DNA of 64,000 nucleotides from Longimicrobiales bacterium (GTDB taxonomy: Bacteria; Gemmatimonadota; Gemmatimonadetes; Longimicrobiales; Gaopeijiaceae), in NCBI GenBank assembly GCA_958295645.1, contig OY282361.1:890927-954926 (forward strand). Direction: 5' to 3'. Of this stretch, positions 1 through 64,000 are shown in pieces (position 1 is the first letter of the stretch; every line of letters begins with the position of its first letter). Position numbers and translations under genes: made by a program. The notes below the pieces were generated by a model. The model was not told where the DNA came from, made no database searches, and was given only the letters and a program-made list of their open reading frames with translations.

Positions 1-786
1 AGCCGCGGCCAGAAGGGCGGCCTCCAGCACGCCCCCCGGACTGGCTTCCAGCCGCATGCGCCGCTCCTCCCGGACCACGTCGAGTTCGGTGAAGAACTCC
101 CGGAAGACGGGATTGGCGGCGCGGTCGGACTCCAGCGCGAACCAGAGTTGGGCTCGGTTGGCCGGCAGTTCGACGAAGTAGCTCGTGGCCTCGTGCGACG
201 TGGTGGCGTTGAGGCTACGTGCTCCGGCGGTGGAGAGAATCTGATTGAACTCGTTGGGGATTATATGGATACGTGCATCGTCTTCAAGTTTTGCTATAGA
301 TGAATCGAAACGTGCGGCGCGAGCGGAATCCGGAAAGCGCGCGCCAGTCTCGGCGACCAGCGAATCGCGGGTTCGGTCGATCTGGTCCATGAGCACGCTC
401 TCCGCCGGCCAGTCGCGCGTGCCGACTTCACGCGACCCCTTGAAGAGCAGATGCTCGAGCACGTGCGCCGCGCCGGTATGGCCGGGACGCTCGTTGACCG
501 ATCCCACCGGATAGTGGACGACGAAGGCGACCGTGGGCGACTGGCGCCGCTCCAGGAAGAGGAACGTCATGCCGTTGGCGAGCCTGTGCCGCAGGACGGG
601 AAGCTGCTCGCCGGGCGCTGGGGACTGAGCCTGTTGCGGGTCGCGGGCCGGTGCCTCCTGCGCCGTCGGCGAGGCCGAAGCCGAAGAGACGAGAAGGTGC
701 GCCGCGGCGGTTGCCGCGAAGGCGGGGCGAAGGCATGGACGGCCGCGCCAAGGCCCGGCCCTAGCGCGGAACGGAGGCGGGGTCAC
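1..786 (-). CDS. M16 family zinc peptidase, N-terminal part (runs off left edge)
   Basis: Secreted or periplasmic metallopeptidase of the insulinase/pitrilysin family. The frame is open from a GTG at 786 to base 1, giving 262 residues without the C-terminus. Residues 15-45 are an Arg-containing leader, a hydrophobic stretch and a small-residue cleavage region, consistent with a signal peptide. The inverted zinc motif HVLEH lies near residues 108-112, followed by typical M16 text (SLNATTSHEATSYF, then LWFALESDR). The GTG overlaps the fpg stop in a GTGA, which decides the start and puts the gene last in the purD-ybjQ-fpg block. The substrate cannot be told. The family call is sure; the start is likely. 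Confidence 0.88.
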   Translation of the reverse strand, partial: MTPPPFRARAGPWRGRPCLRPAFAATAAAHLLVSSASASPTAQEAPARDPQQAQSPAPGEQLPVLRHRLANGMTFLFLERRQSPTVAFVVHYPVGSVNERPGHTGAAHVLEHLLFKGSREVGTRDWPAESVLMDQIDRTRDSLVAETGARFPDSARAARFDSSIAKLEDDARIHIIPNEFNQILSTAGARSLNATTSHEATSYFVELPANRAQLWFALESDRAANPVFREFFTELDVVREERRMRLEASPGGVLEAALLAAA

Positions 787-1688
787 CGGTCGGCCGCCGG
801 CGGGAGCGCCTGGCAATGCGGACAGAGGAAGGCCGAGCGGCCTCCGAAGACGATGCGTTCGATGGCGGCGGCGCAGCGGGGGCAAGGGTTGCCGACGGAG
901 CCGTAGGCGCGCAGCGCAGGGCCGAACCCGCCCGGCTGGCCCGAGGCCGTGAGGTAGTTGCGCAGGGTGGTGCCCTGGGCGCGGATCGCCTCGCGCAGGA
1001 CTCTGCGCAGGCAGCGGTGGAGGCGGACGGCCGCCCGGGCGGAGAATTCGTTGGCGCGACGCATGGGGTGGACGGCGGCGTGCCAGAGGGACTCCACGGC
1101 GTAGATGTTGCCGATCCCGGCGATCTTGCGCTGGTCGAGAAGGAGCGAGCGCACGGGAGACTTGGAGGACTCCAGGATCCGCTGCAGGCGCCTCGCGGTG
1201 AAGCTGGGAGCGAGCGGCTCCGGACCCAGCCGGGCCGACCAAGCCGGCCAGTCCCGGCGGGGCACGTACGACAGCCGGCCGAAGCGGCGGACGTCGTCGT
1301 AGGCGACCGCGCCCCCTCCCTCGAGATGGACGAAGACGGCGCAATGCCGTGCCGACGGCGGCGGCCGCGAACCCGGCGACGGCAGCAGGCGCCCGGTCAT
1401 CCCCAGGTTGACGACGATGCGATCCTCGTCGTCCAGGAGGACCACGACGTTCTTCCCCCGCCTCCCCACGGCCCGCACGCGCTTGCCCTCGGCGGCGGCC
1501 AAGCCGGAGGCGGACCTCGCGACGCCAGCCGCCTCCTCGCACCGTTTCCGCCCGGCCCGGCCCGCCGCGCGCAGGCCGGCGTTCGCGACGACATCCGGAC
1601 GCAGCACGGTCACCCGGGCGACCGTGCGCCCCGCGAGGAAGACGTCGAGGCCCCTCGAGATGGTCTCCGCCTCGGGGAGCTCGGGCAC
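783..1688 (-). CDS. mutM: Formamidopyrimidine-DNA glycosylase (Fpg/MutM)
   Basis: Base-excision repair enzyme that removes oxidised purines such as 8-oxoguanine and nicks the abasic site. The N-terminus reads PELPEAET after the initiator (GTG at 1688), giving the catalytic Pro and Glu. Lys79 in GRRGKN matches the conserved beta-elimination/substrate lysine. The C-terminus carries a four-Cys zinc finger (CPRC ... CPHC) with the conserved Arg in GGRSAFLC. At 301 residues it is about 30 longer than usual, from an Ala/Arg-rich insertion near residues 35-66. It lies 7 bp after ybjQ and overlaps the next peptidase gene by four bases. Confidence 0.95.
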   Translation of the reverse strand: MPELPEAETISRGLDVFLAGRTVARVTVLRPDVVANAGLRAAGRAGRKRCEEAAGVARSASGLAAAEGKRVRAVGRRGKNVVVLLDDEDRIVVNLGMTGRLLPSPGSRPPPSARHCAVFVHLEGGGAVAYDDVRRFGRLSYVPRRDWPAWSARLGPEPLAPSFTARRLQRILESSKSPVRSLLLDQRKIAGIGNIYAVESLWHAAVHPMRRANEFSARAAVRLHRCLRRVLREAIRAQGTTLRNYLTASGQPGGFGPALRAYGSVGNPCPRCAAAIERIVFGGRSAFLCPHCQALPPAADR

Positions 1689-1695
1689 GTTGCGG

Positions 1696-2016
1696 CTAGC
1701 CCAGCTTCACGGCGGTTCCGGTGGCCGACACCATGAGCATCCCGTTGCCGGAGCCAAGCACTTCGTAGTCCAAGTCCACCGCGACCACGGCGTCCGCGGC
1801 CCGGCCGTTCGCTTCGGCCGCCATCTCCCGCAACGCCTCTTCACGGGCCGACTTCAAGGCGTCCTCGTAGGCGCCCGCGCGGCCGCCCACGATGTCGCGC
1901 AGGCCGGCCATGATGTCCTTGAAGATGTTCGCGCCGATGATGGCCTCGCCCGTGACGATGCCCAGGTATTCGGCGACCTGCCGTCCTTCGATCGACGGCG
2001 TGGTCGTGATGATCAT
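1696..2016 (-). CDS. YbjQ/UPF0145 family protein
   Basis: A 106-residue protein of the YbjQ (UPF0145, formerly DUF74) family, small pentamer-forming proteins of unclear role, sometimes described as heavy-metal binding. It shows the family's N-terminal [12 protein letters not shown], the central [13 protein letters not shown] and a C-terminal strand pattern ending in ATGTAVKLG. The ATG at 2016 overlaps the purD stop (ATGA) and has AAGGAGA about 6 bp upstream, so this start is solid. Its co-transcription with purD and fpg says little about function. Confidence 0.9.
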
Positions 2017-3350
2017 TTCGCGTTCTCCTTGTGAGGAAGGGGGGATTCCGGGCCCGCGCCGTTTCGGCCCAGGCGGGTTCCGGCCGGCTGCCGGCGTCTG
2101 GACTCCCGCCAGCCGATGTCTCTGCGGAACTGCTTTCCGTCGAAATCGATCGCCTCGGCGGCGGTCCGGCTTGCGGCGCGGGCGCCTTCGAACGTGGGCG
2201 CCACGGCAGTAGCGGCAAGCACTCGCCCTCCGGAGGTCGCCAAGCCCTCCGGGCCCAGAACCGTGCCGGCGTGGAAGACGAACGTCTCGCCGGGCAAGGC
2301 CGGGATGGAGACCGGATCGCCCTTCCCGTAGGCACCCGGATATCCGCGAGCCGCCAGGACCGTGCACACCGCGGCCGCATCCCGAAACTCGAGCCGAACC
2401 CCGGCCACGCCGTCTCCCCGCGCAACCGCCAGCATGGGCTCCAGTAGCGAGGAGGACAGCAGCGGCAGAACCGCCTGCGTCTCGGGATCGCCGAAGCGGC
2501 AGTTGAACTCGACCACCTTCGGGCCCTCGCTGGTGATCATGAGGCCCGCGTACAGGAGCCCCGAAAACGGACATCCAGCCTCGGCCATAGCGGCCAGCAC
2601 GGGCGTGGCGACGGTGCGTTCGACTTCCTCCAGCAGCTCCTCCGTGGCGAACCCGACGGGGGCGTAGGCGCCCATTCCGCCGGTGTTCGGCCCTCGGTCG
2701 CCCTCTCCGGCGCGCTTGTGATCCTGCGAGGGCAGCAAGGGCAGGACGCCGTCGCCGCCGGCCAGGAAGAACACCGAGAGTTCTTCTCCCTCCAAGCATT
2801 CTTCGATCACCACCTGCTTGCCCGCCTCGCCGAAGCCGCCCTCAAGCGCATGGCGCGCGGCGGTCACCGCTTCGCCGGCGGTGGGGCACACCGACACGCC
2901 CTTGCCCGACGCCAAGCCCGACGCCTTCACCACCACGGGCGGCTGCATGGCGTCGATGCAGGCCTTGGCCGCCGCCAAGTCCTCGTGGACCTCGAAGGCC
3001 GCCGTGGGCACGCCGGCCCGGGCCATCAGCCTCTTGGCGAACGCCTTGCTCGACTCGATCCGCGCCGCGGCCGCCGTCGGCCCGAACACCGGAACGCCGA
3101 GTTCCCCCAACCGGTCGGCGAGCCCGTCGGCGAGCGGCGCTTCGGGGCCCACGACGGCCAGGTCGATCTTCGCAGCGGCGGCCCACGACGCCAGCCGCGG
3201 GTCCCCGGGCGCAAAGTCCACCGCCTCGCAGGCTCCGGCCATGCCCCCGTTGGGCCGGGTCGCGAAGAACGAGGCCTCCGGCGCGTCCCGGCGCAGCTTC
3301 CACAGCAACGCGTGCTCGCGGCCTCCGTTGCCGGCGACGAGGATGCGCAT
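2013..3350 (-). CDS. purD: Phosphoribosylamine-glycine ligase
   Basis: Second step of de novo purine synthesis: ATP-dependent joining of glycine to 5-phosphoribosylamine. It starts [19 protein letters not shown], the N-terminal nucleotide-like domain of PurD, followed by an ATP-grasp domain with [12 protein letters not shown] and the metal-site text [12 protein letters not shown]. 445 residues, slightly longer than usual because of a 20-residue basic tail. The open frame continues far upstream of 3350, but the homology begins at this ATG, 23 bp after the M48 peptidase stop, so the upstream part is a shadow frame. Confidence 0.96.
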
Positions 3351-3373
3351 GGTCGCGGGCCGCCCGCCCCAGC

Positions 3374-4378
3374 CTACTTGCGGAAGGAGTCCATGAAGCC
3401 CTCGCCCGCCCGCTTGGCCGCGCCCGTCATCTGCTGAAAGATGTCCTTGGCGAAGTCTGTGGCCCCCGACCTGTAGGCCGCGGCGGCCTCGCGCAGGTCG
3501 CGCACGTACTCCGGATCGGGCTCGTCGCGCCGCCGGTACTCGCCCCGCAGGACGCGGTCGTACGCCCCCGTCTCGATCCAGGCGCGAAGCTCCGACACCC
3601 GCAGCACCCAGAACGGATGCGTCTGCCCGATCAGGTTGAGCACCTTGAAGACCTGGTCGGCCACGTCTCCCGACTCCCGGTACTCCTCGGCCTGCCGCAC
3701 GAACTCCGGCAACGAGGTCTCGTCGCCCTCTCCGCCCCCGGCCATCGACAGCATGGCCTCCAGGGCCTCGTCCGGCTCCTGAATGGCCAGCAGCCCCGCC
3801 CGGTCGGCGGACAGCTCGCTCTTGCGCTGCCACTCCAGCAGCCCCACGAGCACCACCCGGGCGGCCAGGCCCACGATGGGAAAGCCCAGCTTGGCCAGCG
3901 CGAGGAGCAGCTCGGTCATGGTTCGGTACAGCACGTGGTCGCTCATCACGTGTCCTAGCTCGTGGCCGAGCACGAAGGCGACCTGGCGGTCGTTCAACAG
4001 CCGGATCGTGCCGGAGTTGAGGATGATGAACGGCTTGTCCATGCCGTAGGCGCCCGCGTTCACCACGGGGTTCTGCGAGAGGAAGAGCGGGTACCGCTTG
4101 GGAGCGTCCAAGGTCTCGCAGACTTCGCAGTAGAGGTCCCAGATGCGGGGGAACTGGGATGGGCTCACGCGCACGGCGTTGGCCTGGAACGCCAGGCGGA
4201 CCGGCTTCTCGCCGAAGAATCCGAAAAGCGCGCGCAGCACCTTGTCGAACATGGGCAGTCGGCGCAGAGCCGCGAGGGCGGCGCGATCGGCGGGGTGCTC
4301 CCAGACGCGCGAGGAGACGTCGGTGAGGATGCGCCTGGCGCGCGCTTGTTCGGCGGGGCCGGAAGTAGGGTCGTTCAT
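3374..4378 (-). CDS. M48 family metalloprotease
   Basis: Zinc metallopeptidase of the M48 (Ste24/HtpX-like) type, 334 residues. The zinc motif HELGH is at residues 139-143, and Glu188 in SELSAD provides the third ligand. A hydrophobic segment at about 156-182 could be one or two membrane passes; no signal peptide is seen. The C-terminal third is charged and helical. The ATG at 4378 has AAAGGA about 5 bp upstream. M48 members often act in membrane or envelope quality control; the target here is unknown. It leads the purD-ybjQ-fpg block. Confidence 0.88.
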   Translation of the reverse strand: MNDPTSGPAEQARARRILTDVSSRVWEHPADRAALAALRRLPMFDKVLRALFGFFGEKPVRLAFQANAVRVSPSQFPRIWDLYCEVCETLDAPKRYPLFLSQNPVVNAGAYGMDKPFIILNSGTIRLLNDRQVAFVLGHELGHVMSDHVLYRTMTELLLALAKLGFPIVGLAARVVLVGLLEWQRKSELSADRAGLLAIQEPDEALEAMLSMAGGGEGDETSLPEFVRQAEEYRESGDVADQVFKVLNLIGQTHPFWVLRVSELRAWIETGAYDRVLRGEYRRRDEPDPEYVRDLREAAAAYRSGATDFAKDIFQQMTGAAKRAGEGFMDSFRK

Positions 4379-4481
4379 CGGTGTCCTTTCGCCGCGGGGG
4401 CCGGATGGGTTCCCATAGCAAGACGATTGCGCGCGCGGCCGGGTTTCCGGGCGGGCTGGTTCCCGGGCCCGGAGGCCGCGG

Positions 4482-5630
4482 TCATGCCCCGAGGGCCTGG
4501 CGGAGGTCGGCGATCAGATCGCGGGCGTCCTCGATGCCCACGGACAGGCGCACCAAGTCGTCCGTTATGCCGTCTCGTAGGCGCAGCTCCTCGGGAATCG
4601 CGTCGTGGGTCATCACCACCGGCACGCTGATCATCGACTCGACGCCCCCCAGGCTCGTGGCGAGCTTGAACAGGCGGAGGCGCTGCACCAGGCGCGCCGC
4701 GGCGTCGCCGTCCAGACGCACCGAGACCATGCCCGAGAAGCCCCTCATCTGCCTCGCGGCCAACTCGTGCTGCGGATGGGACGGCAGGCCGGGATAGTGC
4801 ACGGCGCGAACGCCGGCTGCGGTCTCTAGGAACTCCGCGACGCGCTGGCCGTTCTCGTTGTGGCGCTGCATGCGCACATGGAGCGTCTTGGCGCCCCGAA
4901 GGACGAGCCAGCAGTCCATGGGGCCGGGGACGGGCCCGGTGGACTTGCGCATGACGCGGAGCTCTTCGGCAAGAGCGTCGTCGTTGGCCACGAGGACGCC
5001 GGCGAGGACGTCGGAATGGCCGTTCAGGTACTTGGTGGCGGAGTGCATGACCACGTCGGCGCCCAGATCCAGCGGATTCTGGTTGACGGGCGACGCGAAC
5101 GTGTTGTCCACGCAAAGGATCGCGCCGTTCTCGTGGGCGACGGCCGCCAGCGCGGCGACGTCGGCGACGCGCAGCATAGGGTTGGTCGGCGTCTCGATGT
5201 GGAGCAGCTTGGTCTCCGGGAGCATGGCACGGCGAACCGCGGCCAAGTCCTGGCAATCGACCACCGTGCACTGGATGCCCGCCCGCGGGAGGAGCTCGGC
5301 GAACAGTTTGTAGGTGCCGCCGTAGACGTTGGACTCGCTGACGACGTGGCCGCCCGCGGCGACCGTCTTGGCTAGGCAGTCGAGGGAGGCGAGCCCGCTC
5401 GAAAAGGCAATGCCGTGCCCTCCGTTCTCCAAGTCGGCGATGTTGGCTTCGGCGGCTTCGCGCGTCGGGTTGTGCAACCTGGCGTACTCGTAGCCCTTGT
5501 CCTGCCCCGGGGCCTCCAACACGTACGTCGAGGTCTGGAAGATGGGCGCTGAAACGGCGCCGGTGACGGGCTCCGGCTCTTGGCCTGCGTGGACGCAGCG
5601 GGTTGCGAAGCGGTGCGGCGTGTCGGGCAA
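4482..5630 (-). CDS. Cystathionine gamma-synthase / beta-lyase family PLP enzyme
   Basis: PLP-dependent trans-sulfuration enzyme of the Cys/Met metabolism family (382 residues). The phosphate-binding tyrosine and arginine are seen in YEYARLHNPTR (residues 47-57). The Schiff-base lysine is K200 in VMHSATKYLNGHSD, followed by the usual C-terminal domain. Sequence alone does not separate gamma-synthase, gamma-lyase and beta-lyase activity. The start is a TTG at 5630 with AGGAAGAG upstream. The gene stands apart from its neighbours: 103 bp before the M48 gene and divergent from glmM across 211 bp. Confidence 0.92.
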   Translation of the reverse strand: MPDTPHRFATRCVHAGQEPEPVTGAVSAPIFQTSTYVLEAPGQDKGYEYARLHNPTREAAEANIADLENGGHGIAFSSGLASLDCLAKTVAAGGHVVSESNVYGGTYKLFAELLPRAGIQCTVVDCQDLAAVRRAMLPETKLLHIETPTNPMLRVADVAALAAVAHENGAILCVDNTFASPVNQNPLDLGADVVMHSATKYLNGHSDVLAGVLVANDDALAEELRVMRKSTGPVPGPMDCWLVLRGAKTLHVRMQRHNENGQRVAEFLETAAGVRAVHYPGLPSHPQHELAARQMRGFSGMVSVRLDGDAAARLVQRLRLFKLATSLGGVESMISVPVVMTHDAIPEELRLRDGITDDLVRLSVGIEDARDLIADLRQALGA

Positions 5631-5841
5631 GCGGACTCTTCCTGGTTGCGCGTGACGGTCGGTTGCGGACGAAGTGGAAAGCTACCCCAAGAGCCTGGGT
5701 TGCGCTTGGCCGGAGAGGCGGCTGGCGGGCGGCGGCCGGCGTCGAGCGGCCCGGGGATGCGGCGCGCCCTGCCTTAACTTCATGGGTTCGTTGGCCTGCG
5801 CCTGCGTCTTGCCCCCGTCTCCCGAAGCCTGAAGCGCTCCC

Positions 5842-7242
5842 ATGCCCATTCGCCTTCCGAGCGGCCTGATGGTCGGCGTCTCCGGGTTCCGCGGCCGGGT
5901 GAGCGAGGCGTTCACGCCCGAGCTGGCCGCCGGTCTGGCGGCGGCCTACGGCACGTTCCTGGCGGAAGAGGGCCGTTCGGGTCCGGTCGTGGTGGGTCGC
6001 GATTCGCGGACTTCGGGGCCCATGCTCGCGGCGGCGGCGGCGGCCGGCTTGGTCTCCGCCGGGCGGCGGGTGGTCGATCTCGGCGTCGTGCCCACGCCCA
6101 CCGTGTTGTTGGCGGCGGCGGACGCGGAGGCGGCGGGCGCCGTCGCGGTCACCGCCAGCCACAACCCGGCCGAATGGAACGCCTTCAAGTTCGCGACGGG
6201 GCAGGGAGCGTTCCTGTCGCCGGAGCGCATGGAGCGCTTTCTCGCCTTTCTGGCCGAGCGGAACCCCGTGCGGGCCGCCTGGGACGCCTTGCCGGAGGTA
6301 GAGCGCGACGACGGCGCCGGCCGGCGCCACGTGGAGCGGGTTCTGGCGTTGCCGCAGCTGGACGTCGAGCAGGTGCGCCGGGCCGGCCTTCGCATTGCCC
6401 TGGACTGCGTGCACGGCGCGGGCGGCGTGGTCTTGCCGGAGTTGCTGAAGCGTCTCGGCTGCGATGTGCGCGCGATCGGCCTCGAGCCGCACGGCCGGTT
6501 CCCCCGCGACCCCGAACCCACTGCCCAGAACCTGGGCGACCTGGCCGAGCTGACGGCCTCTTCGGAGGCGGCCGCCGGCCTGGCGGTGGACCCCGACGCG
6601 GACCGCCTCTCGCTCGTGGACGAGACCGGCCGGCCCTTGGGCGAGGATATGACCCTGGCGCTCGCCGCGGACGTGGTCCTCCGGCGCTCCCCCGGGATCG
6701 TGGTCGCCAACCTGTCCACGAGCCGCGTGGTGGACGACGTCGCCCGGGCCCACGGCTGTCCTCTGCTGCGCGCGCCGGTGGGCGAGGCGAACGTGGCGTG
6801 GCGCATGAGGCGGGAAGGCGCGATCGTCGGCGGCGAGGGGAACGGCGGAGTGATTCTCCCGGCGCTGCACTTCACGCGCGACGCCTTGGTCGGCGCCGCG
6901 CTGGCGCTCCAGTTCCTGGCGGACGAGCCCGGCGCCGCTTTGTCGGAGCGGGTCGGGCGGTTGCCCGCATACGCGATCGTGAAGAGGAAGGCGCCGTTCC
7001 CGCGGGAGGCGCTGCCGGCGGCCTTCGAGGCCCTCCTGCGAGACATGCCCTCCGGGGGAGAGTCCAACCACGAAGACGGACTCCGGATCGATTGGACGGA
7101 GCGCCGCGAATGGCTCCATGTGCGGCCCTCGGGCACGGAGCCGGTCGTCCGCCTGATCGCCGAGAGTCCGGCCCCCGGAGAGGGCGCCCGGGAGCTGGTC
7201 GCGCAGGCCGAGGGGGTGTTGCGCCGGAGCGGGGGCGGTTGA
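5842..7242 (+). CDS. glmM: Phosphoglucosamine mutase / phosphohexomutase family
   Basis: Interconverts glucosamine-6-P and glucosamine-1-P on the way to UDP-GlcNAc for peptidoglycan and LPS. The active-site serine is S106 in TASHNP, the metal loop is DPDADR at 250-255, the sugar loop is GEGNGG, and the phosphate loop is RPSGTEP near the C-terminus. 466 residues, normal for the alpha-D-phosphohexomutase superfamily. A phosphomannomutase role is not excluded by sequence, but glmS follows 85 bp downstream on the same strand, which favours glucosamine. Confidence 0.9.
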   Translation: MPIRLPSGLMVGVSGFRGRVSEAFTPELAAGLAAAYGTFLAEEGRSGPVVVGRDSRTSGPMLAAAAAAGLVSAGRRVVDLGVVPTPTVLLAAADAEAAGAVAVTASHNPAEWNAFKFATGQGAFLSPERMERFLAFLAERNPVRAAWDALPEVERDDGAGRRHVERVLALPQLDVEQVRRAGLRIALDCVHGAGGVVLPELLKRLGCDVRAIGLEPHGRFPRDPEPTAQNLGDLAELTASSEAAAGLAVDPDADRLSLVDETGRPLGEDMTLALAADVVLRRSPGIVVANLSTSRVVDDVARAHGCPLLRAPVGEANVAWRMRREGAIVGGEGNGGVILPALHFTRDALVGAALALQFLADEPGAALSERVGRLPAYAIVKRKAPFPREALPAAFEALLRDMPSGGESNHEDGLRIDWTERREWLHVRPSGTEPVVRLIAESPAPGEGARELVAQAEGVLRRSGGG

Positions 7243-7327
7243 CGCTCTGCCCGCGGCGGCTTTCAATAGGTGCGGCGGCCTCACGGCCCGGCCGCTTCGG
7301 CCCGGCTAGACTCGGACGAGACGAACC

Positions 7328-9162
<1,835 letters not shown>

Positions 9163-9166
<4 letters not shown>

Positions 9167-9603
9167 GGGTCGTCGCCCAACGGGTCGCGAAGGCGGCGGT
9201 CCGCGCCGGGGGCGTCGTCGTGGGCTCCATCGGGCCGGGGATGGTGGTTCTGGCGGGATTCGCGGAGGACGACGACTTGACGGGAGTCTCGTGGATGGCG
9301 AGGCGGTTGGCCGGGCTGCGCGTCTTCGCCGACGAGGCGGGCCGGATGAACCTGTCGCTGGCGGACTGCGGCGGCGAGGCGCTGGTCGTGAGCCAGTTCA
9401 CTCTGTACGGGGACGCGTCGAAGGGGAGACGGCCCTCCTTCGTGAAGGCGGCGCGCCCGGAGGTCGCCCGGCCGCTCTACGAGGCCTTGGTGGAGGAGTT
9501 GGGCCGCGCGTTGGACAGGCCGGTCCAAACGGGACGGTTCGGGGCCGAGATGAAGCTGTCGTTGGTGAACGACGGGCCGGTGACCCTCGTGATCGACAGG
9601 TGA
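9163..9603 (+). CDS. dtd: D-aminoacyl-tRNA deacylase
   Basis: Proofreading enzyme that hydrolyses D-aminoacyl-tRNAs. The 146-residue frame begins at a GTG overlapping the glmS stop (GTGA) and reads MRVVAQRV, the normal DTD start. The catalytic SQFTLYGD motif and the Gly-Pro cross-subunit loop in NDGPVT are both present. It is coupled at both ends, to glmS and maf. Confidence 0.94.
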
Positions 9604-10253
9604 CTTCGCCTGGCCGCTCCTTCGACGTTGCGGCCGCCTCGCAGCCGGCGGTCGTGCTGGCGTCGGGGTCGCCCCGGCGGGCGCGCATTCTGGAGATGAT
9701 GGGCCTGTCCTTCGCGGTGGAGCGGCCGAGCGTGGAGGAGCGGCGCAGGCCCGGCGAACGGCCGGCGGCCTACGTGGAGCGCTTGGCCTGCGAGAAGGCG
9801 AGGTCCGTGGCAAGCGACCGGCCCTCTGCGCTGACGGTCGCCGGTGACACGGTGGTGGGACTGGACGGCGCGGTGCTCGAGAAGCCGGACGGTCCGGCGG
9901 GGGCGGCGGCGATGCTGTCCGCTCTGTCCGGACGCGCCCACACGGTGTACTCCGGCCTTGCGCTGGCCCGGGAAGGCCTCTTGGCCTCCGCGGTCTCCAC
10001 GGCGCAGGTCTGGTTTCGTCCTCTGGATCGCGAGACGATCGACGCCTACGTGGCGACCGGCGAGCCGCTCGACAAGGCGGCCGCCTACGGCATCCAGGGC
10101 TTCGGAGCGGCGCTGGTCGAGCGCGTGGAGGGGGACTACTACGCCGTCGTGGGCCTGTCGGTCGCCTCCTTCGCCGATCTGCTGGGCGCCGTGGGTCTGC
10201 GGTACCGTTCAGGCGGCGGGCTGGAGCCGGCGCCGGGGACGGGGCGGAGGTGA
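9600..10253 (+). CDS. maf: Maf family nucleotide pyrophosphatase
   Basis: Maf/YhdE/YceF-type nucleoside triphosphate pyrophosphatase (217 residues), a house-cleaning enzyme for non-canonical or methylated nucleotides. It shows LASGSPRRARIL near the N-terminus, the AGDTVV motif and the C-terminal KAAAYGIQGFGA. The GTG at 9600 overlaps the dtd stop; a longer in-frame stretch upstream lies inside dtd and is not coding. Preferred substrate (dTTP/UTP versus m7GTP) is not settled. Confidence 0.92.
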   Translation: MTSPGRSFDVAAASQPAVVLASGSPRRARILEMMGLSFAVERPSVEERRRPGERPAAYVERLACEKARSVASDRPSALTVAGDTVVGLDGAVLEKPDGPAGAAAMLSALSGRAHTVYSGLALAREGLLASAVSTAQVWFRPLDRETIDAYVATGEPLDKAAAYGIQGFGAALVERVEGDYYAVVGLSVASFADLLGAVGLRYRSGGGLEPAPGTGRR

Positions 10254-11746
10254 GCGTCCCGGCCGTCCTGGCTCTGGATCAGGGCACGACGGGCTCCACC
10301 GTGCTGGTGGTCTCCGCCGAAGGAAGGATTCTCGGACGCGCCTACTCCGAGTTCACGCAGCATTTTCCGGTGCCCGGCCGCGTGGAGCACGACGCGGAAG
10401 AGCTGTGGCAGGCGACCGTGCGAGTGGCTCGGGAGGCGCTGGCCTCGGCGCAGGCCGACGTGGCGGCGGTGGGCATCGCGAATCAACGCGAGACCGTCGT
10501 GGTCTGGGACGCCGAGACCTTGCAGCCGCTCCACCGGGCCGTCGTCTGGCAGGACCGGCGAACCGCCGGCATGTGCCGAGAGTTGAAGGCGGCCGGATGG
10601 GAGGACTTGGTGCGGAGGCGAACCGGCCTCCTTCTCGATCCCTACTTCTCCGGGACCAAGCTGCGCTGGATTCTCGATTCCGACCCGTCGCTCGCCGCCC
10701 GTGCCGAGGCCGGCGAACTGGCCGCCGGCACGATCGACAGCTGGCTGGTGGCCCGGCTCACCGGCGGCGCGGTTCACGCCACCGACCCCACCAACGCCTC
10801 CCGGACTCTGCTCTTCGACCTGGACGCGGGCCAGTGGGACGACGAGCTGCTCGGCCTTCTGGGCGTCCCGCGGCGAATCCTGCCCGAGATCCGCCCCAGC
10901 TGCGGCGACTTCGGCACGGCGGCAGGCAGCGCGCTCGGCCTGGACGTTCCCGTCGCAGCGGTGGCGGGCGACCAGCAGGCCGCCTTGTTCGGACACGGCT
11001 GCTGGGCCCCGGGCCAGGGAAAGTGCACCTACGGAACCGGTGCGTTCCTGCTCCTTCACACGGGGTCCGAGCGGCCCTCCCCCCGCCCGGGCCTGCTGGC
11101 GACCGCGGCCTGCGGCCCGGCCGGCGAGACCGCCTATGCCGTCGAAGGCAGCATCTTCGTCGCCGGCGCCGCCCTGCAGTGGCTGCGCGACGGCCTGGGC
11201 CTCCTGGACGAGGCCGCGGACAGCGAGACGCTCGCCCGGTCCCTCGAGGACAACGGAGGCGTCTACATGGTGCCCGCCTTCGCCGGCTTGGGCGCGCCCC
11301 ACTGGCGTCCCGAAGCGCGCGGGGCCGTCGTCGGCCTGACCCGGGGGACCACCCGCGCTCACATGGCGCGCGCGGCCCTGGAAGCCATGGCCTACGGCAC
11401 GCGCGATCTGTTGGAGGCGATGGAACAGGACGCAGGCCTCGCCGGCGCGGCCCTCTGCGTGGACGGCGGGGCCGCCCGCAACGACTGGCTCATGCAGTTC
11501 ACGGCCGGCATCCTGGACCGGCCCCTGCGAAGGCCGCCCGTAGTCGAGACCACGGCGATGGGGGCCGCCGGCCTCGCGGGCGTGGCGGCGGGCCTCTGGT
11601 CCTCGGCGGAGGAGTTCGCCGAGTCATGCGCGCCCGGCCGCACGTTCGCGCCCGCCATGGCCTCCCGAGAGCGGGAATCCCTCCTCGCAGGCTGGAGCGC
11701 CGCCGTCCGGAGCGTGTTGGCGAGCCTGGACGCCGGCAAGCCTTAG
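10250..11746 (+). CDS. glpK: Glycerol kinase
   Basis: FGGY-family sugar kinase making glycerol-3-phosphate. It opens with LALDQGTTGSTV (phosphate loop) and carries GIANQRETVVVWD, AVVWQDRRT and the GVAGDQQAALFG-like segment of glycerol kinases. 498 residues, full length. The GTG at 10250 overlaps the maf stop. No glpF or glpD is nearby, so the gene seems to have joined the glmS-dtd-maf operon rather than a glycerol regulon. Confidence 0.93.
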   Translation: MSVPAVLALDQGTTGSTVLVVSAEGRILGRAYSEFTQHFPVPGRVEHDAEELWQATVRVAREALASAQADVAAVGIANQRETVVVWDAETLQPLHRAVVWQDRRTAGMCRELKAAGWEDLVRRRTGLLLDPYFSGTKLRWILDSDPSLAARAEAGELAAGTIDSWLVARLTGGAVHATDPTNASRTLLFDLDAGQWDDELLGLLGVPRRILPEIRPSCGDFGTAAGSALGLDVPVAAVAGDQQAALFGHGCWAPGQGKCTYGTGAFLLLHTGSERPSPRPGLLATAACGPAGETAYAVEGSIFVAGAALQWLRDGLGLLDEAADSETLARSLEDNGGVYMVPAFAGLGAPHWRPEARGAVVGLTRGTTRAHMARAALEAMAYGTRDLLEAMEQDAGLAGAALCVDGGAARNDWLMQFTAGILDRPLRRPPVVETTAMGAAGLAGVAAGLWSSAEEFAESCAPGRTFAPAMASRERESLLAGWSAAVRSVLASLDAGKP

Positions 11747-11848
11747 ATTCACCAGAGGGAGCGTCGGCTCCGGCGAGGGGCCGACAGATCGCGTCCAGAC
11801 CCCCGAGACGCTGAAGCGATCCACGTCACGAAAGAAGCGGTGGGCCTC

Positions 11849-12265
11849 ATGAAGAACAGGCGATTCCTCGTTGGCTTGGCTGGTGTTGCGGCGGTCGTCT
11901 CGTACCTGATGTGGACGGGCGTGCGGGACAGCATGGTCTACTACATGACGCCCGCCGAACTCGTGGCGCGGATCGAGGCGGAGCCGGCCTTTCGGGACGT
12001 GGGCGTCAAGGTGAGCGGCCGGGTGGTCGAGGGCTCCTGGCAGCGCCTGCCGGGCCCCGAGCACGAGTTCAGGGTGGCCGACTTGGCGGACCCGGGAGTC
12101 GTCTTCTCCGTCCGCTTCGACGATGTCGTCCCCGACACGTTCAACGATCGCGCCGAGGTGGTCCTGGAAGGGAAGTTCGGACCGGGCGAAGTCTTCGAGG
12201 CCCGCACGGTGCTCACCAAGTGCGGCAGCCGGTACGAGGCGGCAAAGGAGGACTTCGCGACGTGA
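11849..12265 (+). CDS. ccmE: Cytochrome c maturation haem chaperone CcmE, CxxxY type
   Basis: Periplasmic, membrane-tethered haem chaperone of System I: it takes haem from CcmC and passes it to the ligase CcmF. One N-terminal transmembrane helix (residues 5-22) precedes an OB-fold domain. The haem-attachment motif is CGSRY (C125, Y129), where most CcmE proteins have HxxxY. Cys in this place is the mark of the variant System I* known from some archaea and bacteria. The ATG at 11849 is preferred; an in-frame GTG at 11840 would add three residues. The stop overlaps ccmF. Confidence 0.92.
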   Translation: MKNRRFLVGLAGVAAVVSYLMWTGVRDSMVYYMTPAELVARIEAEPAFRDVGVKVSGRVVEGSWQRLPGPEHEFRVADLADPGVVFSVRFDDVVPDTFNDRAEVVLEGKFGPGEVFEARTVLTKCGSRYEAAKEDFAT

Positions 12266-14304
12266 CCACGCTGGGCGAGGTCGCCTTGTGGATCGCGTTG
12301 CCCATCGCCCTCTGGGGCACTGTTCTCTCCTTCGCCGGCGGACGCACGGGCCGCACCGACTTGGTCCTGAGCGGCGAGCGCGCCGCGTACGCGCTCACGT
12401 TCCTGCTCGCCTTGGCCTCGGCCGGGATCGTCGCGGCCTTTCTCGGGGAGCGCTACGAGTTCTGGTACGTGGCCAGCTACTCGAACCGCGAGCTCGACAC
12501 CTACTTCAAGGTGGCGGGGCTGTGGGCCGGCCAGCGCGGATCGCTCGTCTTCTGGACGCTGCTCCTGTCCGGCTTCGCGTCGATCGCGGTCTTTCGCAAC
12601 CGCCGCCGCAACCGCGAGTTCATGCCGTACGTGTCGGGGACGTTGCTCGCCATCCTGTCGTTCCTGCTCGTCGTCCTCTTGTTCGCGGAGGTCAATCCGT
12701 TCGAGCGCCTGGGCTTCACTCCGGCGAACGGCCGGGGGCTCAATCCGCAGCTGCAGAACTACTGGATGACCATTCATCCGCCGACGCTCTACTTGGGCTT
12801 CACCGCCTTCGCGGTTCCGTTCGCCTTCGCCGTCTCCGCGCTGTTGACCGGACGCCTCGACTCGCGCTGGATCGCGGTCACGCGCCGCTGGATTCTGCTC
12901 AGCTGGTTCTTCCTCACCAACGGAATCATCTTCGGCATGCGCTGGGCCTACGAAGAGCTGGGCTGGGGCGGCTACTGGTTCTGGGACCCGGTGGAGAACG
13001 CCTCGCTGCTGCCCTGGCTGACCGCCACGGCCTTCGTGCATTCCATCCAAATCCAGGAAAACCGCGGCATGCTGAAGGTCTGGAACATGTGCTTGGTGGT
13101 GGCCACGTTTCTCCTCACCATCTTCGCCACGTTCCTCACGCGCTCGGGTCTGATCGAGTCGGTGCACAGCTTCGCCGAGAATCTCAAGATCGCCTACATA
13201 TTCTTGGGATTCCTGGGCGCCGTCGCCGGGATCTGCGCAGTCCTGATCATCTACCGGCTGCCGCTGTTGAAGGGCGAGAGCGCCATACAGTCCTTCGTCT
13301 CGCGCGAATCGGCGTTTCTGTTCAACAACCTTCTCTTCGTGGGAATCGCCTTCGCGGTGGTCTGGGGGACGCTCTATCCGCTCATCACGGAGGGCTTCTT
13401 CGGCCAGAAGATCAACGTCGGTCCGCCCTACTACAATCGGGTCAACGTGCCGGCCGGCCTGATCCTGTTGGCGTTGATGGGTGTTGGACCGGTGATCGCC
13501 TGGCGCCGCGCCTCCAAGCGAAACCTGCGCAAGAACTTCGCCTTGCCGGTGGCGGCGGGCATTGCGGTGGCGGGGGCGCTTCTGGCGCTGGGAGTGCGCC
13601 ACTGGGCGGCGTTGTCGACGTTCGCCATCTCGGCCTTCGTCCTGACGGTGATCGTGGCCGAGTTCTGGAAGGGGACCCGCGCCCGGGCGCGAATCTCGGG
13701 CGAAGGAAGATGGAAGTCGCTGCTCAACCTGGTCGGCCGCAACCGGCGGCGCTGGGGCGGATACGTCGTCCACGCCGGGGTGGTCTTGGTCTTCACGGGC
13801 CTTGCGGGCGCCGCCTTCGACGTGGCGGTCACACAGGAGTTGGCGCCGGGAGAGTCGGTCGCGGTGCGGTCGGCCTTCGGGCACGAGTACAGCCTCACCT
13901 ACGAGAGCCTCTCGCACTCGCGGCCCCGGGCCAGTGCGGCGAACCGCGAGAACGACTGGCGGTGGACGGCGCTGGTGACGGTTCGGCGGGGGGGCGAGCG
14001 CTTGGCGGTCATGCGGCCCGAGCGGCGCTTCTATCCGGTGATGGACCAGTCGTCCACGGAAGTCGGCATCCACAGCACGGCCTTCGAGGACGTGTACGTG
14101 ATCCCGCGGGACGTCGATTTGGAGAGCGGCGCCGAACGGGTGGTGTTCGAGGTCAAGGTTCTGCCGCTGGTGCCATGGATATGGTATGGCGGGATGATCG
14201 TGGCCGCTGGCGCGCTCGTGTCGCTCTGGCCCGCCGGGGTTGGATCGGGCCGAACGGCGGCCGGGGGTCGCGTACCGGGCGCCGCGGCCGGCCAAGCCGC
14301 ATGA
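12262..14304 (+). CDS. ccmF: Haem lyase CcmF/NrfE family
   Basis: Multi-pass membrane protein that, in System I, joins haem from CcmE to apocytochrome c. 680 residues with about fourteen hydrophobic segments, the tryptophan-rich WWD motif WGGYWFWDPVENASLLPW from about residue 235, and a periplasmic domain before the last helix. The GTG at 12262 overlaps the ccmE stop; the open frame upstream of it is a shadow inside ccmE. The stop overlaps the ATG of the zinc-ribbon gene. Confidence 0.95.
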   Translation: MTTLGEVALWIALPIALWGTVLSFAGGRTGRTDLVLSGERAAYALTFLLALASAGIVAAFLGERYEFWYVASYSNRELDTYFKVAGLWAGQRGSLVFWTLLLSGFASIAVFRNRRRNREFMPYVSGTLLAILSFLLVVLLFAEVNPFERLGFTPANGRGLNPQLQNYWMTIHPPTLYLGFTAFAVPFAFAVSALLTGRLDSRWIAVTRRWILLSWFFLTNGIIFGMRWAYEELGWGGYWFWDPVENASLLPWLTATAFVHSIQIQENRGMLKVWNMCLVVATFLLTIFATFLTRSGLIESVHSFAENLKIAYIFLGFLGAVAGICAVLIIYRLPLLKGESAIQSFVSRESAFLFNNLLFVGIAFAVVWGTLYPLITEGFFGQKINVGPPYYNRVNVPAGLILLALMGVGPVIAWRRASKRNLRKNFALPVAAGIAVAGALLALGVRHWAALSTFAISAFVLTVIVAEFWKGTRARARISGEGRWKSLLNLVGRNRRRWGGYVVHAGVVLVFTGLAGAAFDVAVTQELAPGESVAVRSAFGHEYSLTYESLSHSRPRASAANRENDWRWTALVTVRRGGERLAVMRPERRFYPVMDQSSTEVGIHSTAFEDVYVIPRDVDLESGAERVVFEVKVLPLVPWIWYGGMIVAAGALVSLWPAGVGSGRTAAGGRVPGAAAGQAA

Positions 14305-14726
14305 TGGCGGTCGCCGGCGGCATCGCCCTCGCCGCGGGCGTGCTGCTCTTCGTGCTGGAGCCGCTCCTGTCGGGGCGGGGCGCGCCGGCCTACGGAGGAG
14401 ACGACCGGCACGACGAGGCCGCCGCCCGGCGGCGGGTGGCTCTGGCCGCGCTTCGGGATCTCGAATACGACCGGGCCACCGGCAAGCTCGACGCGGAGGA
14501 CTACGCGGCTCTCGAGTCGGACCTGTCCCGGGAGGCGCTCGACGCCCTGGGCGCCGCCGCCGCCGACATGCCGGAGGACCCCGCCGCGGCAGCCTTGGAA
14601 AGAGAGATCGCGGCCGTGCGCCAAGCGCTCCGCGAGGGCCTGCAATGCGGCAGTTGCCGCCACGTGAATGCAAGCGGGGCACGCTTCTGCAGTCGTTGCG
14701 GCGACCCGCTGGGCGCAGCTTCGTGA
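14301..14726 (+). CDS. CcmI-like membrane protein with C-terminal zinc ribbon
   Basis: A 141-residue protein between ccmF and ccmA. One N-terminal transmembrane helix (residues 2-22) is followed by the helical text LAALRDLEYDRATGKLD then EEDY-like AEDYAALESDL, which resembles the start of CcmI/CycH. It ends in a double-CxxC zinc ribbon (CGSC ... CSRC). No TPR domain is present. It overlaps both neighbours by four bases (ATGA, GTGA), so it is made with the maturation machinery. A role in apocytochrome handling is inference. Confidence 0.82.
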   Translation: MMAVAGGIALAAGVLLFVLEPLLSGRGAPAYGGDDRHDEAAARRRVALAALRDLEYDRATGKLDAEDYAALESDLSREALDALGAAAADMPEDPAAAALEREIAAVRQALREGLQCGSCRHVNASGARFCSRCGDPLGAAS

Positions 14727-15490
14727 GGCTGGAGGGCCGCGGGCTGAGCTGCGCCTACGGCCCGACCGACGCTCTGCAGGACGTGAACTTGGTTGTCGGC
14801 GAAGGCGTCCTGGCGGTCTTCGGCCCGAACGGAGCAGGGAAGAGCACGCTCTTGCGGCTGCTGGCCGGAGAGCGGCGGCCCGACCGGGGAAGCGTTCTGC
14901 TGGACGGCGTTCCCGTCTCGGCGCACGATGCCGGCTGGCGGAGGCGGATCGGCCTCGTCGGTCACCGCAGCGGCTTGTACGGCAAGCTGACGGTCTCGGA
15001 GAACCTGAAGTTCTTCGCTTCGCTGGACGGAGCCGCCGAGTCGGGGAGGGTCGCGGCCGCGCTTGCGGCGGTCGGCGCCTCGGCCTTGGCGAGCCGGCGC
15101 GCCGAGGCCTTGTCGCGAGGGGAGCGGCAGCGGGCGGCGCTGGCCCGGGCTCTCGTGCACGACCCCGAGGTCTTGTTCCTGGACGAGCCGTTCACGGGCC
15201 TTGACGCGGCGGCGGCCTCGGCGTTGGAGGAGGTCCTGAGCGAGCGCGGGAGGCGCGGGCGCATCATCGTGCTGGTGACCCACGACGTCGTGCGGGGCAA
15301 AGCGCTGGCGAACCGGGTCGCCGTGCTGAGCCGCGGCCGCAAGGTGCTCGACTGCGAGGCGGCGGCGGCCGGCGTTCGGCGGATCGTGGACCTGATGGGG
15401 GCGCCGCGGCCGCAGTCCCCGGGCAGCCTGGGCGAAGCCGGCCGCCGTTCGGCCGGGGCAGCCGACGGCTCGCAGTCTGCGCGGCCGTGA
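14723..15490 (+). CDS. ccmA: Haem exporter ATP-binding protein CcmA
   Basis: ABC ATPase of the CcmAB(C) complex that drives release of haem-CcmE. Walker A GPNGAGKST is near residue 34, the signature is LSRGERQR, and Walker B is VLFLDEPFTGLD, followed by the VTHD switch histidine. 255 residues including a 30-residue Ala/Gly-rich tail that is not part of the domain. GTG start overlapping the zinc-ribbon stop; the stop overlaps the ccmB GTG. Confidence 0.93.
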   Translation: MRLEGRGLSCAYGPTDALQDVNLVVGEGVLAVFGPNGAGKSTLLRLLAGERRPDRGSVLLDGVPVSAHDAGWRRRIGLVGHRSGLYGKLTVSENLKFFASLDGAAESGRVAAALAAVGASALASRRAEALSRGERQRAALARALVHDPEVLFLDEPFTGLDAAAASALEEVLSERGRRGRIIVLVTHDVVRGKALANRVAVLSRGRKVLDCEAAAAGVRRIVDLMGAPRPQSPGSLGEAGRRSAGAADGSQSARP

Positions 15491-16164
15491 AGATGCTCCG
15501 GTGGGCTTGGCTGATCGCCGTCAAGGACCTGCGGATCGAGTTCCGCGCGCGCGGCCGCTTCCTGGCGATGATCGCGTTCGTGTTGCTGGCGGGCTTCCTG
15601 TTCGCGGTCTCGCTCGACCGCACCCGCGTCGACGCCCGGGACGTGGCCGGGCCGCTCGTCTGGCTGGTGATGCTGTTCGCTTCGACGGCCGGGGCCGGCA
15701 GGGCCTTCGACGCGGAGGACGAAGCCGGCGCCTTCCGGCATCTGCTTCTCGCGCCGGCGCCGAGACCGGCGATCTTCTTGGGGAAAGCGGCGGCGAACGC
15801 GGCGCTCGTCGCGGCCGTCGCGGCGGCCGCCTTCGCCGCTTTCGCCCTCTTCCTGGGCATTCGGGCGCCGGGCGCGCTGGCCTCCCATGCGGGCGTCCTG
15901 TTGCCCGGGGTGATCGGCTTGGCGGCCACGGGCACCTTCTTCGGCCGCATTTCCGCCCACAGCTCGTTGGGAGACACCCTGCTGCCCGTCCTGACGTTCC
16001 CGCTGCTGGTCCCGATGATGTTCTTCGGGAGCACCGGCACGGCCCGGCTTCTCATGGAGCGGCCGTGGAGCGAGGTCGCCGGCTTCGTCCGCCTGCTCTG
16101 GGCCTTCGCCGTCGGCTCCATGGCGGCCGGAAGCCTCCTCTTTCGCCATGTCGTGGACGATTAG
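15487..16164 (+). CDS. ccmB: Haem exporter permease CcmB
   Basis: Membrane subunit paired with CcmA. 225 residues with six predicted helices and the CcmB-typical opening KDLRIEFRARGRFLAM, then a DAEDEAGAFRHLLLAP cytoplasmic loop. GTG start inside the ccmA stop. Ends in TAG; a 141-bp gap precedes ccmC. Confidence 0.92.
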   Translation: MKMLRWAWLIAVKDLRIEFRARGRFLAMIAFVLLAGFLFAVSLDRTRVDARDVAGPLVWLVMLFASTAGAGRAFDAEDEAGAFRHLLLAPAPRPAIFLGKAAANAALVAAVAAAAFAAFALFLGIRAPGALASHAGVLLPGVIGLAATGTFFGRISAHSSLGDTLLPVLTFPLLVPMMFFGSTGTARLLMERPWSEVAGFVRLLWAFAVGSMAAGSLLFRHVVDD

Positions 16165-16305
16165 ATTACAGGCACCGCGCCCCACGCCGGCGCCAGCAGC
16201 GGCCGCCGCCCTCCGCCCGTGCCTGGAACGCGCACGGAGGTGGCGGGCTTGCGGCCGGACGGCGGGAACGGCGCGCCAACCTTTATGGACAGGAGCTGGG
16301 CCGCG

Positions 16306-17001
16306 ATGGGTTCCAAGTCCGCGACGATCGGCGGAGTTGCGTTCGCGGCGACAGGCGCGGCAATCGTCCTCGCCGCCCACTGGATGGTCGCGTTCTGGGT
16401 GCCGACCGAAGCGAGCATGGGCTTGGTCCAGCGGATCTTCTACGTGCACGTGCCCGCCGCTTGGACGACCTTCCTGGCATTCGGACTGGCCGCGCTCGCG
16501 AGCGCCGCGTACCTGTGGCTCGAAGACGAGCGTGCCGACGCGGCGGCCGTGGCGGCGGCCGAAGGCGGCCTCGTGTTCGGAGCGATCATGCTGGTGTCGG
16601 GACCCCTGTGGGGCCGCATCGCCTGGGGGACCTACTGGACTTGGGAGCCGCGCCTCACCCTCACGTTGTTGCTGTGGTTCACCTACCTGGGGTACTTCCT
16701 TTTGCGCAACTCGGTGCGCGACGTCCGCCGGGGCCGGCGCCTCGCGGCGGTCGTGGCCGTCGTCGGCGCGCTCAACATTCCGCTGATTCACGTGAGCGTC
16801 TCGTGGTTCCGGTCCCTGCATCCCGAAGCCGTGGTTCTGAATCCTGAAGGTCCGACCCTCCACCCCGACATGCTGGTCACGTTGCTGACTTCGCTCGGAG
16901 GCTTCACGATCCTCTTCCTGGGACTCCTCTGGCTACGCTATTCCGCCGAGATGGCCGGCCGCCCCTCGGACGCCGAACCTGCGGAGCAGACGCCGGCATG
17001 A
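16306..17001 (+). CDS. ccmC: Haem handling protein CcmC
   Basis: Six-helix membrane protein that loads haem onto CcmE. The WWD motif WGTYWTWEPRLT is near residue 108, and the flanking histidines lie in FYVHVPAAW and in LIHVSVSWFRSLH. The ATG at 16306 has AGGAG about 10 bp upstream and gives 231 residues, the usual length. In-frame alternatives at 16285 and 16219 would add polar residues with no homology. The stop overlaps the ccmD-like ATG. Confidence 0.92.
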   Translation: MGSKSATIGGVAFAATGAAIVLAAHWMVAFWVPTEASMGLVQRIFYVHVPAAWTTFLAFGLAALASAAYLWLEDERADAAAVAAAEGGLVFGAIMLVSGPLWGRIAWGTYWTWEPRLTLTLLLWFTYLGYFLLRNSVRDVRRGRRLAAVVAVVGALNIPLIHVSVSWFRSLHPEAVVLNPEGPTLHPDMLVTLLTSLGGFTILFLGLLWLRYSAEMAGRPSDAEPAEQTPA

Positions 17002-17108
17002 CGCGTCCGCTCGTTCACGTCCTGCTCGCTTACGGGTTTGCGTGGTTGGCCATCCTGTCTTGGACGTGGCGGATCGCCCGCCTCGGCAAGCGCTCCCCGC
17101 CGAAATAG
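16998..17108 (+). CDS. ccmD: CcmD-like single-helix protein
   Basis: A 36-residue frame starting at an ATG that overlaps the ccmC stop (ATGA) and ending in TAG at 17108. It has one hydrophobic helix (AYGFAWLAILSWTWRIA) followed by a basic tail RLGKRSPPK. That topology, size and position match CcmD, which helps release haem-loaded CcmE from CcmABC. CcmD sequences are poorly conserved, so the call rests on position and shape. Confidence 0.75.
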   Translation: MTRPLVHVLLAYGFAWLAILSWTWRIARLGKRSPPK

Positions 17109-17270
17109 CGCGTCTCGCCGCCCTGGTATCCGTGGCCGGAAACGGTTACATTAGAACTCATGTGTTCGGTAAACCGTGCCGGGACAGGAGTTTTTCGATG
17201 TCGCCCGTGCCGGCGGCGAACGCGCACTGCCTTCCCAGTCGCCAACTTCCCCCGTGAGGAGAACTCGCAG

Positions 17271-18698
17271 ATGCCCGCCATTTTCAGACTCCGCCTCGCT
17301 GCCTTGGCGCTCGCAGGACTCGGTTCGCTCGCCGGGCTCGGCTTCCCGGCGCCGCAAGCGGCCGCCCAGAGCGTCACCAACACGTTGCGATACGGGACGG
17401 GACTCCTCGACGTGCCGACGGCCAAGGTGGCTCCCCACCTGTCGCTCACCGGCGCTTATTCGGGGTTCGGCATATCCGTTGCCAACAGGATCGTCCTCGA
17501 CCGCAGCGGCAGGGAGATCGCCAAGGGAGAGGCGTACGACAAGTGGGTTTCCGATGGTGCGATCACGTTCGGTCTGTTCGACCGGATCGAACTGGGCGCC
17601 ACGATCCAGCACTACGACGATCCCGCCAACGGGGGCAACCTTCTCGGGGGTTTCGGCCGTGTCCTCTTGTTGTCGCAGGGCAAAGGGTTCAACGTGGCCG
17701 TTGGTGCGCGCTACGTGTCGTCGCCCAGTTTCGGCGACCAGTATCCGGACGAGTTCCAGCCCAACCGGTTCGGCTATCCCGATTCGCGGGTCGTCAAGAA
17801 CCCGAGCGGACGCGCAGAGTTCAGCGCGAACTTCACGCCTTACGCCGTCGCCACTTTTCACCTGCCCGGGCTTGAGGCCAGCTTCCTGCCGGAGTACGAC
17901 TTCTCGCTGACAGCTGGATGGGGCGGCGGCATGTTCGGCGCCGGGAGCGATCTCGACTTCTACGGAGCTTCGGACGCTGCGGGGCTCCTGGCCGGAGCCG
18001 CGTTGCACCTCTCTATCGGCGATGGGAAGCTGCTCCATCTGATGGGCGAGTTCAACGGCTTCGACCTGAACACGGGCGTTGAACTCGACTGGGGCGGAGT
18101 GCGCGTCGGCGCCTTCGTTCTCGGAATGGAGTACGCGGACCAGTCGATGTTCCGCAGCCGGAAGATCGGACTGACCGGCTCGGTGGCCTTCTGCGGCGGC
18201 GACGGCGGGCTGTGCAAGCCCAGCTTGTCCGACCGTCCCGCGCCGGACACGGTGACGCTCCCGGCGCCTCCGCCCGACACCGTGTTCGTGGACCGCACCG
18301 TGGAGCCGCCGTTGCCCACGGGGACGCCCGCCGCGATCTGCCTTTCCACTGGAGCTGCCGTTCAGGTCGTCGTCACGCCCCAGCTGGACACGCTGGTAGG
18401 ACCGAACCGGGTGTCCATTCGCAACCTGCGCCCGGGCATCGTCTTTGCCGGAGTCTATGCCGAAGAGCGGACGTGGTTCGTGGACGACGAGGCGATCGAG
18501 TTGGAGAGGCGGGCGTTCAGCAAGTCCGGCAATCCACGGTCGCTGAACTGCAACGACATCATGCGGGTCGGCGAGTACGAAGGCGTGCCGTTGTTCGCCG
18601 AGCGCTCGGCGGAACGGCCGCTGGAGATGATCTTCGTGCCAGTGCGGCCGGGAGTCTGGCAGGCGTACGAGTACGGCTTGCAGGGCACCCGAGGCTAG
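17271..18698 (+). CDS. Signal-peptide protein, probable outer-membrane beta-barrel
   Basis: 475 residues; no clear family recognised. Residues 1-34 are a signal peptide ending AAAQ. Residues 40-330 alternate short amphipathic strands with Gly and aromatic turns (for example TAGWGGGMFGAG, MGEFNGFDLNTG), as in an outer-membrane barrel. A Pro/Asp-rich linker follows (about 350-375), then a mixed C-terminal domain of about 110 residues that may be periplasmic. The ATG at 17271 has GAGGAGAA upstream; an in-frame ATG at 17160 lies before the signal peptide and is rejected. Confidence 0.7.
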   Translation: MPAIFRLRLAALALAGLGSLAGLGFPAPQAAAQSVTNTLRYGTGLLDVPTAKVAPHLSLTGAYSGFGISVANRIVLDRSGREIAKGEAYDKWVSDGAITFGLFDRIELGATIQHYDDPANGGNLLGGFGRVLLLSQGKGFNVAVGARYVSSPSFGDQYPDEFQPNRFGYPDSRVVKNPSGRAEFSANFTPYAVATFHLPGLEASFLPEYDFSLTAGWGGGMFGAGSDLDFYGASDAAGLLAGAALHLSIGDGKLLHLMGEFNGFDLNTGVELDWGGVRVGAFVLGMEYADQSMFRSRKIGLTGSVAFCGGDGGLCKPSLSDRPAPDTVTLPAPPPDTVFVDRTVEPPLPTGTPAAICLSTGAAVQVVVTPQLDTLVGPNRVSIRNLRPGIVFAGVYAEERTWFVDDEAIELERRAFSKSGNPRSLNCNDIMRVGEYEGVPLFAERSAERPLEMIFVPVRPGVWQAYEYGLQGTRG

Positions 18699-18710
18699 CG
18701 ATGCCCAAGT

Positions 18711-18739
18711 CCCGGCGCCTCCTCCGCGGAGGCGCCGGG
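18711..18739. terminator. Strong hairpin between convergent genes
   Basis: A perfect 12-bp GC-rich stem (CCCGGCGCCTCC with its complement) around a 5-base loop, placed 12 bp after one stop and 76 bp before the end of the opposing gene. No clear U-tract on either side. Most likely a bidirectional transcription barrier. Confidence 0.6.
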
Positions 18740-18815
18740 CAGGGTTCTGCACACGCATTGCGAGTCCGCGCCTCGATAACTGCGGGCTCGTCCTGCTTTC
18801 GGGGGCAGCCACGGG

Positions 18816-20288
18816 TCATCGGCCTCTGCCTTGGCCTAGGAGAGCCGCGAGTTCGGGCGACACGTCCTCCGGCGCGTCGATGTCGGATTCCACCGGCAGA
18901 CAGGTGACGCGGAGGCCGAGTTCGGCGCAGCGCCTCGTCGTCTCCCGAAAGACGTGCTCGGTGCTCCAGCGCATGTCGGCGAACAGGGCGGGTTGCGGCG
19001 CCTTGAGTCCGATCAGGTAGTATCCTCCGTCCCTGGCTGGCCCGATCACGATGTCGGCGCAACGCAGCGCGTCCAGCGCTTGGGCAACGGTATCCGCCCC
19101 GACCGCGGGCGCGTCCGTGCCGACCACGACCACTGCCCGCGCCCCCTGGGCGAAGGCGGCCCTGGTCGTTCTGGACATGCGGTCGCCCAAGTCGCCGCCT
19201 CCTTGGGCCATGAAGGCGCTCGCGCCGCCTCCATCGAGCCAGGCGCGGATCTCGCCTTCGCCGCCGGGCGGGTCGAAGCAGACGACCGTCTGTGCGGGCG
19301 CCCCGGCGAGCTGCTCCACGACTTGGCGGCCCAACCGGCGGTACGCCTCGGCGGCTGCTGCTGCTCCCCAGGCGCGGGCCAGGCGCGTCTTGACCTCGCC
19401 GGGCCTGGGCGCTTTGGCGAAGACGAGGAGAGCCGCGGGCTTCAGTTGCCCGGGCTCCTCCTGGTTGTGGAGGGCGGGCGGGCGGCGCGCAGGGTAGCGG
19501 CGGGCCAGGACGGCGGGATCGGCTCCGGCCAGGAACCGGCTGATCAAAGTCGCGTTGCGCAGGAACGCCCGCACCCGGCCCTCCTCCTCGTAGCGCCGGG
19601 CGCTGGTTCGCACACGCGCGGGGAGAGGCGCCAGCCGCCCGCCCGCGGCTAGGCGGCGGTTGAGGGCGACGTCCTCCATGAGCGGCTGGTCCGGGTAGCC
19701 CCCCGCCTCCCAGAAGAGTTCGCGCCGGATCAGCAGCCCTTGGTCCCCGTACACGAGGCCCAGCCACCGCTGGCGAACTCGCTGCCCGGCCTCGATCAGC
19801 CGGTAGAAGAAGTGGCGATGGGAGATGGCGAGGCCGAAGTGTCCCGCCTGGCGGCGGTCCTCGGCGACGTGCCGCTCGACCGCCCGCAGCGCCTCGCCGT
19901 CCAGCCGCGTGTCGGCGTGCAGGAAGAGGAGCCAGCGAGACCCCAGAAAGGCCGCGCCTGCGTTGAACTGGCGGGCGCGTCCCCGCCGGCTTCTCATCAC
20001 CCAAGCGCCGCCGGCCCGAGCCGCGGCGGCCGTGGCGTCGCGCGATCCGCCGTCGACCACCACGACTTCGTGCGTCAGCTGCAGTTTGGAGAGATCCGCC
20101 AGCAGGCCAGGCAGGCTCTCGGCCTCGTCCAGAGCCGGAACGACGACGCCCAACTCTGCCTCCTGCCCGGGCGTCCACACCTTGTCGCGGAATCCGGGAT
20201 TTGGGGGAGGCGACCCCCCGCGCTCGTCTGAAGATGTCTCCTCGTCGCCCTCGATCGAATACGCAGTCGCGGGGGCCCCCGCGCTCAT
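18816..20288 (-). CDS. Fused glycosyltransferases: TIGR04283-like GT2 plus TIGR04282-like domain
   Basis: 490 residues with two enzyme domains. Residues about 45-270 are a GT2 transferase (GVVVPALDEAESLP, VVVDGGSRDAT, LFLHADTRLD, then EDVALNRRL). Residues about 285-480 are the second family, with FAKAPRPGEVKTRLA, VVVGTDAPAV and ARDGGYYLIGLK. Both families are named from arsenosugar-type loci and are usually encoded by neighbouring genes; here they are one chain. The ATG at 20288 overlaps the stop of the TVP38-DUF547 gene, so it is third in a three-gene operon. The true sugar donor and acceptor are unknown. Confidence 0.88.
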   Translation of the reverse strand: MSAGAPATAYSIEGDEETSSDERGGSPPPNPGFRDKVWTPGQEAELGVVVPALDEAESLPGLLADLSKLQLTHEVVVVDGGSRDATAAAARAGGAWVMRSRRGRARQFNAGAAFLGSRWLLFLHADTRLDGEALRAVERHVAEDRRQAGHFGLAISHRHFFYRLIEAGQRVRQRWLGLVYGDQGLLIRRELFWEAGGYPDQPLMEDVALNRRLAAGGRLAPLPARVRTSARRYEEEGRVRAFLRNATLISRFLAGADPAVLARRYPARRPPALHNQEEPGQLKPAALLVFAKAPRPGEVKTRLARAWGAAAAAEAYRRLGRQVVEQLAGAPAQTVVCFDPPGGEGEIRAWLDGGGASAFMAQGGGDLGDRMSRTTRAAFAQGARAVVVVGTDAPAVGADTVAQALDALRCADIVIGPARDGGYYLIGLKAPQPALFADMRWSTEHVFRETTRRCAELGLRVTCLPVESDIDAPEDVSPELAALLGQGRGR

Positions 20289-21931
20289 CGGGGGATGTCG
20301 TTCAGAGTCCAGTCGTAGGGAAGGAAGCCGAGCCGGGCCTCGCCGTCCTCCAGCGCTTCGAGGGCGGCGCCGACTGCGTAGCCGGCCAGGAACGACCGCA
20401 CGCCTTCATGGCCCCCGAAGTCTTCCTGGAACCAATCGAGCACGCGGTTCACGCGCAGCTCGCGCCCCGCTCCGGCAGCGACGATGCGAAAATGGGATTC
20501 GTCCACCAGGAAGTTGCGCACGCGGCCGTCGAGCTGGCCGTCCAGTCCTTCGCCCGTGTAGGCCCATGGCATGAGCGCTGGACAACTCCGCGCCGCGCAG
20601 TTGACGGCGAAGTGGATGCGCGGGTCGCCCATGGGCCGGATGATCTCGTGTTCGATTTCGTCTTGGGACCGGAGGGCGCCCGCCACGAGGCAGTGCGCTT
20701 GCGTGAACACGTCCTCGATCTGCCAGACGGAGTTGGCGGGCCTGCCCGCCAAGCGGTTGCGCAGACCGCGGAGGCCTCCGGCCCGCTCGATGGGGTAGCG
20801 CTCCACGACCCGCTTGAGCATGCAGGCGTTGTAGGCGTTGATCCAAAACGCGAGGCGATCGTCGTGGGAGGCGGTTGCCAGCGCGGAGGAGCTGGCGGCG
20901 CCGAGCGCGACGAGGTACGCGAACAGTCCGTCGGGACGGGCGGCCAAGCGGGCGTAGTCCACTTCCCCGTCCCGCACGACCTCGTAGAGAACGACCGTGA
21001 ACGGTTCGTGGGCGGGCAGGGAGTCGCCGGCGCGCTGGATCGGGCGAACCGGGGTCGCGGCCTGGGCGGCCGCAGAGGAGGCCGCGGCGACCCGGACGCT
21101 CGTCCCCGCGACCGGAGTCGGCCCGTTGCCCGTCCACCGGAGCTCGGCCGCTTCAGCCCCGGCCCACGGAGCGGCGGCGAGGAGCGCGACGGCGGGCAGG
21201 CGCGCGCCGAATCGCTTGAGGATGGCGGGGAGGACGGCCAGCCCGGCGAGCAGCGCGCCCGCGATCAACACCCGAACGAGGGCCTCCCGAGAGGCCTCCT
21301 GGGAGCCCTGCAGGAGCGCGTCGGCAAAGAACGTGTACACGACGGTCCCGGGCAGAATGCCGATCAGCGTCGCGCCTGCGTAGACGGGCCAGCGAAGGGC
21401 GGTCAGGGCCGCGCCGAAGTTGAGGACGTTGAACGGCACCAGCGGAATCAGCCGCAGGACGAGCAGTCCCGTGAAGCCCTGCCGTTCCACCGCTTCGTCC
21501 AGCTTGCGCAGGGCCGCGGAATCCGCCCCGGCAAGCCGGCGGACGCCGTCCCTTCCCAGGAAGCGCGCGAGGACGAAGGCCGCGTTGGCGCCCAAGTTCG
21601 CGGCGATCAAGTTGAAGATCGATCCCCAGAAGACCCCGAAGACGGCTCCGCCCGCCAAGGTGAGCACGGTGCCTGGAACCGCCAGCGCGGTCGCCGTCGC
21701 ATAGGCGGCCACGAAGACGACGGGCGCCCACGGATTGCCGCGCAACCAGGAGATCGCTTCCGCGACGCCCTCCCGGGTCAGGTAGTCGCCCGCCGGAGTC
21801 GTCTGGAGGACGGCGTACCCGGCGCCGACCAGACCGACAAGCCCCGCCAGCTTGAGGATCGCCCTTCGGCGGCTTGGGCCGGCCGGCTCTGGCGCACGAT
21901 CCGGTTCTTGGTCGCGACCCGGCTCGCTCAC
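20285..21931 (-). CDS. TVP38/TMEM64-DUF547 fusion protein
   Basis: 548 residues. The N-terminal half is a TVP38/TMEM64 (VTT, DedA-like) membrane domain with an N-terminal helix, LAVPGTVLTLAGGAVFG, GANAAFVLARFLGRDGVRR and RLIPLVPFNVLNFG. A final helix (about 200-235) leads into a C-terminal DUF547 domain (LAFWINAYNACMLKRV, IHFAVNCAARSCP, NRVLDWFQEDF), placed outside the inner membrane by topology. GTG start at 21931 overlapping the oxidoreductase stop. The longer open frame upstream is a shadow of the oxidoreductase. The function of the fusion is unknown. Confidence 0.86.
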   Translation of the reverse strand: MSEPGRDQEPDRAPEPAGPSRRRAILKLAGLVGLVGAGYAVLQTTPAGDYLTREGVAEAISWLRGNPWAPVVFVAAYATATALAVPGTVLTLAGGAVFGVFWGSIFNLIAANLGANAAFVLARFLGRDGVRRLAGADSAALRKLDEAVERQGFTGLLVLRLIPLVPFNVLNFGAALTALRWPVYAGATLIGILPGTVVYTFFADALLQGSQEASREALVRVLIAGALLAGLAVLPAILKRFGARLPAVALLAAAPWAGAEAAELRWTGNGPTPVAGTSVRVAAASSAAAQAATPVRPIQRAGDSLPAHEPFTVVLYEVVRDGEVDYARLAARPDGLFAYLVALGAASSSALATASHDDRLAFWINAYNACMLKRVVERYPIERAGGLRGLRNRLAGRPANSVWQIEDVFTQAHCLVAGALRSQDEIEHEIIRPMGDPRIHFAVNCAARSCPALMPWAYTGEGLDGQLDGRVRNFLVDESHFRIVAAGAGRELRVNRVLDWFQEDFGGHEGVRSFLAGYAVGAALEALEDGEARLGFLPYDWTLNDIPR

Positions 21932-23505
21932 TTGAGCCAGCTCACGACCCGCTTGAGGGCTCTTCCGGAGCGGCTGTCCAGCCGGCCCCGCATGAACTCG
22001 TTCGACGCTCTCTTGACGCTCTCGGCCATGGTCGGATACGGGAAGATCGTCTGCGCCACGCGGCTCAGCGAGATGCCGTTCTGCCTTGCGACGAGAATGG
22101 GCGCGAGCAGTTCTCCGGCTCCCTTGGCCACGATCGTGGCGCCCAGGATGCGTCCCCTGCGGTCCGCCGATATCTTCGCGAAGCCGGAGGCTGCGCCGTC
22201 GGCGACGGCCCGGTCGAGACCAGCCAGGTCGTAACGGTAGACCGCGCCTCCGGAGGCCCGCGCCTCCTCCTCGCCGAGGCCCACGTGCGCGATCTCCGGA
22301 TCCGTGTAGGTGACCCGCGGGACGGCGTCCCAGCTCGCCTTCGCCTTGGCGGGCAAGATGGAGTTGCGCAGCGCGGTCTTGGCCATGTACTCGGCCGCGT
22401 GGGTGAACTGCGGGCCGCCGGTCACGTCGCCGGCCGCCCACACCGTCTTGGCCGACGTCCGGAGGCGGGCGTCGACGCGCACCGCCCCGCGGAGGGTCTC
22501 GATTCCGGCGGCCTCGAGGCCGAGGCCTTCGATTCGCGGTCTGCGGCCGGTCGCGACCAGGATCTGATCGGCCGCGATCCGGCCGGGCGCGTTTCGGTCC
22601 GCGGCGACCTGCTCCGAAGCCCCGGCGCCCGCGGCCCGGCCCGGCCCAACCGCCGAAGGGGAGGGCGAGCCGTCTTGCGGAGGCCCGGCGCCGACTGCTC
22701 CCAGCTCCACGACCTTGCGTCCGTCGGAGGCCAGCCGCACGGCGACCGCGGTCGTTCCGGTGCGCACGTCGATGCCCTCCGCCGCGAGAACGCCCGCCAA
22801 GTGGGCGGAGGCGTCGTCGTCCTCGCCGCCCAAGACGGCCCCCGCGGCCTCCACGATCGTCACCTTCGCGCCGAGCCGCGAGAACGTCTGGGCCAGCTCG
22901 ACGCCCACCGGGCCGCCTCCCAGCACGATCATCGAGCCGGGCAGCTCGTCCTGGTCGAAGACCGTCTCGTAGGTCCAGTAGCCCGCGCTCGCCAAGCCGG
23001 ACACGGCGGGCGCCCAGGGTTCCGCGCCGGTCGCGAGGATGAACCGCTTGGCGCGCAACAGGCCGACTCCGTCCACTTCCAGCGCCGAATCGTCTCGGAA
23101 ACGCGCGGCGCCGAAGTGCACCGCCACGCCCATGTCTCGAAAGCGCTGCGGATCGTCGTGCTTGGCGACGGTGGCGCGAGCGTCGCGCATTCGCTTCATC
23201 ACCGCCTTGAAGGGATGCCCCTGGCCGGTTGCCCGTAGCCCCAGTTCGCCGGCCTCTTCCATCCGCCGAGCCAAGCGCGCCGAAGCGATCAAGGCCTTGG
23301 AGGGCACGCAGCCGGTCCACAGGCAGTCGCCGCCAAGCTCGGCCTTCTCCACGACGGCGGCGCGGAGTCCCAGGTAGGCGGCCCCCGCGGCGGACACCAA
23401 GCCGCCCACGCCGCCGCCCACCGCTACGAGGTCGTATTCCCGCGTCAAAAGTGGTCCGTTCTGGCCATGTTCGCGTCCCAGCCGCTCATTTACGTTGTTG
23501 AGCAC
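21928..23505 (-). CDS. MerA-like FAD-dependent disulfide oxidoreductase
   Basis: Pyridine nucleotide-disulfide oxidoreductase (525 residues). FAD-binding GGGVGGL is near residue 30, the redox pair is [13 protein letters not shown], the NAD(P) fold is [12 protein letters not shown], the second FAD motif is [13 protein letters not shown], and it has a C-terminal dimerisation domain. It lacks the C-terminal Cys pair and HMA domain of true mercuric reductase. An unusual 45-residue Gly/Pro/Ala-rich insertion sits near 275-320. First gene of the operon with the TVP38-DUF547 and glycosyltransferase fusions. The start is a GTG at 23505; a TTG about 20 codons in is possible. Confidence 0.88.
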
Positions 23506-23539
23506 AAATGTGCGGGTTCGCCGCCAGACAGGCCAGAAG

Positions 23540-23567
23540 TTGTCCGTCTCTTATTTCGTGTTATATT
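23540..23567 (+). promoter_or_regulatory. Probable sigma-70-type promoter of recA
   Basis: TTGTCC and TATATT separated by 16 bp, in an AT-richer patch 57 bp before the recA ATG. No clear SOS box (neither CTGT-N8-ACAG nor GAAC-N4-GTTC) is seen in the 118-bp space. Confidence 0.55.
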
Positions 23568-23623
23568 CGGTTTTAGACGACCGACCTACAGACCACCCAG
23601 CCCTCAGGGAGCCCGAAGCCAAC

Positions 23624-24718
<1,095 letters not shown>

Positions 24719-24875
24719 GGGCGTCGCGGAACCGCCAGGGAAGCGAGCCGCGGCGGCATGGGCTAGCTTTGGGGCGCGTCCGCCGGCCGCGGGAACGGTC
24801 GTTCGGGCGCGTCCCGCTTCCCGTGCCCGCAGTGGGTCTGCGCGCGTCGTTCCGGGCGCCCGCTTCCCGTCCAAG

Positions 24876-27601
<2,726 letters not shown>

Positions 27602-27605
<4 letters not shown>

Positions 27606-27994
27606 AGATCGGAGACTGGATCGACGCGCAGGAACCGGCCGTGCCCGCCGGCTTTCGGGCACGTCTTAAGGCGGAAGGGCCGGCGTCGGCCGCTGGATTC
27701 GCCGCCGCGGCCGGCGAGGCTCTCGACGAGGCGCTGCATTCCGGCCCGAAAGAACGGGCTGCGACAGCCTCTGCACGCGCTCGCGATCCCAGCCAGCCCG
27801 CCCCCGACGAGCGCGACGCCGCCTACTCGCTTTTGGCGGCGGACGCCTACGTCACCTACGCCTGCCTCCTGGCCCTGCGCGAAGACGACGCAGCGGCCGC
27901 GCTCGAAGAAATCGCCGCGGCGCTGAGCAAGCCGCCGCCGACCCCCGATCCCCCGCCCGCGGCCCAGCGCCGCGTGCCGAGACGCTCCGCATGA
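27602..27994 (+). CDS. Small conserved-looking protein of unknown function
   Basis: 130 residues; no family recognised. It starts at a GTG overlapping the alaS stop and ends in an ATGA overlap with the PHP phosphatase, so both borders are fixed by coupling. The N-terminus reads MKIGDWIDAQEPAVPAGF. The middle and C-terminal thirds are helical (AYSLLAADAYVTYACLLA) with a Pro-rich tail. No signal peptide or membrane segment. Confidence 0.7.
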
Positions 27995-28860
27995 CCCGGG
28001 GCTACGGGGACTTCCACAGCCACTTGGCGCCCGGCGTGGACGACGGCTCGCCCACGATGGAAGACGCCCTCCATTCCGTGGACCGCATGGTGGGCGCGGG
28101 CGTGCGCCGCATCGTCACGACCCCGCACATGCCGGCCTCGCTCGCTCGGGAGCCCCGGCGGTTCGGCGCCTTCCTGGACCGGATAGAAGAGCGGTGGGCC
28201 GCGTTGCGCGTTCTCGCGGTTCGCGAGCACCCCGAACTCGACTTCCGCCTCGGCGCGGAGGTCCGGCTGGACACGGCCGAGCCCGATGTCTCCGACCCCC
28301 GGATCAGGCTGGGCGGCACGTCGTTCGTGTTGGTGGAGTGGGCCGGCTTCCGCGCGCCGACGGGTTCGCCTGAAGGTCCCGTCGCCGACTCCGGCTGGCG
28401 AGCGCTGAGAACGCTGCGCGACGAAGGATTCCTGCCGGTGATCGCTCACCCCGAGCGCTACGCGGGGATCGACGCCGGCCTGGACGCGGTGCGCGCTTGG
28501 AAGGACGCGGGCGCCTTCCTGCAGGGCACCTACGGCTCCCTGGTGGGCCAATACGGCTCCGTCGCGCAGGCGCTGATCCGGCGCATGCTGGAGGAAGGAC
28601 TGCTGGACTACCTGTCTTCCGACTTCCACGGGCGTCCCCGGTACGTGTTGTACATCAGCCAGGGGGCGGACAAGCTGCGACAGTTCGGCGGGGATCGGCA
28701 ACTCGACCTGCTGGCCAAGGAAAACCCCGCTCGCCTCTTCGCCAACCAATCGCCGTTGCCGGTGCCGCCTCTGCCGGTCGAGGGTCCGCTCGCGGCTCTG
28801 CGCAACTGGGCAGAGGGCCGTGCCGCGGCAGCGTCCCTGCAAATGCGAGGCGCGTCGTGA
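27991..28860 (+). CDS. CpsB/CapC-type PHP-family tyrosine phosphatase
   Basis: Metal-dependent phosphatase/hydrolase of the PHP fold (289 residues). The N-terminal metal motif is DFHSHLAPGVDDGS, with further His ligands in TTPHMP, VIAHPERY and SDFHGRP. The family (CpsB, YwqE) dephosphorylates the tyrosine kinases that control capsule or exopolysaccharide export. No such kinase lies in this window. The next gene, a GmhA-like isomerase, also points to surface sugars. The ATG overlaps the preceding stop. Confidence 0.85.
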   Translation: MTRGYGDFHSHLAPGVDDGSPTMEDALHSVDRMVGAGVRRIVTTPHMPASLAREPRRFGAFLDRIEERWAALRVLAVREHPELDFRLGAEVRLDTAEPDVSDPRIRLGGTSFVLVEWAGFRAPTGSPEGPVADSGWRALRTLRDEGFLPVIAHPERYAGIDAGLDAVRAWKDAGAFLQGTYGSLVGQYGSVAQALIRRMLEEGLLDYLSSDFHGRPRYVLYISQGADKLRQFGGDRQLDLLAKENPARLFANQSPLPVPPLPVEGPLAALRNWAEGRAAAASLQMRGAS

Positions 28861-29489
28861 CTGCACGAGGAAACGACGCAGGCGCTCCGCTGCGGAGGCC
28901 GGACGCCCCCGCAGCAGCCGACTCCAGCTTCGTCGCAAGCGCCCTCGGCGACTTGGCCGCGCTGGCGCAGGTCGTCGCGGACACGCAGAGCGAGGCCGTC
29001 GCCGAATACGCGCGACGCGCGGCCGAGACCCTCAGGGCGGGCGGCAAGCTCCTCTTCTGCGGCAACGGAGGCTCGGCCGCGGACGCTCAGCACTTAGCCG
29101 CCGAGTACGTGGTTCGCCTGTCTCGCAACCGGCAGGCCCTCCCGGCGCTGGCGCTCACCACGGACACGTCGGTGCTGACCGCCTGCGCCAACGACCTGGG
29201 CTACGAAGAGGTGTTTGCGCGCCAACTGCAGGCGCTGGCCCGACCCGGGGACCTCTTGGTCCTGCATTCGACCTCGGGAACGTCTCCGAACCTCGTCCGT
29301 GCCGCCGAAGCGGCCCGAGCCGCGGGCATTCCGATCGTGGGAGCGCTCGCGGCGGGCGGCGGGCGGCTGCGGGACTTGGTGGACGTCGCCGTCGTGGTCC
29401 CGACCCGCCACACCTCGCGGGCGCAGGAGATCCACTTGGCCATCGGCCACATCGTGTGCGGCCAAGTCGAAGACGAGGTGGCGGAATGA
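28857..29489 (+). CDS. SIS-domain isomerase, GmhA/DiaA-like
   Basis: Sedoheptulose-7-phosphate isomerase family, which starts ADP-heptose synthesis for LPS core. 210 residues with LLFCGNGGSAADAQH, ALTTDTSVLTACAND and HSTSGTSPN, close to the GmhA motifs. The first 30 residues are a polar extension. DiaA, a replication-initiation factor, shares this fold and cannot be excluded. GTG start in the preceding stop; the stop overlaps the SDR ATG. Confidence 0.85.
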   Translation: MTARGNDAGAPLRRPDAPAAADSSFVASALGDLAALAQVVADTQSEAVAEYARRAAETLRAGGKLLFCGNGGSAADAQHLAAEYVVRLSRNRQALPALALTTDTSVLTACANDLGYEEVFARQLQALARPGDLLVLHSTSGTSPNLVRAAEAARAAGIPIVGALAAGGGRLRDLVDVAVVVPTRHTSRAQEIHLAIGHIVCGQVEDEVAE

Positions 29490-30313
29490 CGGTCCGGGAA
29501 GGCTCGCTCGATCGTGGGCCCGGCCCATCCGCCGGCCCCAACCTGTCCGCCGGACTGGAGCTGGACTTGGCCGGCAAGCGCGCCTTGGTGACGGGCGGCT
29601 CCAGGGGCGTCGGCGCGGCCACCGTCCGGTTGCTGGCCCGCTTGGGCGCCGACACCGGCATTTCGTGCCGCACTAGGCTCGACGAGGCGGAGCAGGTCGT
29701 TCGGGAGGCCGAGCGTTGCGGGTCGCGGGCGTGGGCCGACTGCGGCGACTTGTCGGATCCGGAGGCCGTGGCTCGGCTCTTCGCCCGGGTGGACTCGGAG
29801 TTCGGAGGACTCGACCTGTTCGTCGGCAACGCGGGCATCTGGCCTGTCGAGGACGTGCCGCTCGCGGAGATGGACGCCGGCCGCTGGCGGCGCACGATGG
29901 CCGTCAATCTCGACAGCATCTTCTACACCACGCGGGAAGCGCTTCGCCGCATCTCGCCCGGCGGACGGATCGTGCTGGTGTCGTCCACGGCCGCGCAGCG
30001 GGGCGAGGCGGGCCACGGCGACTACGCGGCCACCAAGGGCGCGATCAACTCGCTGGTCAAGGGGCTCTGCGTCGAGGCGGGCGGCAGCAACGTCACCGTC
30101 AACGCCGTGGCCCCCGGCTGGATCGACACGGAGATGTCCAGCAAAGCGCTCGAAAGCGAAGCGCGCGCCGCCATCGACGCGGCGATCCCGCTGGGCCGCG
30201 TGGCCACGGCCGAGGACGTGGCCGGCGCCATCGCCTTCCTGTGTTCGTCCTGGGCCCGCCACGTCACGGGCGAAGTGCTCAACGTCAACGGGGGAGCGGT
30301 TCTGGCCGGATGA
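29486..30313 (+). CDS. SDR family oxidoreductase (FabG-like)
   Basis: Classical short-chain dehydrogenase/reductase, 275 residues. Cofactor loop TGGSRGVG, NAG in VGNAGIWP, the catalytic serine in LVSSTA, Tyr and Lys in YAATK, and the C-terminal GEVLNVNGGAVL. It has a 20-residue extension before the fold. FabG-like by motifs; the substrate is unknown. ATG start overlapping the isomerase stop. Confidence 0.88.
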   Translation: MTVREGSLDRGPGPSAGPNLSAGLELDLAGKRALVTGGSRGVGAATVRLLARLGADTGISCRTRLDEAEQVVREAERCGSRAWADCGDLSDPEAVARLFARVDSEFGGLDLFVGNAGIWPVEDVPLAEMDAGRWRRTMAVNLDSIFYTTREALRRISPGGRIVLVSSTAAQRGEAGHGDYAATKGAINSLVKGLCVEAGGSNVTVNAVAPGWIDTEMSSKALESEARAAIDAAIPLGRVATAEDVAGAIAFLCSSWARHVTGEVLNVNGGAVLAG

Positions 30314-31728
30314 GCGTTCGCGTTGAGGTCCCCGGCGCGGTCCGAGGGCTGGTCGAGCGATTGGAGGGCGCCGGTTTCGAGACGTGGATCGTCGGCGGCG
30401 CGGTGAGGGACGCCATCGTGGGCAGGCCGGCGAACAGCGCGGTGGCCTGGGACTTGGCTACGGCGGCCTCGCCCTCCCGGGTGCGCCGGCTCTTCCGCCG
30501 CACGGTTCCGCTGGGCCTGGAGTACGGCACGGTCGGCGTCTTCGGCGCCGACGGCGTGCTCCACGAGGTCACCACGTTCCGCCGCGACGTCGCCACGTTC
30601 GGGCGCAAGGCCACCGTGGCGTTCGGCCACAGCCTCTCGGAGGACCTGGCGCGGCGCGACTTCACCGTCAACGCCATGGCCTGGCACCCGCTCCGGGGCG
30701 AGCTGCGCGATCCTCACGAGGGTCGTGCCGACATCGAAGCCGGCGTCCTCCGGGCGGTGGGGGCCGCCTCCAAGCGCTTCCGCGAAGACTACTTGCGCGT
30801 CCTGCGCGGATTTCGCTTCGCGGGCGCCCTGGACCTCCGCGTCGAGCCGGCCACCTGGGCGGGCATGGTGGAGTCGGTGCCGGGGCTGGCCCATCTCTCC
30901 ATGGAGCGCGTGCGCGAGGAGCTGATGAAGACGATGAGCGGCGCGCACCCTTCCCGCACGCTCGCGCTGTACCAGAAGTCCGGCGCCTTCGGCCAGCTTC
31001 TGCCCGAGATGGCCGCTCCGCTGGCGCCCGCGGCGCTGGCCGCCGTGGATTCCGCCCGCGCCTGCAGGCCGATCCTCCGCATGGCCGTGCTCCTCCTCTA
31101 CGGCCTTGGCGGGAGCCCTCTCGGCGAGAGCACTCCGTCCGGGCGCCGCGACGCTGGGGCGACGGCGGGAAAGTTGTTGCGTCGCTTGCGCTTCTCGAAC
31201 GCGGAGAGAGCGACCGTTGCCGCCGCGATGGCCGGAGGCTTGGCGCCGGACGACCGCATCCGGAGCAGCGACGCGTCCAGACGCCGGTGGGCCGCGGAAC
31301 TCGGAGGAAGCGCGGCCGCCGCAAGGGCCGCCGTGCGCGACGTCTTTCGCCTCTGGATCGCCGTTCTGCGCTCGGGCGCGGACTGCCCCGGGGCGCTCCA
31401 AGTCCTCCGCGAAGTCCGGCGGGACATGCGCGACGGGGTCCCTATGTCGGTGGCCGAACTCGCCGTCGGCGGAGGAGACCTGATCGAACTGGGCTGGACG
31501 CCCGGCCCCCGGCTCGGCGAAGCGTTGGGGCGACTGCTGGACGCCGTGTGGCGGACGCCGTCGCTCAACGAGCGGACGCGGCTTCTTCGGCTGGCGGCCG
31601 AGTTCGGCCCACCGGACTACGCCGACGGCGCCAAGGACTCTTCCGGATCCGCACGAGGGGCGTGTCGCCAACCGGGCCACGCCGACGGCGCCAAAGACTC
31701 TTCAGCGCCCGCGCGAGGGACGCCGTGA
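30310..31728 (+). CDS. CCA-adding enzyme / poly(A) polymerase family, catalytic Asp altered
   Basis: Class II tRNA nucleotidyltransferase family, 472 residues. The head domain shows WIVGGAVRD and the RRDFTVNAMAW motif; the neck has DYLRVLRGFRFA; the body and tail are helical. The metal-binding pair, normally D-x-D before LAT, reads A-W-D-LAT here (residues about 45-50), so the first carboxylate is missing. The C-terminus is extended by an imperfect 60-bp duplication. The ATG overlaps the SDR stop and the TGA overlaps the rarA GTG. The family is sure; activity is doubtful. Confidence 0.85.
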   Translation: MSVRVEVPGAVRGLVERLEGAGFETWIVGGAVRDAIVGRPANSAVAWDLATAASPSRVRRLFRRTVPLGLEYGTVGVFGADGVLHEVTTFRRDVATFGRKATVAFGHSLSEDLARRDFTVNAMAWHPLRGELRDPHEGRADIEAGVLRAVGAASKRFREDYLRVLRGFRFAGALDLRVEPATWAGMVESVPGLAHLSMERVREELMKTMSGAHPSRTLALYQKSGAFGQLLPEMAAPLAPAALAAVDSARACRPILRMAVLLLYGLGGSPLGESTPSGRRDAGATAGKLLRRLRFSNAERATVAAAMAGGLAPDDRIRSSDASRRRWAAELGGSAAAARAAVRDVFRLWIAVLRSGADCPGALQVLREVRRDMRDGVPMSVAELAVGGGDLIELGWTPGPRLGEALGRLLDAVWRTPSLNERTRLLRLAAEFGPPDYADGAKDSSGSARGACRQPGHADGAKDSSAPARGTP

Positions 31729-31731
31729 CTC
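31612..31731 (+). repeat. Imperfect 60-bp tandem duplication at the 3' end of the CCA-enzyme gene
   Basis: Two adjacent 60-bp units, clearest from 31621 and 31681 (both begin GCCGACGGCGCCAA), encode a repeated YADGAKDSS / HADGAKDSS tail and run into the stop and the rarA start. Confidence 0.8.
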
Positions 31732-33119
31732 GCGCGTTCGACTTGTTTCCGCACCCGGAGAAGCGCGAGCCCGGCCGCCCTGGCTCCGACGCGGGCGGAG
31801 GAGGCCTCCGCGGTTCCGCCGGCAACGAATCCCCGCCGGGCAGCCATGCGCCCCTGGCCGCCCGCATGAGGCCCCGCAACTTGGCCGAGTTCCAGGGCCA
31901 AGAGGCGCTCGTCGGAGAAGGCGGGCCGCTTCGAACCATGATCGACGCCGGGCGCGTCTCCAGCTTCATCTTGTGGGGTCCGCCGGGATCGGGAAAGACG
32001 ACGCTGGCCCGACTCGTGGCGGAGTCGGCGGAGGCGGCCTTCACGTCCTTCAGTGCGGTGACCGAAGGCGTCGCCCGCGTGCGCGAGATCATCGCGGAGG
32101 CCCGTACCCGCCGCCAAGCCTCCGGGCGCGGAACCATCCTCTTCTGCGACGAGATACACCGCTTCAACAAGGCCCAGCAGGACGCCTTCCTCCCCGTGGT
32201 GGAGGCCGGCGACGTGGTCCTCGTGGGCGCGACGACCGAGAATCCCAGCTTCGAGGTCGTCCGCCCGCTTCTCTCGCGGGCTCCGGTCGTCGTCCTGGAG
32301 CCTCTGTCGGTGGACGACTTGGCCGCTGTCGTCTCCGCCGCGCTGGCCGACGAGGAGCGTGGACTTGGCGCCGTCGGCCTCTCCGCCTCGCCGGACGTCG
32401 TGCAACGAATCGCGCAGGCCGCCGACGGAGACGCCCGCCGCGCCCTGGGCATCCTGGAGCGCGCCGCCGAGATCGCCGGGCCGAGCGGCGGGGACCTGTC
32501 CGCCGCCGTCGTCGAGACGGCCGTCCAGCATCGCTTCGCCGTGTACGACAAGGCGGGCGACCAGCACTACGATCTCATCTCGGCGCTCCACAAGTCGGTG
32601 CGGGGCGGCGACCCCGACGCGGCGCTCTACTGGCTGGGAAGGATGCTGGACGCGGGCGAAGACCCGATGTACCTGGCCCGTCGGCTGGTTCGCATGGCGG
32701 TGGAGGACGTCGGCCTCGCCGACCCCGGCGCCCTGGCCGTGGCGCTGGCGGGCCGGGACGGCTACCGCTTCCTGGGATCGCCCGAAGGCGAGCTCGCCCT
32801 GGCGCAAACCGCCGCCTACTTGGCCGCAGCGCCCAAGTCGAACCAGCTCTACAAAGGCTGGGGCAGGGCTCTGCAGGCGGCCCGCGACTCCCCCGGCGAG
32901 CCTGTCCCCCTCCATCTCCGAAACGCGCCGACGGCTCTCATGAAGGACTTGGGCCACGGCAAAGACTACCTGTACGACCCCGACCAGCCCGGAGGCGTCT
33001 CCCGCCAGCGCTACCTTCCCGAGACGCTTGTCGCGGAGCGCTTCTACCGCCCCGGCGACACCGGATGGGAGGCCGAGGCCCGTGCCCGCGTCGAGGAATG
33101 GCGCCGCCGCCGAGGATAG
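31725..33119 (+). CDS. rarA: Replication-associated recombination protein A
   Basis: RarA/MgsA AAA+ ATPase of the clamp-loader family that acts at stalled forks. 464 residues. It has RPRNLAEFQGQEALVG, Walker A GPPGSGKTT, Walker B ILFCDEIHRFNK, the ATTENPSFEV sensor region and the C-terminal tetramerisation domain (LALAQTAAYLAAAPKSN, HLRNAPTALMK). A 45-residue polar extension precedes the core. GTG start at 31725 in the preceding stop; the longer open frame is a shadow. Confidence 0.95.
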   Translation: MTRAFDLFPHPEKREPGRPGSDAGGGGLRGSAGNESPPGSHAPLAARMRPRNLAEFQGQEALVGEGGPLRTMIDAGRVSSFILWGPPGSGKTTLARLVAESAEAAFTSFSAVTEGVARVREIIAEARTRRQASGRGTILFCDEIHRFNKAQQDAFLPVVEAGDVVLVGATTENPSFEVVRPLLSRAPVVVLEPLSVDDLAAVVSAALADEERGLGAVGLSASPDVVQRIAQAADGDARRALGILERAAEIAGPSGGDLSAAVVETAVQHRFAVYDKAGDQHYDLISALHKSVRGGDPDAALYWLGRMLDAGEDPMYLARRLVRMAVEDVGLADPGALAVALAGRDGYRFLGSPEGELALAQTAAYLAAAPKSNQLYKGWGRALQAARDSPGEPVPLHLRNAPTALMKDLGHGKDYLYDPDQPGGVSRQRYLPETLVAERFYRPGDTGWEAEARARVEEWRRRRG

Positions 33120-33135
33120 ACGAGCGATTCCGATC

Positions 33136-34437
33136 TTGCCGCCAGAACACGAGCCCGGCGAACGGGTTCTTCTCGTGGGAGTTCCGGCCGGCCGCCGCCG
33201 CCCCGGCGAAGCGGAGGCCGACCTGGACGAACTCGCCCGCCTGGCGGACACCGCGGGCGGCGTGGTCGCGGGCACGATGGTTCAGCGAATGGCCGCCCCG
33301 CAGCCCCGCTACTATCTCGGCTCGGGCAAGGCGCGCGAACTCGCCGAGATGGCCAAGGAGCGAGACGCCGGCCTAGTGGTGTTCGACGACGAACTGACCC
33401 CCGCGCAGGGCAGCAACCTGGAGAAGCTGCTCGGCGTGCGGGTGATGGACCGGGCCGAACTCATCCTCGACATCTTCGCCACCCGGGCGCGAACCTACGA
33501 GGCCCGCCTGCAAGTCGAGCTCGCGCAGTTGCAGTACCTGCTGCCCCGTCTCAAGCGGATGTGGAGCCACCTCTCGCGCATCCGCGGCGGAATCGGGCTG
33601 CGCGGCCCGGGCGAGACCCAGCTGGAGACCGACCGCCGTCTCGTCGGCGCCCGCATCGCCGAACTCCGCCGCAAGCTCAAGAGCGTCGTCCAGGCCCGGG
33701 CGACCCGCAGAAGCGGCCGCAAGGGCTGGTTCCGAGCCGCCCTCGTCGGCTACACCAACGCGGGCAAGTCGTCCCTCCTGCAAGCCCTCTCCGGCAAGTC
33801 GCAGTTCGTGGAAGACCGCCTCTTCGCCACCCTGGACTCGTCCACGCGCGCCGTACCCCTCGGCGACGACCGCCAAGCCCTGCTGACCGACACCGTCGGC
33901 TTCATCCGCAAGCTCCCGCACCACCTCGTCGCCTCCTTCCGCTCCACCCTCGAAGAGGCCCGCGAAGCCGACGTCCTCCTCCACGTCGTCGATTCCGCCA
34001 GCCCCGACCTGGAGCGCCACCGCCGCGTCGTCCGCGCCGTCCTGCGCGACCTCGACCTCGACGGACGCCCCCGCATCCCCGTCTTCCACAAGACCGACCT
34101 GCTGGACCCTGATGCGCTCCTCGCCCTCAAGAAGCACGCCGCCGAAAACTGCACCACCCCGCCCGTCTTCACGTCGGCCCGCGCCCCCGCCACGCTCGAG
34201 CCTCTCCGCCGCGCCCTGGCCGCCCGCATCGACGCGCGGCTGGTTCGGGTTCGCGTGGACTTCCCGGCCAGCGACGGCGAGACCCTGGCCGCCCTGCACC
34301 GCGAGGCCAAGGTGTTGCAGCAGGCTCACGAGGGCGAGACGACGACGGTGATCGCGAAGGTGCCGCCCGCACTGGCGGCTCGGTTGCAGTCGCGGGAAGG
34401 AGTGCGGGTGGGGAGGGTCGGCCGGGATGCGAGTTGA
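33136..34437 (+). CDS. hflX: GTPase HflX
   Basis: Ribosome-associated GTPase that splits or rescues stalled ribosomes. The N-terminal HflX domain starts ERVLLVGVPAG and contains YYLGSGKARELAE; then a helical link (GIGLRGPGETQLETDRR) and a G domain with GYTNAGKSSLL, DTVGFIRKLPHHL and FHKTDLL. The start is unclear. A TTG at 33136 gives 433 residues; the nearest in-frame ATG at 33028 would overlap rarA by 92 bp. The TTG is preferred because other overlaps here are only four bases. Confidence 0.92.
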   Translation: MPPEHEPGERVLLVGVPAGRRRPGEAEADLDELARLADTAGGVVAGTMVQRMAAPQPRYYLGSGKARELAEMAKERDAGLVVFDDELTPAQGSNLEKLLGVRVMDRAELILDIFATRARTYEARLQVELAQLQYLLPRLKRMWSHLSRIRGGIGLRGPGETQLETDRRLVGARIAELRRKLKSVVQARATRRSGRKGWFRAALVGYTNAGKSSLLQALSGKSQFVEDRLFATLDSSTRAVPLGDDRQALLTDTVGFIRKLPHHLVASFRSTLEEAREADVLLHVVDSASPDLERHRRVVRAVLRDLDLDGRPRIPVFHKTDLLDPDALLALKKHAAENCTTPPVFTSARAPATLEPLRRALAARIDARLVRVRVDFPASDGETLAALHREAKVLQQAHEGETTTVIAKVPPALAARLQSREGVRVGRVGRDAS

Positions 34438-34461
34438 CCGTATTAGGAACTGGCCACTATC

Positions 34462-35202
34462 ATGGCCGAGATTCCGGTTCACAACGGTGATGCCGTAGCC
34501 ATTTGGTTGTCGAAACCAGCCGTCGGACGAGGAGAGACGCCGCTCGTGACAAAGCCATCCGACAAACCGACAGAGCCTGCGGATGCCTCGTCCGCTGTGG
34601 GGAGATTTGCCAAGCTGAAACGGGCTCTAAAGTCTTCAGCCATTTGGTTGTCGAAACCAGTCGTCGGACGAGGAGAGATGCCGCCCGTGACAAAGCCATC
34701 CCGCTCGGACGAGCTTCCCGAAGAAGTTTCGGACAAGTCCAAAGACGACAAGCCGACAGAGCCTGGGGACGCCTCGTGCGCTGTGGGGAGACTTGCCAAG
34801 TGGATAAAGGATCTAGTCAAGCGGCCAAAGGATCTAGTCAAGCCGACAAAGGCCCTAGTCAAGCGGCCAAAGGCTCCAAAGTTGCCCTACGATCTTCTTC
34901 GACTCGTCGACCTTCCTCGACTCGTGGAGAAGAGCATATCAGAAATTGCAAAGTCCATTCGTGAGCTCCGGATACGCAAGATGGATTCAGAGGACTTGCA
35001 GCGTGGGCTGATAGCGGAAGATCGCAAGGAGTCGCGCAGGTTCATCTTTCGGCTTGTTGTTGTTGCAGCGGCATTCCTACTTGCCTTGGCGGCGATGTCG
35101 ATCTTCTCAGAAAACGCCATCCTGGACTTGATCGCATGGCTGGCGGCCCTAGGCGCGGGTTTCGTACTCGGCTACGGTTGGGGTACGCGGCGCCGAAGCT
35201 GA
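34462..35202 (+). CDS. Repeat-built membrane protein of unknown function
   Basis: 246 residues, no family recognised. The N-terminal half is an internal duplication: AIWLSKPAVGRGE, VTKPSDKPTEP and DASSAVGR all recur about 47-60 residues later. Three 7-residue units (KDLVKRP, KDLVKPT, KALVKRP) follow. The C-terminus has a charged helix and two hydrophobic helices (about 192-212 and 220-238) ending in a basic tail, so the repeats probably face the cytoplasm. Base composition is less GC-rich than the neighbours. A promoter-like TTGACC/TATCAT pair overlaps the ATG, so the true start may lie further in. Confidence 0.55.
   Translation: MAEIPVHNGDAVAIWLSKPAVGRGETPLVTKPSDKPTEPADASSAVGRFAKLKRALKSSAIWLSKPVVGRGEMPPVTKPSRSDELPEEVSDKSKDDKPTEPGDASCAVGRLAKWIKDLVKRPKDLVKPTKALVKRPKAPKLPYDLLRLVDLPRLVEKSISEIAKSIRELRIRKMDSEDLQRGLIAEDRKESRRFIFRLVVVAAAFLLALAAMSIFSENAILDLIAWLAALGAGFVLGYGWGTRRRS
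34497..34701 (+). repeat. Near-identical 64-bp repeat, 141 bp apart
   Basis: The stretches 34497-34560 and 34638-34701 differ at only a few bases (both contain CATTTGGTTGTCGAAACCAG). The homology continues at 34561 and, after a 45-bp insertion, at 34747. This is a recent internal duplication with later expansion. Confidence 0.85.
34807..34869 (+). repeat. Three tandem 21-bp units inside the membrane-protein gene
   Basis: Units begin at 34807, 34828 and 34849 and keep the reading frame, encoding the 7-residue K-[DA]-L-V-K-[RP]-[PT] repeat. Confidence 0.8.
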
Positions 35203-35254
35203 TTCGCCGCCGGAGCTGACGCGCGACGCTCGCGGGATGCTGGCGGTTCCGACG

Positions 35255-36838
35255 TCACATCCCCCAGACCACGATCTCGGTGCCGCTCTCGGCGGTGCGG
35301 CTTTCCTGGAACACCTTGTCTTCCCAGCTGCGTTCCTCGTCGCGGTCGAAGACGATCAAGTGCCCCGCCTCGGCGTCGCAACGGTCGGTGTACGCCGCCG
35401 TCTGCTCCACGCCGTCGGCCACTGTGCGCTCCAGGCTCCAGCGGTCGTGCCGAACCTTGCACTCGACTACGTACTTTCGCACGCGTTCGCCTTGCGGCCA
35501 CACGACGAGCAAGTCGGTGCGCCCGCCCCCAAGCGCGAATTCCCGTTCTACGCGCCCGCCGCTGTTGACGATCCGTTGCAAGAACGCCTGCAACAGCAAC
35601 TGCGGCCCTGCTTCCCTGAATCCGTAGCGCTCCGTCCAATGTTCCGAATTCGTCCGGTAGAAGTCCTGAAACGCTTCGATCAGCTTGTTCATGCACAAGG
35701 CGCCTGAGGCGTCTACGTACCAAGCCGGGTCGTGCGGAAGGTCGTCCTGGGCGAGCCATGTCAGCTCGCGGGGCACGACTTCAGCGTAGATCGGGTTTGC
35801 CATGCGGATCGGCGGGTCGCGGGCGATCAACCCCAGATCCCGAACGTACTCGACGTCTTGAGCGGTATAGCGGGACTCTTCGCTACCGGCCAGGAGCGGT
35901 TCGATCACACGCCACACCCGGTCCTCCCGCAACTTGTCGGTCAACTGGTCCAAGTGCGTGTCGCGTCGGAGGATCAGCGTCTCGCGGGCTTCCAGGAGGT
36001 CGGCCTCGGTCGCATGGCGAGAGCGGTTGGCCGCCAATGCGCCGCGGAAGCAGGCCTCGTAGGCCAGCGCGTTGACGAGCCATGGCTGGCCTTGGGTCTG
36101 GGTCCACACCGTCTCCAGCGCGCCGTCGGTGAACGCCTGGCCGGTCTCGTCGGCGTGCTGCCCAAGAAGAGCCCGCACTTCGTCCTGGGAGAAGTCGCCC
36201 AGGCGCAGAGACTCCGCCTTGATGTTGAACGCGCTGCCGCCGGATACGACGGTGTTGGCCGAACTCGAGTGGAAGCGGTAGTCGCGAACGTCCCGGATTC
36301 CGCACAGCACCACGCTCTGCGGAAAGCCCCCGGGGCGGAGGTAGTAGCCTGCTCGCAGCTGCCGCAGGACGGCCAGCAACGAGTCGCCCACCAGTGCGTC
36401 GATCTCGTCGACGAGCAGAACAAGCGGCTCGGCGCTGGCCCGGGTCCAGCGAGTCAGCGCTACGCGAAGGGCGCTGTGTCCGCCTGCGTTCGCCAGCACT
36501 GCGGGCCAGATATTGCCAAGCCGCTCGTCTCCGAGCGTGTCGTACGCCGTCTCGGCCAGCTCGCTCAGCACCGTGCGGATCGCCGCGTCCACATCTTCGC
36601 GAGCCGTTGCCGCGCCCTCGACGTTGACGTAGACGCACCGGTAACGGCCTTCTGCGTTCAACAGATCCTGGAGCGCCAGGAGGACGGACGTCTTGCCGGT
36701 CTGCCGGGGCGCGTGCAGGACGAAGTACTGCTTCGCGGCGATCAGCTCTCGGATATCGGCAAGGTCGACGCGCTCGAGAGGGGGTATGCAGTAGTGATCC
36801 TGCGCCACGACGGGACCGGATCTGTTGAAGCGGCGCAT
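35255..36838 (-). CDS. AAA-like ATPase with C-terminal PD-(D/E)XK-type nuclease domain
   Basis: 527 residues. Walker A is APRQTGKTS near residue 40, and Walker B is LVLLVDEID. This is followed by a winged-helix-like region and a C-terminal domain with the nuclease-type pattern RTDLLVV then YVVECKV (Asp ... Glu-x-Lys). Proteins with this layout are common, often orphan, in accessory DNA; their role is mostly unknown, with defence or mobile-element functions suspected. The ATG at 36838 begins MRRFNRSGPV; the open frame continues to 37690 but only as a shadow of pdxJ. Convergent with the repeat-built membrane protein. Confidence 0.82.
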   Translation of the reverse strand: MRRFNRSGPVVAQDHYCIPPLERVDLADIRELIAAKQYFVLHAPRQTGKTSVLLALQDLLNAEGRYRCVYVNVEGAATAREDVDAAIRTVLSELAETAYDTLGDERLGNIWPAVLANAGGHSALRVALTRWTRASAEPLVLLVDEIDALVGDSLLAVLRQLRAGYYLRPGGFPQSVVLCGIRDVRDYRFHSSSANTVVSGGSAFNIKAESLRLGDFSQDEVRALLGQHADETGQAFTDGALETVWTQTQGQPWLVNALAYEACFRGALAANRSRHATEADLLEARETLILRRDTHLDQLTDKLREDRVWRVIEPLLAGSEESRYTAQDVEYVRDLGLIARDPPIRMANPIYAEVVPRELTWLAQDDLPHDPAWYVDASGALCMNKLIEAFQDFYRTNSEHWTERYGFREAGPQLLLQAFLQRIVNSGGRVEREFALGGGRTDLLVVWPQGERVRKYVVECKVRHDRWSLERTVADGVEQTAAYTDRCDAEAGHLIVFDRDEERSWEDKVFQESRTAESGTEIVVWGM

Positions 36839-37045
36839 CTCTACGTGGTCTCCCAAAGCTTGGACTTGGGTGCCGCTTCTCGGCCCCGCCTCCATGAATC
36901 CTGCCGACTGCGCCCGCCGCACGTCAAGAAGCACGCGCCTGGGGCGGTGGGTTCGCACTGCAACCTCGCCCGGCCGATTATCTTTCCCTTCTGAGGAAAG
37001 ACGCACGCGGGTATCCGGCCAGCGCAATGGAGCGGCCCCTTTCGC

Positions 37046-37816
37046 ATGAGACTCTTCATCAACATCGACCACGTGGCGACGGTGCGGCAGGCCCGCCGAA
37101 CCGACGAGCCCGACCCGGTTCGCGCCGCCGTATTGGCCGAGCTCGGCGGGGCGGACGGGATCACCGTCCACCTGCGCGAGGATCGGCGCCACGTGCAGGA
37201 TCGCGACGTGCGGCTGTTGCAGGAGACCGTTCGGACGGGCCTCAACTTCGAGTTGGCGGCTGCTGGGGACGTGTTGGGGCTTGCCGAGGAGATCGCGCCG
37301 ATGGCCGCCACGCTGGTGCCGGAGAAGCGCGAGGAGGTGACGACCGAGGGCGGCCTGGACGTAGGATCCGCCGAAGCGCGCGCCCCCTTGAACCAGGCGT
37401 TGCGGCGGCTGGAGTCGCGGGGAGTCCGCACGTCGCTCTTCGTCGATCCCGACCGGCAGGCGCTGGACGATGCGGCGAAGCTCCGTCCTCATGCCGTCGA
37501 GCTGCACACGGGCGAGTTCGCCAACGCCCGGGGCGACGACGCCAAGCAGGTCGAACTTGCCCGCTTGGCGCAGGCCGCCGCCCACGCCCACTCGCTCGGA
37601 CTCGCCGTGCACGCGGGCCACGGGCTCACCTACGAGAACGCGACCCCCGTGGCCGCGTTGCCCCATGTCGAGGAGCTGAACATCGGTCACAGCGTCGTGG
37701 CGCGGGCGGTCTTCGTCGGCATGGAGCGGGCGGTTCGCGAAATGAAGGAGATCGTCGAGCGGGCTCCCGCACGGGTTCGCGAGCCCGGCGTCTGGATGCC
37801 GCCCGCAGGCATCTGA
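37046..37816 (+). CDS. pdxJ: Pyridoxine 5'-phosphate synthase
   Basis: Last ring-closing step of DXP-dependent vitamin B6 synthesis. 256 residues with the near-invariant [30 protein letters not shown] and NFELAA motifs, [17 protein letters not shown] and the C-terminal [15 protein letters not shown]. Starts at ATG 37046. The downstream membrane gene begins 8 bp after its stop. Confidence 0.96.
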
Positions 37817-37824
37817 ACAGCCGA

Positions 37825-38850
37825 ATGCGCGCCTGGGGGAAGACCGCGGCGGGGATCGCCGTGGTCGCGGCCCTGCTTTGGTGGGTGTTTCGCGGCGTGG
37901 ACGCGGCCGAAGTCTGGGCTCAAGTCCGCGGCGCCGACTTCTTCTTGCTGTCTCTGGCGATTGCGGCGACCACCGCCGGCTTCTTGGTGAGGGCCGTCCG
38001 CTGGCGCTACCTGCTGGCCCCGGTTCAGCCCTCCACGCCGCTTCGTTCGAGGTTCGCGGCGGTCTGCGTCGGCTTCATGGTGAACAATCTGCTGCCGCGC
38101 GTGGGAGAGGTGGCCCGGGCGTACTCGTACAGCCGGTTGGAGCCGGTGCCGGCGACCACGGCGTTCGCGACCCTGGTGGTCGAGCGGTTCCTGGACGGCG
38201 TAGCGATACTCTTCCTTCTCTTCGTGGCCGTGGCGAGCCCCGGGTTTCCCGCGGAGGACCTGCCGCCGGAGGTGGCGATCGGCATTCGCTCCGTCGCGGG
38301 GCTCGTGCTCGTGGTGCTGGTCGGCTCGGTGCTGATGGTGGCGTTGCCGGACCGAAGCACGGCGGTCCTGGGCTGGCTGGCGAACCGGCTCTTGCCCGCC
38401 CGGCTGGCCGCCAAGGCCGAGAGCGCCGCGGCCTCCTTCGTGGCGGGCTTCGCGTCCTTGCGAGGATGGCGGCTGCTCGTCCCCGCGGTTGTCTGGAGCG
38501 TGGCCTTCTGGGCCCTTCAGTCCCTGTCCTTCTGGATCGGCTTCTTCGCCTTCGGCATCGAACTCCCGTACACGGCCGCCCTGTTCCTGAACGCGACGGT
38601 GGCCGTGGCGGTCACGATTCCCACGCCCGGCTACTTCGGGACCTTCCAGGCGGGCTCCATCCTGGCCCTCCGCGACGTCTACGGCGCGGCCGAGGCTCCG
38701 GCGCTGGGCTTCGCGGTGGGCTGGCACTTGGGCGCGTTCATCCCCATCACGCTCATGGGGCTGTGGTACGCGAGACGCATCGGCGTGTCGATCGGCGAGA
38801 TGGGGTCGGGCGGAGCGGGCGCCGGGGACGAGAAACGCGCAGCCCGTTGA
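37825..38850 (+). CDS. UPF0104 / AglD-LPG-synthase-TM-like flippase family protein
   Basis: 341-residue multi-pass membrane protein (about eight helices) of the lysylphosphatidylglycerol synthetase transmembrane/UPF0104 family. It shows VRAVRWRYLLAP, NNLLPRVGEVARAY, VVERFLDGVAILFLL and PTPGYFGTFQAG, which are typical of the family. Members are proposed to move or modify lipid-linked molecules. A second, distant member lies at 49695-50666. The TGA overlaps the TTG of ispE. Confidence 0.85.
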   Translation: MRAWGKTAAGIAVVAALLWWVFRGVDAAEVWAQVRGADFFLLSLAIAATTAGFLVRAVRWRYLLAPVQPSTPLRSRFAAVCVGFMVNNLLPRVGEVARAYSYSRLEPVPATTAFATLVVERFLDGVAILFLLFVAVASPGFPAEDLPPEVAIGIRSVAGLVLVVLVGSVLMVALPDRSTAVLGWLANRLLPARLAAKAESAAASFVAGFASLRGWRLLVPAVVWSVAFWALQSLSFWIGFFAFGIELPYTAALFLNATVAVAVTIPTPGYFGTFQAGSILALRDVYGAAEAPALGFAVGWHLGAFIPITLMGLWYARRIGVSIGEMGSGGAGAGDEKRAAR

Positions 38851-39755
38851 CTCCCGTCTCGATCGACTGTCCGGCCAAGATCAACTTGTTCTTGCGCATT
38901 CTGGCGCGGGAGGACTCGGGGCACCACCAGATCGAGACCTTCTTTCTGGCCGTCGGCCTCTACGATCGGGTAACGGTGGAGCCGGGGGACGAGGGCATTG
39001 CGTTGAAAGTTGAAGCGCTCTCAGGCGCGGCCGCTCCCGTCTCTCCCGATTCCTTGGGTCCGCCCGAGGACAACACCGCGTACAGGGCCGCCCAGGCGTT
39101 CCATGCCGCTGCCGGACTGCCGCCGGCGACCGTGGTTTCGCTGGTAAAGGGAATCCCGCCGGGCACGGGGCTGGGCGGAGCGTCGTCGGACGCGGCTGGA
39201 ACGCTGGCGGCGTTGAACCTCCTCCACGGCGAGCCGCTCTCGCGAACCGATCTACCGGCCATCGGCGGCGACATCGGCTCGGACGTGCCCTTCTTCTCCA
39301 GCGGGGCGCCCGCGGCGATGGCCTGGGGCAGGGGAGACCGCCTGTTGCCTTGTCCTCCTCTCGGCCCCGCTTCGGTCGTAATCGCGATTCCCAGCGAGCG
39401 GACGCCGACGGCGAGCGCCTACGCTTCGACGTCGGCCAAGCTGACCCTGCCGGCCCGCCCGGCCGTGCTGTCCGGCGCCGCGCCGCCGGATTGGGACGCC
39501 CTGGCGCGGCTTTGCGGCAACGACTTCGAGGACGAAGCCTTCCGGCGGATGCCCGTCCTTGCCGAGACGTGCGCCCTCTTGAAGAGCGCTGGCGCGGTGT
39601 CGGCGGGACTGACCGGAAGCGGCTCCGCGGTCTTCGGCCTGTTCACGGCGCGGGGGGCCGCCGGGCGTTCGGTTGCGCGAGTCCAAGAGCTGAACGGCAT
39701 CGACGCTGCGGTCGTCGTTCCCGTGCTCGATCGCTCCTGGTTGCCGATGGGCTAG
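38847..39755 (+). CDS. ispE: 4-diphosphocytidyl-2-C-methyl-D-erythritol kinase
   Basis: GHMP kinase of the MEP isoprenoid pathway. 302 residues with CPAKINLFLRIL, the phosphate loop GIPPGTGLGGASSDAAGTL and the C-terminal GLTGSGSAVFGLF. The start is a TTG in the preceding stop (TTGA); no ATG or GTG lies before the conserved PAKIN. In many genomes this gene is followed by tRNA-Gln and prs; here only the tRNA follows directly. Confidence 0.93.
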   Translation: MTPVSIDCPAKINLFLRILAREDSGHHQIETFFLAVGLYDRVTVEPGDEGIALKVEALSGAAAPVSPDSLGPPEDNTAYRAAQAFHAAAGLPPATVVSLVKGIPPGTGLGGASSDAAGTLAALNLLHGEPLSRTDLPAIGGDIGSDVPFFSSGAPAAMAWGRGDRLLPCPPLGPASVVIAIPSERTPTASAYASTSAKLTLPARPAVLSGAAPPDWDALARLCGNDFEDEAFRRMPVLAETCALLKSAGAVSAGLTGSGSAVFGLFTARGAAGRSVARVQELNGIDAAVVVPVLDRSWLPMG

Positions 39756-39955
39756 AGCGTTTCGGCGGGCCGGTGGGTCGTCTTGCGCAGGAGAATCATT
39801 CAAGCGCTTCGGCCAGACAGGCGCTGGGACAGTATCGACCGAAAATGGGACATGAGAGTGGACATTTTAAGGTATCGGAATCTGCGGAGAGGCTTCTGCG
39901 AACATCCGATGCCAGGGGTTGGGGGACATCGGCCGCCGTAAGCGCCGAGGCCGAC

Positions 39956-39985
39956 TTGCCGCCGCCTTCCGCTCCGCGTTAGGAT
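39956..39985 (+). promoter_or_regulatory. Possible promoter of tRNA-Gln
   Basis: TTGCCG and TAGGAT spaced by 18 bp, 44 bp before the tRNA. Nothing else is seen in the 274-bp space after ispE. Confidence 0.35.
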
Positions 39986-40029
39986 TGTCGGCGCCCCGAG
40001 CGGCCCCGCTGCGCGGCCGACTCGAGTAT

Positions 40030-40100
40030 TGGCCCGTCGTCTAATGGCAGGACACTGGTCTTTGGAACCAGCGGTGGTGGTTCGAATCCACCCGGGCCAA
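40030..40100 (+). tRNA. tRNA-Gln (anticodon TTG)
   Basis: 71-nt cloverleaf. The 7-bp acceptor stem is TGGCCCG pairing with CGGGCCA, then discriminator A. The anticodon stem CTGGT/ACCAG closes loop CTTTGGA with anticodon TTG at 40062-40064. The T arm contains GGTTCGAATCC. The 3' CCA is not encoded. It lies at the left edge of the accessory region. Confidence 0.95.
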
Positions 40101-40104
40101 CTTC
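40096..40104 (+). repeat. Left copy of a 9-bp direct repeat at the tRNA 3' end
   Basis: GCCAACTTC covers the last five bases of tRNA-Gln and four beyond. The same 9-mer is at 55218-55226, just before prs. It is a possible attachment-site trace and could be chance. Confidence 0.3.
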
Positions 40105-40121
40105 GTCGTGCGATCCCGTGG

Positions 40122-41162
40122 CTAACGTTCGACCAGCGTGATCCGCGCGAGGGCGAGCTGGGAACCGTAGCGCTCGTCTATGCTGTACAACAGGATCTGG
40201 TCGTTCTCGAAGTGAGCGTGGGCTCCCCAGCGTCTTCCCTCGTGGCCTTCCGCAAAGACGACGGGCGTCGCTTCCGAGTTTGAAGAGTCCAAGACGTAGC
40301 CGATGCCCTCCTCCCCCGATCCCGCCACTCTCACGAACAGGCGGCCGTCGGCCAACGGTTGGAGGATTGTAGCTGTCGACGCCCCCAGAACGATTGACGA
40401 TCCGCCGAACGTTGCCACGGTCTCAGCGCGCCGCTGAAGCTTGTCCGACCGTGTAGGCTCGGGAAGGAAGTTTAAGCCGCGTAGCGTGCCGTCGGGCGCG
40501 TAGCTGACCAGCGCCAGATGAAAGTCGTCGAACACATGGATCATGCCGTCGGGAGTGACGGCGACGAGATTGGTGCGTACCCGGTAGACGCCATCCTGGT
40601 CGGTTCGCAAAGCGGTCGGAATCGGCGCGAATGCGACTTGCTTGCCGTCATGGAATCGCGACAGGTAGTGGGGAGGAGAGCCGTTGTCGGCAACGACCAG
40701 CCCGAGTTCGGGGTGCCAAGCCACGTCAGTGGGGTTGGGACGCAGGATCGAGCGTTCCAAGAAGGTGCCGTCAGGCTTCACGTAAGAAGCGCTGACACTG
40801 CCTACGTCCAATACCACGACCCGATCCGCGGCGGAGGCGATTCTGCGGATAAATTGGTATTCGCCGGGACCGTTGCCCTCTCTGCCCGTCGTGCGAAGCA
40901 GATTCAGGTTGCGATCGAATAGCACCAAGCGGTCGTTCCCTGCGTCGACGATCAGGTAGCCTTGTTCGGTTGGCTCGACATCGTCGGCCCAAGCCAACGC
41001 GTCCTCGCCCAGGTCCATTGCTTGGGCAATGATCTCGCCGATCTCGAAGGCGGCAGCGCTCTCGGCGAAGTAGCTGGGTTCGGGCTCGGCGTTGCGGGAG
41101 TCTGCGTCCGGCCCGCAGGCGCCGGTGGTCAGTAGCAGCGCCGAGATGGTTCTGGCCGTCAT
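40122..41162 (-). CDS. Six-bladed beta-propeller lipoprotein-like protein
   Basis: 346 residues. The N-terminus is a short hydrophobic leader with GAC at the likely lipidation site (ISALLLTTGACGP). The rest repeats NHL/6-bladed-propeller units (GYLIVDAGNDRLVLFD, REGNGPGEYQFI, NLVAVTPDGMIHVFDD). Such proteins are common in Gemmatimonadota-like and Bacteroidota genomes; the ligand is unknown. The ATG at 41162 is preferred over the longer frame from 41297, since it begins the leader. A broken paralogue lies at 44856-45606. Confidence 0.82.
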   Translation of the reverse strand: MTARTISALLLTTGACGPDADSRNAEPEPSYFAESAAAFEIGEIIAQAMDLGEDALAWADDVEPTEQGYLIVDAGNDRLVLFDRNLNLLRTTGREGNGPGEYQFIRRIASAADRVVVLDVGSVSASYVKPDGTFLERSILRPNPTDVAWHPELGLVVADNGSPPHYLSRFHDGKQVAFAPIPTALRTDQDGVYRVRTNLVAVTPDGMIHVFDDFHLALVSYAPDGTLRGLNFLPEPTRSDKLQRRAETVATFGGSSIVLGASTATILQPLADGRLFVRVAGSGEEGIGYVLDSSNSEATPVVFAEGHEGRRWGAHAHFENDQILLYSIDERYGSQLALARITLVER

Positions 41163-41274
41163 GACCTCTTCCGTATTGCGGGTGGAGCGGGGCGCGAACC
41201 AACGAGGAGCTGGTTCTCGGGACTTCCCCTTAGCGTGCGAGTGCCCGCGGCAATCGCTTCCGGCGCCGACGGCC

Positions 41275-42888
41275 TCACCGCCCTTCCGGCGCCCCATACG
41301 GATACAGCGTCGTCAGGTCCACGTTCTCGTACGGGAGCGCGTCCAAGAACGTCGTTCCCACGAACGGCTCCGGGGCCTCCACGATCACGATCGTCTTCGC
41401 GAATCCGGTCTCGTCGAAGCCGCGGCGAAAGTGGACGCGCGACTTGACCACGAACACGTCGTAGTCGGCGGGGTCGACGTCGCCCAGCTGGAACGCCTCC
41501 GGGTACAGCACCTGGGAGTAGGCCGGCGTGAGCACCACCAAGTTCCCTGCGCCGAACGACACGGCGGCGACGGCGTCGTAGCCCAGACCCTCGCCGAAGT
41601 ACTCCAGCCTGCCCCGAATGCGGTAGGGCGCGCCGCCGGAGGGGGTGAACCCGCCGATCTCGGCGTCGAAGGGATCGCCGGGGCGGGGGCCGGCCTGCGC
41701 CAGAGCCTCTAGAGTGGCCGGCGACGTGATGGTTCCGTACAGCACCTTGCCGATCCCCGCTCGCTCGAAGGCCGCAAGGACGTGCGTCGCGTCGCCGGGA
41801 CGGTCGCTGTGGTCTCCGACGGCCACGGGAGTCCGCCCGTTCGAGACCGCATCCGAGACGATACGGGCCGCCGCCTCCGGGCCGGGAAAGCGTCCCAACG
41901 CGAAATCCTCCCGCACGCGCCAGATGAAGTCGCTCATGTCGTCGGCGATCCGATCCGCCAGCGCCTGCTCGTCGTTGGTCATGACGTGGACCGTGGCGCC
42001 CACGTCCGGCACGTCCGACCAGGGGTAGCCGTAGAAGACGCTCACGTACGCGCCGGGCTCCCGGGCCTCCCAGCGCCGGGCTCGCTCCATGATGTCCATG
42101 GACGGCGAGGCTCCGGTCCACTGAAGCACCGTGGCCGTAATGACGCCGGGCTTTCGAGTGGCCGTGGCCGGCCGGTACTCGCCGCGGGCGGCCAAGCGCA
42201 GGGTGTGGGCGGCGCGCTCCCCCTGCCGGCGCGCGTCGTAGTGAGGGTAGCGCTTGGTCGTGAAGGCGAAGTCGGCGTGCTCCAGAAAGGCCGCGTCCTC
42301 GTTGCCGTGAAGGTCGAAGGTGGCGGCGATGGGCACGCCGGGTCCCACCACCTCCCGGAACCGGCGGGCGATCTCGGCTTCGGGGCGCGGGACCTCCCGA
42401 ACGGCCATTGCGCCGTGGAGGGCCAAGTAGACCGCGTCCACCGGCATCCGGGCCTCCAAGTCCGACACCATGGCCTCCAGGAAGTGGTCGAACGTCTCCT
42501 TCGTGTTCCAGCTTCGGGAGGAGCCGCCGAAGACGCCGTCCGGCGACGACAGCGGCACCAGTTCCACGTCGCCCAACTCCCGGGCTCGCTGGGCGAAGCC
42601 GCGCATGTACGCGCCCGACGCCAACAACGCCTCTCTCGAGAGCGGCTCGCTCTGCCTAAGCCAGTCCTCGACCCGCGTGTCGCCGCCGGGACAGAACGTG
42701 CACGTCTCGTGCTGGAACTTGGCCACGGCGAAACGGAGCGGAGCAGGAGGCTCGCCGGGGGTGCAAGAGGAGAGAACGGCTCCGGCGAACGCGGCGAGGA
42801 GACCTGCGGCCAGCACGCGTGGAGTCGTTGGGGCCGCGAGTCGGGTGCGGGTCGGCGTCTTGCCGCAATCGTCGACCGGTTTCATCAT
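41275..42888 (-). CDS. M81 family (MlrC-like) metallopeptidase, lipoprotein
   Basis: 537 residues. A lipoprotein signal ends in the lipobox LSSC at about residue 42. The M81/MlrC domain follows: FAVAKFQHETCTF, DAVYLALHGAM, FDLHGNED (metal ligands), VGDHSDRPGDATH, and the C-terminal MlrC domain. The type member, MlrC, opens linearised microcystin, but most members have unknown substrates. The first ATG of a pair at 42888 is used; the upstream open frame to 43116 is a shadow. Divergent from the GWxTD-like gene across only 44 bp. Confidence 0.87.
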   Translation of the reverse strand: MMKPVDDCGKTPTRTRLAAPTTPRVLAAGLLAAFAGAVLSSCTPGEPPAPLRFAVAKFQHETCTFCPGGDTRVEDWLRQSEPLSREALLASGAYMRGFAQRARELGDVELVPLSSPDGVFGGSSRSWNTKETFDHFLEAMVSDLEARMPVDAVYLALHGAMAVREVPRPEAEIARRFREVVGPGVPIAATFDLHGNEDAAFLEHADFAFTTKRYPHYDARRQGERAAHTLRLAARGEYRPATATRKPGVITATVLQWTGASPSMDIMERARRWEAREPGAYVSVFYGYPWSDVPDVGATVHVMTNDEQALADRIADDMSDFIWRVREDFALGRFPGPEAAARIVSDAVSNGRTPVAVGDHSDRPGDATHVLAAFERAGIGKVLYGTITSPATLEALAQAGPRPGDPFDAEIGGFTPSGGAPYRIRGRLEYFGEGLGYDAVAAVSFGAGNLVVLTPAYSQVLYPEAFQLGDVDPADYDVFVVKSRVHFRRGFDETGFAKTIVIVEAPEPFVGTTFLDALPYENVDLTTLYPYGAPEGR

Positions 42889-42932
42889 AGCGATAGTTGT
42901 AAGGAGGGAAGACGCCCATACTACGGAATCTC

Positions 42933-44813
42933 GTGGCAACTTGTCCAGCCGCAGCGACGAGGTCGGACGCTTGGGCCTTCGTCCTTTGGGCGGTGGTTGG
43001 GGTTGTGCCGATGGTGGTTCCGGTCGGCGCGGTAGCCGCCTCAGCAACGGGTTGGCCGGGGACATCGAACCACGTGGTGCAGAAGGCCGGCGCCCAACCC
43101 ATCCACCCCCGCCCACCCCCGCCCGACTCCGCCGACGCCCGCGACCACGCCCGCCGGCTCCAGGCCCGCTTCGAGAGACTCCGCCTTCGCGAGGCCCCGC
43201 GCACCTTAGGGGGGCACCCGGAATGCGACGACATCGTGGGGCGGCTCTGCATCTGGCACGGCGACGATCCCGATTCGCTGCCCCGCGAGCCGTCCCCGGT
43301 GACCGAGGCGCGGGCGCGGATGCTTGCCGGCCTCGATTCCGTCGCCCTCCGGATTCCCGGGGACGCCTGGGTGTTCGGACAGCGCATCCGCTACTTGGCC
43401 GAGGCGGGCCGCCTGGGGGAGGCCGCGGGGCTCGCCGCGGCTTGCGGCCTCCCCGAGGCTTGGCGGTGCGACGCGTACATGGGCTTCGTCCGCCACCAAC
43501 AGGGAGACGCGCAGGCCGCCGAGGCCGCGTTTCGTTCCGCGCTCGCCGCCATGCCCTCCGAGCGGGCGGCGCAATGGGCGGACGTGTCGCCGCTCCTGGA
43601 CCGCGGCCTTCGAAGCTGGCTCGAGGCCCAACCGGACTCGGCGACGGCGGCGGAGCATCTGTGGACGCTGGCCGATCCGCTCTTTCTGTCCGCGGGGAAC
43701 GATCGGTGGACGGCGCACATGAGCCGCTGGACGTACGCCATGAGTTCGGAGCGGACGTGGACGCCGCACCAGATGCGGTGGGGCGACGACTTGACCAAGG
43801 TGGTGGTGCGCTACGGCTGGCCGGCGGCCTGGGAGTCGTCCTGGCCGAGGGCGGGCCAGAGGACCGGATCGGCCGTCGGCCACGACTCGCCCGGCGTCCG
43901 CCGAACCTTCCCCGGCCGCGAAGTGTTGGAGCCCGGTCGCGAGGCTGCCGTCCACTGGCCGGAGAGCCGACGCGGACCGACCGCGTACCTGCCGCCGTAT
44001 CTCGACTCGCTGGGCGCCCTCGATGGCCAGATCGGTCGGTTCCGGAGGCCGAACGGGGTCTTCGTCGTCGCCGCGGCCGAAGTGCCGGGCCCGGCGGAAC
44101 TGCCCGAACCAGCGCCGCAGGCGAAATCGGGGCTGCCGGATCCCGCGTCGCTCGCGAATCCGGCGCTGCCCGGCGAGGCCGCTCTGGCCGGGCTGTTTCT
44201 CGCCCGCGACGGCAGAGTTGCGATGAGCGCGTGGGGCGCCGTCGCTCCAGGCGCTGCGGTCCGCCTGTCCGGCCTCGTCCCCGGCGAAGGCACGGGCGTA
44301 GTCAGCTTGGAGGCATGGACGCCGAGTCGCCGGGTGGCCTACCGGTTGCGCCAGGGGACGAGCTTGGCCGCCCAGATGCCCGGTCTTCTCGCCCTGTCCG
44401 ATCTGGTGCTCCTGGAAGCCGCCGCCGACCCGCGGGACGCCTCGCAAACCGCGAACGTCCTTCGAGGCGGCACGGTTTATCGCGGCGACGACTCGCTCAA
44501 CGTCGCCTTCGAGGTCTACGGCCTCGGCCCCGGGTCCCAAACCATCTCGTTCAGGGCTTGGGTCGCAGGCGGCGAAGGTCTGCTGTCCCGCCTTGCCCGC
44601 TGGCTCCGTCTACGGGGTCCGAGCCGAGAAGTGTCCGTGGAGTGGGAAGAAGCGAGCCCTCCTGGACTCCCGCCGCTCTTTCGGGTGTTGCGGCTCCGCC
44701 TACCGGGCCTGGACGCTGGAGACTACGAGCTGACGGTCGAAGTCTCCGTCCCAGGGCGGACGCCGACACGGCGGAACCGTCGTTTTGTCGTCGAGCCCAT
44801 TGGTGCGCCGTAG
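42933..44813 (+). CDS. GWxTD-like secreted protein
   Basis: 626 residues. The hydrophobic N-terminus (about residues 13-36) looks like a signal peptide. Residues 100-240 are helical and TPR-like (YLAEAGRLGEAAGLAAACG). Next comes a domain with WTYAMSSERTWTPHQMRWGDDLTKVVVRYGWP, resembling the GWxTD family, then beta-rich C-terminal domains. GWxTD proteins are typical of Gemmatimonadota-like bacteria and their function is unknown. The start is a GTG at 42933; AAGGAGG lies rather far upstream, so the start is less sure. Confidence 0.7.
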   Translation: MATCPAAATRSDAWAFVLWAVVGVVPMVVPVGAVAASATGWPGTSNHVVQKAGAQPIHPRPPPPDSADARDHARRLQARFERLRLREAPRTLGGHPECDDIVGRLCIWHGDDPDSLPREPSPVTEARARMLAGLDSVALRIPGDAWVFGQRIRYLAEAGRLGEAAGLAAACGLPEAWRCDAYMGFVRHQQGDAQAAEAAFRSALAAMPSERAAQWADVSPLLDRGLRSWLEAQPDSATAAEHLWTLADPLFLSAGNDRWTAHMSRWTYAMSSERTWTPHQMRWGDDLTKVVVRYGWPAAWESSWPRAGQRTGSAVGHDSPGVRRTFPGREVLEPGREAAVHWPESRRGPTAYLPPYLDSLGALDGQIGRFRRPNGVFVVAAAEVPGPAELPEPAPQAKSGLPDPASLANPALPGEAALAGLFLARDGRVAMSAWGAVAPGAAVRLSGLVPGEGTGVVSLEAWTPSRRVAYRLRQGTSLAAQMPGLLALSDLVLLEAAADPRDASQTANVLRGGTVYRGDDSLNVAFEVYGLGPGSQTISFRAWVAGGEGLLSRLARWLRLRGPSREVSVEWEEASPPGLPPLFRVLRLRLPGLDAGDYELTVEVSVPGRTPTRRNRRFVVEPIGAP

Positions 44814-44855
44814 GCTCCAGCCAGATAGAACCGCGCGGGCGTCAAGCCAGGACGT

Positions 44856-45606
44856 TCAGCGTTCGACCAACTTGACCCGGGCGAGGACAAGCTGCGGGGA
44901 GTCGTAGCGGTCGTCTATGCCGTACAACAGGATTCGGTCGCCTTCGAAGTGGGCTTCGGCTCCCCAGCGTCTCCCTTCGTGGCCTTCCTCGAAGACGACG
45001 GGCGTCGCTTCCGAGTTCGGCGGATCGAGCACGTAGCCGATGACTCCTGCCATGGCCGCCCTCACGAACAGGCGCCCGTCGGCAAGCGGCTGGAGGCTTC
45101 TTGCCGACGTCCCTCCCAGCACGACCGCGGGTCCACCGAACGCTTCCACGAGTTCGGCGTGCTCTTGAAGTTCCTTTGACCGCGCAGGCTCCGGAAGAAA
45201 GTTTGCGTGGAGCAATGTGCCGTCGGGCGCGTAGCTGAGCAGGGCCAGACTGGGACCGTCGAACACATGGACGGCGCCGTCTGGGGTGACTGCGACCAGA
45301 TTGGTACGATAAACGAAGACGCCCTCGTAGTTGGTTCGGAAGGAAGTGCAGGTTGTGGTCGAAGAGGACCAGCCGGTTGTTCCCTGCGTCGGCGATCAGG
45401 TAGCCTTGCTCGGTTGGTTCGGCGTCGGGGGTTGCAAATAACACGTCCTCGCCCAGATCGGGCGCCTGGACGATGACTTCGCCGATCTCGAAGGCGAACG
45501 GGCTCTCGGCGAAGTAGCCGAGTTCGGGGCCGGGAACATCGGATTCGGCATTTGGTCCGCAGGCACCCACTACTGCCAGCAACGCCAACGGCTTCGGAGG
45601 CTTCAT
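44856..45606 (-). pseudogene. Deleted and frameshifted beta-propeller lipoprotein (paralogue of 40122-41162)
   Basis: The N-terminal part from the ATG at 45606 (leader with GACGP, then YFAESPFAFEIGE and GYLIADAGNNRLVLFD) matches residues 1-83 of the intact copy. The C-terminal part from about 45345, in another frame (TSFRTNYEGVF, then TNLVAVTPDG, LSYAPDGTLL, ending ARVKLVER), matches its last 165 or so residues. About 95 codons between them are gone and the frame is shifted, so the loss is about 284-286 bp. The two halves cannot make one protein. Confidence 0.85.
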
Positions 45607-45802
45607 GGCCTTCGTTCCAGTTCCTCGCGCGCACTAGCATGGGCACGCTACCCGCGGGCACGCTACTGCTGGTGCCGTCCGGCTTGGACTCGGGGAAGCG
45701 CGGAGTGAGGGGTTCGCCTTGCGGGGGGTTGGAAACGCGTTTCCCGAGGCCATTAAACTACGAGACCCCTTCCTTCATGCCCACGCCCTCCCTGGAGCAA
45801 GC

Positions 45803-47572
45803 TTGAACGACATCCGACTCGCCTGGCTCGCCGCCGCAATCCTCCTCGCCCCAGGCCCTGCCGCCGGCCAAGCCCACAGCCTCGTCTCTCCGGCGGGCGA
45901 CGTCGACTGGAACCGCTTCTACACGGCGGCCGAGACCGACCAGATCCTCCGGGAGTTCCATGCCCTCTACCCGCACCTGACCGAACTCTACGAGATCGGC
46001 GAGAGCTACCGGGGCCGGCCCCTGATGATGATCGAAATCACCAACGAGGCCACGGGCCCGGCGCAGGACAAGCCGGCGTTGTACGTGGACGGGGGCATCC
46101 ACGCGGGCGAGCTCACGGGCTCCGCCGTGGCGACCCATTTGGTCGGCCATCTCCTGAACGGCTACGGCCGCGACCCTCGCGTCACGGCGCTGCTGGACAG
46201 GCGGGCCTTCTACGTGCGGCCCAAGTTCAACCCCGACGGCTCGGACTTGGCGCTCGTCCACGACCAGTTCCTGCGCAGCACCACGCGGCCCGTGGACGAG
46301 GACGAGGACGGGACGGCCGACGAGGATCCGCCCCAGGACTTGGACGGCGACGGCTGGATCACGCAGATGCGCGTCGCCGACCCCCACGGCGAATGGGCGG
46401 CGGACCCCGAAGACGACCGCATCTTGGTGCGCGACCCCGAGGGGCAAGTCGCCGGAGCGCGCTACACCGTCTTTCGCGAGGGCGTGGACGACGACGGGGA
46501 CGGCCGCATCAACGAAGACGGCGTCGGAGGCATCGACATGAACCGCAACTTTCCCCGCAATTGGGAGCGACGCCACCTTCAGCCGGGGGCGGGGGACTAT
46601 CCGCTGTCGGAGCCGGAGACCCGGGCCGCCGCGGAGTTCATCGACGCCCGCCGCAACATCACGGGCATCGTCCACGGCCATACGTCGGGCGGCTTCGTCT
46701 ACCGGCTGCCCTCCGCCTCGGCGCCTTCGCGGTTCCCCCGGGACGACTTGGCGCTGATCCTCCACTTGGGCGAGGAGTACACGCGGACGACGGGCCGGCC
46801 GGTGGTGCCCAGCGCGACCCATCCCACCGAGCACCGCTACGGCACGCTGATCTCCTGGGGCTACTGGGACCACGGCGTGATCGGATGGGTCCCGGAGTAC
46901 TCGCCGGGGCCGGAGGCGTGGGTGGCCGACTACGACGGCGACGGCGAGGCGAGTCCCGCCGAACAGCACCGCTTCAACGACGAGGAGCTGGGCGGGCGCT
47001 ACTTCTCGGACTGGAGGCCCTACGACCATCCGCAGCTGGGAGCGGTGGAGATCGGCGGCTGGCACTCCAAGTTCTGGGGCCAGAACCCGCCGCCCGAGTT
47101 CCTCGAGGCGGAGACGGCCCAGCAGCTGCCGTGGATTCTCTACTTGGCGGAGCAGGGTCCGCTTCTGGCCGTGACCGAGCCCAGCCTCGTGCCTCTCGGG
47201 GAAGAGGGGCTCTTCCGCGTGACCGCGACGGTGTCCAACGAGGGATTCCTGCCGACCAGCCTCACGGGGCGGGGCGCCGTGGGACGCGAGCGGGAGGACC
47301 GGTGGGTGGATCGCCAGGTCGTGCGGTCCCCGGCGGTCACGTTGGAGCACGAGGGGCTTGAACTCGTGGCGAACAGTGCGCCGGCGGGCGGGACGGCTCG
47401 CGTCGCCGTACCGCATCTGGCCGGCGCCAACTCCTTCCTGGACCGGGGCGCGGGCGCGTCGGCGACGGTGTCCTGGGTGGTGCGGAGGACGGATTCCGGG
47501 GCGCGCCTGCGGGTGGTGGCCGCATCGGACAAGGGCGGCGTGGCGCGATCGGGATGGGTCGTCGTGCGGTAA
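45803..47572 (+). CDS. M14 family zinc carboxypeptidase, secreted
   Basis: 589 residues. The signal peptide ends at about AAGQA (residue 24). The catalytic domain has the HxxE zinc motif in DGGIHAGE and the substrate Arg/Asn-type motif DMNRNFPRNW. Three Asp-rich loops (DEDEDGTADED with DLDGDGW, DDDGDGRINED, DYDGDGEAS) look like calcium-binding EF-hand or thrombospondin-type loops. A beta-rich C-terminal domain follows. The start is a TTG at 45803 with GGAG 5 bp upstream; an in-frame ATG at 45719 lies before the leader. Confidence 0.86.
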   Translation: MNDIRLAWLAAAILLAPGPAAGQAHSLVSPAGDVDWNRFYTAAETDQILREFHALYPHLTELYEIGESYRGRPLMMIEITNEATGPAQDKPALYVDGGIHAGELTGSAVATHLVGHLLNGYGRDPRVTALLDRRAFYVRPKFNPDGSDLALVHDQFLRSTTRPVDEDEDGTADEDPPQDLDGDGWITQMRVADPHGEWAADPEDDRILVRDPEGQVAGARYTVFREGVDDDGDGRINEDGVGGIDMNRNFPRNWERRHLQPGAGDYPLSEPETRAAAEFIDARRNITGIVHGHTSGGFVYRLPSASAPSRFPRDDLALILHLGEEYTRTTGRPVVPSATHPTEHRYGTLISWGYWDHGVIGWVPEYSPGPEAWVADYDGDGEASPAEQHRFNDEELGGRYFSDWRPYDHPQLGAVEIGGWHSKFWGQNPPPEFLEAETAQQLPWILYLAEQGPLLAVTEPSLVPLGEEGLFRVTATVSNEGFLPTSLTGRGAVGREREDRWVDRQVVRSPAVTLEHEGLELVANSAPAGGTARVAVPHLAGANSFLDRGAGASATVSWVVRRTDSGARLRVVAASDKGGVARSGWVVVR

Positions 47573-47660
47573 TTCCTGGAGACCGCGACCTGCGACGCAA
47601 GCAGCCCCGCTTCGGGCGCGAAAGAGGACATTTCTACTTTGGCACGACAGCCTGAACCCT

Positions 47661-47816
47661 TTGACCGCTGGACATCGCATTCCTCCCGACGTAGCTTCTC
47701 CAAGGAGCACCTCCTCGGAGGTAGCGCGGAAGCTGGACGCCATTGCGCGCGTAGCGGAGGAAGCGAAGCAGTCGGCCCGCGCCCTTGAGCACCGCGCCGA
47801 GGAAGCCCGCCCATGA
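47661..47816 (+). CDS. Possible small coupled ORF upstream of the FkbH-like gene
   Basis: A 51-residue frame, TTG start, whose TGA overlaps the ATG of the next gene (ATGA). The C-terminal two thirds are a charged helix (ARKLDAIARVAEEAKQ) that could coil. The overlap fits the coupling style of this genome, but nothing else supports it; it could be chance. Confidence 0.3.
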   Translation: MTAGHRIPPDVASPRSTSSEVARKLDAIARVAEEAKQSARALEHRAEEARP

Positions 47817-49765
47817 GCCCCGCTACCTTGTCCGCCGAGCCGACCACCGACTGGAGCGCGTACTTCCGGGAAGTTGCCCGCCAAGGTGCCGACCAACCTT
47901 CGTACGCCCGTTGCGTCGAGGCGTACCGTCGGAGTACCGAAGCACCCAACGCCGTGCCGGGCTTCATGTCGATGCGGATTGCGATCTTGCGCAACGCGAC
48001 GGTGGAGCCGTGGCTTCCCGAACTCTTCATGGCTCTTCTGCAACGGGGCATCAAGGCGTCGTTTCACGTGGGCGACTACTCCGCCTACGAACAGTACGTC
48101 GCCGACTCGTCCGGGCTAGGCGATCGCAGGCCGGACTACGTGTTCCTGTACTTCGACCCGGCAGAGCTGGCCGGCGACGCCCGCCACGATCCTCCCGCCG
48201 ACATGACGGAGGCTCTTCTGGCTCGCATCGAAGGGATCGTGCAGGGTCTGCTGGACGCCACCGGTGCCGGTTTGGTCGTCGCCAACCTGCCTCCCGGTCT
48301 GGCGGAGGCGCACTCGCTTCGCGGGGATCAGGACCCTGGGAGCTGGCATCAGCGTCGGCGCGCGGTGAACCTGGGGCTGGTCGAGCGTCTCTCCGCGAGC
48401 CCGCGAACGGCGATTCTGGACCTGGACCGGGTCGTCGGCGAGTACGGCCGATCGAAAGCGTACGACCTGCGCATGGCCTTTCTGGCCCGCAGCCCATTCT
48501 CGGCCGGCTTCCTTCCCTGCTTCGCCGACGCCTTTGCGGAGATCGTGGCCGTCGCCGCGCTCCCTCCCAAGAAGTGCGTGGTGGTGGATTGCGACAACAC
48601 GCTCTGGGGCGGCGTGCTGGGCGAAGACGGGCCGAATCGGGTCGCGATCGGCACCGAGTACCCGGGAAGCGCGTACCGGGAGTTTCAGTTCTTCCTCAAG
48701 GGACTGGGGCGGCAAGGCTTCCTGCTGGCGATGAACAGCAAGAACAACGAAGCCGACGTGCTGACGTTCATGGCCGAGTCGCCGGAGATGGCACTGCGCG
48801 AAAGAGATTTTGCGGCTCGTCGCGTCAACTGGAGCGACAAGGCGTCGAACATTGAGGAGATTGCCGACGAACTCAACATCGGCCTCGACTCGCTGATCTT
48901 CATCGACGACAGCCCGGTGGAATGCGAACGGGTGCGAACGGCCTTCCCGGAGGTCCAAGTTGAGCAGTTCCCGTCGGACCCGCTGGCGATTCCCTCCTTC
49001 ATGGCTTCGTTGCGCGGCACGGCGCGGCTTCACGTCACGGAAGACGACCTCAAGCGCACTGCCTCCATCCGTGCCAACGCCCAGCGGGAGCGGCTCCGTA
49101 GCACGGCCCCGGACATCGACGCCTTCATCCGCAACCTCCAGATCAAGCTGACGATCACCCGGCAAGATCGAAGCACGGTGCACCGCGTCAGCCAGCTCAC
49201 GCAGCGGACGAACCAGTTCAACCTTGCGACCAAGCGCTACGCAGTCAGCGACGTCGAGCGCCTCATGGACGCCGGCGTCGTCTACGCCATGCGCATGAAG
49301 GATCGGTTCTCCGACTACGGCGTGGTGGGGGTGGCGATCGCGACCCCTCGCGGTGACAAGCCGGCGGCAACCGGGGGGAACCAGCCAGCGGCGACCGGGG
49401 AACAGTCGGCGGAGACCGGCGAAGAGTGGGAGATCGACTCGTTCTTGATGAGCTGCCGGGCCTTTGGTCGCAAGATCGAGAGCGAACTACTGCGCACCAT
49501 GCTCCACGACTTGGCGAGGAGCGGTGCGCGGGTCGTCCGCGCGAATCGCGTCGCCACTCCCAAGAACGGGATGACTCGCGACTTCTATTCCCAGCACGGT
49601 TTTTCGGAGACGCCGGGCAGCGGCCATTCAGGTTACTGGATCGACCCGAGGGACGCAGGTCGGCACGACCCCGTTGATCACTTCTACAAGAGGGTCACTC
49701 TGATCGGCTTCGCAGCCACAGAACCGCAACGCTCCCAGGCGCCCCGATCAGCTCGAACGCGGTGA
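47813..49765 (+). CDS. FkbH-like HAD-IIIC family protein
   Basis: 650 residues. The N-terminal domain (about 40-235) is SGNH-like, as in FkbH proteins. The HAD-IIIC domain (about 250-390) has VVDCDNTLWGGVLGEDG and the later LIFIDDSPVE. The C-terminal region (about 420-640) is GNAT-like. FkbH enzymes dephosphorylate 1,3-bisphosphoglycerate and load glyceroyl on an acyl carrier protein; a lone ACP gene lies at 52038-52274. A 7-residue repeat, (K/Q)PAATG-like, interrupts the C-terminal domain near 516-537. The 3' end overlaps the opposing flippase-like gene by 71 bp. Confidence 0.85.
   Translation: MSPATLSAEPTTDWSAYFREVARQGADQPSYARCVEAYRRSTEAPNAVPGFMSMRIAILRNATVEPWLPELFMALLQRGIKASFHVGDYSAYEQYVADSSGLGDRRPDYVFLYFDPAELAGDARHDPPADMTEALLARIEGIVQGLLDATGAGLVVANLPPGLAEAHSLRGDQDPGSWHQRRRAVNLGLVERLSASPRTAILDLDRVVGEYGRSKAYDLRMAFLARSPFSAGFLPCFADAFAEIVAVAALPPKKCVVVDCDNTLWGGVLGEDGPNRVAIGTEYPGSAYREFQFFLKGLGRQGFLLAMNSKNNEADVLTFMAESPEMALRERDFAARRVNWSDKASNIEEIADELNIGLDSLIFIDDSPVECERVRTAFPEVQVEQFPSDPLAIPSFMASLRGTARLHVTEDDLKRTASIRANAQRERLRSTAPDIDAFIRNLQIKLTITRQDRSTVHRVSQLTQRTNQFNLATKRYAVSDVERLMDAGVVYAMRMKDRFSDYGVVGVAIATPRGDKPAATGGNQPAATGEQSAETGEEWEIDSFLMSCRAFGRKIESELLRTMLHDLARSGARVVRANRVATPKNGMTRDFYSQHGFSETPGSGHSGYWIDPRDAGRHDPVDHFYKRVTLIGFAATEPQRSQAPRSARTR
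49358..49423 (+). repeat. Three short in-frame repeats in the FkbH-like gene
   Basis: Units of 21-24 bp encode KPAATGGN, QPAATGE and QSAETGE in succession, forming a low-complexity loop in the C-terminal domain. Confidence 0.7.
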
Positions 49766-50666
49766 TCCACGTGCGCTGGGCGACTGCCAGGACGATGCTC
49801 GCGACGGTGCCGAGGACCGGCTCCAGCATGGCGACCATCGACGCCTCTCGGACGCCCACGCCCGCAGGCGCGAACACGGCTAGGTAGCCCGCCAAGTAGG
49901 CGCTGGCAAAGATCGTCGCGAAAAAGAAGAAGGAGCCGTCCGCTCCGATGCTCTTGGCGAACAGGAAGAACGCGAGTCCGTAGACCAGCCACTTAGCGGC
50001 GAACGCGGCAATCCACGGCAGCAGCGCAAGACCGGCCACCGATCCCGAGTCGAACTCGGCCTCCGTCCCCCGTCGTCGGTGGAGCAGCCGAAGCACCCAC
50101 GCCAGCGCCGCCTGCACCCGTCCGTGTCGCGCCACGCCGGCCACGATCAGCAGAAGGGCCACGCCAACCGCCCCGGCAACCCGCGGCGAGACCCCCGACA
50201 GCTGTAGCACGGCCCAGCCGCCTAGGATCGCTGCCCCCAGCAAGTGCATCAGCTGAGCAAGCACCGTTGCCGCGACCGCGACGGGAGCCGGGCAGCGCGC
50301 CCTCTCGGCCAGAGCCGCCGCGCCGACGATGTGCAGCACCTTGCCGGGCACGTACCGTCCGAAGTTCGCCAAGACGAGGGTCGCGGCGGCGGTCGGCGTC
50401 GGAACATGCGGTCCCCCTAAGCGGACGACGAGCTTCGACCACAGCCAAGCGCCAAGGGCGAGTTCGCCGAACAGCGCTGCGAAAGACGACAGAAGAAGCA
50501 CCCCATCCACCTCCGCCGGCGTCCAGTCGATCGATCGGAGCGCAGCCAGCTGAACGCCGACGCTCTGCAGGACGAACCAAGTGACCAGCCCGGTCAGCGC
50601 CAGCTTCGCAACCAAGACACCGTACTTGGCCCACGCTGGTCTCTCGTCCTTTGCCAAGGCCGACAT
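49695..50666 (-). CDS. UPF0104-like (LPG-synthase TM) flippase family membrane protein
   Basis: 323 residues, about eight hydrophobic helices. Family-like text is seen in NFGRYVPGKVLHIVGA and FAPAGVGVREASMVAML. Last of a minus-strand set with hexapeptide transferase, deacetylase, ACP and YfhO-like genes. Such proteins accompany surface-lipid or glycan loci. It begins at ATG 50666, 6 bp after the hexapeptide gene's stop. Its 3' end runs into the opposing FkbH-like gene. Confidence 0.8.
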   Translation of the reverse strand: MSALAKDERPAWAKYGVLVAKLALTGLVTWFVLQSVGVQLAALRSIDWTPAEVDGVLLLSSFAALFGELALGAWLWSKLVVRLGGPHVPTPTAAATLVLANFGRYVPGKVLHIVGAAALAERARCPAPVAVAATVLAQLMHLLGAAILGGWAVLQLSGVSPRVAGAVGVALLLIVAGVARHGRVQAALAWVLRLLHRRRGTEAEFDSGSVAGLALLPWIAAFAAKWLVYGLAFFLFAKSIGADGSFFFFATIFASAYLAGYLAVFAPAGVGVREASMVAMLEPVLGTVASIVLAVAQRTWITAFELIGAPGSVAVLWLRSRSE

Positions 50667-50672
50667 CTTCGC

Positions 50673-51167
50673 CTACGTCGGCGCGTCCGCTTCTCGGGAT
50701 CCGGCCGCCTGCCTGGACCCGCGTCCGGCTCCGTCCTCGACGGAGGGCGGCCGACGAACCATCATCACGCGGCCCGGCACGCCGATCACGACCCCGTAGG
50801 GCGGAACGTCGGCCGCGACCAGCGTATTGGCGGCCACGGTGGCCATGCGCCCAACGCGAACGCCCGGCAGGATCGTCGCCTTGGCGCCGATATAGGCGTC
50901 GTCCTCAATGACTACGGCACTGCTCTTCCGAATGCCGTACGCCTCCTCAAGACGGGAGTTGACTGCCGTCACGTCGGCCAGGATCGACACGGCGTTCGCG
51001 ATCGTGACTCGCGATCCGATCGTGATCAAGTCGGCCCGTGTGACCTGCAGATTGCGGTCGATGGTGGTCAGCGACCCCACCCTCATGCCCGACGCCCTGT
51101 ACAAAGCCGCCCGCCAGCCCAGCGGAAACGGAAGCATCGAAGCCAAGTAGCGCAACAGCCTACCCAT
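50673..51167 (-). CDS. Hexapeptide-repeat acyltransferase
   Basis: 164 residues with the left-handed beta-helix pattern of O-acetyl/acyltransferases: GMRVGSLTTIDRNLQV, ITIGSRVTIANAVSI, VVIEDDAYIGAKATILPGV and VVAADVPPYGVVIGVPGR. It probably acylates a sugar in the surface polymer made by this cluster; donor and acceptor are unknown. The ATG at 51167 overlaps the deacetylase end by 8 bp. Confidence 0.85.
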   Translation of the reverse strand: MGRLLRYLASMLPFPLGWRAALYRASGMRVGSLTTIDRNLQVTRADLITIGSRVTIANAVSILADVTAVNSRLEEAYGIRKSSAVVIEDDAYIGAKATILPGVRVGRMATVAANTLVAADVPPYGVVIGVPGRVMMVRRPPSVEDGAGRGSRQAAGSREADAPT

Positions 51168-52035
51168 GTCGGCGCCTCCATCGCTCCAGGTACTCGGCGA
51201 CGGTCACAATGTCGTATTCGCCCTCGACGCACTGGATGATCTTGTCCAACACCGCGTCGTGGACGCCCTCCACGTAGGGGTGGCCGTACATGAGCGCAAA
51301 TCGACGGCCGCGTATCTGCGCTACCGCCTCGTCAACGATGCGATCTGCGGCGTGTCCGTGGGCAAGCCCTTGCTCCACGACCGGCACACGGTCCCGGCCC
51401 GTCACGTTGACGGGCACCTGATAGTGACGATACTGCGCGCCGTTCGCGTTCTCGGGCCGGAAGGGCTGGTCGCCCGTCATGTCGCCGGCATACGCGAAGC
51501 CCTCTCGGTCCAGCAAATCGAGCACGTCTTCGTTCCACTCGAAGCCTGGGCTGGCGAAGCCTTCCGGTCGGCCGTAGCGACCGGCGAACTCCTCGAAAGC
51601 GGGACGAAAGAGATACTCCAGCTGGTCGGCGTCGAGTCGATGAACGCCGCGCTGCCATGTCGCGTGATTGACGCCTCCGTGAAGTCCCAGCTCGTGTTCG
51701 TCGGCGTGGAGGGCGTCGATCTCCTGTCGATACCTTCGACCCAGATGGGGGTTGAGTGCGATCGTTTCCAGCAGGCCCCGCCAGCGCAGCTTCCGGGCAG
51801 TGGGCAGAGCGTTGCGTCGAGCGGAGCTCCTGTCGCGAGTCGGCGGCGACGTCCATCGGGCCCAGCGTTGGCGCAGGGTCGAACCCAAGTCGAAGGTGCG
51901 ACCGAACGTCACGAAGAAGGTGAACGGCACGCCTCTCCTGCTTGCCACGTCGCGGAGGCGCGGCACCCCGTGCCGCAGGCACTGCACCGAGTCCACGTCG
52001 AAGCGAAACGCCAGCACGCCTTTGCTCGACTCCAC
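51160..52035 (-). CDS. Polysaccharide deacetylase family protein
   Basis: NodB/CE4-type fold, 291 residues. The N-terminal metal Asp is in FRFDVDSVQCL, the second motif is LGLHGGVNHAT (His pair), then FASPGFEWNEDVLDLL and the C-terminal LMYGHPYVEG. It resembles the ArnD-like branch, which removes formyl or acetyl groups from lipid-linked sugars. GTG start at 52035, 2 bp after the ACP stop; the open frame to 52323 is a shadow. Confidence 0.85.
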   Translation of the reverse strand: MESSKGVLAFRFDVDSVQCLRHGVPRLRDVASRRGVPFTFFVTFGRTFDLGSTLRQRWARWTSPPTRDRSSARRNALPTARKLRWRGLLETIALNPHLGRRYRQEIDALHADEHELGLHGGVNHATWQRGVHRLDADQLEYLFRPAFEEFAGRYGRPEGFASPGFEWNEDVLDLLDREGFAYAGDMTGDQPFRPENANGAQYRHYQVPVNVTGRDRVPVVEQGLAHGHAADRIVDEAVAQIRGRRFALMYGHPYVEGVHDAVLDKIIQCVEGEYDIVTVAEYLERWRRRHG

Positions 52036-52037
52036 CG

Positions 52038-52274
52038 TTAGGGAATCTTGCTTTCCACCAGCGTCTCCATGGCCTCGAAGGACCAAGCGTCCGACACCTC
52101 CTCCGGCGTCAGCGCAATGGAGAATTCCTGTTCCACCGCCAAGATAAGGGTAATGTGGTCGATGGAGTCCCACTGGCCGTGAGTCCGCTCCGACATGGAG
52201 CGCACGTCGGCGTCCGCGGGAAGACCGAAGACGCGACGAAAGGTCTGTTCCAGCTTCGACGACACGTCGCTCAT
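52038..52274 (-). CDS. Acyl carrier protein
   Basis: 78 residues, four-helix carrier. The phosphopantetheine serine is in WDSIDHITLI (about residues 35-44). The rest is typical: LEQTFRRVFGL, then VEQEFSIALTPEEVSD. It is a stand-alone carrier in a surface-glycan cluster, not beside fatty-acid genes, so it is unlikely to be the main AcpP. The ATG overlaps the stop of the YfhO-like gene. Confidence 0.88.
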   Translation of the reverse strand: MSDVSSKLEQTFRRVFGLPADADVRSMSERTHGQWDSIDHITLILAVEQEFSIALTPEEVSDAWSFEAMETLVESKIP

Positions 52275-54862
52275 GGGGAATCGCTGGGTTTAGGGTTCGA
52301 CCGACCGCGCCGGCGACGTGCACGAGCCAGCGACGGGACCATCAGCATGAGCCCGACCAGGAGGACCGAAGCCGCGCTCACCCGTAGTGCGCGCGCCACC
52401 GTAGGCGCCGTGTAGCGCAGGGCGACCACGTGTTCGCCTGGCGACGGCAACTCCACCCCCTGGAGCGTCAGGTTCACTCGGTGGACTTCGACCGGCGCGC
52501 CGTCGACTTCTGCCACCCAGCCGGGAAACCAGTTGTCGGAGACGATCAGCAGTCCAGGGCGGCTGGTGGTCACCCGCAACCGCCGGTAGTCCTCCTCGGC
52601 CGCTTCCCAGACGACCGCGCCGGCCGCTGGAGCTTCCGCTTCCCCGCCCCAACGCACCGCCAGCGCCTCGGCAAGCTCCGACGCCGGACGGGCGACCACC
52701 GCCTCCCGAGCCGGGTCGAAGTCGGGGGACAGTATCCGCGCCAGCGCGGCATCGTCGTCGTCCACCAAAGTCGCCGACCCTGCCACCCACGCTCGCTCCA
52801 GACCAGGGTACTCGTAGACGGCTTCGGCGCCTCCTGCGGCAGTGCTGAGTGCCTGGGCACCTTCGTAGGGAACTCGTCCCGCCCGCCCCAGAGACCAGAC
52901 CACGTACTTGACGTTGAGCATCCGCAGGATGTTGGGGTGAGTGGTGTTCTGCCCGGACGACTGGCTACCCTCCAGGCCCAGGAGCTGCCGGTAGCGCACC
53001 AGATCGTTGGGATGGTGCCCGCCGAGCAAGTCCTGCCCGTGCATTGCGTACTCCACGTTCTGGACGTCCCCTCGCATGTCGGCGACTCGGAAGGGCGGAG
53101 AGCTCGCCTTCTGGTCGGCCAGGAAGCGGGCGTTGGCGTCGGGGGCGGCCCAGGCGTGGAAGTCGAAGTTGCCGACGAAGGCGCGGTCGATCCGCCCCAA
53201 GTCCAGTGCGATCAAGCCTGCCGCGACGACCGCCGCCGTGGTCGCGGACACGATCCCTTCCAGCCTCGCCCACAGCATGGCAACCGCCGCTCCCGCCAGC
53301 ACGAGCGCGATCCCGAATCCCCGGGTAGCGAAGGGCTCCAGCTTGGCCAGCGCCGCCGAGACCCGCGCGTCGGCCCCGGCGGCCGGATGCAGGACGGTCG
53401 TCCAGAAGCGTTCCAGCGCACCGGAGGACTGGAGGACCAACCCGATCAGCAGTAGCCCGAGGACCCCCAGCAACGCGCGCCCTCGAGCACTCGCGAGGAA
53501 CGCGCCCGGCGACGGCTTCGCGCGCGCGAAGTCGTCTACGCCAACGGCAAGGAGGGTGGTGGCACCGAAGCTGACCAGGAACGCCGCCAGCGACGGGGCG
53601 CGGAAGAGGGAAATCCCCGGCACCACCTCGTAGAACAACCGCCAGACCGGCGTGTGGGCGCCAAGCGCAAAGAGAAGCCAGGTCAGGCTCATTCCCGCCA
53701 TGAACCAGCGAAGGCCCGCCGATGCGCCCCCGGCTTGCGCGCCAGGGTCGAGTCGCGTCCCGCCTCTTCGTCCCTCGCGGGACCTGCACCCAGATCGCGC
53801 CCACGCCCCCAGCAGCGCGAAGAGCGCCAGAACCAGAACTGTGACGCCCACGTACTCGTGGTTGAGCTTGACCGCGTTGCGGCCCCAGTAGGTGCCGGAG
53901 CCCCAGTCGGCGGCGGCGGCGCTGTTCCCGACGAACTCTGGGACGACCAGGGCTACAGCCTCTTCGGGGTGAAGGGACCACGAGCTGGAGTAGGCGCGGG
54001 CTTCCTCGGACGAGGCGGCCGCCGTGGTCGCCGTCCTCCGCGACGCCTCGACCACGTAGCTGGCTGCCGGAAGCAACTGGACCGCCGCCAGCCCCCCGCC
54101 GAGAAGCGCGCTCCCCAGGAAGACCGCCGCGGGATGGAAGCGTCGAGCACCCGTTGCCCCCTTCCGCCACTGCTGGACCGTGCGGAAGACCACGTAAGCG
54201 GCCACCGAGCCGAAGAGGAAGTACGCCGTCTGGAACTGGGTCGTGAGGCTCGTCAGCGCCACGGCGCCGGCCAGTGCCGCCCCCGTTCGCCCCGACGGCC
54301 GGCGCATCACCGACTCGGTCGCCCAGAAGACCAGCGGAGCCAGCGCCGCCACCATCATCTTGCCGTCGTTACCGGGCAAAACCAGCGTCACGATCGCCGG
54401 CGCCAAAAGCCACGCCAGCCCCGCCACCGTCGCCCCGTGGCGGCCCAGCCCCAGCTTGCGGACCCATCCGTGCATGAAGAAGCCGCCGGCCAGCACGTGC
54501 AACACCAGCTTCCACCCTAGCGCGCGATAGGTATCGGTGACGAAGTAGAGAAGGCTGGTGGGGTAGATCGCGTCCCCCCCCGAAAGCGACTCGACGAACG
54601 GCATTCCCCCGTACATCCGCGTGCCCCACAGGGGGAAATCGCCCGCCGCCAGCCGTTCGACGAAGTACGCCCGGGCCATGTAGCCCCCCGCCTGGATCGT
54701 GTCGAGGCCGTAGAGCATGGCGTCGGAGAAGATGAACTCGGCGAAGAGGACCACCGTCGCCGCCACGTAGAGCGTACCCGGTAGCCACCAGGAGAGCGGC
54801 CGGGCCTGGAAGCGGGCGTTTCGAGCCTTGGACTTGGCTTTTCGCGAGCGGGTGCTAGCCAT
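52271..54862 (-). CDS. YfhO-like multi-pass membrane protein
   Basis: 863 residues with about a dozen hydrophobic helices in the first two thirds, then a soluble extracytoplasmic domain and a final helix. It has the YfhO-family pattern: DTIQAGGYMARAYF, LWGTRMYGGMPFVESL, GISLFRAPSLAAFLVSFG, MLNVKYVV, SDNWFPGWVAEVDG. YfhO is a GT-C-like protein linked to glycosylation of teichoic acids in Bacillus; here it would add or transfer sugars outside the membrane. The ATG at 54862 is preferred; the frame upstream to 55129 is a shadow. Confidence 0.85.
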   Translation of the reverse strand: MASTRSRKAKSKARNARFQARPLSWWLPGTLYVAATVVLFAEFIFSDAMLYGLDTIQAGGYMARAYFVERLAAGDFPLWGTRMYGGMPFVESLSGGDAIYPTSLLYFVTDTYRALGWKLVLHVLAGGFFMHGWVRKLGLGRHGATVAGLAWLLAPAIVTLVLPGNDGKMMVAALAPLVFWATESVMRRPSGRTGAALAGAVALTSLTTQFQTAYFLFGSVAAYVVFRTVQQWRKGATGARRFHPAAVFLGSALLGGGLAAVQLLPAASYVVEASRRTATTAAASSEEARAYSSSWSLHPEEAVALVVPEFVGNSAAAADWGSGTYWGRNAVKLNHEYVGVTVLVLALFALLGAWARSGCRSREGRRGGTRLDPGAQAGGASAGLRWFMAGMSLTWLLFALGAHTPVWRLFYEVVPGISLFRAPSLAAFLVSFGATTLLAVGVDDFARAKPSPGAFLASARGRALLGVLGLLLIGLVLQSSGALERFWTTVLHPAAGADARVSAALAKLEPFATRGFGIALVLAGAAVAMLWARLEGIVSATTAAVVAAGLIALDLGRIDRAFVGNFDFHAWAAPDANARFLADQKASSPPFRVADMRGDVQNVEYAMHGQDLLGGHHPNDLVRYRQLLGLEGSQSSGQNTTHPNILRMLNVKYVVWSLGRAGRVPYEGAQALSTAAGGAEAVYEYPGLERAWVAGSATLVDDDDAALARILSPDFDPAREAVVARPASELAEALAVRWGGEAEAPAAGAVVWEAAEEDYRRLRVTTSRPGLLIVSDNWFPGWVAEVDGAPVEVHRVNLTLQGVELPSPGEHVVALRYTAPTVARALRVSAASVLLVGLMLMVPSLARARRRRGRSNPKPSDSP

Positions 54863-55150
54863 GGACTGAAGATGGCGACGGGAGGTCGAGAATCTCAAGG
54901 AGGCCGCGGTGGATGCTCTTCCAGGGCGGCCCCAGGTCGACGGCGCGGGCCTGCACTCGGAACCCCTCCAGGCGAACTTCGGCGGACAAGGGCTCGTCCA
55001 CCTGCGGATACAGCAGGATGCCCTCGTGCTGCGCTCCGTGGGGCTTGGTGGCCTGCCGGTTCCGCAGGTACGTGAGCAACTGGTACAGGTTGCCGGACTC
55101 AAGGTGCGACCGGCGCGCGCCAGTGTCAAGCGGCCACCCGGGCCGTGTCA
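54855..55150 (-). pseudogene. C-terminal remnant of an McrC restriction-component gene
   Basis: The frame ending at 54855 reads HLESGNLYQLLTYLRN, HEGILLYPQ and AVDLGPPWKSIHRGLLEIL. These match the end of the McrC (McrBC) family. The upstream two thirds of mcrC, including most of its nuclease domain, are absent, and prs starts on the other strand at 55267. It has no proper start and is read as debris. Apart from this, the 404-bp space before prs holds nothing recognisable but a 9-bp repeat. Confidence 0.7.
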
Positions 55151-55217
55151 AAACCAAGGTAGAAATGCCGGAGGTAGGCAAGGCGCCGGGCGCCCATTGA
55201 CGCCCACGCCGTAGGTC

Positions 55218-55226
55218 GCCAACTTC
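55218..55226 (+). repeat. Right copy of the 9-bp direct repeat
   Basis: GCCAACTTC, identical to the sequence across the 3' end of tRNA-Gln at 40096-40104, 40 bp before prs. Confidence 0.3.
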
Positions 55227-55266
55227 AAGGGCTTTCTCGCGACTGCGTTTCCGCCCAACGCCGGCC

Positions 55267-56256
55267 ATGGACGACACCTACAAGCGCGGCCCCCTCCTCA
55301 TGCTGGCAGGGCGCGGGAACCTCCCGCTCGCTCACGAGATCGCGCGCAAGCTGGACACCTCGATCGACAACGCCGTCATCTACAACTTCGAGGACGGCGA
55401 GATCTTCGTGCGCATCGTCCGCAACGCCCGGGGCCGCGACGTCTTCATCGTGCAGCCGACGGTGGCCGGCGCCGACAACGTCATGGAGCTGCTCCTGCTC
55501 GTGGACGCCGCCAAGCGCGCCTCCGCAGCCCGCGTGACCGCCGTCGTGCCCTATTTCGGGTACGGCCGCCAAGACCGCAAGGATCAGCCCCGCGTCGCAA
55601 TCGGCGCCAAGCTGATGGCCAACCTGATGGTCGCGGCCGGAGCCGACCGCGTCGTCAGCATCGACTTCCACCAGCACCAGATACAGGCGTTCTTCGACAT
55701 CCCGGTGGACCACCTCTACGCCGCGCCGGTCATCACGCGCTACTTTCTCGAGAAGAGGCTGCGCGACCCGGTGGTGGTCGCTCCCGACGTCGGCTCGGCC
55801 CGCATGGCGCGCGGCTTCGCCCGGCGACTGGGCGCGACGTTCGCGATCATCGACAAGCGCCGCCCCGCGCCGAACGTGGCGGAAGTGCTCAACGTCGTCG
55901 GCGAGGTCGAGAACCGCACCTGCTTGGTGACCGACGACATGATCGACACCGGGGGCACGATTGCCCACGCCGTGCAGGCCTTGATGGACCGGGGCGCGGG
56001 ATCGGTCTACGTGGCGGCCACGCACGCGCTCCTGTCGGGCGACGCCGTGGCCAAGCTGTCCGCGGCCCCGCTGCGGGAGGTCGTGGTCACGAACACCATC
56101 GACATCCCCGAGGCCAAGCGCTTCGATCGCCTCAAGGTGCTCTCGGTCGCCTCGCTGCTCTCTCGCGCCATCCGCTACATCCACTCGAACGAGTCGGTCA
56201 GCCAGCTGTTCGAGATCGAGGGCCGCGAGGCGCCGCCGAAAGTCGCGCTGGCCTGA
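55267..56256 (+). CDS. prs: Ribose-phosphate pyrophosphokinase
   Basis: Makes PRPP for nucleotide, His and Trp synthesis. 329 residues with NFEDGEIFVRI, VVPYFGYGRQDRKDQPR, VSIDFHQHQIQAFFDIP and the PRPP loop VTDDMIDTGGTI. ATG at 55267. First gene of the prs-rplY-pth set that normally lies beside tRNA-Gln and ispE. Confidence 0.96.
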   Translation: MDDTYKRGPLLMLAGRGNLPLAHEIARKLDTSIDNAVIYNFEDGEIFVRIVRNARGRDVFIVQPTVAGADNVMELLLLVDAAKRASAARVTAVVPYFGYGRQDRKDQPRVAIGAKLMANLMVAAGADRVVSIDFHQHQIQAFFDIPVDHLYAAPVITRYFLEKRLRDPVVVAPDVGSARMARGFARRLGATFAIIDKRRPAPNVAEVLNVVGEVENRTCLVTDDMIDTGGTIAHAVQALMDRGAGSVYVAATHALLSGDAVAKLSAAPLREVVVTNTIDIPEAKRFDRLKVLSVASLLSRAIRYIHSNESVSQLFEIEGREAPPKVALA

Positions 56257-56313
56257 TCCCCCCCGGCGACAACCGCTGAAGAAACCGCAATCTCCGAAGA
56301 AGAAGCCGTCCAA

Positions 56314-56967
56314 ATGGAAACGACACTCAACGTTCAGACCCGCGCCGAGTCCGGAAAAGGCGCCGCACGAAGGATCCGCCGCGCCGGAAGAGTGCCCGGC
56401 GTCCTCTACGGGGGCGAGGCGGCTCCGGTTCTCGTCTCGGCCGAGGCCATGGAGGCCTGGCGGCTGTTCAACGCGATCTCCGTGGAGAACACGATTCTCC
56501 ATCTGGTGGTGGACGGCGGAGAGCCCGAGCGCGCCTTGATTCGCGAAATCCAGACGCATCCGTTCCTTCCCAAGCTCCTCCATGTCGACTTCCTGCGCAT
56601 TCAGCGGGGCAAGCCGATCGAGGTGCAGGTGCCGATCTCGTTGCAGGGCGTGCCCGATGGAGTGCGCACCGAGGGAGGCGTGCTCGACTTGGTCGTCCAC
56701 GACCTGGCGGTGAAGTGCGTTCCGTCGAAGATCCCCGAGGTGATCGCGCTGGACGTCACGGCGATGAAGATCGGCGACGTGCTCCGGGCCGGGGACCTGG
56801 AGATGCCGGAGGGGGTCGAGAACCTCGTCGATCCGGCGCGCACGATCTGCTCGGTGGCTCCGCCGAGGGTGATGGCCGAGGACGAGGACGAGGCGGAGGA
56901 AGGCGAGTTCGATGTCGGTCTCGGCGCAGCCCCGGACGTGGGGGAATCCGACGAGGACGCTGGTTGA
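56314..56967 (+). CDS. rplY: Ribosomal protein bL25 (CTC family)
   Basis: 5S-rRNA-binding protein with the long CTC architecture, 217 residues: an N-terminal L25 domain (GKGAARRIRRAGRVPGVLYGG) and a C-terminal beta domain (VQVPISLQGVPDGVRTEGG). It ends in an acidic tail (DEDEAEEGEFD). ATG start 57 bp after prs; the stop overlaps the TTG of pth. Confidence 0.94.
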   Translation: METTLNVQTRAESGKGAARRIRRAGRVPGVLYGGEAAPVLVSAEAMEAWRLFNAISVENTILHLVVDGGEPERALIREIQTHPFLPKLLHVDFLRIQRGKPIEVQVPISLQGVPDGVRTEGGVLDLVVHDLAVKCVPSKIPEVIALDVTAMKIGDVLRAGDLEMPEGVENLVDPARTICSVAPPRVMAEDEDEAEEGEFDVGLGAAPDVGESDEDAG

Positions 56968-57563
56968 CGCTTGGCGAAGCAGACGCCTGCGGCTCGTCGG
57001 CCAAGATCGTCGTGGGCATCGGCAATCCGGGTCCGGAGTACGAGGCCACGCGCCACAACGTCGGCTGGTGGGTGCTCGACCGCTTCGCGTACGATCACGG
57101 CCTGGGGCCGTTCGAACGCCGGGGCCGGGCTTGGGAGGCCAGGGGAGAGGCCGGGGGCGCGAACGTTCGGCTGCTCAAGCCGCGCACCTACGTGAACCGC
57201 ACCGGACAGGCGCTCGGCGGGCTCTGGCTGGACCGCGGATTCCAGGCGGAGAGGGACCTGCTGGTCGTCGCCGACGACGCGAACTTGGCCGTCGGACGGG
57301 TTCGGTTGCGGCCGGGGGGCGGAGCCGGGGGCCACAAAGGCCTCAAGTCCGTGAGCGGCGCGCTGGGCACGCAGGACTACGCGCGGCTTCGGATCGGCGT
57401 GGGAGAGCGGCCCTCCGGCGTGGACTTGGCCGACTGGGTGCTCTCGGCCATGCCGGCGGAGGACGAGGACGTGGTGGTGGATCTGTTGCCGGAACTCAGC
57501 AGGGCCGTGGGCGAGTGGGCGAAGAGCGGGCCCGCCGCGGCCATGAACCAATTCAACCGATGA
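56964..57563 (+). CDS. pth: Peptidyl-tRNA hydrolase
   Basis: Recycles peptidyl-tRNA. 199 residues: [21 protein letters not shown] with the catalytic His, [14 protein letters not shown], and [13 protein letters not shown]. The TTG at 56964 overlaps the rplY stop, adding about 14 residues before the conserved KIVVGIGNP. The longer frame upstream lies inside rplY. Confidence 0.93.
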
Positions 57564-57585
57564 ACCAGAGACGGGGAACCGAAAC

Positions 57586-59627
<2,042 letters not shown>

Positions 59628-59631
<4 letters not shown>

Positions 59632-59960
59632 GCCGCCCGCGCCTTGCTCGGCAGGCCCATCTACCCGCTCCAGTTCGGATCGACGCGCTGGCAGCGTCGT
59701 ACCGGCGCTTGCTTCGCCGCCAAACCGTGCTTGAGGACGTGGAGCTGGAGGTGGAGCCGGGCGAGGTTGCGGCGCTGGTTGGCCCGAACGGGGCGGGGAA
59801 GACGACCCTGTTGCGCATCCTGCTGGGCTTCAAGCAGCCCGACCGGGGGCGGTGCGCCATTGCCGACCTCTCCCCGAGGCTTCCCGGACCCGCGCCCTCC
59901 GGCGACCCCTTGGCAGACTTGGCAGCGTTGGAGGACGAGCTTCTGCGCGGCGCCCGGTGA
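59628..59960 (+). CDS. Truncated ABC transporter ATP-binding protein
   Basis: 110 residues. It begins like an ABC ATPase ([19 protein letters not shown], Walker [23 protein letters not shown]) and then jumps to a short tail, [16 protein letters not shown], that resembles the C-terminal end of such proteins. The Q-loop region, signature, Walker B and switch His are all absent, as if about 130-170 codons were removed in frame. It overlaps hppA (ATGA) and the permease (GTGA). It cannot be a working ATPase alone. Confidence 0.75.
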
Positions 59961-60688
59961 CGAGCCGACTGTTGCCGGCGCCGAAGCGGCTCGCGTTGGT
60001 GGCGCTCGAGAACGCGCGGAGTTTCGCGGCGCTGGTTGCGTTCGGCGGCGCGATGTACGCGATGTACGCGATGCTCGGAGAAGGCGTGGAGTTGTGGATG
60101 GAGTTGGTGCCGGTCTTCCTGGTCGTCTTCGCGCCTTTGGTGGTCGTGGGCAGCTTCCGCGAGACGATGGCGGGCGGAGCCGCTCTCTGGCTTCAGAGGC
60201 CGCTGGATCCAGTGCGCTTCTACTTTGCTCGCTTCCCCGAAGTCGCGTTCGTCGCGGTGGTGTCCGCGGTGCTGTTCCGGTGCGCCGCCGTGGCAGTCGG
60301 GCTGGCGAGCGGCTGGGAACCCGAGGCGCATCCGTTGCAGCCCCTGCCGAGGGACGCCCTGACAGCCGTTGCGATCGTCGCCGTCGGCTTCGGCCTGTCC
60401 TGTTGGTGGGGAGACCGCGGCAGGCTGGCCACCGTCGCCTACCTGGCGATCAGCCTAGCCGTAGCCTTTCCGATGATGCTGGCCGAAACGCCCCAAGGGC
60501 CATGGCTGCAAGTCCTCGACGCGGCGCTCTTTCCCTCTGGAGGCCTTTTTCGGGAGACCGCTTGGTTCCTGTCCGGGGGTCCCGGCGCCGACTGGCGCCC
60601 AGCGGCTTGGTTCCTCGTTTACGTCGCGGCTTGGCTGGGCGTGGGCGTCGTCGGCATCCGCTTGGTTGCGGAACACCGGGCCAAGTAG
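59957..60688 (+). CDS. ABC-2-type permease-like membrane protein
   Basis: 243 residues with about six hydrophobic helices and a loop [21 protein letters not shown] typical of ABC-2 permeases. It is the likely partner of the ATPase gene it overlaps, now truncated; no other ATPase for it is near. GTG start at 59957; the frame upstream is a shadow. Export substrate unknown. Confidence 0.7.
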
Positions 60689-60692
60689 GCTG

Positions 60693-61952
60693 ATGCCGCC
60701 CAAGACGACCCCCTCCTTTGGCGCCGCGGTCGCCTTCGCGCAGGACCTCATCCGGGTGCCGTCCCTGCCGGGTGACGAGGAGGACGTGGCCCGGCGCGTC
60801 GTGCAGGAGATGGAGTCGCTCGGCTACGACGAGGCGTACACGGACGATCTCGGCAGCGTCGTGGGCGTGTTGCGGGGCGGGGCGGGGCCGGCGGTCATGC
60901 TGAGTTGCCACCTGGACATGGTGGCCGCCGGCGACGAAGCCGAATGGGAGTTTCCGCCCTTCGGCGGCGTGATCGAGGGCGGCTTCCTGCACGGGCGGGG
61001 AGCAATGGACATCAAGGGGCCGCTCGCCCTCCAGACGCACGCGGCCGCGGCTCTCAAGGGCAAGACGGAGGGCGACGTGATCGTGGCCCACACCGTGTTC
61101 GAAGAGCGCGGCGGCTGGGGGATGGACCACTTGACGCGCTTGAACGGCGGACTTGCGCCGGCGGCCGTGATCATCGGGGAATCGACCAGGGGCGACATCG
61201 CCATCGGGCACCGGGGACGCGCCGAGGTGGAGATCGTGGCCCGCGGCCTGGCCGCCCACGCCTCCGCGCCCGAACGGGCCCGCAACGCGCTCGACCTCGT
61301 GCCGGCGATCCTGGCCGGCGTCGGCGACCTGGCCGCGGCTCAGGAATCGGAGGGCCTACTGGGCTCCGCGTCGGTCGTCGCCACGGACATCCAGGCGGCG
61401 CCGGCCAGCCGCAACGTGGTCCCCGACGAGGCCCTCGTCGTGCTGGACTGGCGCATCCTGCCGTCCGACACCGAGGAGAGCCTGCTGGCGCGGGTGCGAA
61501 GCGCGATCGGCGCCCGCCCCCAGCCGTGGCCGGCGGCCGGCCCGCCCGTCCCCGAGCAAGACCCGTCCGCCGCCAGTCGCGCGCTTGCCGCCTCTCCGGA
61601 CTGCCGCTTGGCGACCGAAGTGCAGCGCTCCTACACCGGAGTCGAGGCCGAGCGCCGCATCCTGACGCCCGGCTTCCTGATGCCCCCGGATCATCCGGTG
61701 GCGGTCGCCGCGGCCCGAGCGGTCGGCCGCCGCCATGCCCCCGGCCCAGCCCGCATCCGCCCCTGGCAGTTCGCCACCGACGGCGGCTGGACGCACGGCG
61801 TGCGCGGCATCCCCACCATCGGCTTCGCGCCCGGCGAGGAGCGCCACGCGCACACCAACACCGAGCGCCTCCGCCTGGACGACGCCGCCTGGGCCTACGA
61901 CCGCTACCTGGCCCTCGTCCCGGCAGTGCAGGCCGCCCTCCGCCGCCCGTAG
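60693..61952 (+). CDS. M20 family metallopeptidase (ArgE/DapE/YgeY-like)
   Basis: 419 residues. Metal ligands are seen in LSCHLDMV, HGRGAMDIKGP, VFEERGGWG, and the C-terminal HAHTNTERL. The dimerisation (lid) domain contains GHRGRAEVEIVARGLAAHAS. The motifs suit YgeY/ArgE-like deacylases or dipeptidases; the substrate is unknown. The ATG at 60693 follows the permease stop by 4 bp; an in-frame TTG at 60666 lies inside the permease. Confidence 0.88.
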   Translation: MPPKTTPSFGAAVAFAQDLIRVPSLPGDEEDVARRVVQEMESLGYDEAYTDDLGSVVGVLRGGAGPAVMLSCHLDMVAAGDEAEWEFPPFGGVIEGGFLHGRGAMDIKGPLALQTHAAAALKGKTEGDVIVAHTVFEERGGWGMDHLTRLNGGLAPAAVIIGESTRGDIAIGHRGRAEVEIVARGLAAHASAPERARNALDLVPAILAGVGDLAAAQESEGLLGSASVVATDIQAAPASRNVVPDEALVVLDWRILPSDTEESLLARVRSAIGARPQPWPAAGPPVPEQDPSAASRALAASPDCRLATEVQRSYTGVEAERRILTPGFLMPPDHPVAVAAARAVGRRHAPGPARIRPWQFATDGGWTHGVRGIPTIGFAPGEERHAHTNTERLRLDDAAWAYDRYLALVPAVQAALRRP

Positions 61953-62027
61953 GCCGCCCTCCGCCCGGCCTCCACACCGCAGAGGCCGGCACTGGCCCCA
62001 TAGGCTTCCTTCGTGGTTGTGGACTAC

Positions 62028-62060
62028 GCACCGATTGTAAAAGTCATCTTCAATCGGTGC
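62028..62060. repeat. Perfect 10-bp inverted repeat between convergent genes
   Basis: GCACCGATTG and its exact complement CAATCGGTGC flank a 13-base loop, in the 159-bp space between the M20 gene and the opposing aldolase-family gene. No U-tract. It may be a bidirectional terminator or a protein site. Confidence 0.5.
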
Positions 62061-62111
62061 TAACGAGACGCGGGCCCCGCCCATGGGCCGCGGCTGCCCG
62101 CCGTGCGCTCG

Positions 62112-63194
62112 TCAGCCCATTGGCACCGTCGGCAGGATCTTGCCCTCGATCCGCTCGAAGATCTCGTCCAGCGTTTCGCCGGTGATCGTGAGGCCGTGGT
62201 TCTTCAGGCCTACCACGCACCGGGCCGGGTCGTCGGCCTCCCGCACGAGATCCGCCACGGCTTTCCCCAACTCGCGGGTGCCGCAGGGGAAGTTGAACTC
62301 CGTGCTGGGGATGCCGTCCATCCAACCGTGGACGTGGAGGATGGCCCCCACGCGGGGGTGTTCGCGGTAGATCATCCAGTGCTCGATGGCGTCCACCGAG
62401 ACGCGGCGCGGTTCGACTCCGGGCGGATGGCCCACCCGCATCCCGTTCCTCTTCGCGTCGTAGTCCTTGACCATCAGGACGTCCTGCCCGACGGTGCGCA
62501 GGTTCGACTTGTCCACGCCGCTGGCGCTCATCCAGAACCAGTCGGCGTCGTAGCGGGCCGACAGATTGCCGTAGGACAGGCCGCCGATCCCGAAGAGGCG
62601 CTTCACGTGGCGGAAGTCCCGCTCCGGGAGCATCTCGTCCATCGGGAACGGCGCCGGCAGGAGGTCCAGGCCGGCCAGCTTCTTGCCCGCGCGCCGAAGG
62701 GAGGCGGTGAGCTCGTCGCCCTTCCAAAGACGTTCCGGCAGGTCGGGCTCGAAGAAGTTCTCGATCACCAGCGTGGAGGACGCGAGCGGGTGAATGCGCT
62801 CGTAGACCTGACGGAAGTACTGCTCGCGGCTCGAATACCCCGGCACCGTGTAGTGGCCCTGCTCCAACGTGATAAAGTGCGCGTCGTGCGCGCCGTTGCC
62901 GGTCGGAACCAAGCCGACGGCCAAGTTGGCCAGTGCCTGGATCAAGGTGGGGTAGCCTTGGCGGATGGGATCGTCGAAGGGGTCCGGGAACTCGGTCACG
63001 GCGCAGACGAAGACGGCCTGCGCGTGTCGGCGCACGGGCTTCGGTTGCCCGCCCGGAAAGAAGTTGACGACGAGCTTGGCGCGGCCGGAGTCGTCGACGA
63101 AGCGGTGCCCGTTCGACTCCATCACGTTCTTGAGTCCGTGGGAGAACCACGAGAACGTGCCCGTGTCGGGAGCGCCGGCGAAAGTAAAGTCCAT
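62112..63194 (-). CDS. Class II aldolase/adducin family protein
   Basis: 360 residues. The C-terminal half is the class II aldolase/adducin fold, with SYGNLSARYDADWFWMSASGVDK, ILHVHGWMDG (metal histidines) and VVGLKNHGLTITGETLDE. The N-terminal 140 residues (AHDAHFITLEQGHYTVPGY and nearby) are an extra domain of unknown kind. Known members are sugar-phosphate aldolases, epimerases or decarboxylases. The ATG at 63194 is preferred because a promoter-like TTATAT (63235-63240, reverse strand) lies before it; an in-frame ATG at 63248 is possible. Confidence 0.8.
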   Translation of the reverse strand: MDFTFAGAPDTGTFSWFSHGLKNVMESNGHRFVDDSGRAKLVVNFFPGGQPKPVRRHAQAVFVCAVTEFPDPFDDPIRQGYPTLIQALANLAVGLVPTGNGAHDAHFITLEQGHYTVPGYSSREQYFRQVYERIHPLASSTLVIENFFEPDLPERLWKGDELTASLRRAGKKLAGLDLLPAPFPMDEMLPERDFRHVKRLFGIGGLSYGNLSARYDADWFWMSASGVDKSNLRTVGQDVLMVKDYDAKRNGMRVGHPPGVEPRRVSVDAIEHWMIYREHPRVGAILHVHGWMDGIPSTEFNFPCGTRELGKAVADLVREADDPARCVVGLKNHGLTITGETLDEIFERIEGKILPTVPMG

Positions 63195-63328
63195 GTCGTG
63201 GGACACCTCGTGGTGTGGCGTCGGTTGAATCAACATATAAGGTCGCATTCCGGCGCGATAAGCAAGACGGGGCCGGGGAGCGGCCCGGCTGCGCTCTCGC
63301 TCTGCCGCGCTCTCCAGCCCCTCGCAAC

Positions 63329-63357
63329 TTACGCCGGGCCGCCGGGTTGGCTATACT
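63329..63357 (+). promoter_or_regulatory. Possible promoter of rpsF
   Basis: A good -10 (TATACT, 63352-63357) with a weak -35 (TTACGC) 17 bp upstream, 68 bp before the rpsF ATG, in the divergent space with the aldolase-family gene. Confidence 0.4.
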
Positions 63358-63425
63358 TCGAGGCCCGCTTCGTCTTGGAGGACGGAGCCCGTGACTCGCT
63401 TTGCGGACCGAGGGATTCTCTTCCG

Positions 63426-64000
63426 ATGAGACCATACGAAGTCGTCTACATCCTGGACGCGTCGCTGGGCCAGGATGTCGTCGCCGAGAAGATCGGCGGC
63501 TTCCACGCCGTGCTGGGGGACGAGACCGCCGCCGTGGACCACTGGGGCGTTCGGCGCCTCGCCTACCCGATCGGCAAGGCCCGGATGGGGTACTACGCGG
63601 TCGCTCACGTGACGGCCTCTCCCTCCGCGCTCCCTGAATTCGAGCGCCAACTCAAGCTCGACGAGCAGGTGCTGCGCTACTTGGTCGTGCTCAACGACGG
63701 CCAGCCGGCCTCGGGCGATTCCATCTTTGCGGCGGGCGCGCCCGCCGCGACGGACGCCAAGACCGACGAGTCGGCCGCCGGAGAGAGCCCTGGCGACGCC
63801 GCGCCTTCGGATGCGGCTCCCGGCGACCGAGCGGTCGCCTCCAAGATGGACGTTGCCGCGGCAGCTGCGGATGCCGAGTCCGTTGGCCCCGTCGCCGAGG
63901 CTGGAGAAGGCGGTGCCGCGGACGAGAATCCCGGTGCCGCGGACGGGGCGACGACCGCCGCTGGGGAGTCGGCCGCGGATGGGGCTGATGGGGCTGCCGC
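63426..64000 (+). CDS. rpsF: Ribosomal protein bS6, 5' part (runs off right edge)
   Basis: Small-subunit protein S6. Residues 1-95 are the S6 fold: MRPYEVVYILDASL, WGVRRLAYPIGKARMGYYAV, LKLDEQVLRYLVV. An Ala/Asp/Glu/Gly-rich tail of at least 95 residues then follows with no stop before the window ends, so the protein is at least twice the usual S6 length. The normal neighbours rpsR and rplI would lie beyond the edge. Confidence 0.93.
   Translation, partial: MRPYEVVYILDASLGQDVVAEKIGGFHAVLGDETAAVDHWGVRRLAYPIGKARMGYYAVAHVTASPSALPEFERQLKLDEQVLRYLVVLNDGQPASGDSIFAAGAPAATDAKTDESAAGESPGDAAPSDAAPGDRAVASKMDVAAAAADAESVGPVAEAGEGGAADENPGAADGATTAAGESAADGADGAA

Follow-up and report, generated by a model that had tools for sequence, protein, structure and literature searches.

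A candidate N-acyl exchange cassette joined to the YfhO and UPF0104 genes of an envelope operon in Gemmatimonadota

The stretch of DNA analysed here (the window, 64,000 nucleotides) belongs to a genome (G000) made up of one 2.9 Mb contig, whose relatives are all metagenome bins; the nearest named ones are labelled Gemmatimonadota, and we assume that these come mostly from sponges. The six genes which an earlier, sequence-only reading had placed at this locus are all present and intact, as judged by ORF coordinates and family models (Table 1). On the minus strand YfhO comes first and overlaps the ACP gene by 4 bases, followed by the deacetylase, the hexapeptide protein and UPF0104. Since neighbours either overlap or lie at most 6 bases apart, we consider these five genes as one operon. 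The FkbH gene on the plus strand is convergent on this operon, and its 3' tail overlaps UPF0104 by 71 bases.

Table 1. Features of the locus, in window coordinates.
Feature	Position	Strand	Basis
FkbH-like protein, 650 aa (FkbH_N + HAD-IIIC + GNAT-like C-terminal domains)	47813..49765	+	TIGR01686, PF21211
UPF0104 / LPG_synthase_TM membrane protein, predicted flippase, 323 aa	49695..50666	-	PF03706
Left-handed beta-helix (hexapeptide) acyltransferase-like protein, 164 aa	50673..51167	-	PF00132, PDB relatives
ArnD-like N-deacetylase/deformylase (NodB fold), 291 aa, GTG start	51160..52035	-	Profile and Foldseek match to ArnD
Stand-alone acyl carrier protein (ACP), 78 aa, predicted phosphopantetheine Ser37	52038..52274	-	PF00550, WDS motif
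YfhO-family membrane protein, predicted GT-C-type transferase, 863 aa	52271..54862	-	PF09586
Intergenic region between the YfhO operon and divergent prs, probable operon promoter region	54863..55266	.	Position only

FkbH enzymes are familiar from antibiotic pathways. The window protein, the only FkbH in the whole genome, belongs to this family by its HAD-IIIC DxDNT motif as well as by its score against the FkbH model (TIGR01686, 268 bits versus a cut-off of 147, E 8e-80), and it also shows an FkbH_N domain and a PF21211 match over the cut-off. D259, D261 and C548 are invariant among 13 aligned orthologues, the residue between the two aspartates being glycine in one relative; C548, which lies in the SCR motif (SCRAFGR) of the C-terminal domain, is presumably the acyl-enzyme residue. 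A low-complexity insert at about residues 512–537 occurs in the window protein only. The ACP matches PF00550 with 19.3 bits, slightly under the cut-off of 20.8, and carries its phosphopantetheine serine in the motif WDSID, of which WDS is invariant in 12 orthologues. A genome search with PF00550 gave the fatty-acid ACP beside FabF as its sole match and no second canonical ACP, and the window ACP is supported as a dedicated second ACP of this genome. In the tetronate and methoxymalonyl pathways summarised in PMC7489565, an FkbH enzyme and a stand-alone ACP together yield glyceryl-ACP.

The deacetylase, in which neither a transmembrane segment nor a signal peptide was seen, retains the DxD and H..H motifs common to ArnD and to the deacetylases of Gemmatimonadota arn-type operons. 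When a profile of nine orthologues was compared with all solved structures, ArnD (8t0j) was the one significant match (E 6e-11), and the same structure was the best Foldseek match of the AlphaFold model (pLDDT 82.5, E 2e-14). Strict ArnD identity was nevertheless rejected, as the NCBIfam equivalog PRK15394 scores 58.8 bits versus a cut-off of 382; by its sequence the protein is ArnD-like, not ArnD. As an internal control, the same profile also finds deacetylase genes in apparent arn operons of other Gemmatimonadota, and the f5 ArnD-type genes adjoin genes that resemble, in sequence, those of Ara4N synthesis. Such genes (ArnA decarboxylase, ArnB) are absent from the cassette neighbourhoods. ArnD acts once the sugar is on its lipid (PMC12748117). 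An ArnD-like deacetylase suggests a sugar which is N-deacetylated while lipid-linked and then re-acylated.

The hexapeptide protein reaches the cut-offs of PF00132 and PF14602, shows left-handed beta-helix repeats and has acetyltransferases as its closest solved relatives (E 7e-13). In the alignment a LacA-type catalytic histidine is absent, His115 of LacA being matched with an invariant Thr67, and the AlphaFold model is poor (pLDDT 61). The two membrane proteins are assigned by family models: YfhO matches PF09586 with 35.7 bits (cut-off 28.5) and has an aspartate in its first loop, D54, that is invariant in 29 homologues, and UPF0104 matches PF03706 with 54.4 bits (cut-off 33.4) and contains 7 hydrophobic segments. 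A flippase role has been predicted for the UPF0104 family (PMC5898192, PMC12713373), and in the window operon, where no GtrA/GtcA or Wzx flippase was found, UPF0104 occupies that place.

YfhO is found in 135 of the 146 genomes of the order and is thus a core gene. Cassette-free genomes share the operon lptB-rpoN-GT2-WecB-GT4-YfhO-UPF0104-GT2, which also occurs in another family of the order. ArnC, PpgS and AglJ are among the best models for its GT2, all scoring below their curated cut-offs, while its WecB is above cut-off; the presence of WecB hints that the sugar could be ManNAc or GlcNAc. This conserved envelope operon includes an ArnC/DPM1-like glycosyltransferase together with YfhO and UPF0104. 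In the window genome RpoN, GT2, WecB, GT4, the DPM1-like GT2 and proline dehydrogenase remain intact 75 kb away from the cassette, and GT4 there adjoins the DPM1-like GT2, at the place that YfhO-UPF0104 take in the conserved order. YfhO and UPF0104, as predicted transferase and flippase of the core operon, pre-date the cassette and are not members of it.

The cassette itself is sharply delimited. The 12 of 146 genomes that have FkbH (orthologues above 50% identity) are exactly those that have the deacetylase and those that have the hexapeptide protein; the deacetylase is counted by its top match group with two distant matches in genus g7 excluded, and the ACP lies beside FkbH. In the sister genus g2, 10 genomes have all three genes and the other 13 sampled have none of them, a full concordance whose chance probability would be about 1e-6 for independent genomes, although these are not independent. 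The same genus shows FkbH, ACP, deacetylase and hexapeptide gene in collinear order, all read in one direction, with YfhO divergent beside them. The exact co-occurrence, along with this collinearity, argues that the grouping is not due to chance. The sequence-only reading had expected six families to travel together; this holds for FkbH, deacetylase, hexapeptide protein and ACP, but a unit of six equal partners is rejected, since YfhO is a core gene. Nor was its list of parts complete, as the conserved surroundings also hold GT2, WecB, GT4 and MaoC.

The insertion point of the cassette differs between lineages. In g2 GT4 and YfhO flank it, with GT4, cassette and UPF0104 as neighbours, whereas in the window its flanking genes are YfhO and UPF0104. 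Cassette and YfhO/UPF0104 have been united in at least two arrangements, and to us nothing else points as strongly to a shared pathway. The nearest YfhO relative of the window (79% identity, genome G072) has YfhO and UPF0104 contiguous and lacks the cassette, and in genome G043 the FkbH-ACP-deacetylase-hexapeptide set stands alone, away from YfhO. On the YfhO tree, the cassette must have been gained or lost three times or more. Outside Gemmatimonadota, the flanks of 68 other loci among the best 80 FkbH loci in most cases contain an ACP. Neither YfhO nor UPF0104 was matched in them, and the one deacetylase match, at 20 bits, is not convincing. Long-form FkbH-ACP pairs are also seen in apparent glycan loci of many phyla.

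With this in mind, our tentative reading, whose chances we put slightly short of even, is that the cassette is an N-acyl exchange module acting on a multi-component transmembrane glycosylation pathway. In such a pathway the ArnC/DPM1-like GT2 encoded 75 kb away would put an N-acetylated amino sugar on polyprenyl phosphate, from which the ArnD-like deacetylase would take off the N-acetyl group at the cytosolic side. FkbH would dephosphorylate 1,3-bisphosphoglycerate and load glyceroyl onto the dedicated ACP, and the acyl group would pass from the ACP to the free amine by way of the hexapeptide protein, the GNAT-like domain of FkbH being a less likely catalyst. UPF0104 would flip the lipid-linked sugar, and YfhO would finally transfer it to an envelope acceptor. 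From the linkage of the genes and the fold of the deacetylase, which are observed, we infer each of these chemical steps and their order, as well as acyl group, sugar substrate, lipid carrier and acceptor; an Arn-like pathway with swapped acyl chemistry would probably be the best summary. The sequence-only reading had envisaged glyceroyl-ACP being made, moved to a lipid-linked sugar and exported. The membrane export context and a dedicated ACP are supported, whereas YfhO and UPF0104 prove to be pre-existing, and the sugar would, as the ArnD-like match suggests, be deacetylated first. Among the points against the exchange module are that the hexapeptide protein lacks the LacA-type histidine, that the window genome has no MaoC, that FkbH is on the opposite strand, that the set of G043 is remote from YfhO and that all relatives are metagenome bins.

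A second combination bears on this proposal. Two genomes of genus g7 contain a related deacetylase and a Formyl_trans_N protein just before GT4-YfhO, within the same operon; this formyltransferase is of the ArnA/VioF type, with solved relatives that include ArnA and other sugar formyltransferases. N-acyl exchange seems to exist in two forms here, one pairing the deacetylase with a formyl donor and the other with an acyl donor carried by an ACP. It is possible, if doubtful, that Gemmatimonadota use interchangeable N-acyl exchange modules on one transmembrane glycosylation pathway, each consisting of an ArnD-type deacetylase and either a formyltransferase or the FkbH-ACP-hexapeptide set. A third deacetylase clade, found in family f4 between GT4 and WecB, comes without FkbH, and for this reason the substrate of the deacetylase may be some other lipid-linked or nucleotide sugar.

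The acyl group may be other than glyceroyl, namely another or a processed short acyl group (produced, for example, by MaoC hydration or dehydration) that serves N- or O-acylation. We regard this as rather unlikely, and it would be compatible both with the exchange module and with the glycolipid explanation considered below. In most g2 genomes a MaoC-type gene lies directly upstream of FkbH, such genes are also found beside FkbH-ACP pairs of other phyla, and a Methyltransf_24 gene adjoins the hexapeptide gene in several genomes. Against this, a genome search found no MaoC in the window genome, which yet keeps FkbH, ACP, deacetylase and hexapeptide protein, so that MaoC as a required part is rejected for this genome, and the known pathways in which FkbH acts with a stand-alone ACP give glyceryl-ACP (PMC7489565). 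Since MaoC is present in most of g2 and absent here, the acyl product may differ between lineages or not be glyceroyl.

The main rival, which we consider unlikely, is that the cassette remodels, instead of a polyprenyl-phosphate sugar, a membrane glycolipid in which HexNAc is attached to phosphatidylglycerol or diacylglycerol. GT4 would then make the HexNAc-lipid, the deacetylase would free the amine, FkbH, ACP and hexapeptide protein would acylate it and UPF0104 would flip the product, with YfhO being separate. The GpgSDF and HexSDF sets of glycosyltransferase, deacetylase and UPF0104 do produce amino-sugar lipids, with no polyprenyl carrier, in P. aeruginosa and C. difficile, GT4 adjoins both the g2 insertion point and the f4 deacetylase, and UPF0104 is within the window operon, where it accompanies the deacetylase, with GT4 75 kb off. 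However, the deacetylase is closest to ArnD, an enzyme that acts on an undecaprenyl-linked substrate; YfhO is the first gene of the window operon and overlaps the ACP gene, and the core operon also includes an ArnC-like GT2.

Less probable again is a cytosolic modification, the substrate being a nucleotide sugar or an intermediate of the lipid A type, in which case the association with YfhO and UPF0104 would be positional only. A nucleotide sugar is the predicted substrate of a comparable ACP-dependent PglD-like acyltransferase (PMC6519341), LptB is part of the core operon, and the G043 cassette is not beside YfhO. Against this explanation stand the two different insertions into the YfhO operon and the formyl version in the same operon; moreover, no nucleotide-sugar deacetylase is among the deacetylase matches, and ArnD acts after transfer to lipid (PMC12748117).

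That FkbH and ACP serve a secondary metabolite (a tetronate or methoxymalonyl unit) amid unrelated neighbours is scarcely credible, even if the best-studied FkbH enzymes work there, because the genome search found only one full-length ketosynthase, adjoining the fatty-acid ACP, besides three short and weak matches, because no dehydrogenase or FabH-like partner lies next to FkbH and because the occurrence profile of FkbH equals that of the deacetylase exactly. The absence of polyketide genes asserted by the sequence-only reading extends to the whole genome, in which the search found no polyketide synthase, and a polyketide or tetronate origin of the FkbH-ACP pair is hence rejected.

Each part of the proposed exchange pathway has a known relative, and we file the combination under multi-component transmembrane glycosylation with Arn-like sugar remodelling. 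The Arn pathway (ArnA/B/C/D/EF/T), which places L-Ara4N on lipid A, would share the transfer by a GT2 to polyprenyl phosphate, the NodB-type N-deacylation and the pairing of a small flippase with a GT-C transferase, and it contains in ArnD the nearest relative of the deacetylase in sequence and fold. It differs in that here no Ara4N biosynthesis genes lie beside the cassette, the amine is apparently re-acylated from an ACP, and UPF0104 and YfhO replace ArnEF and ArnT. YfhO has been described as a predicted GT-C transferase of three-component glycosylation systems (PMC8035078). Those CsbB-GtcA-YfhO systems share the predicted GT-C YfhO and join it to a flippase and a GT-A polyprenyl-phosphate-sugar synthase, to which the GT2 of the core operon may correspond, yet they add unmodified GlcNAc, Gal or Glc (table in PMC8035078), whereas the present locus has deacylation and acyl-loading genes, with UPF0104 as the predicted flippase.

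The GpgSDF and HexSDF glycolipid operons combine a glycosyltransferase, a polysaccharide-deacetylase-type enzyme and a UPF0104/MprF-like flippase, of which the window operon holds the last two, but they end at the free amine, lack FkbH, ACP and acyltransferase, and have in GpgD a COG3233 protein that is not reported to be ArnD-like. The glycerate-utilisation modules of tetronate and methoxymalonyl pathways also pair an FkbH-family protein with a dedicated stand-alone ACP; here, unlike there, ketosynthase, FabH-like protein and dehydrogenase are missing, and the context is that of a deacetylase, a flippase and a GT-C transferase. An ACP-borne N-acyl donor with a PglD-like transferase is known from PMC6519341, and the O-antigen R-group locus of Flavobacterium psychrophilum (wfpD ACP, wfpG PglD-like) resembles the cassette in its ACP, its hexapeptide-type transferase and the predicted acylation of an amino sugar. 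There, ketoacyl synthases build the chain, which is placed on UDP-Qui2NAc4N, while here FkbH would load the acyl group and the amine would come from a deacetylated lipid-linked sugar. The literature searched, whose coverage excludes most subscription journals, contains no described system with this gene combination, the same outcome as the sequence-only reading had reached.

If the exchange module is correct, the FkbH-ACP-hexapeptide set would be, to our knowledge, the first known route by which a glyceroyl thioester derived from 1,3-bisphosphoglycerate, an intermediate of glycolysis, reaches a lipid-linked amino sugar. It would suggest a general design in which the N-acyl group of a sugar is swapped while the sugar is on its lipid carrier, and it predicts which substrates are handled by YfhO and UPF0104 in a phylum with few cultures. 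Glyceroyl groups have been reported on Bacteroidota O-glycans, where the stage of their addition is unsettled (PMC12871550), and the small, genetically clean cassette offers a testable set for glyceroyl chemistry.

The pairing of FkbH, a HAD-IIIC protein and candidate glyceroyl-ACP loader, with an ACP extends over many phyla and groups (Bacteroidales, Acidobacteria, Planctomycetota and others): in most of the loci L066-L130, the ACP gene directly follows a long-form FkbH gene, and hexapeptide or GT2 genes often lie close to the pair. A MaoC-type hydratase gene lies upstream of FkbH in L051-L059 and also adjoins FkbH-ACP pairs in L063, L064, L101, L107 and L115, an association that recurs in several phyla. 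The window FkbH itself carries a low-complexity insert, GDKPAATGGNQPAATGEQSAETGEE, at about residues 512-537 inside its GNAT-like domain, which is unique to this protein among 13 orthologues.

Outside the cassette, ArnD-like deacetylases are found in apparent arn-type operons of Gemmatimonadota family f5, whose genes, named by sequence resemblance only, are GT2, formyltransferase-like, decarboxylase-like and ArnD-like. In genus g7, the YfhO core operon is interrupted between WecB and GT4 by a deacetylase and Formyl_trans_N pair. A third clade of ArnD-like deacetylase is flanked by GT4 and WecB in families f4 and f7 (L191-L198), and near it no FkbH, ACP or YfhO was found.

Coordinates of the features
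Feature	Locus and position	Strand	Source
FkbH gene with insert	window 47813-49765	+	
Apparent arn-type operon	L199 5296-9201		f5, Gemmatimonadota
Apparent arn-type operon	L200 6534-10442		f5, Gemmatimonadota
Apparent arn-type operon	L202		f5, Gemmatimonadota
Deacetylase and Formyl_trans_N pair	L160 6691-8375		g7
Deacetylase and Formyl_trans_N pair	L161 2604-4273		g7
Deacetylase gene in two frames	L037 11508-12403 and L038 2486-3374		G069 and second cassette copy of G125
Two overlapping reading frames	window 44856-45606	-	

Among the cassette relatives, the two-frame deacetylase genes represent either pseudogenes or assembly errors. Elsewhere in the window, the overlapping frames look like a single propeller-type protein split by a frameshift.
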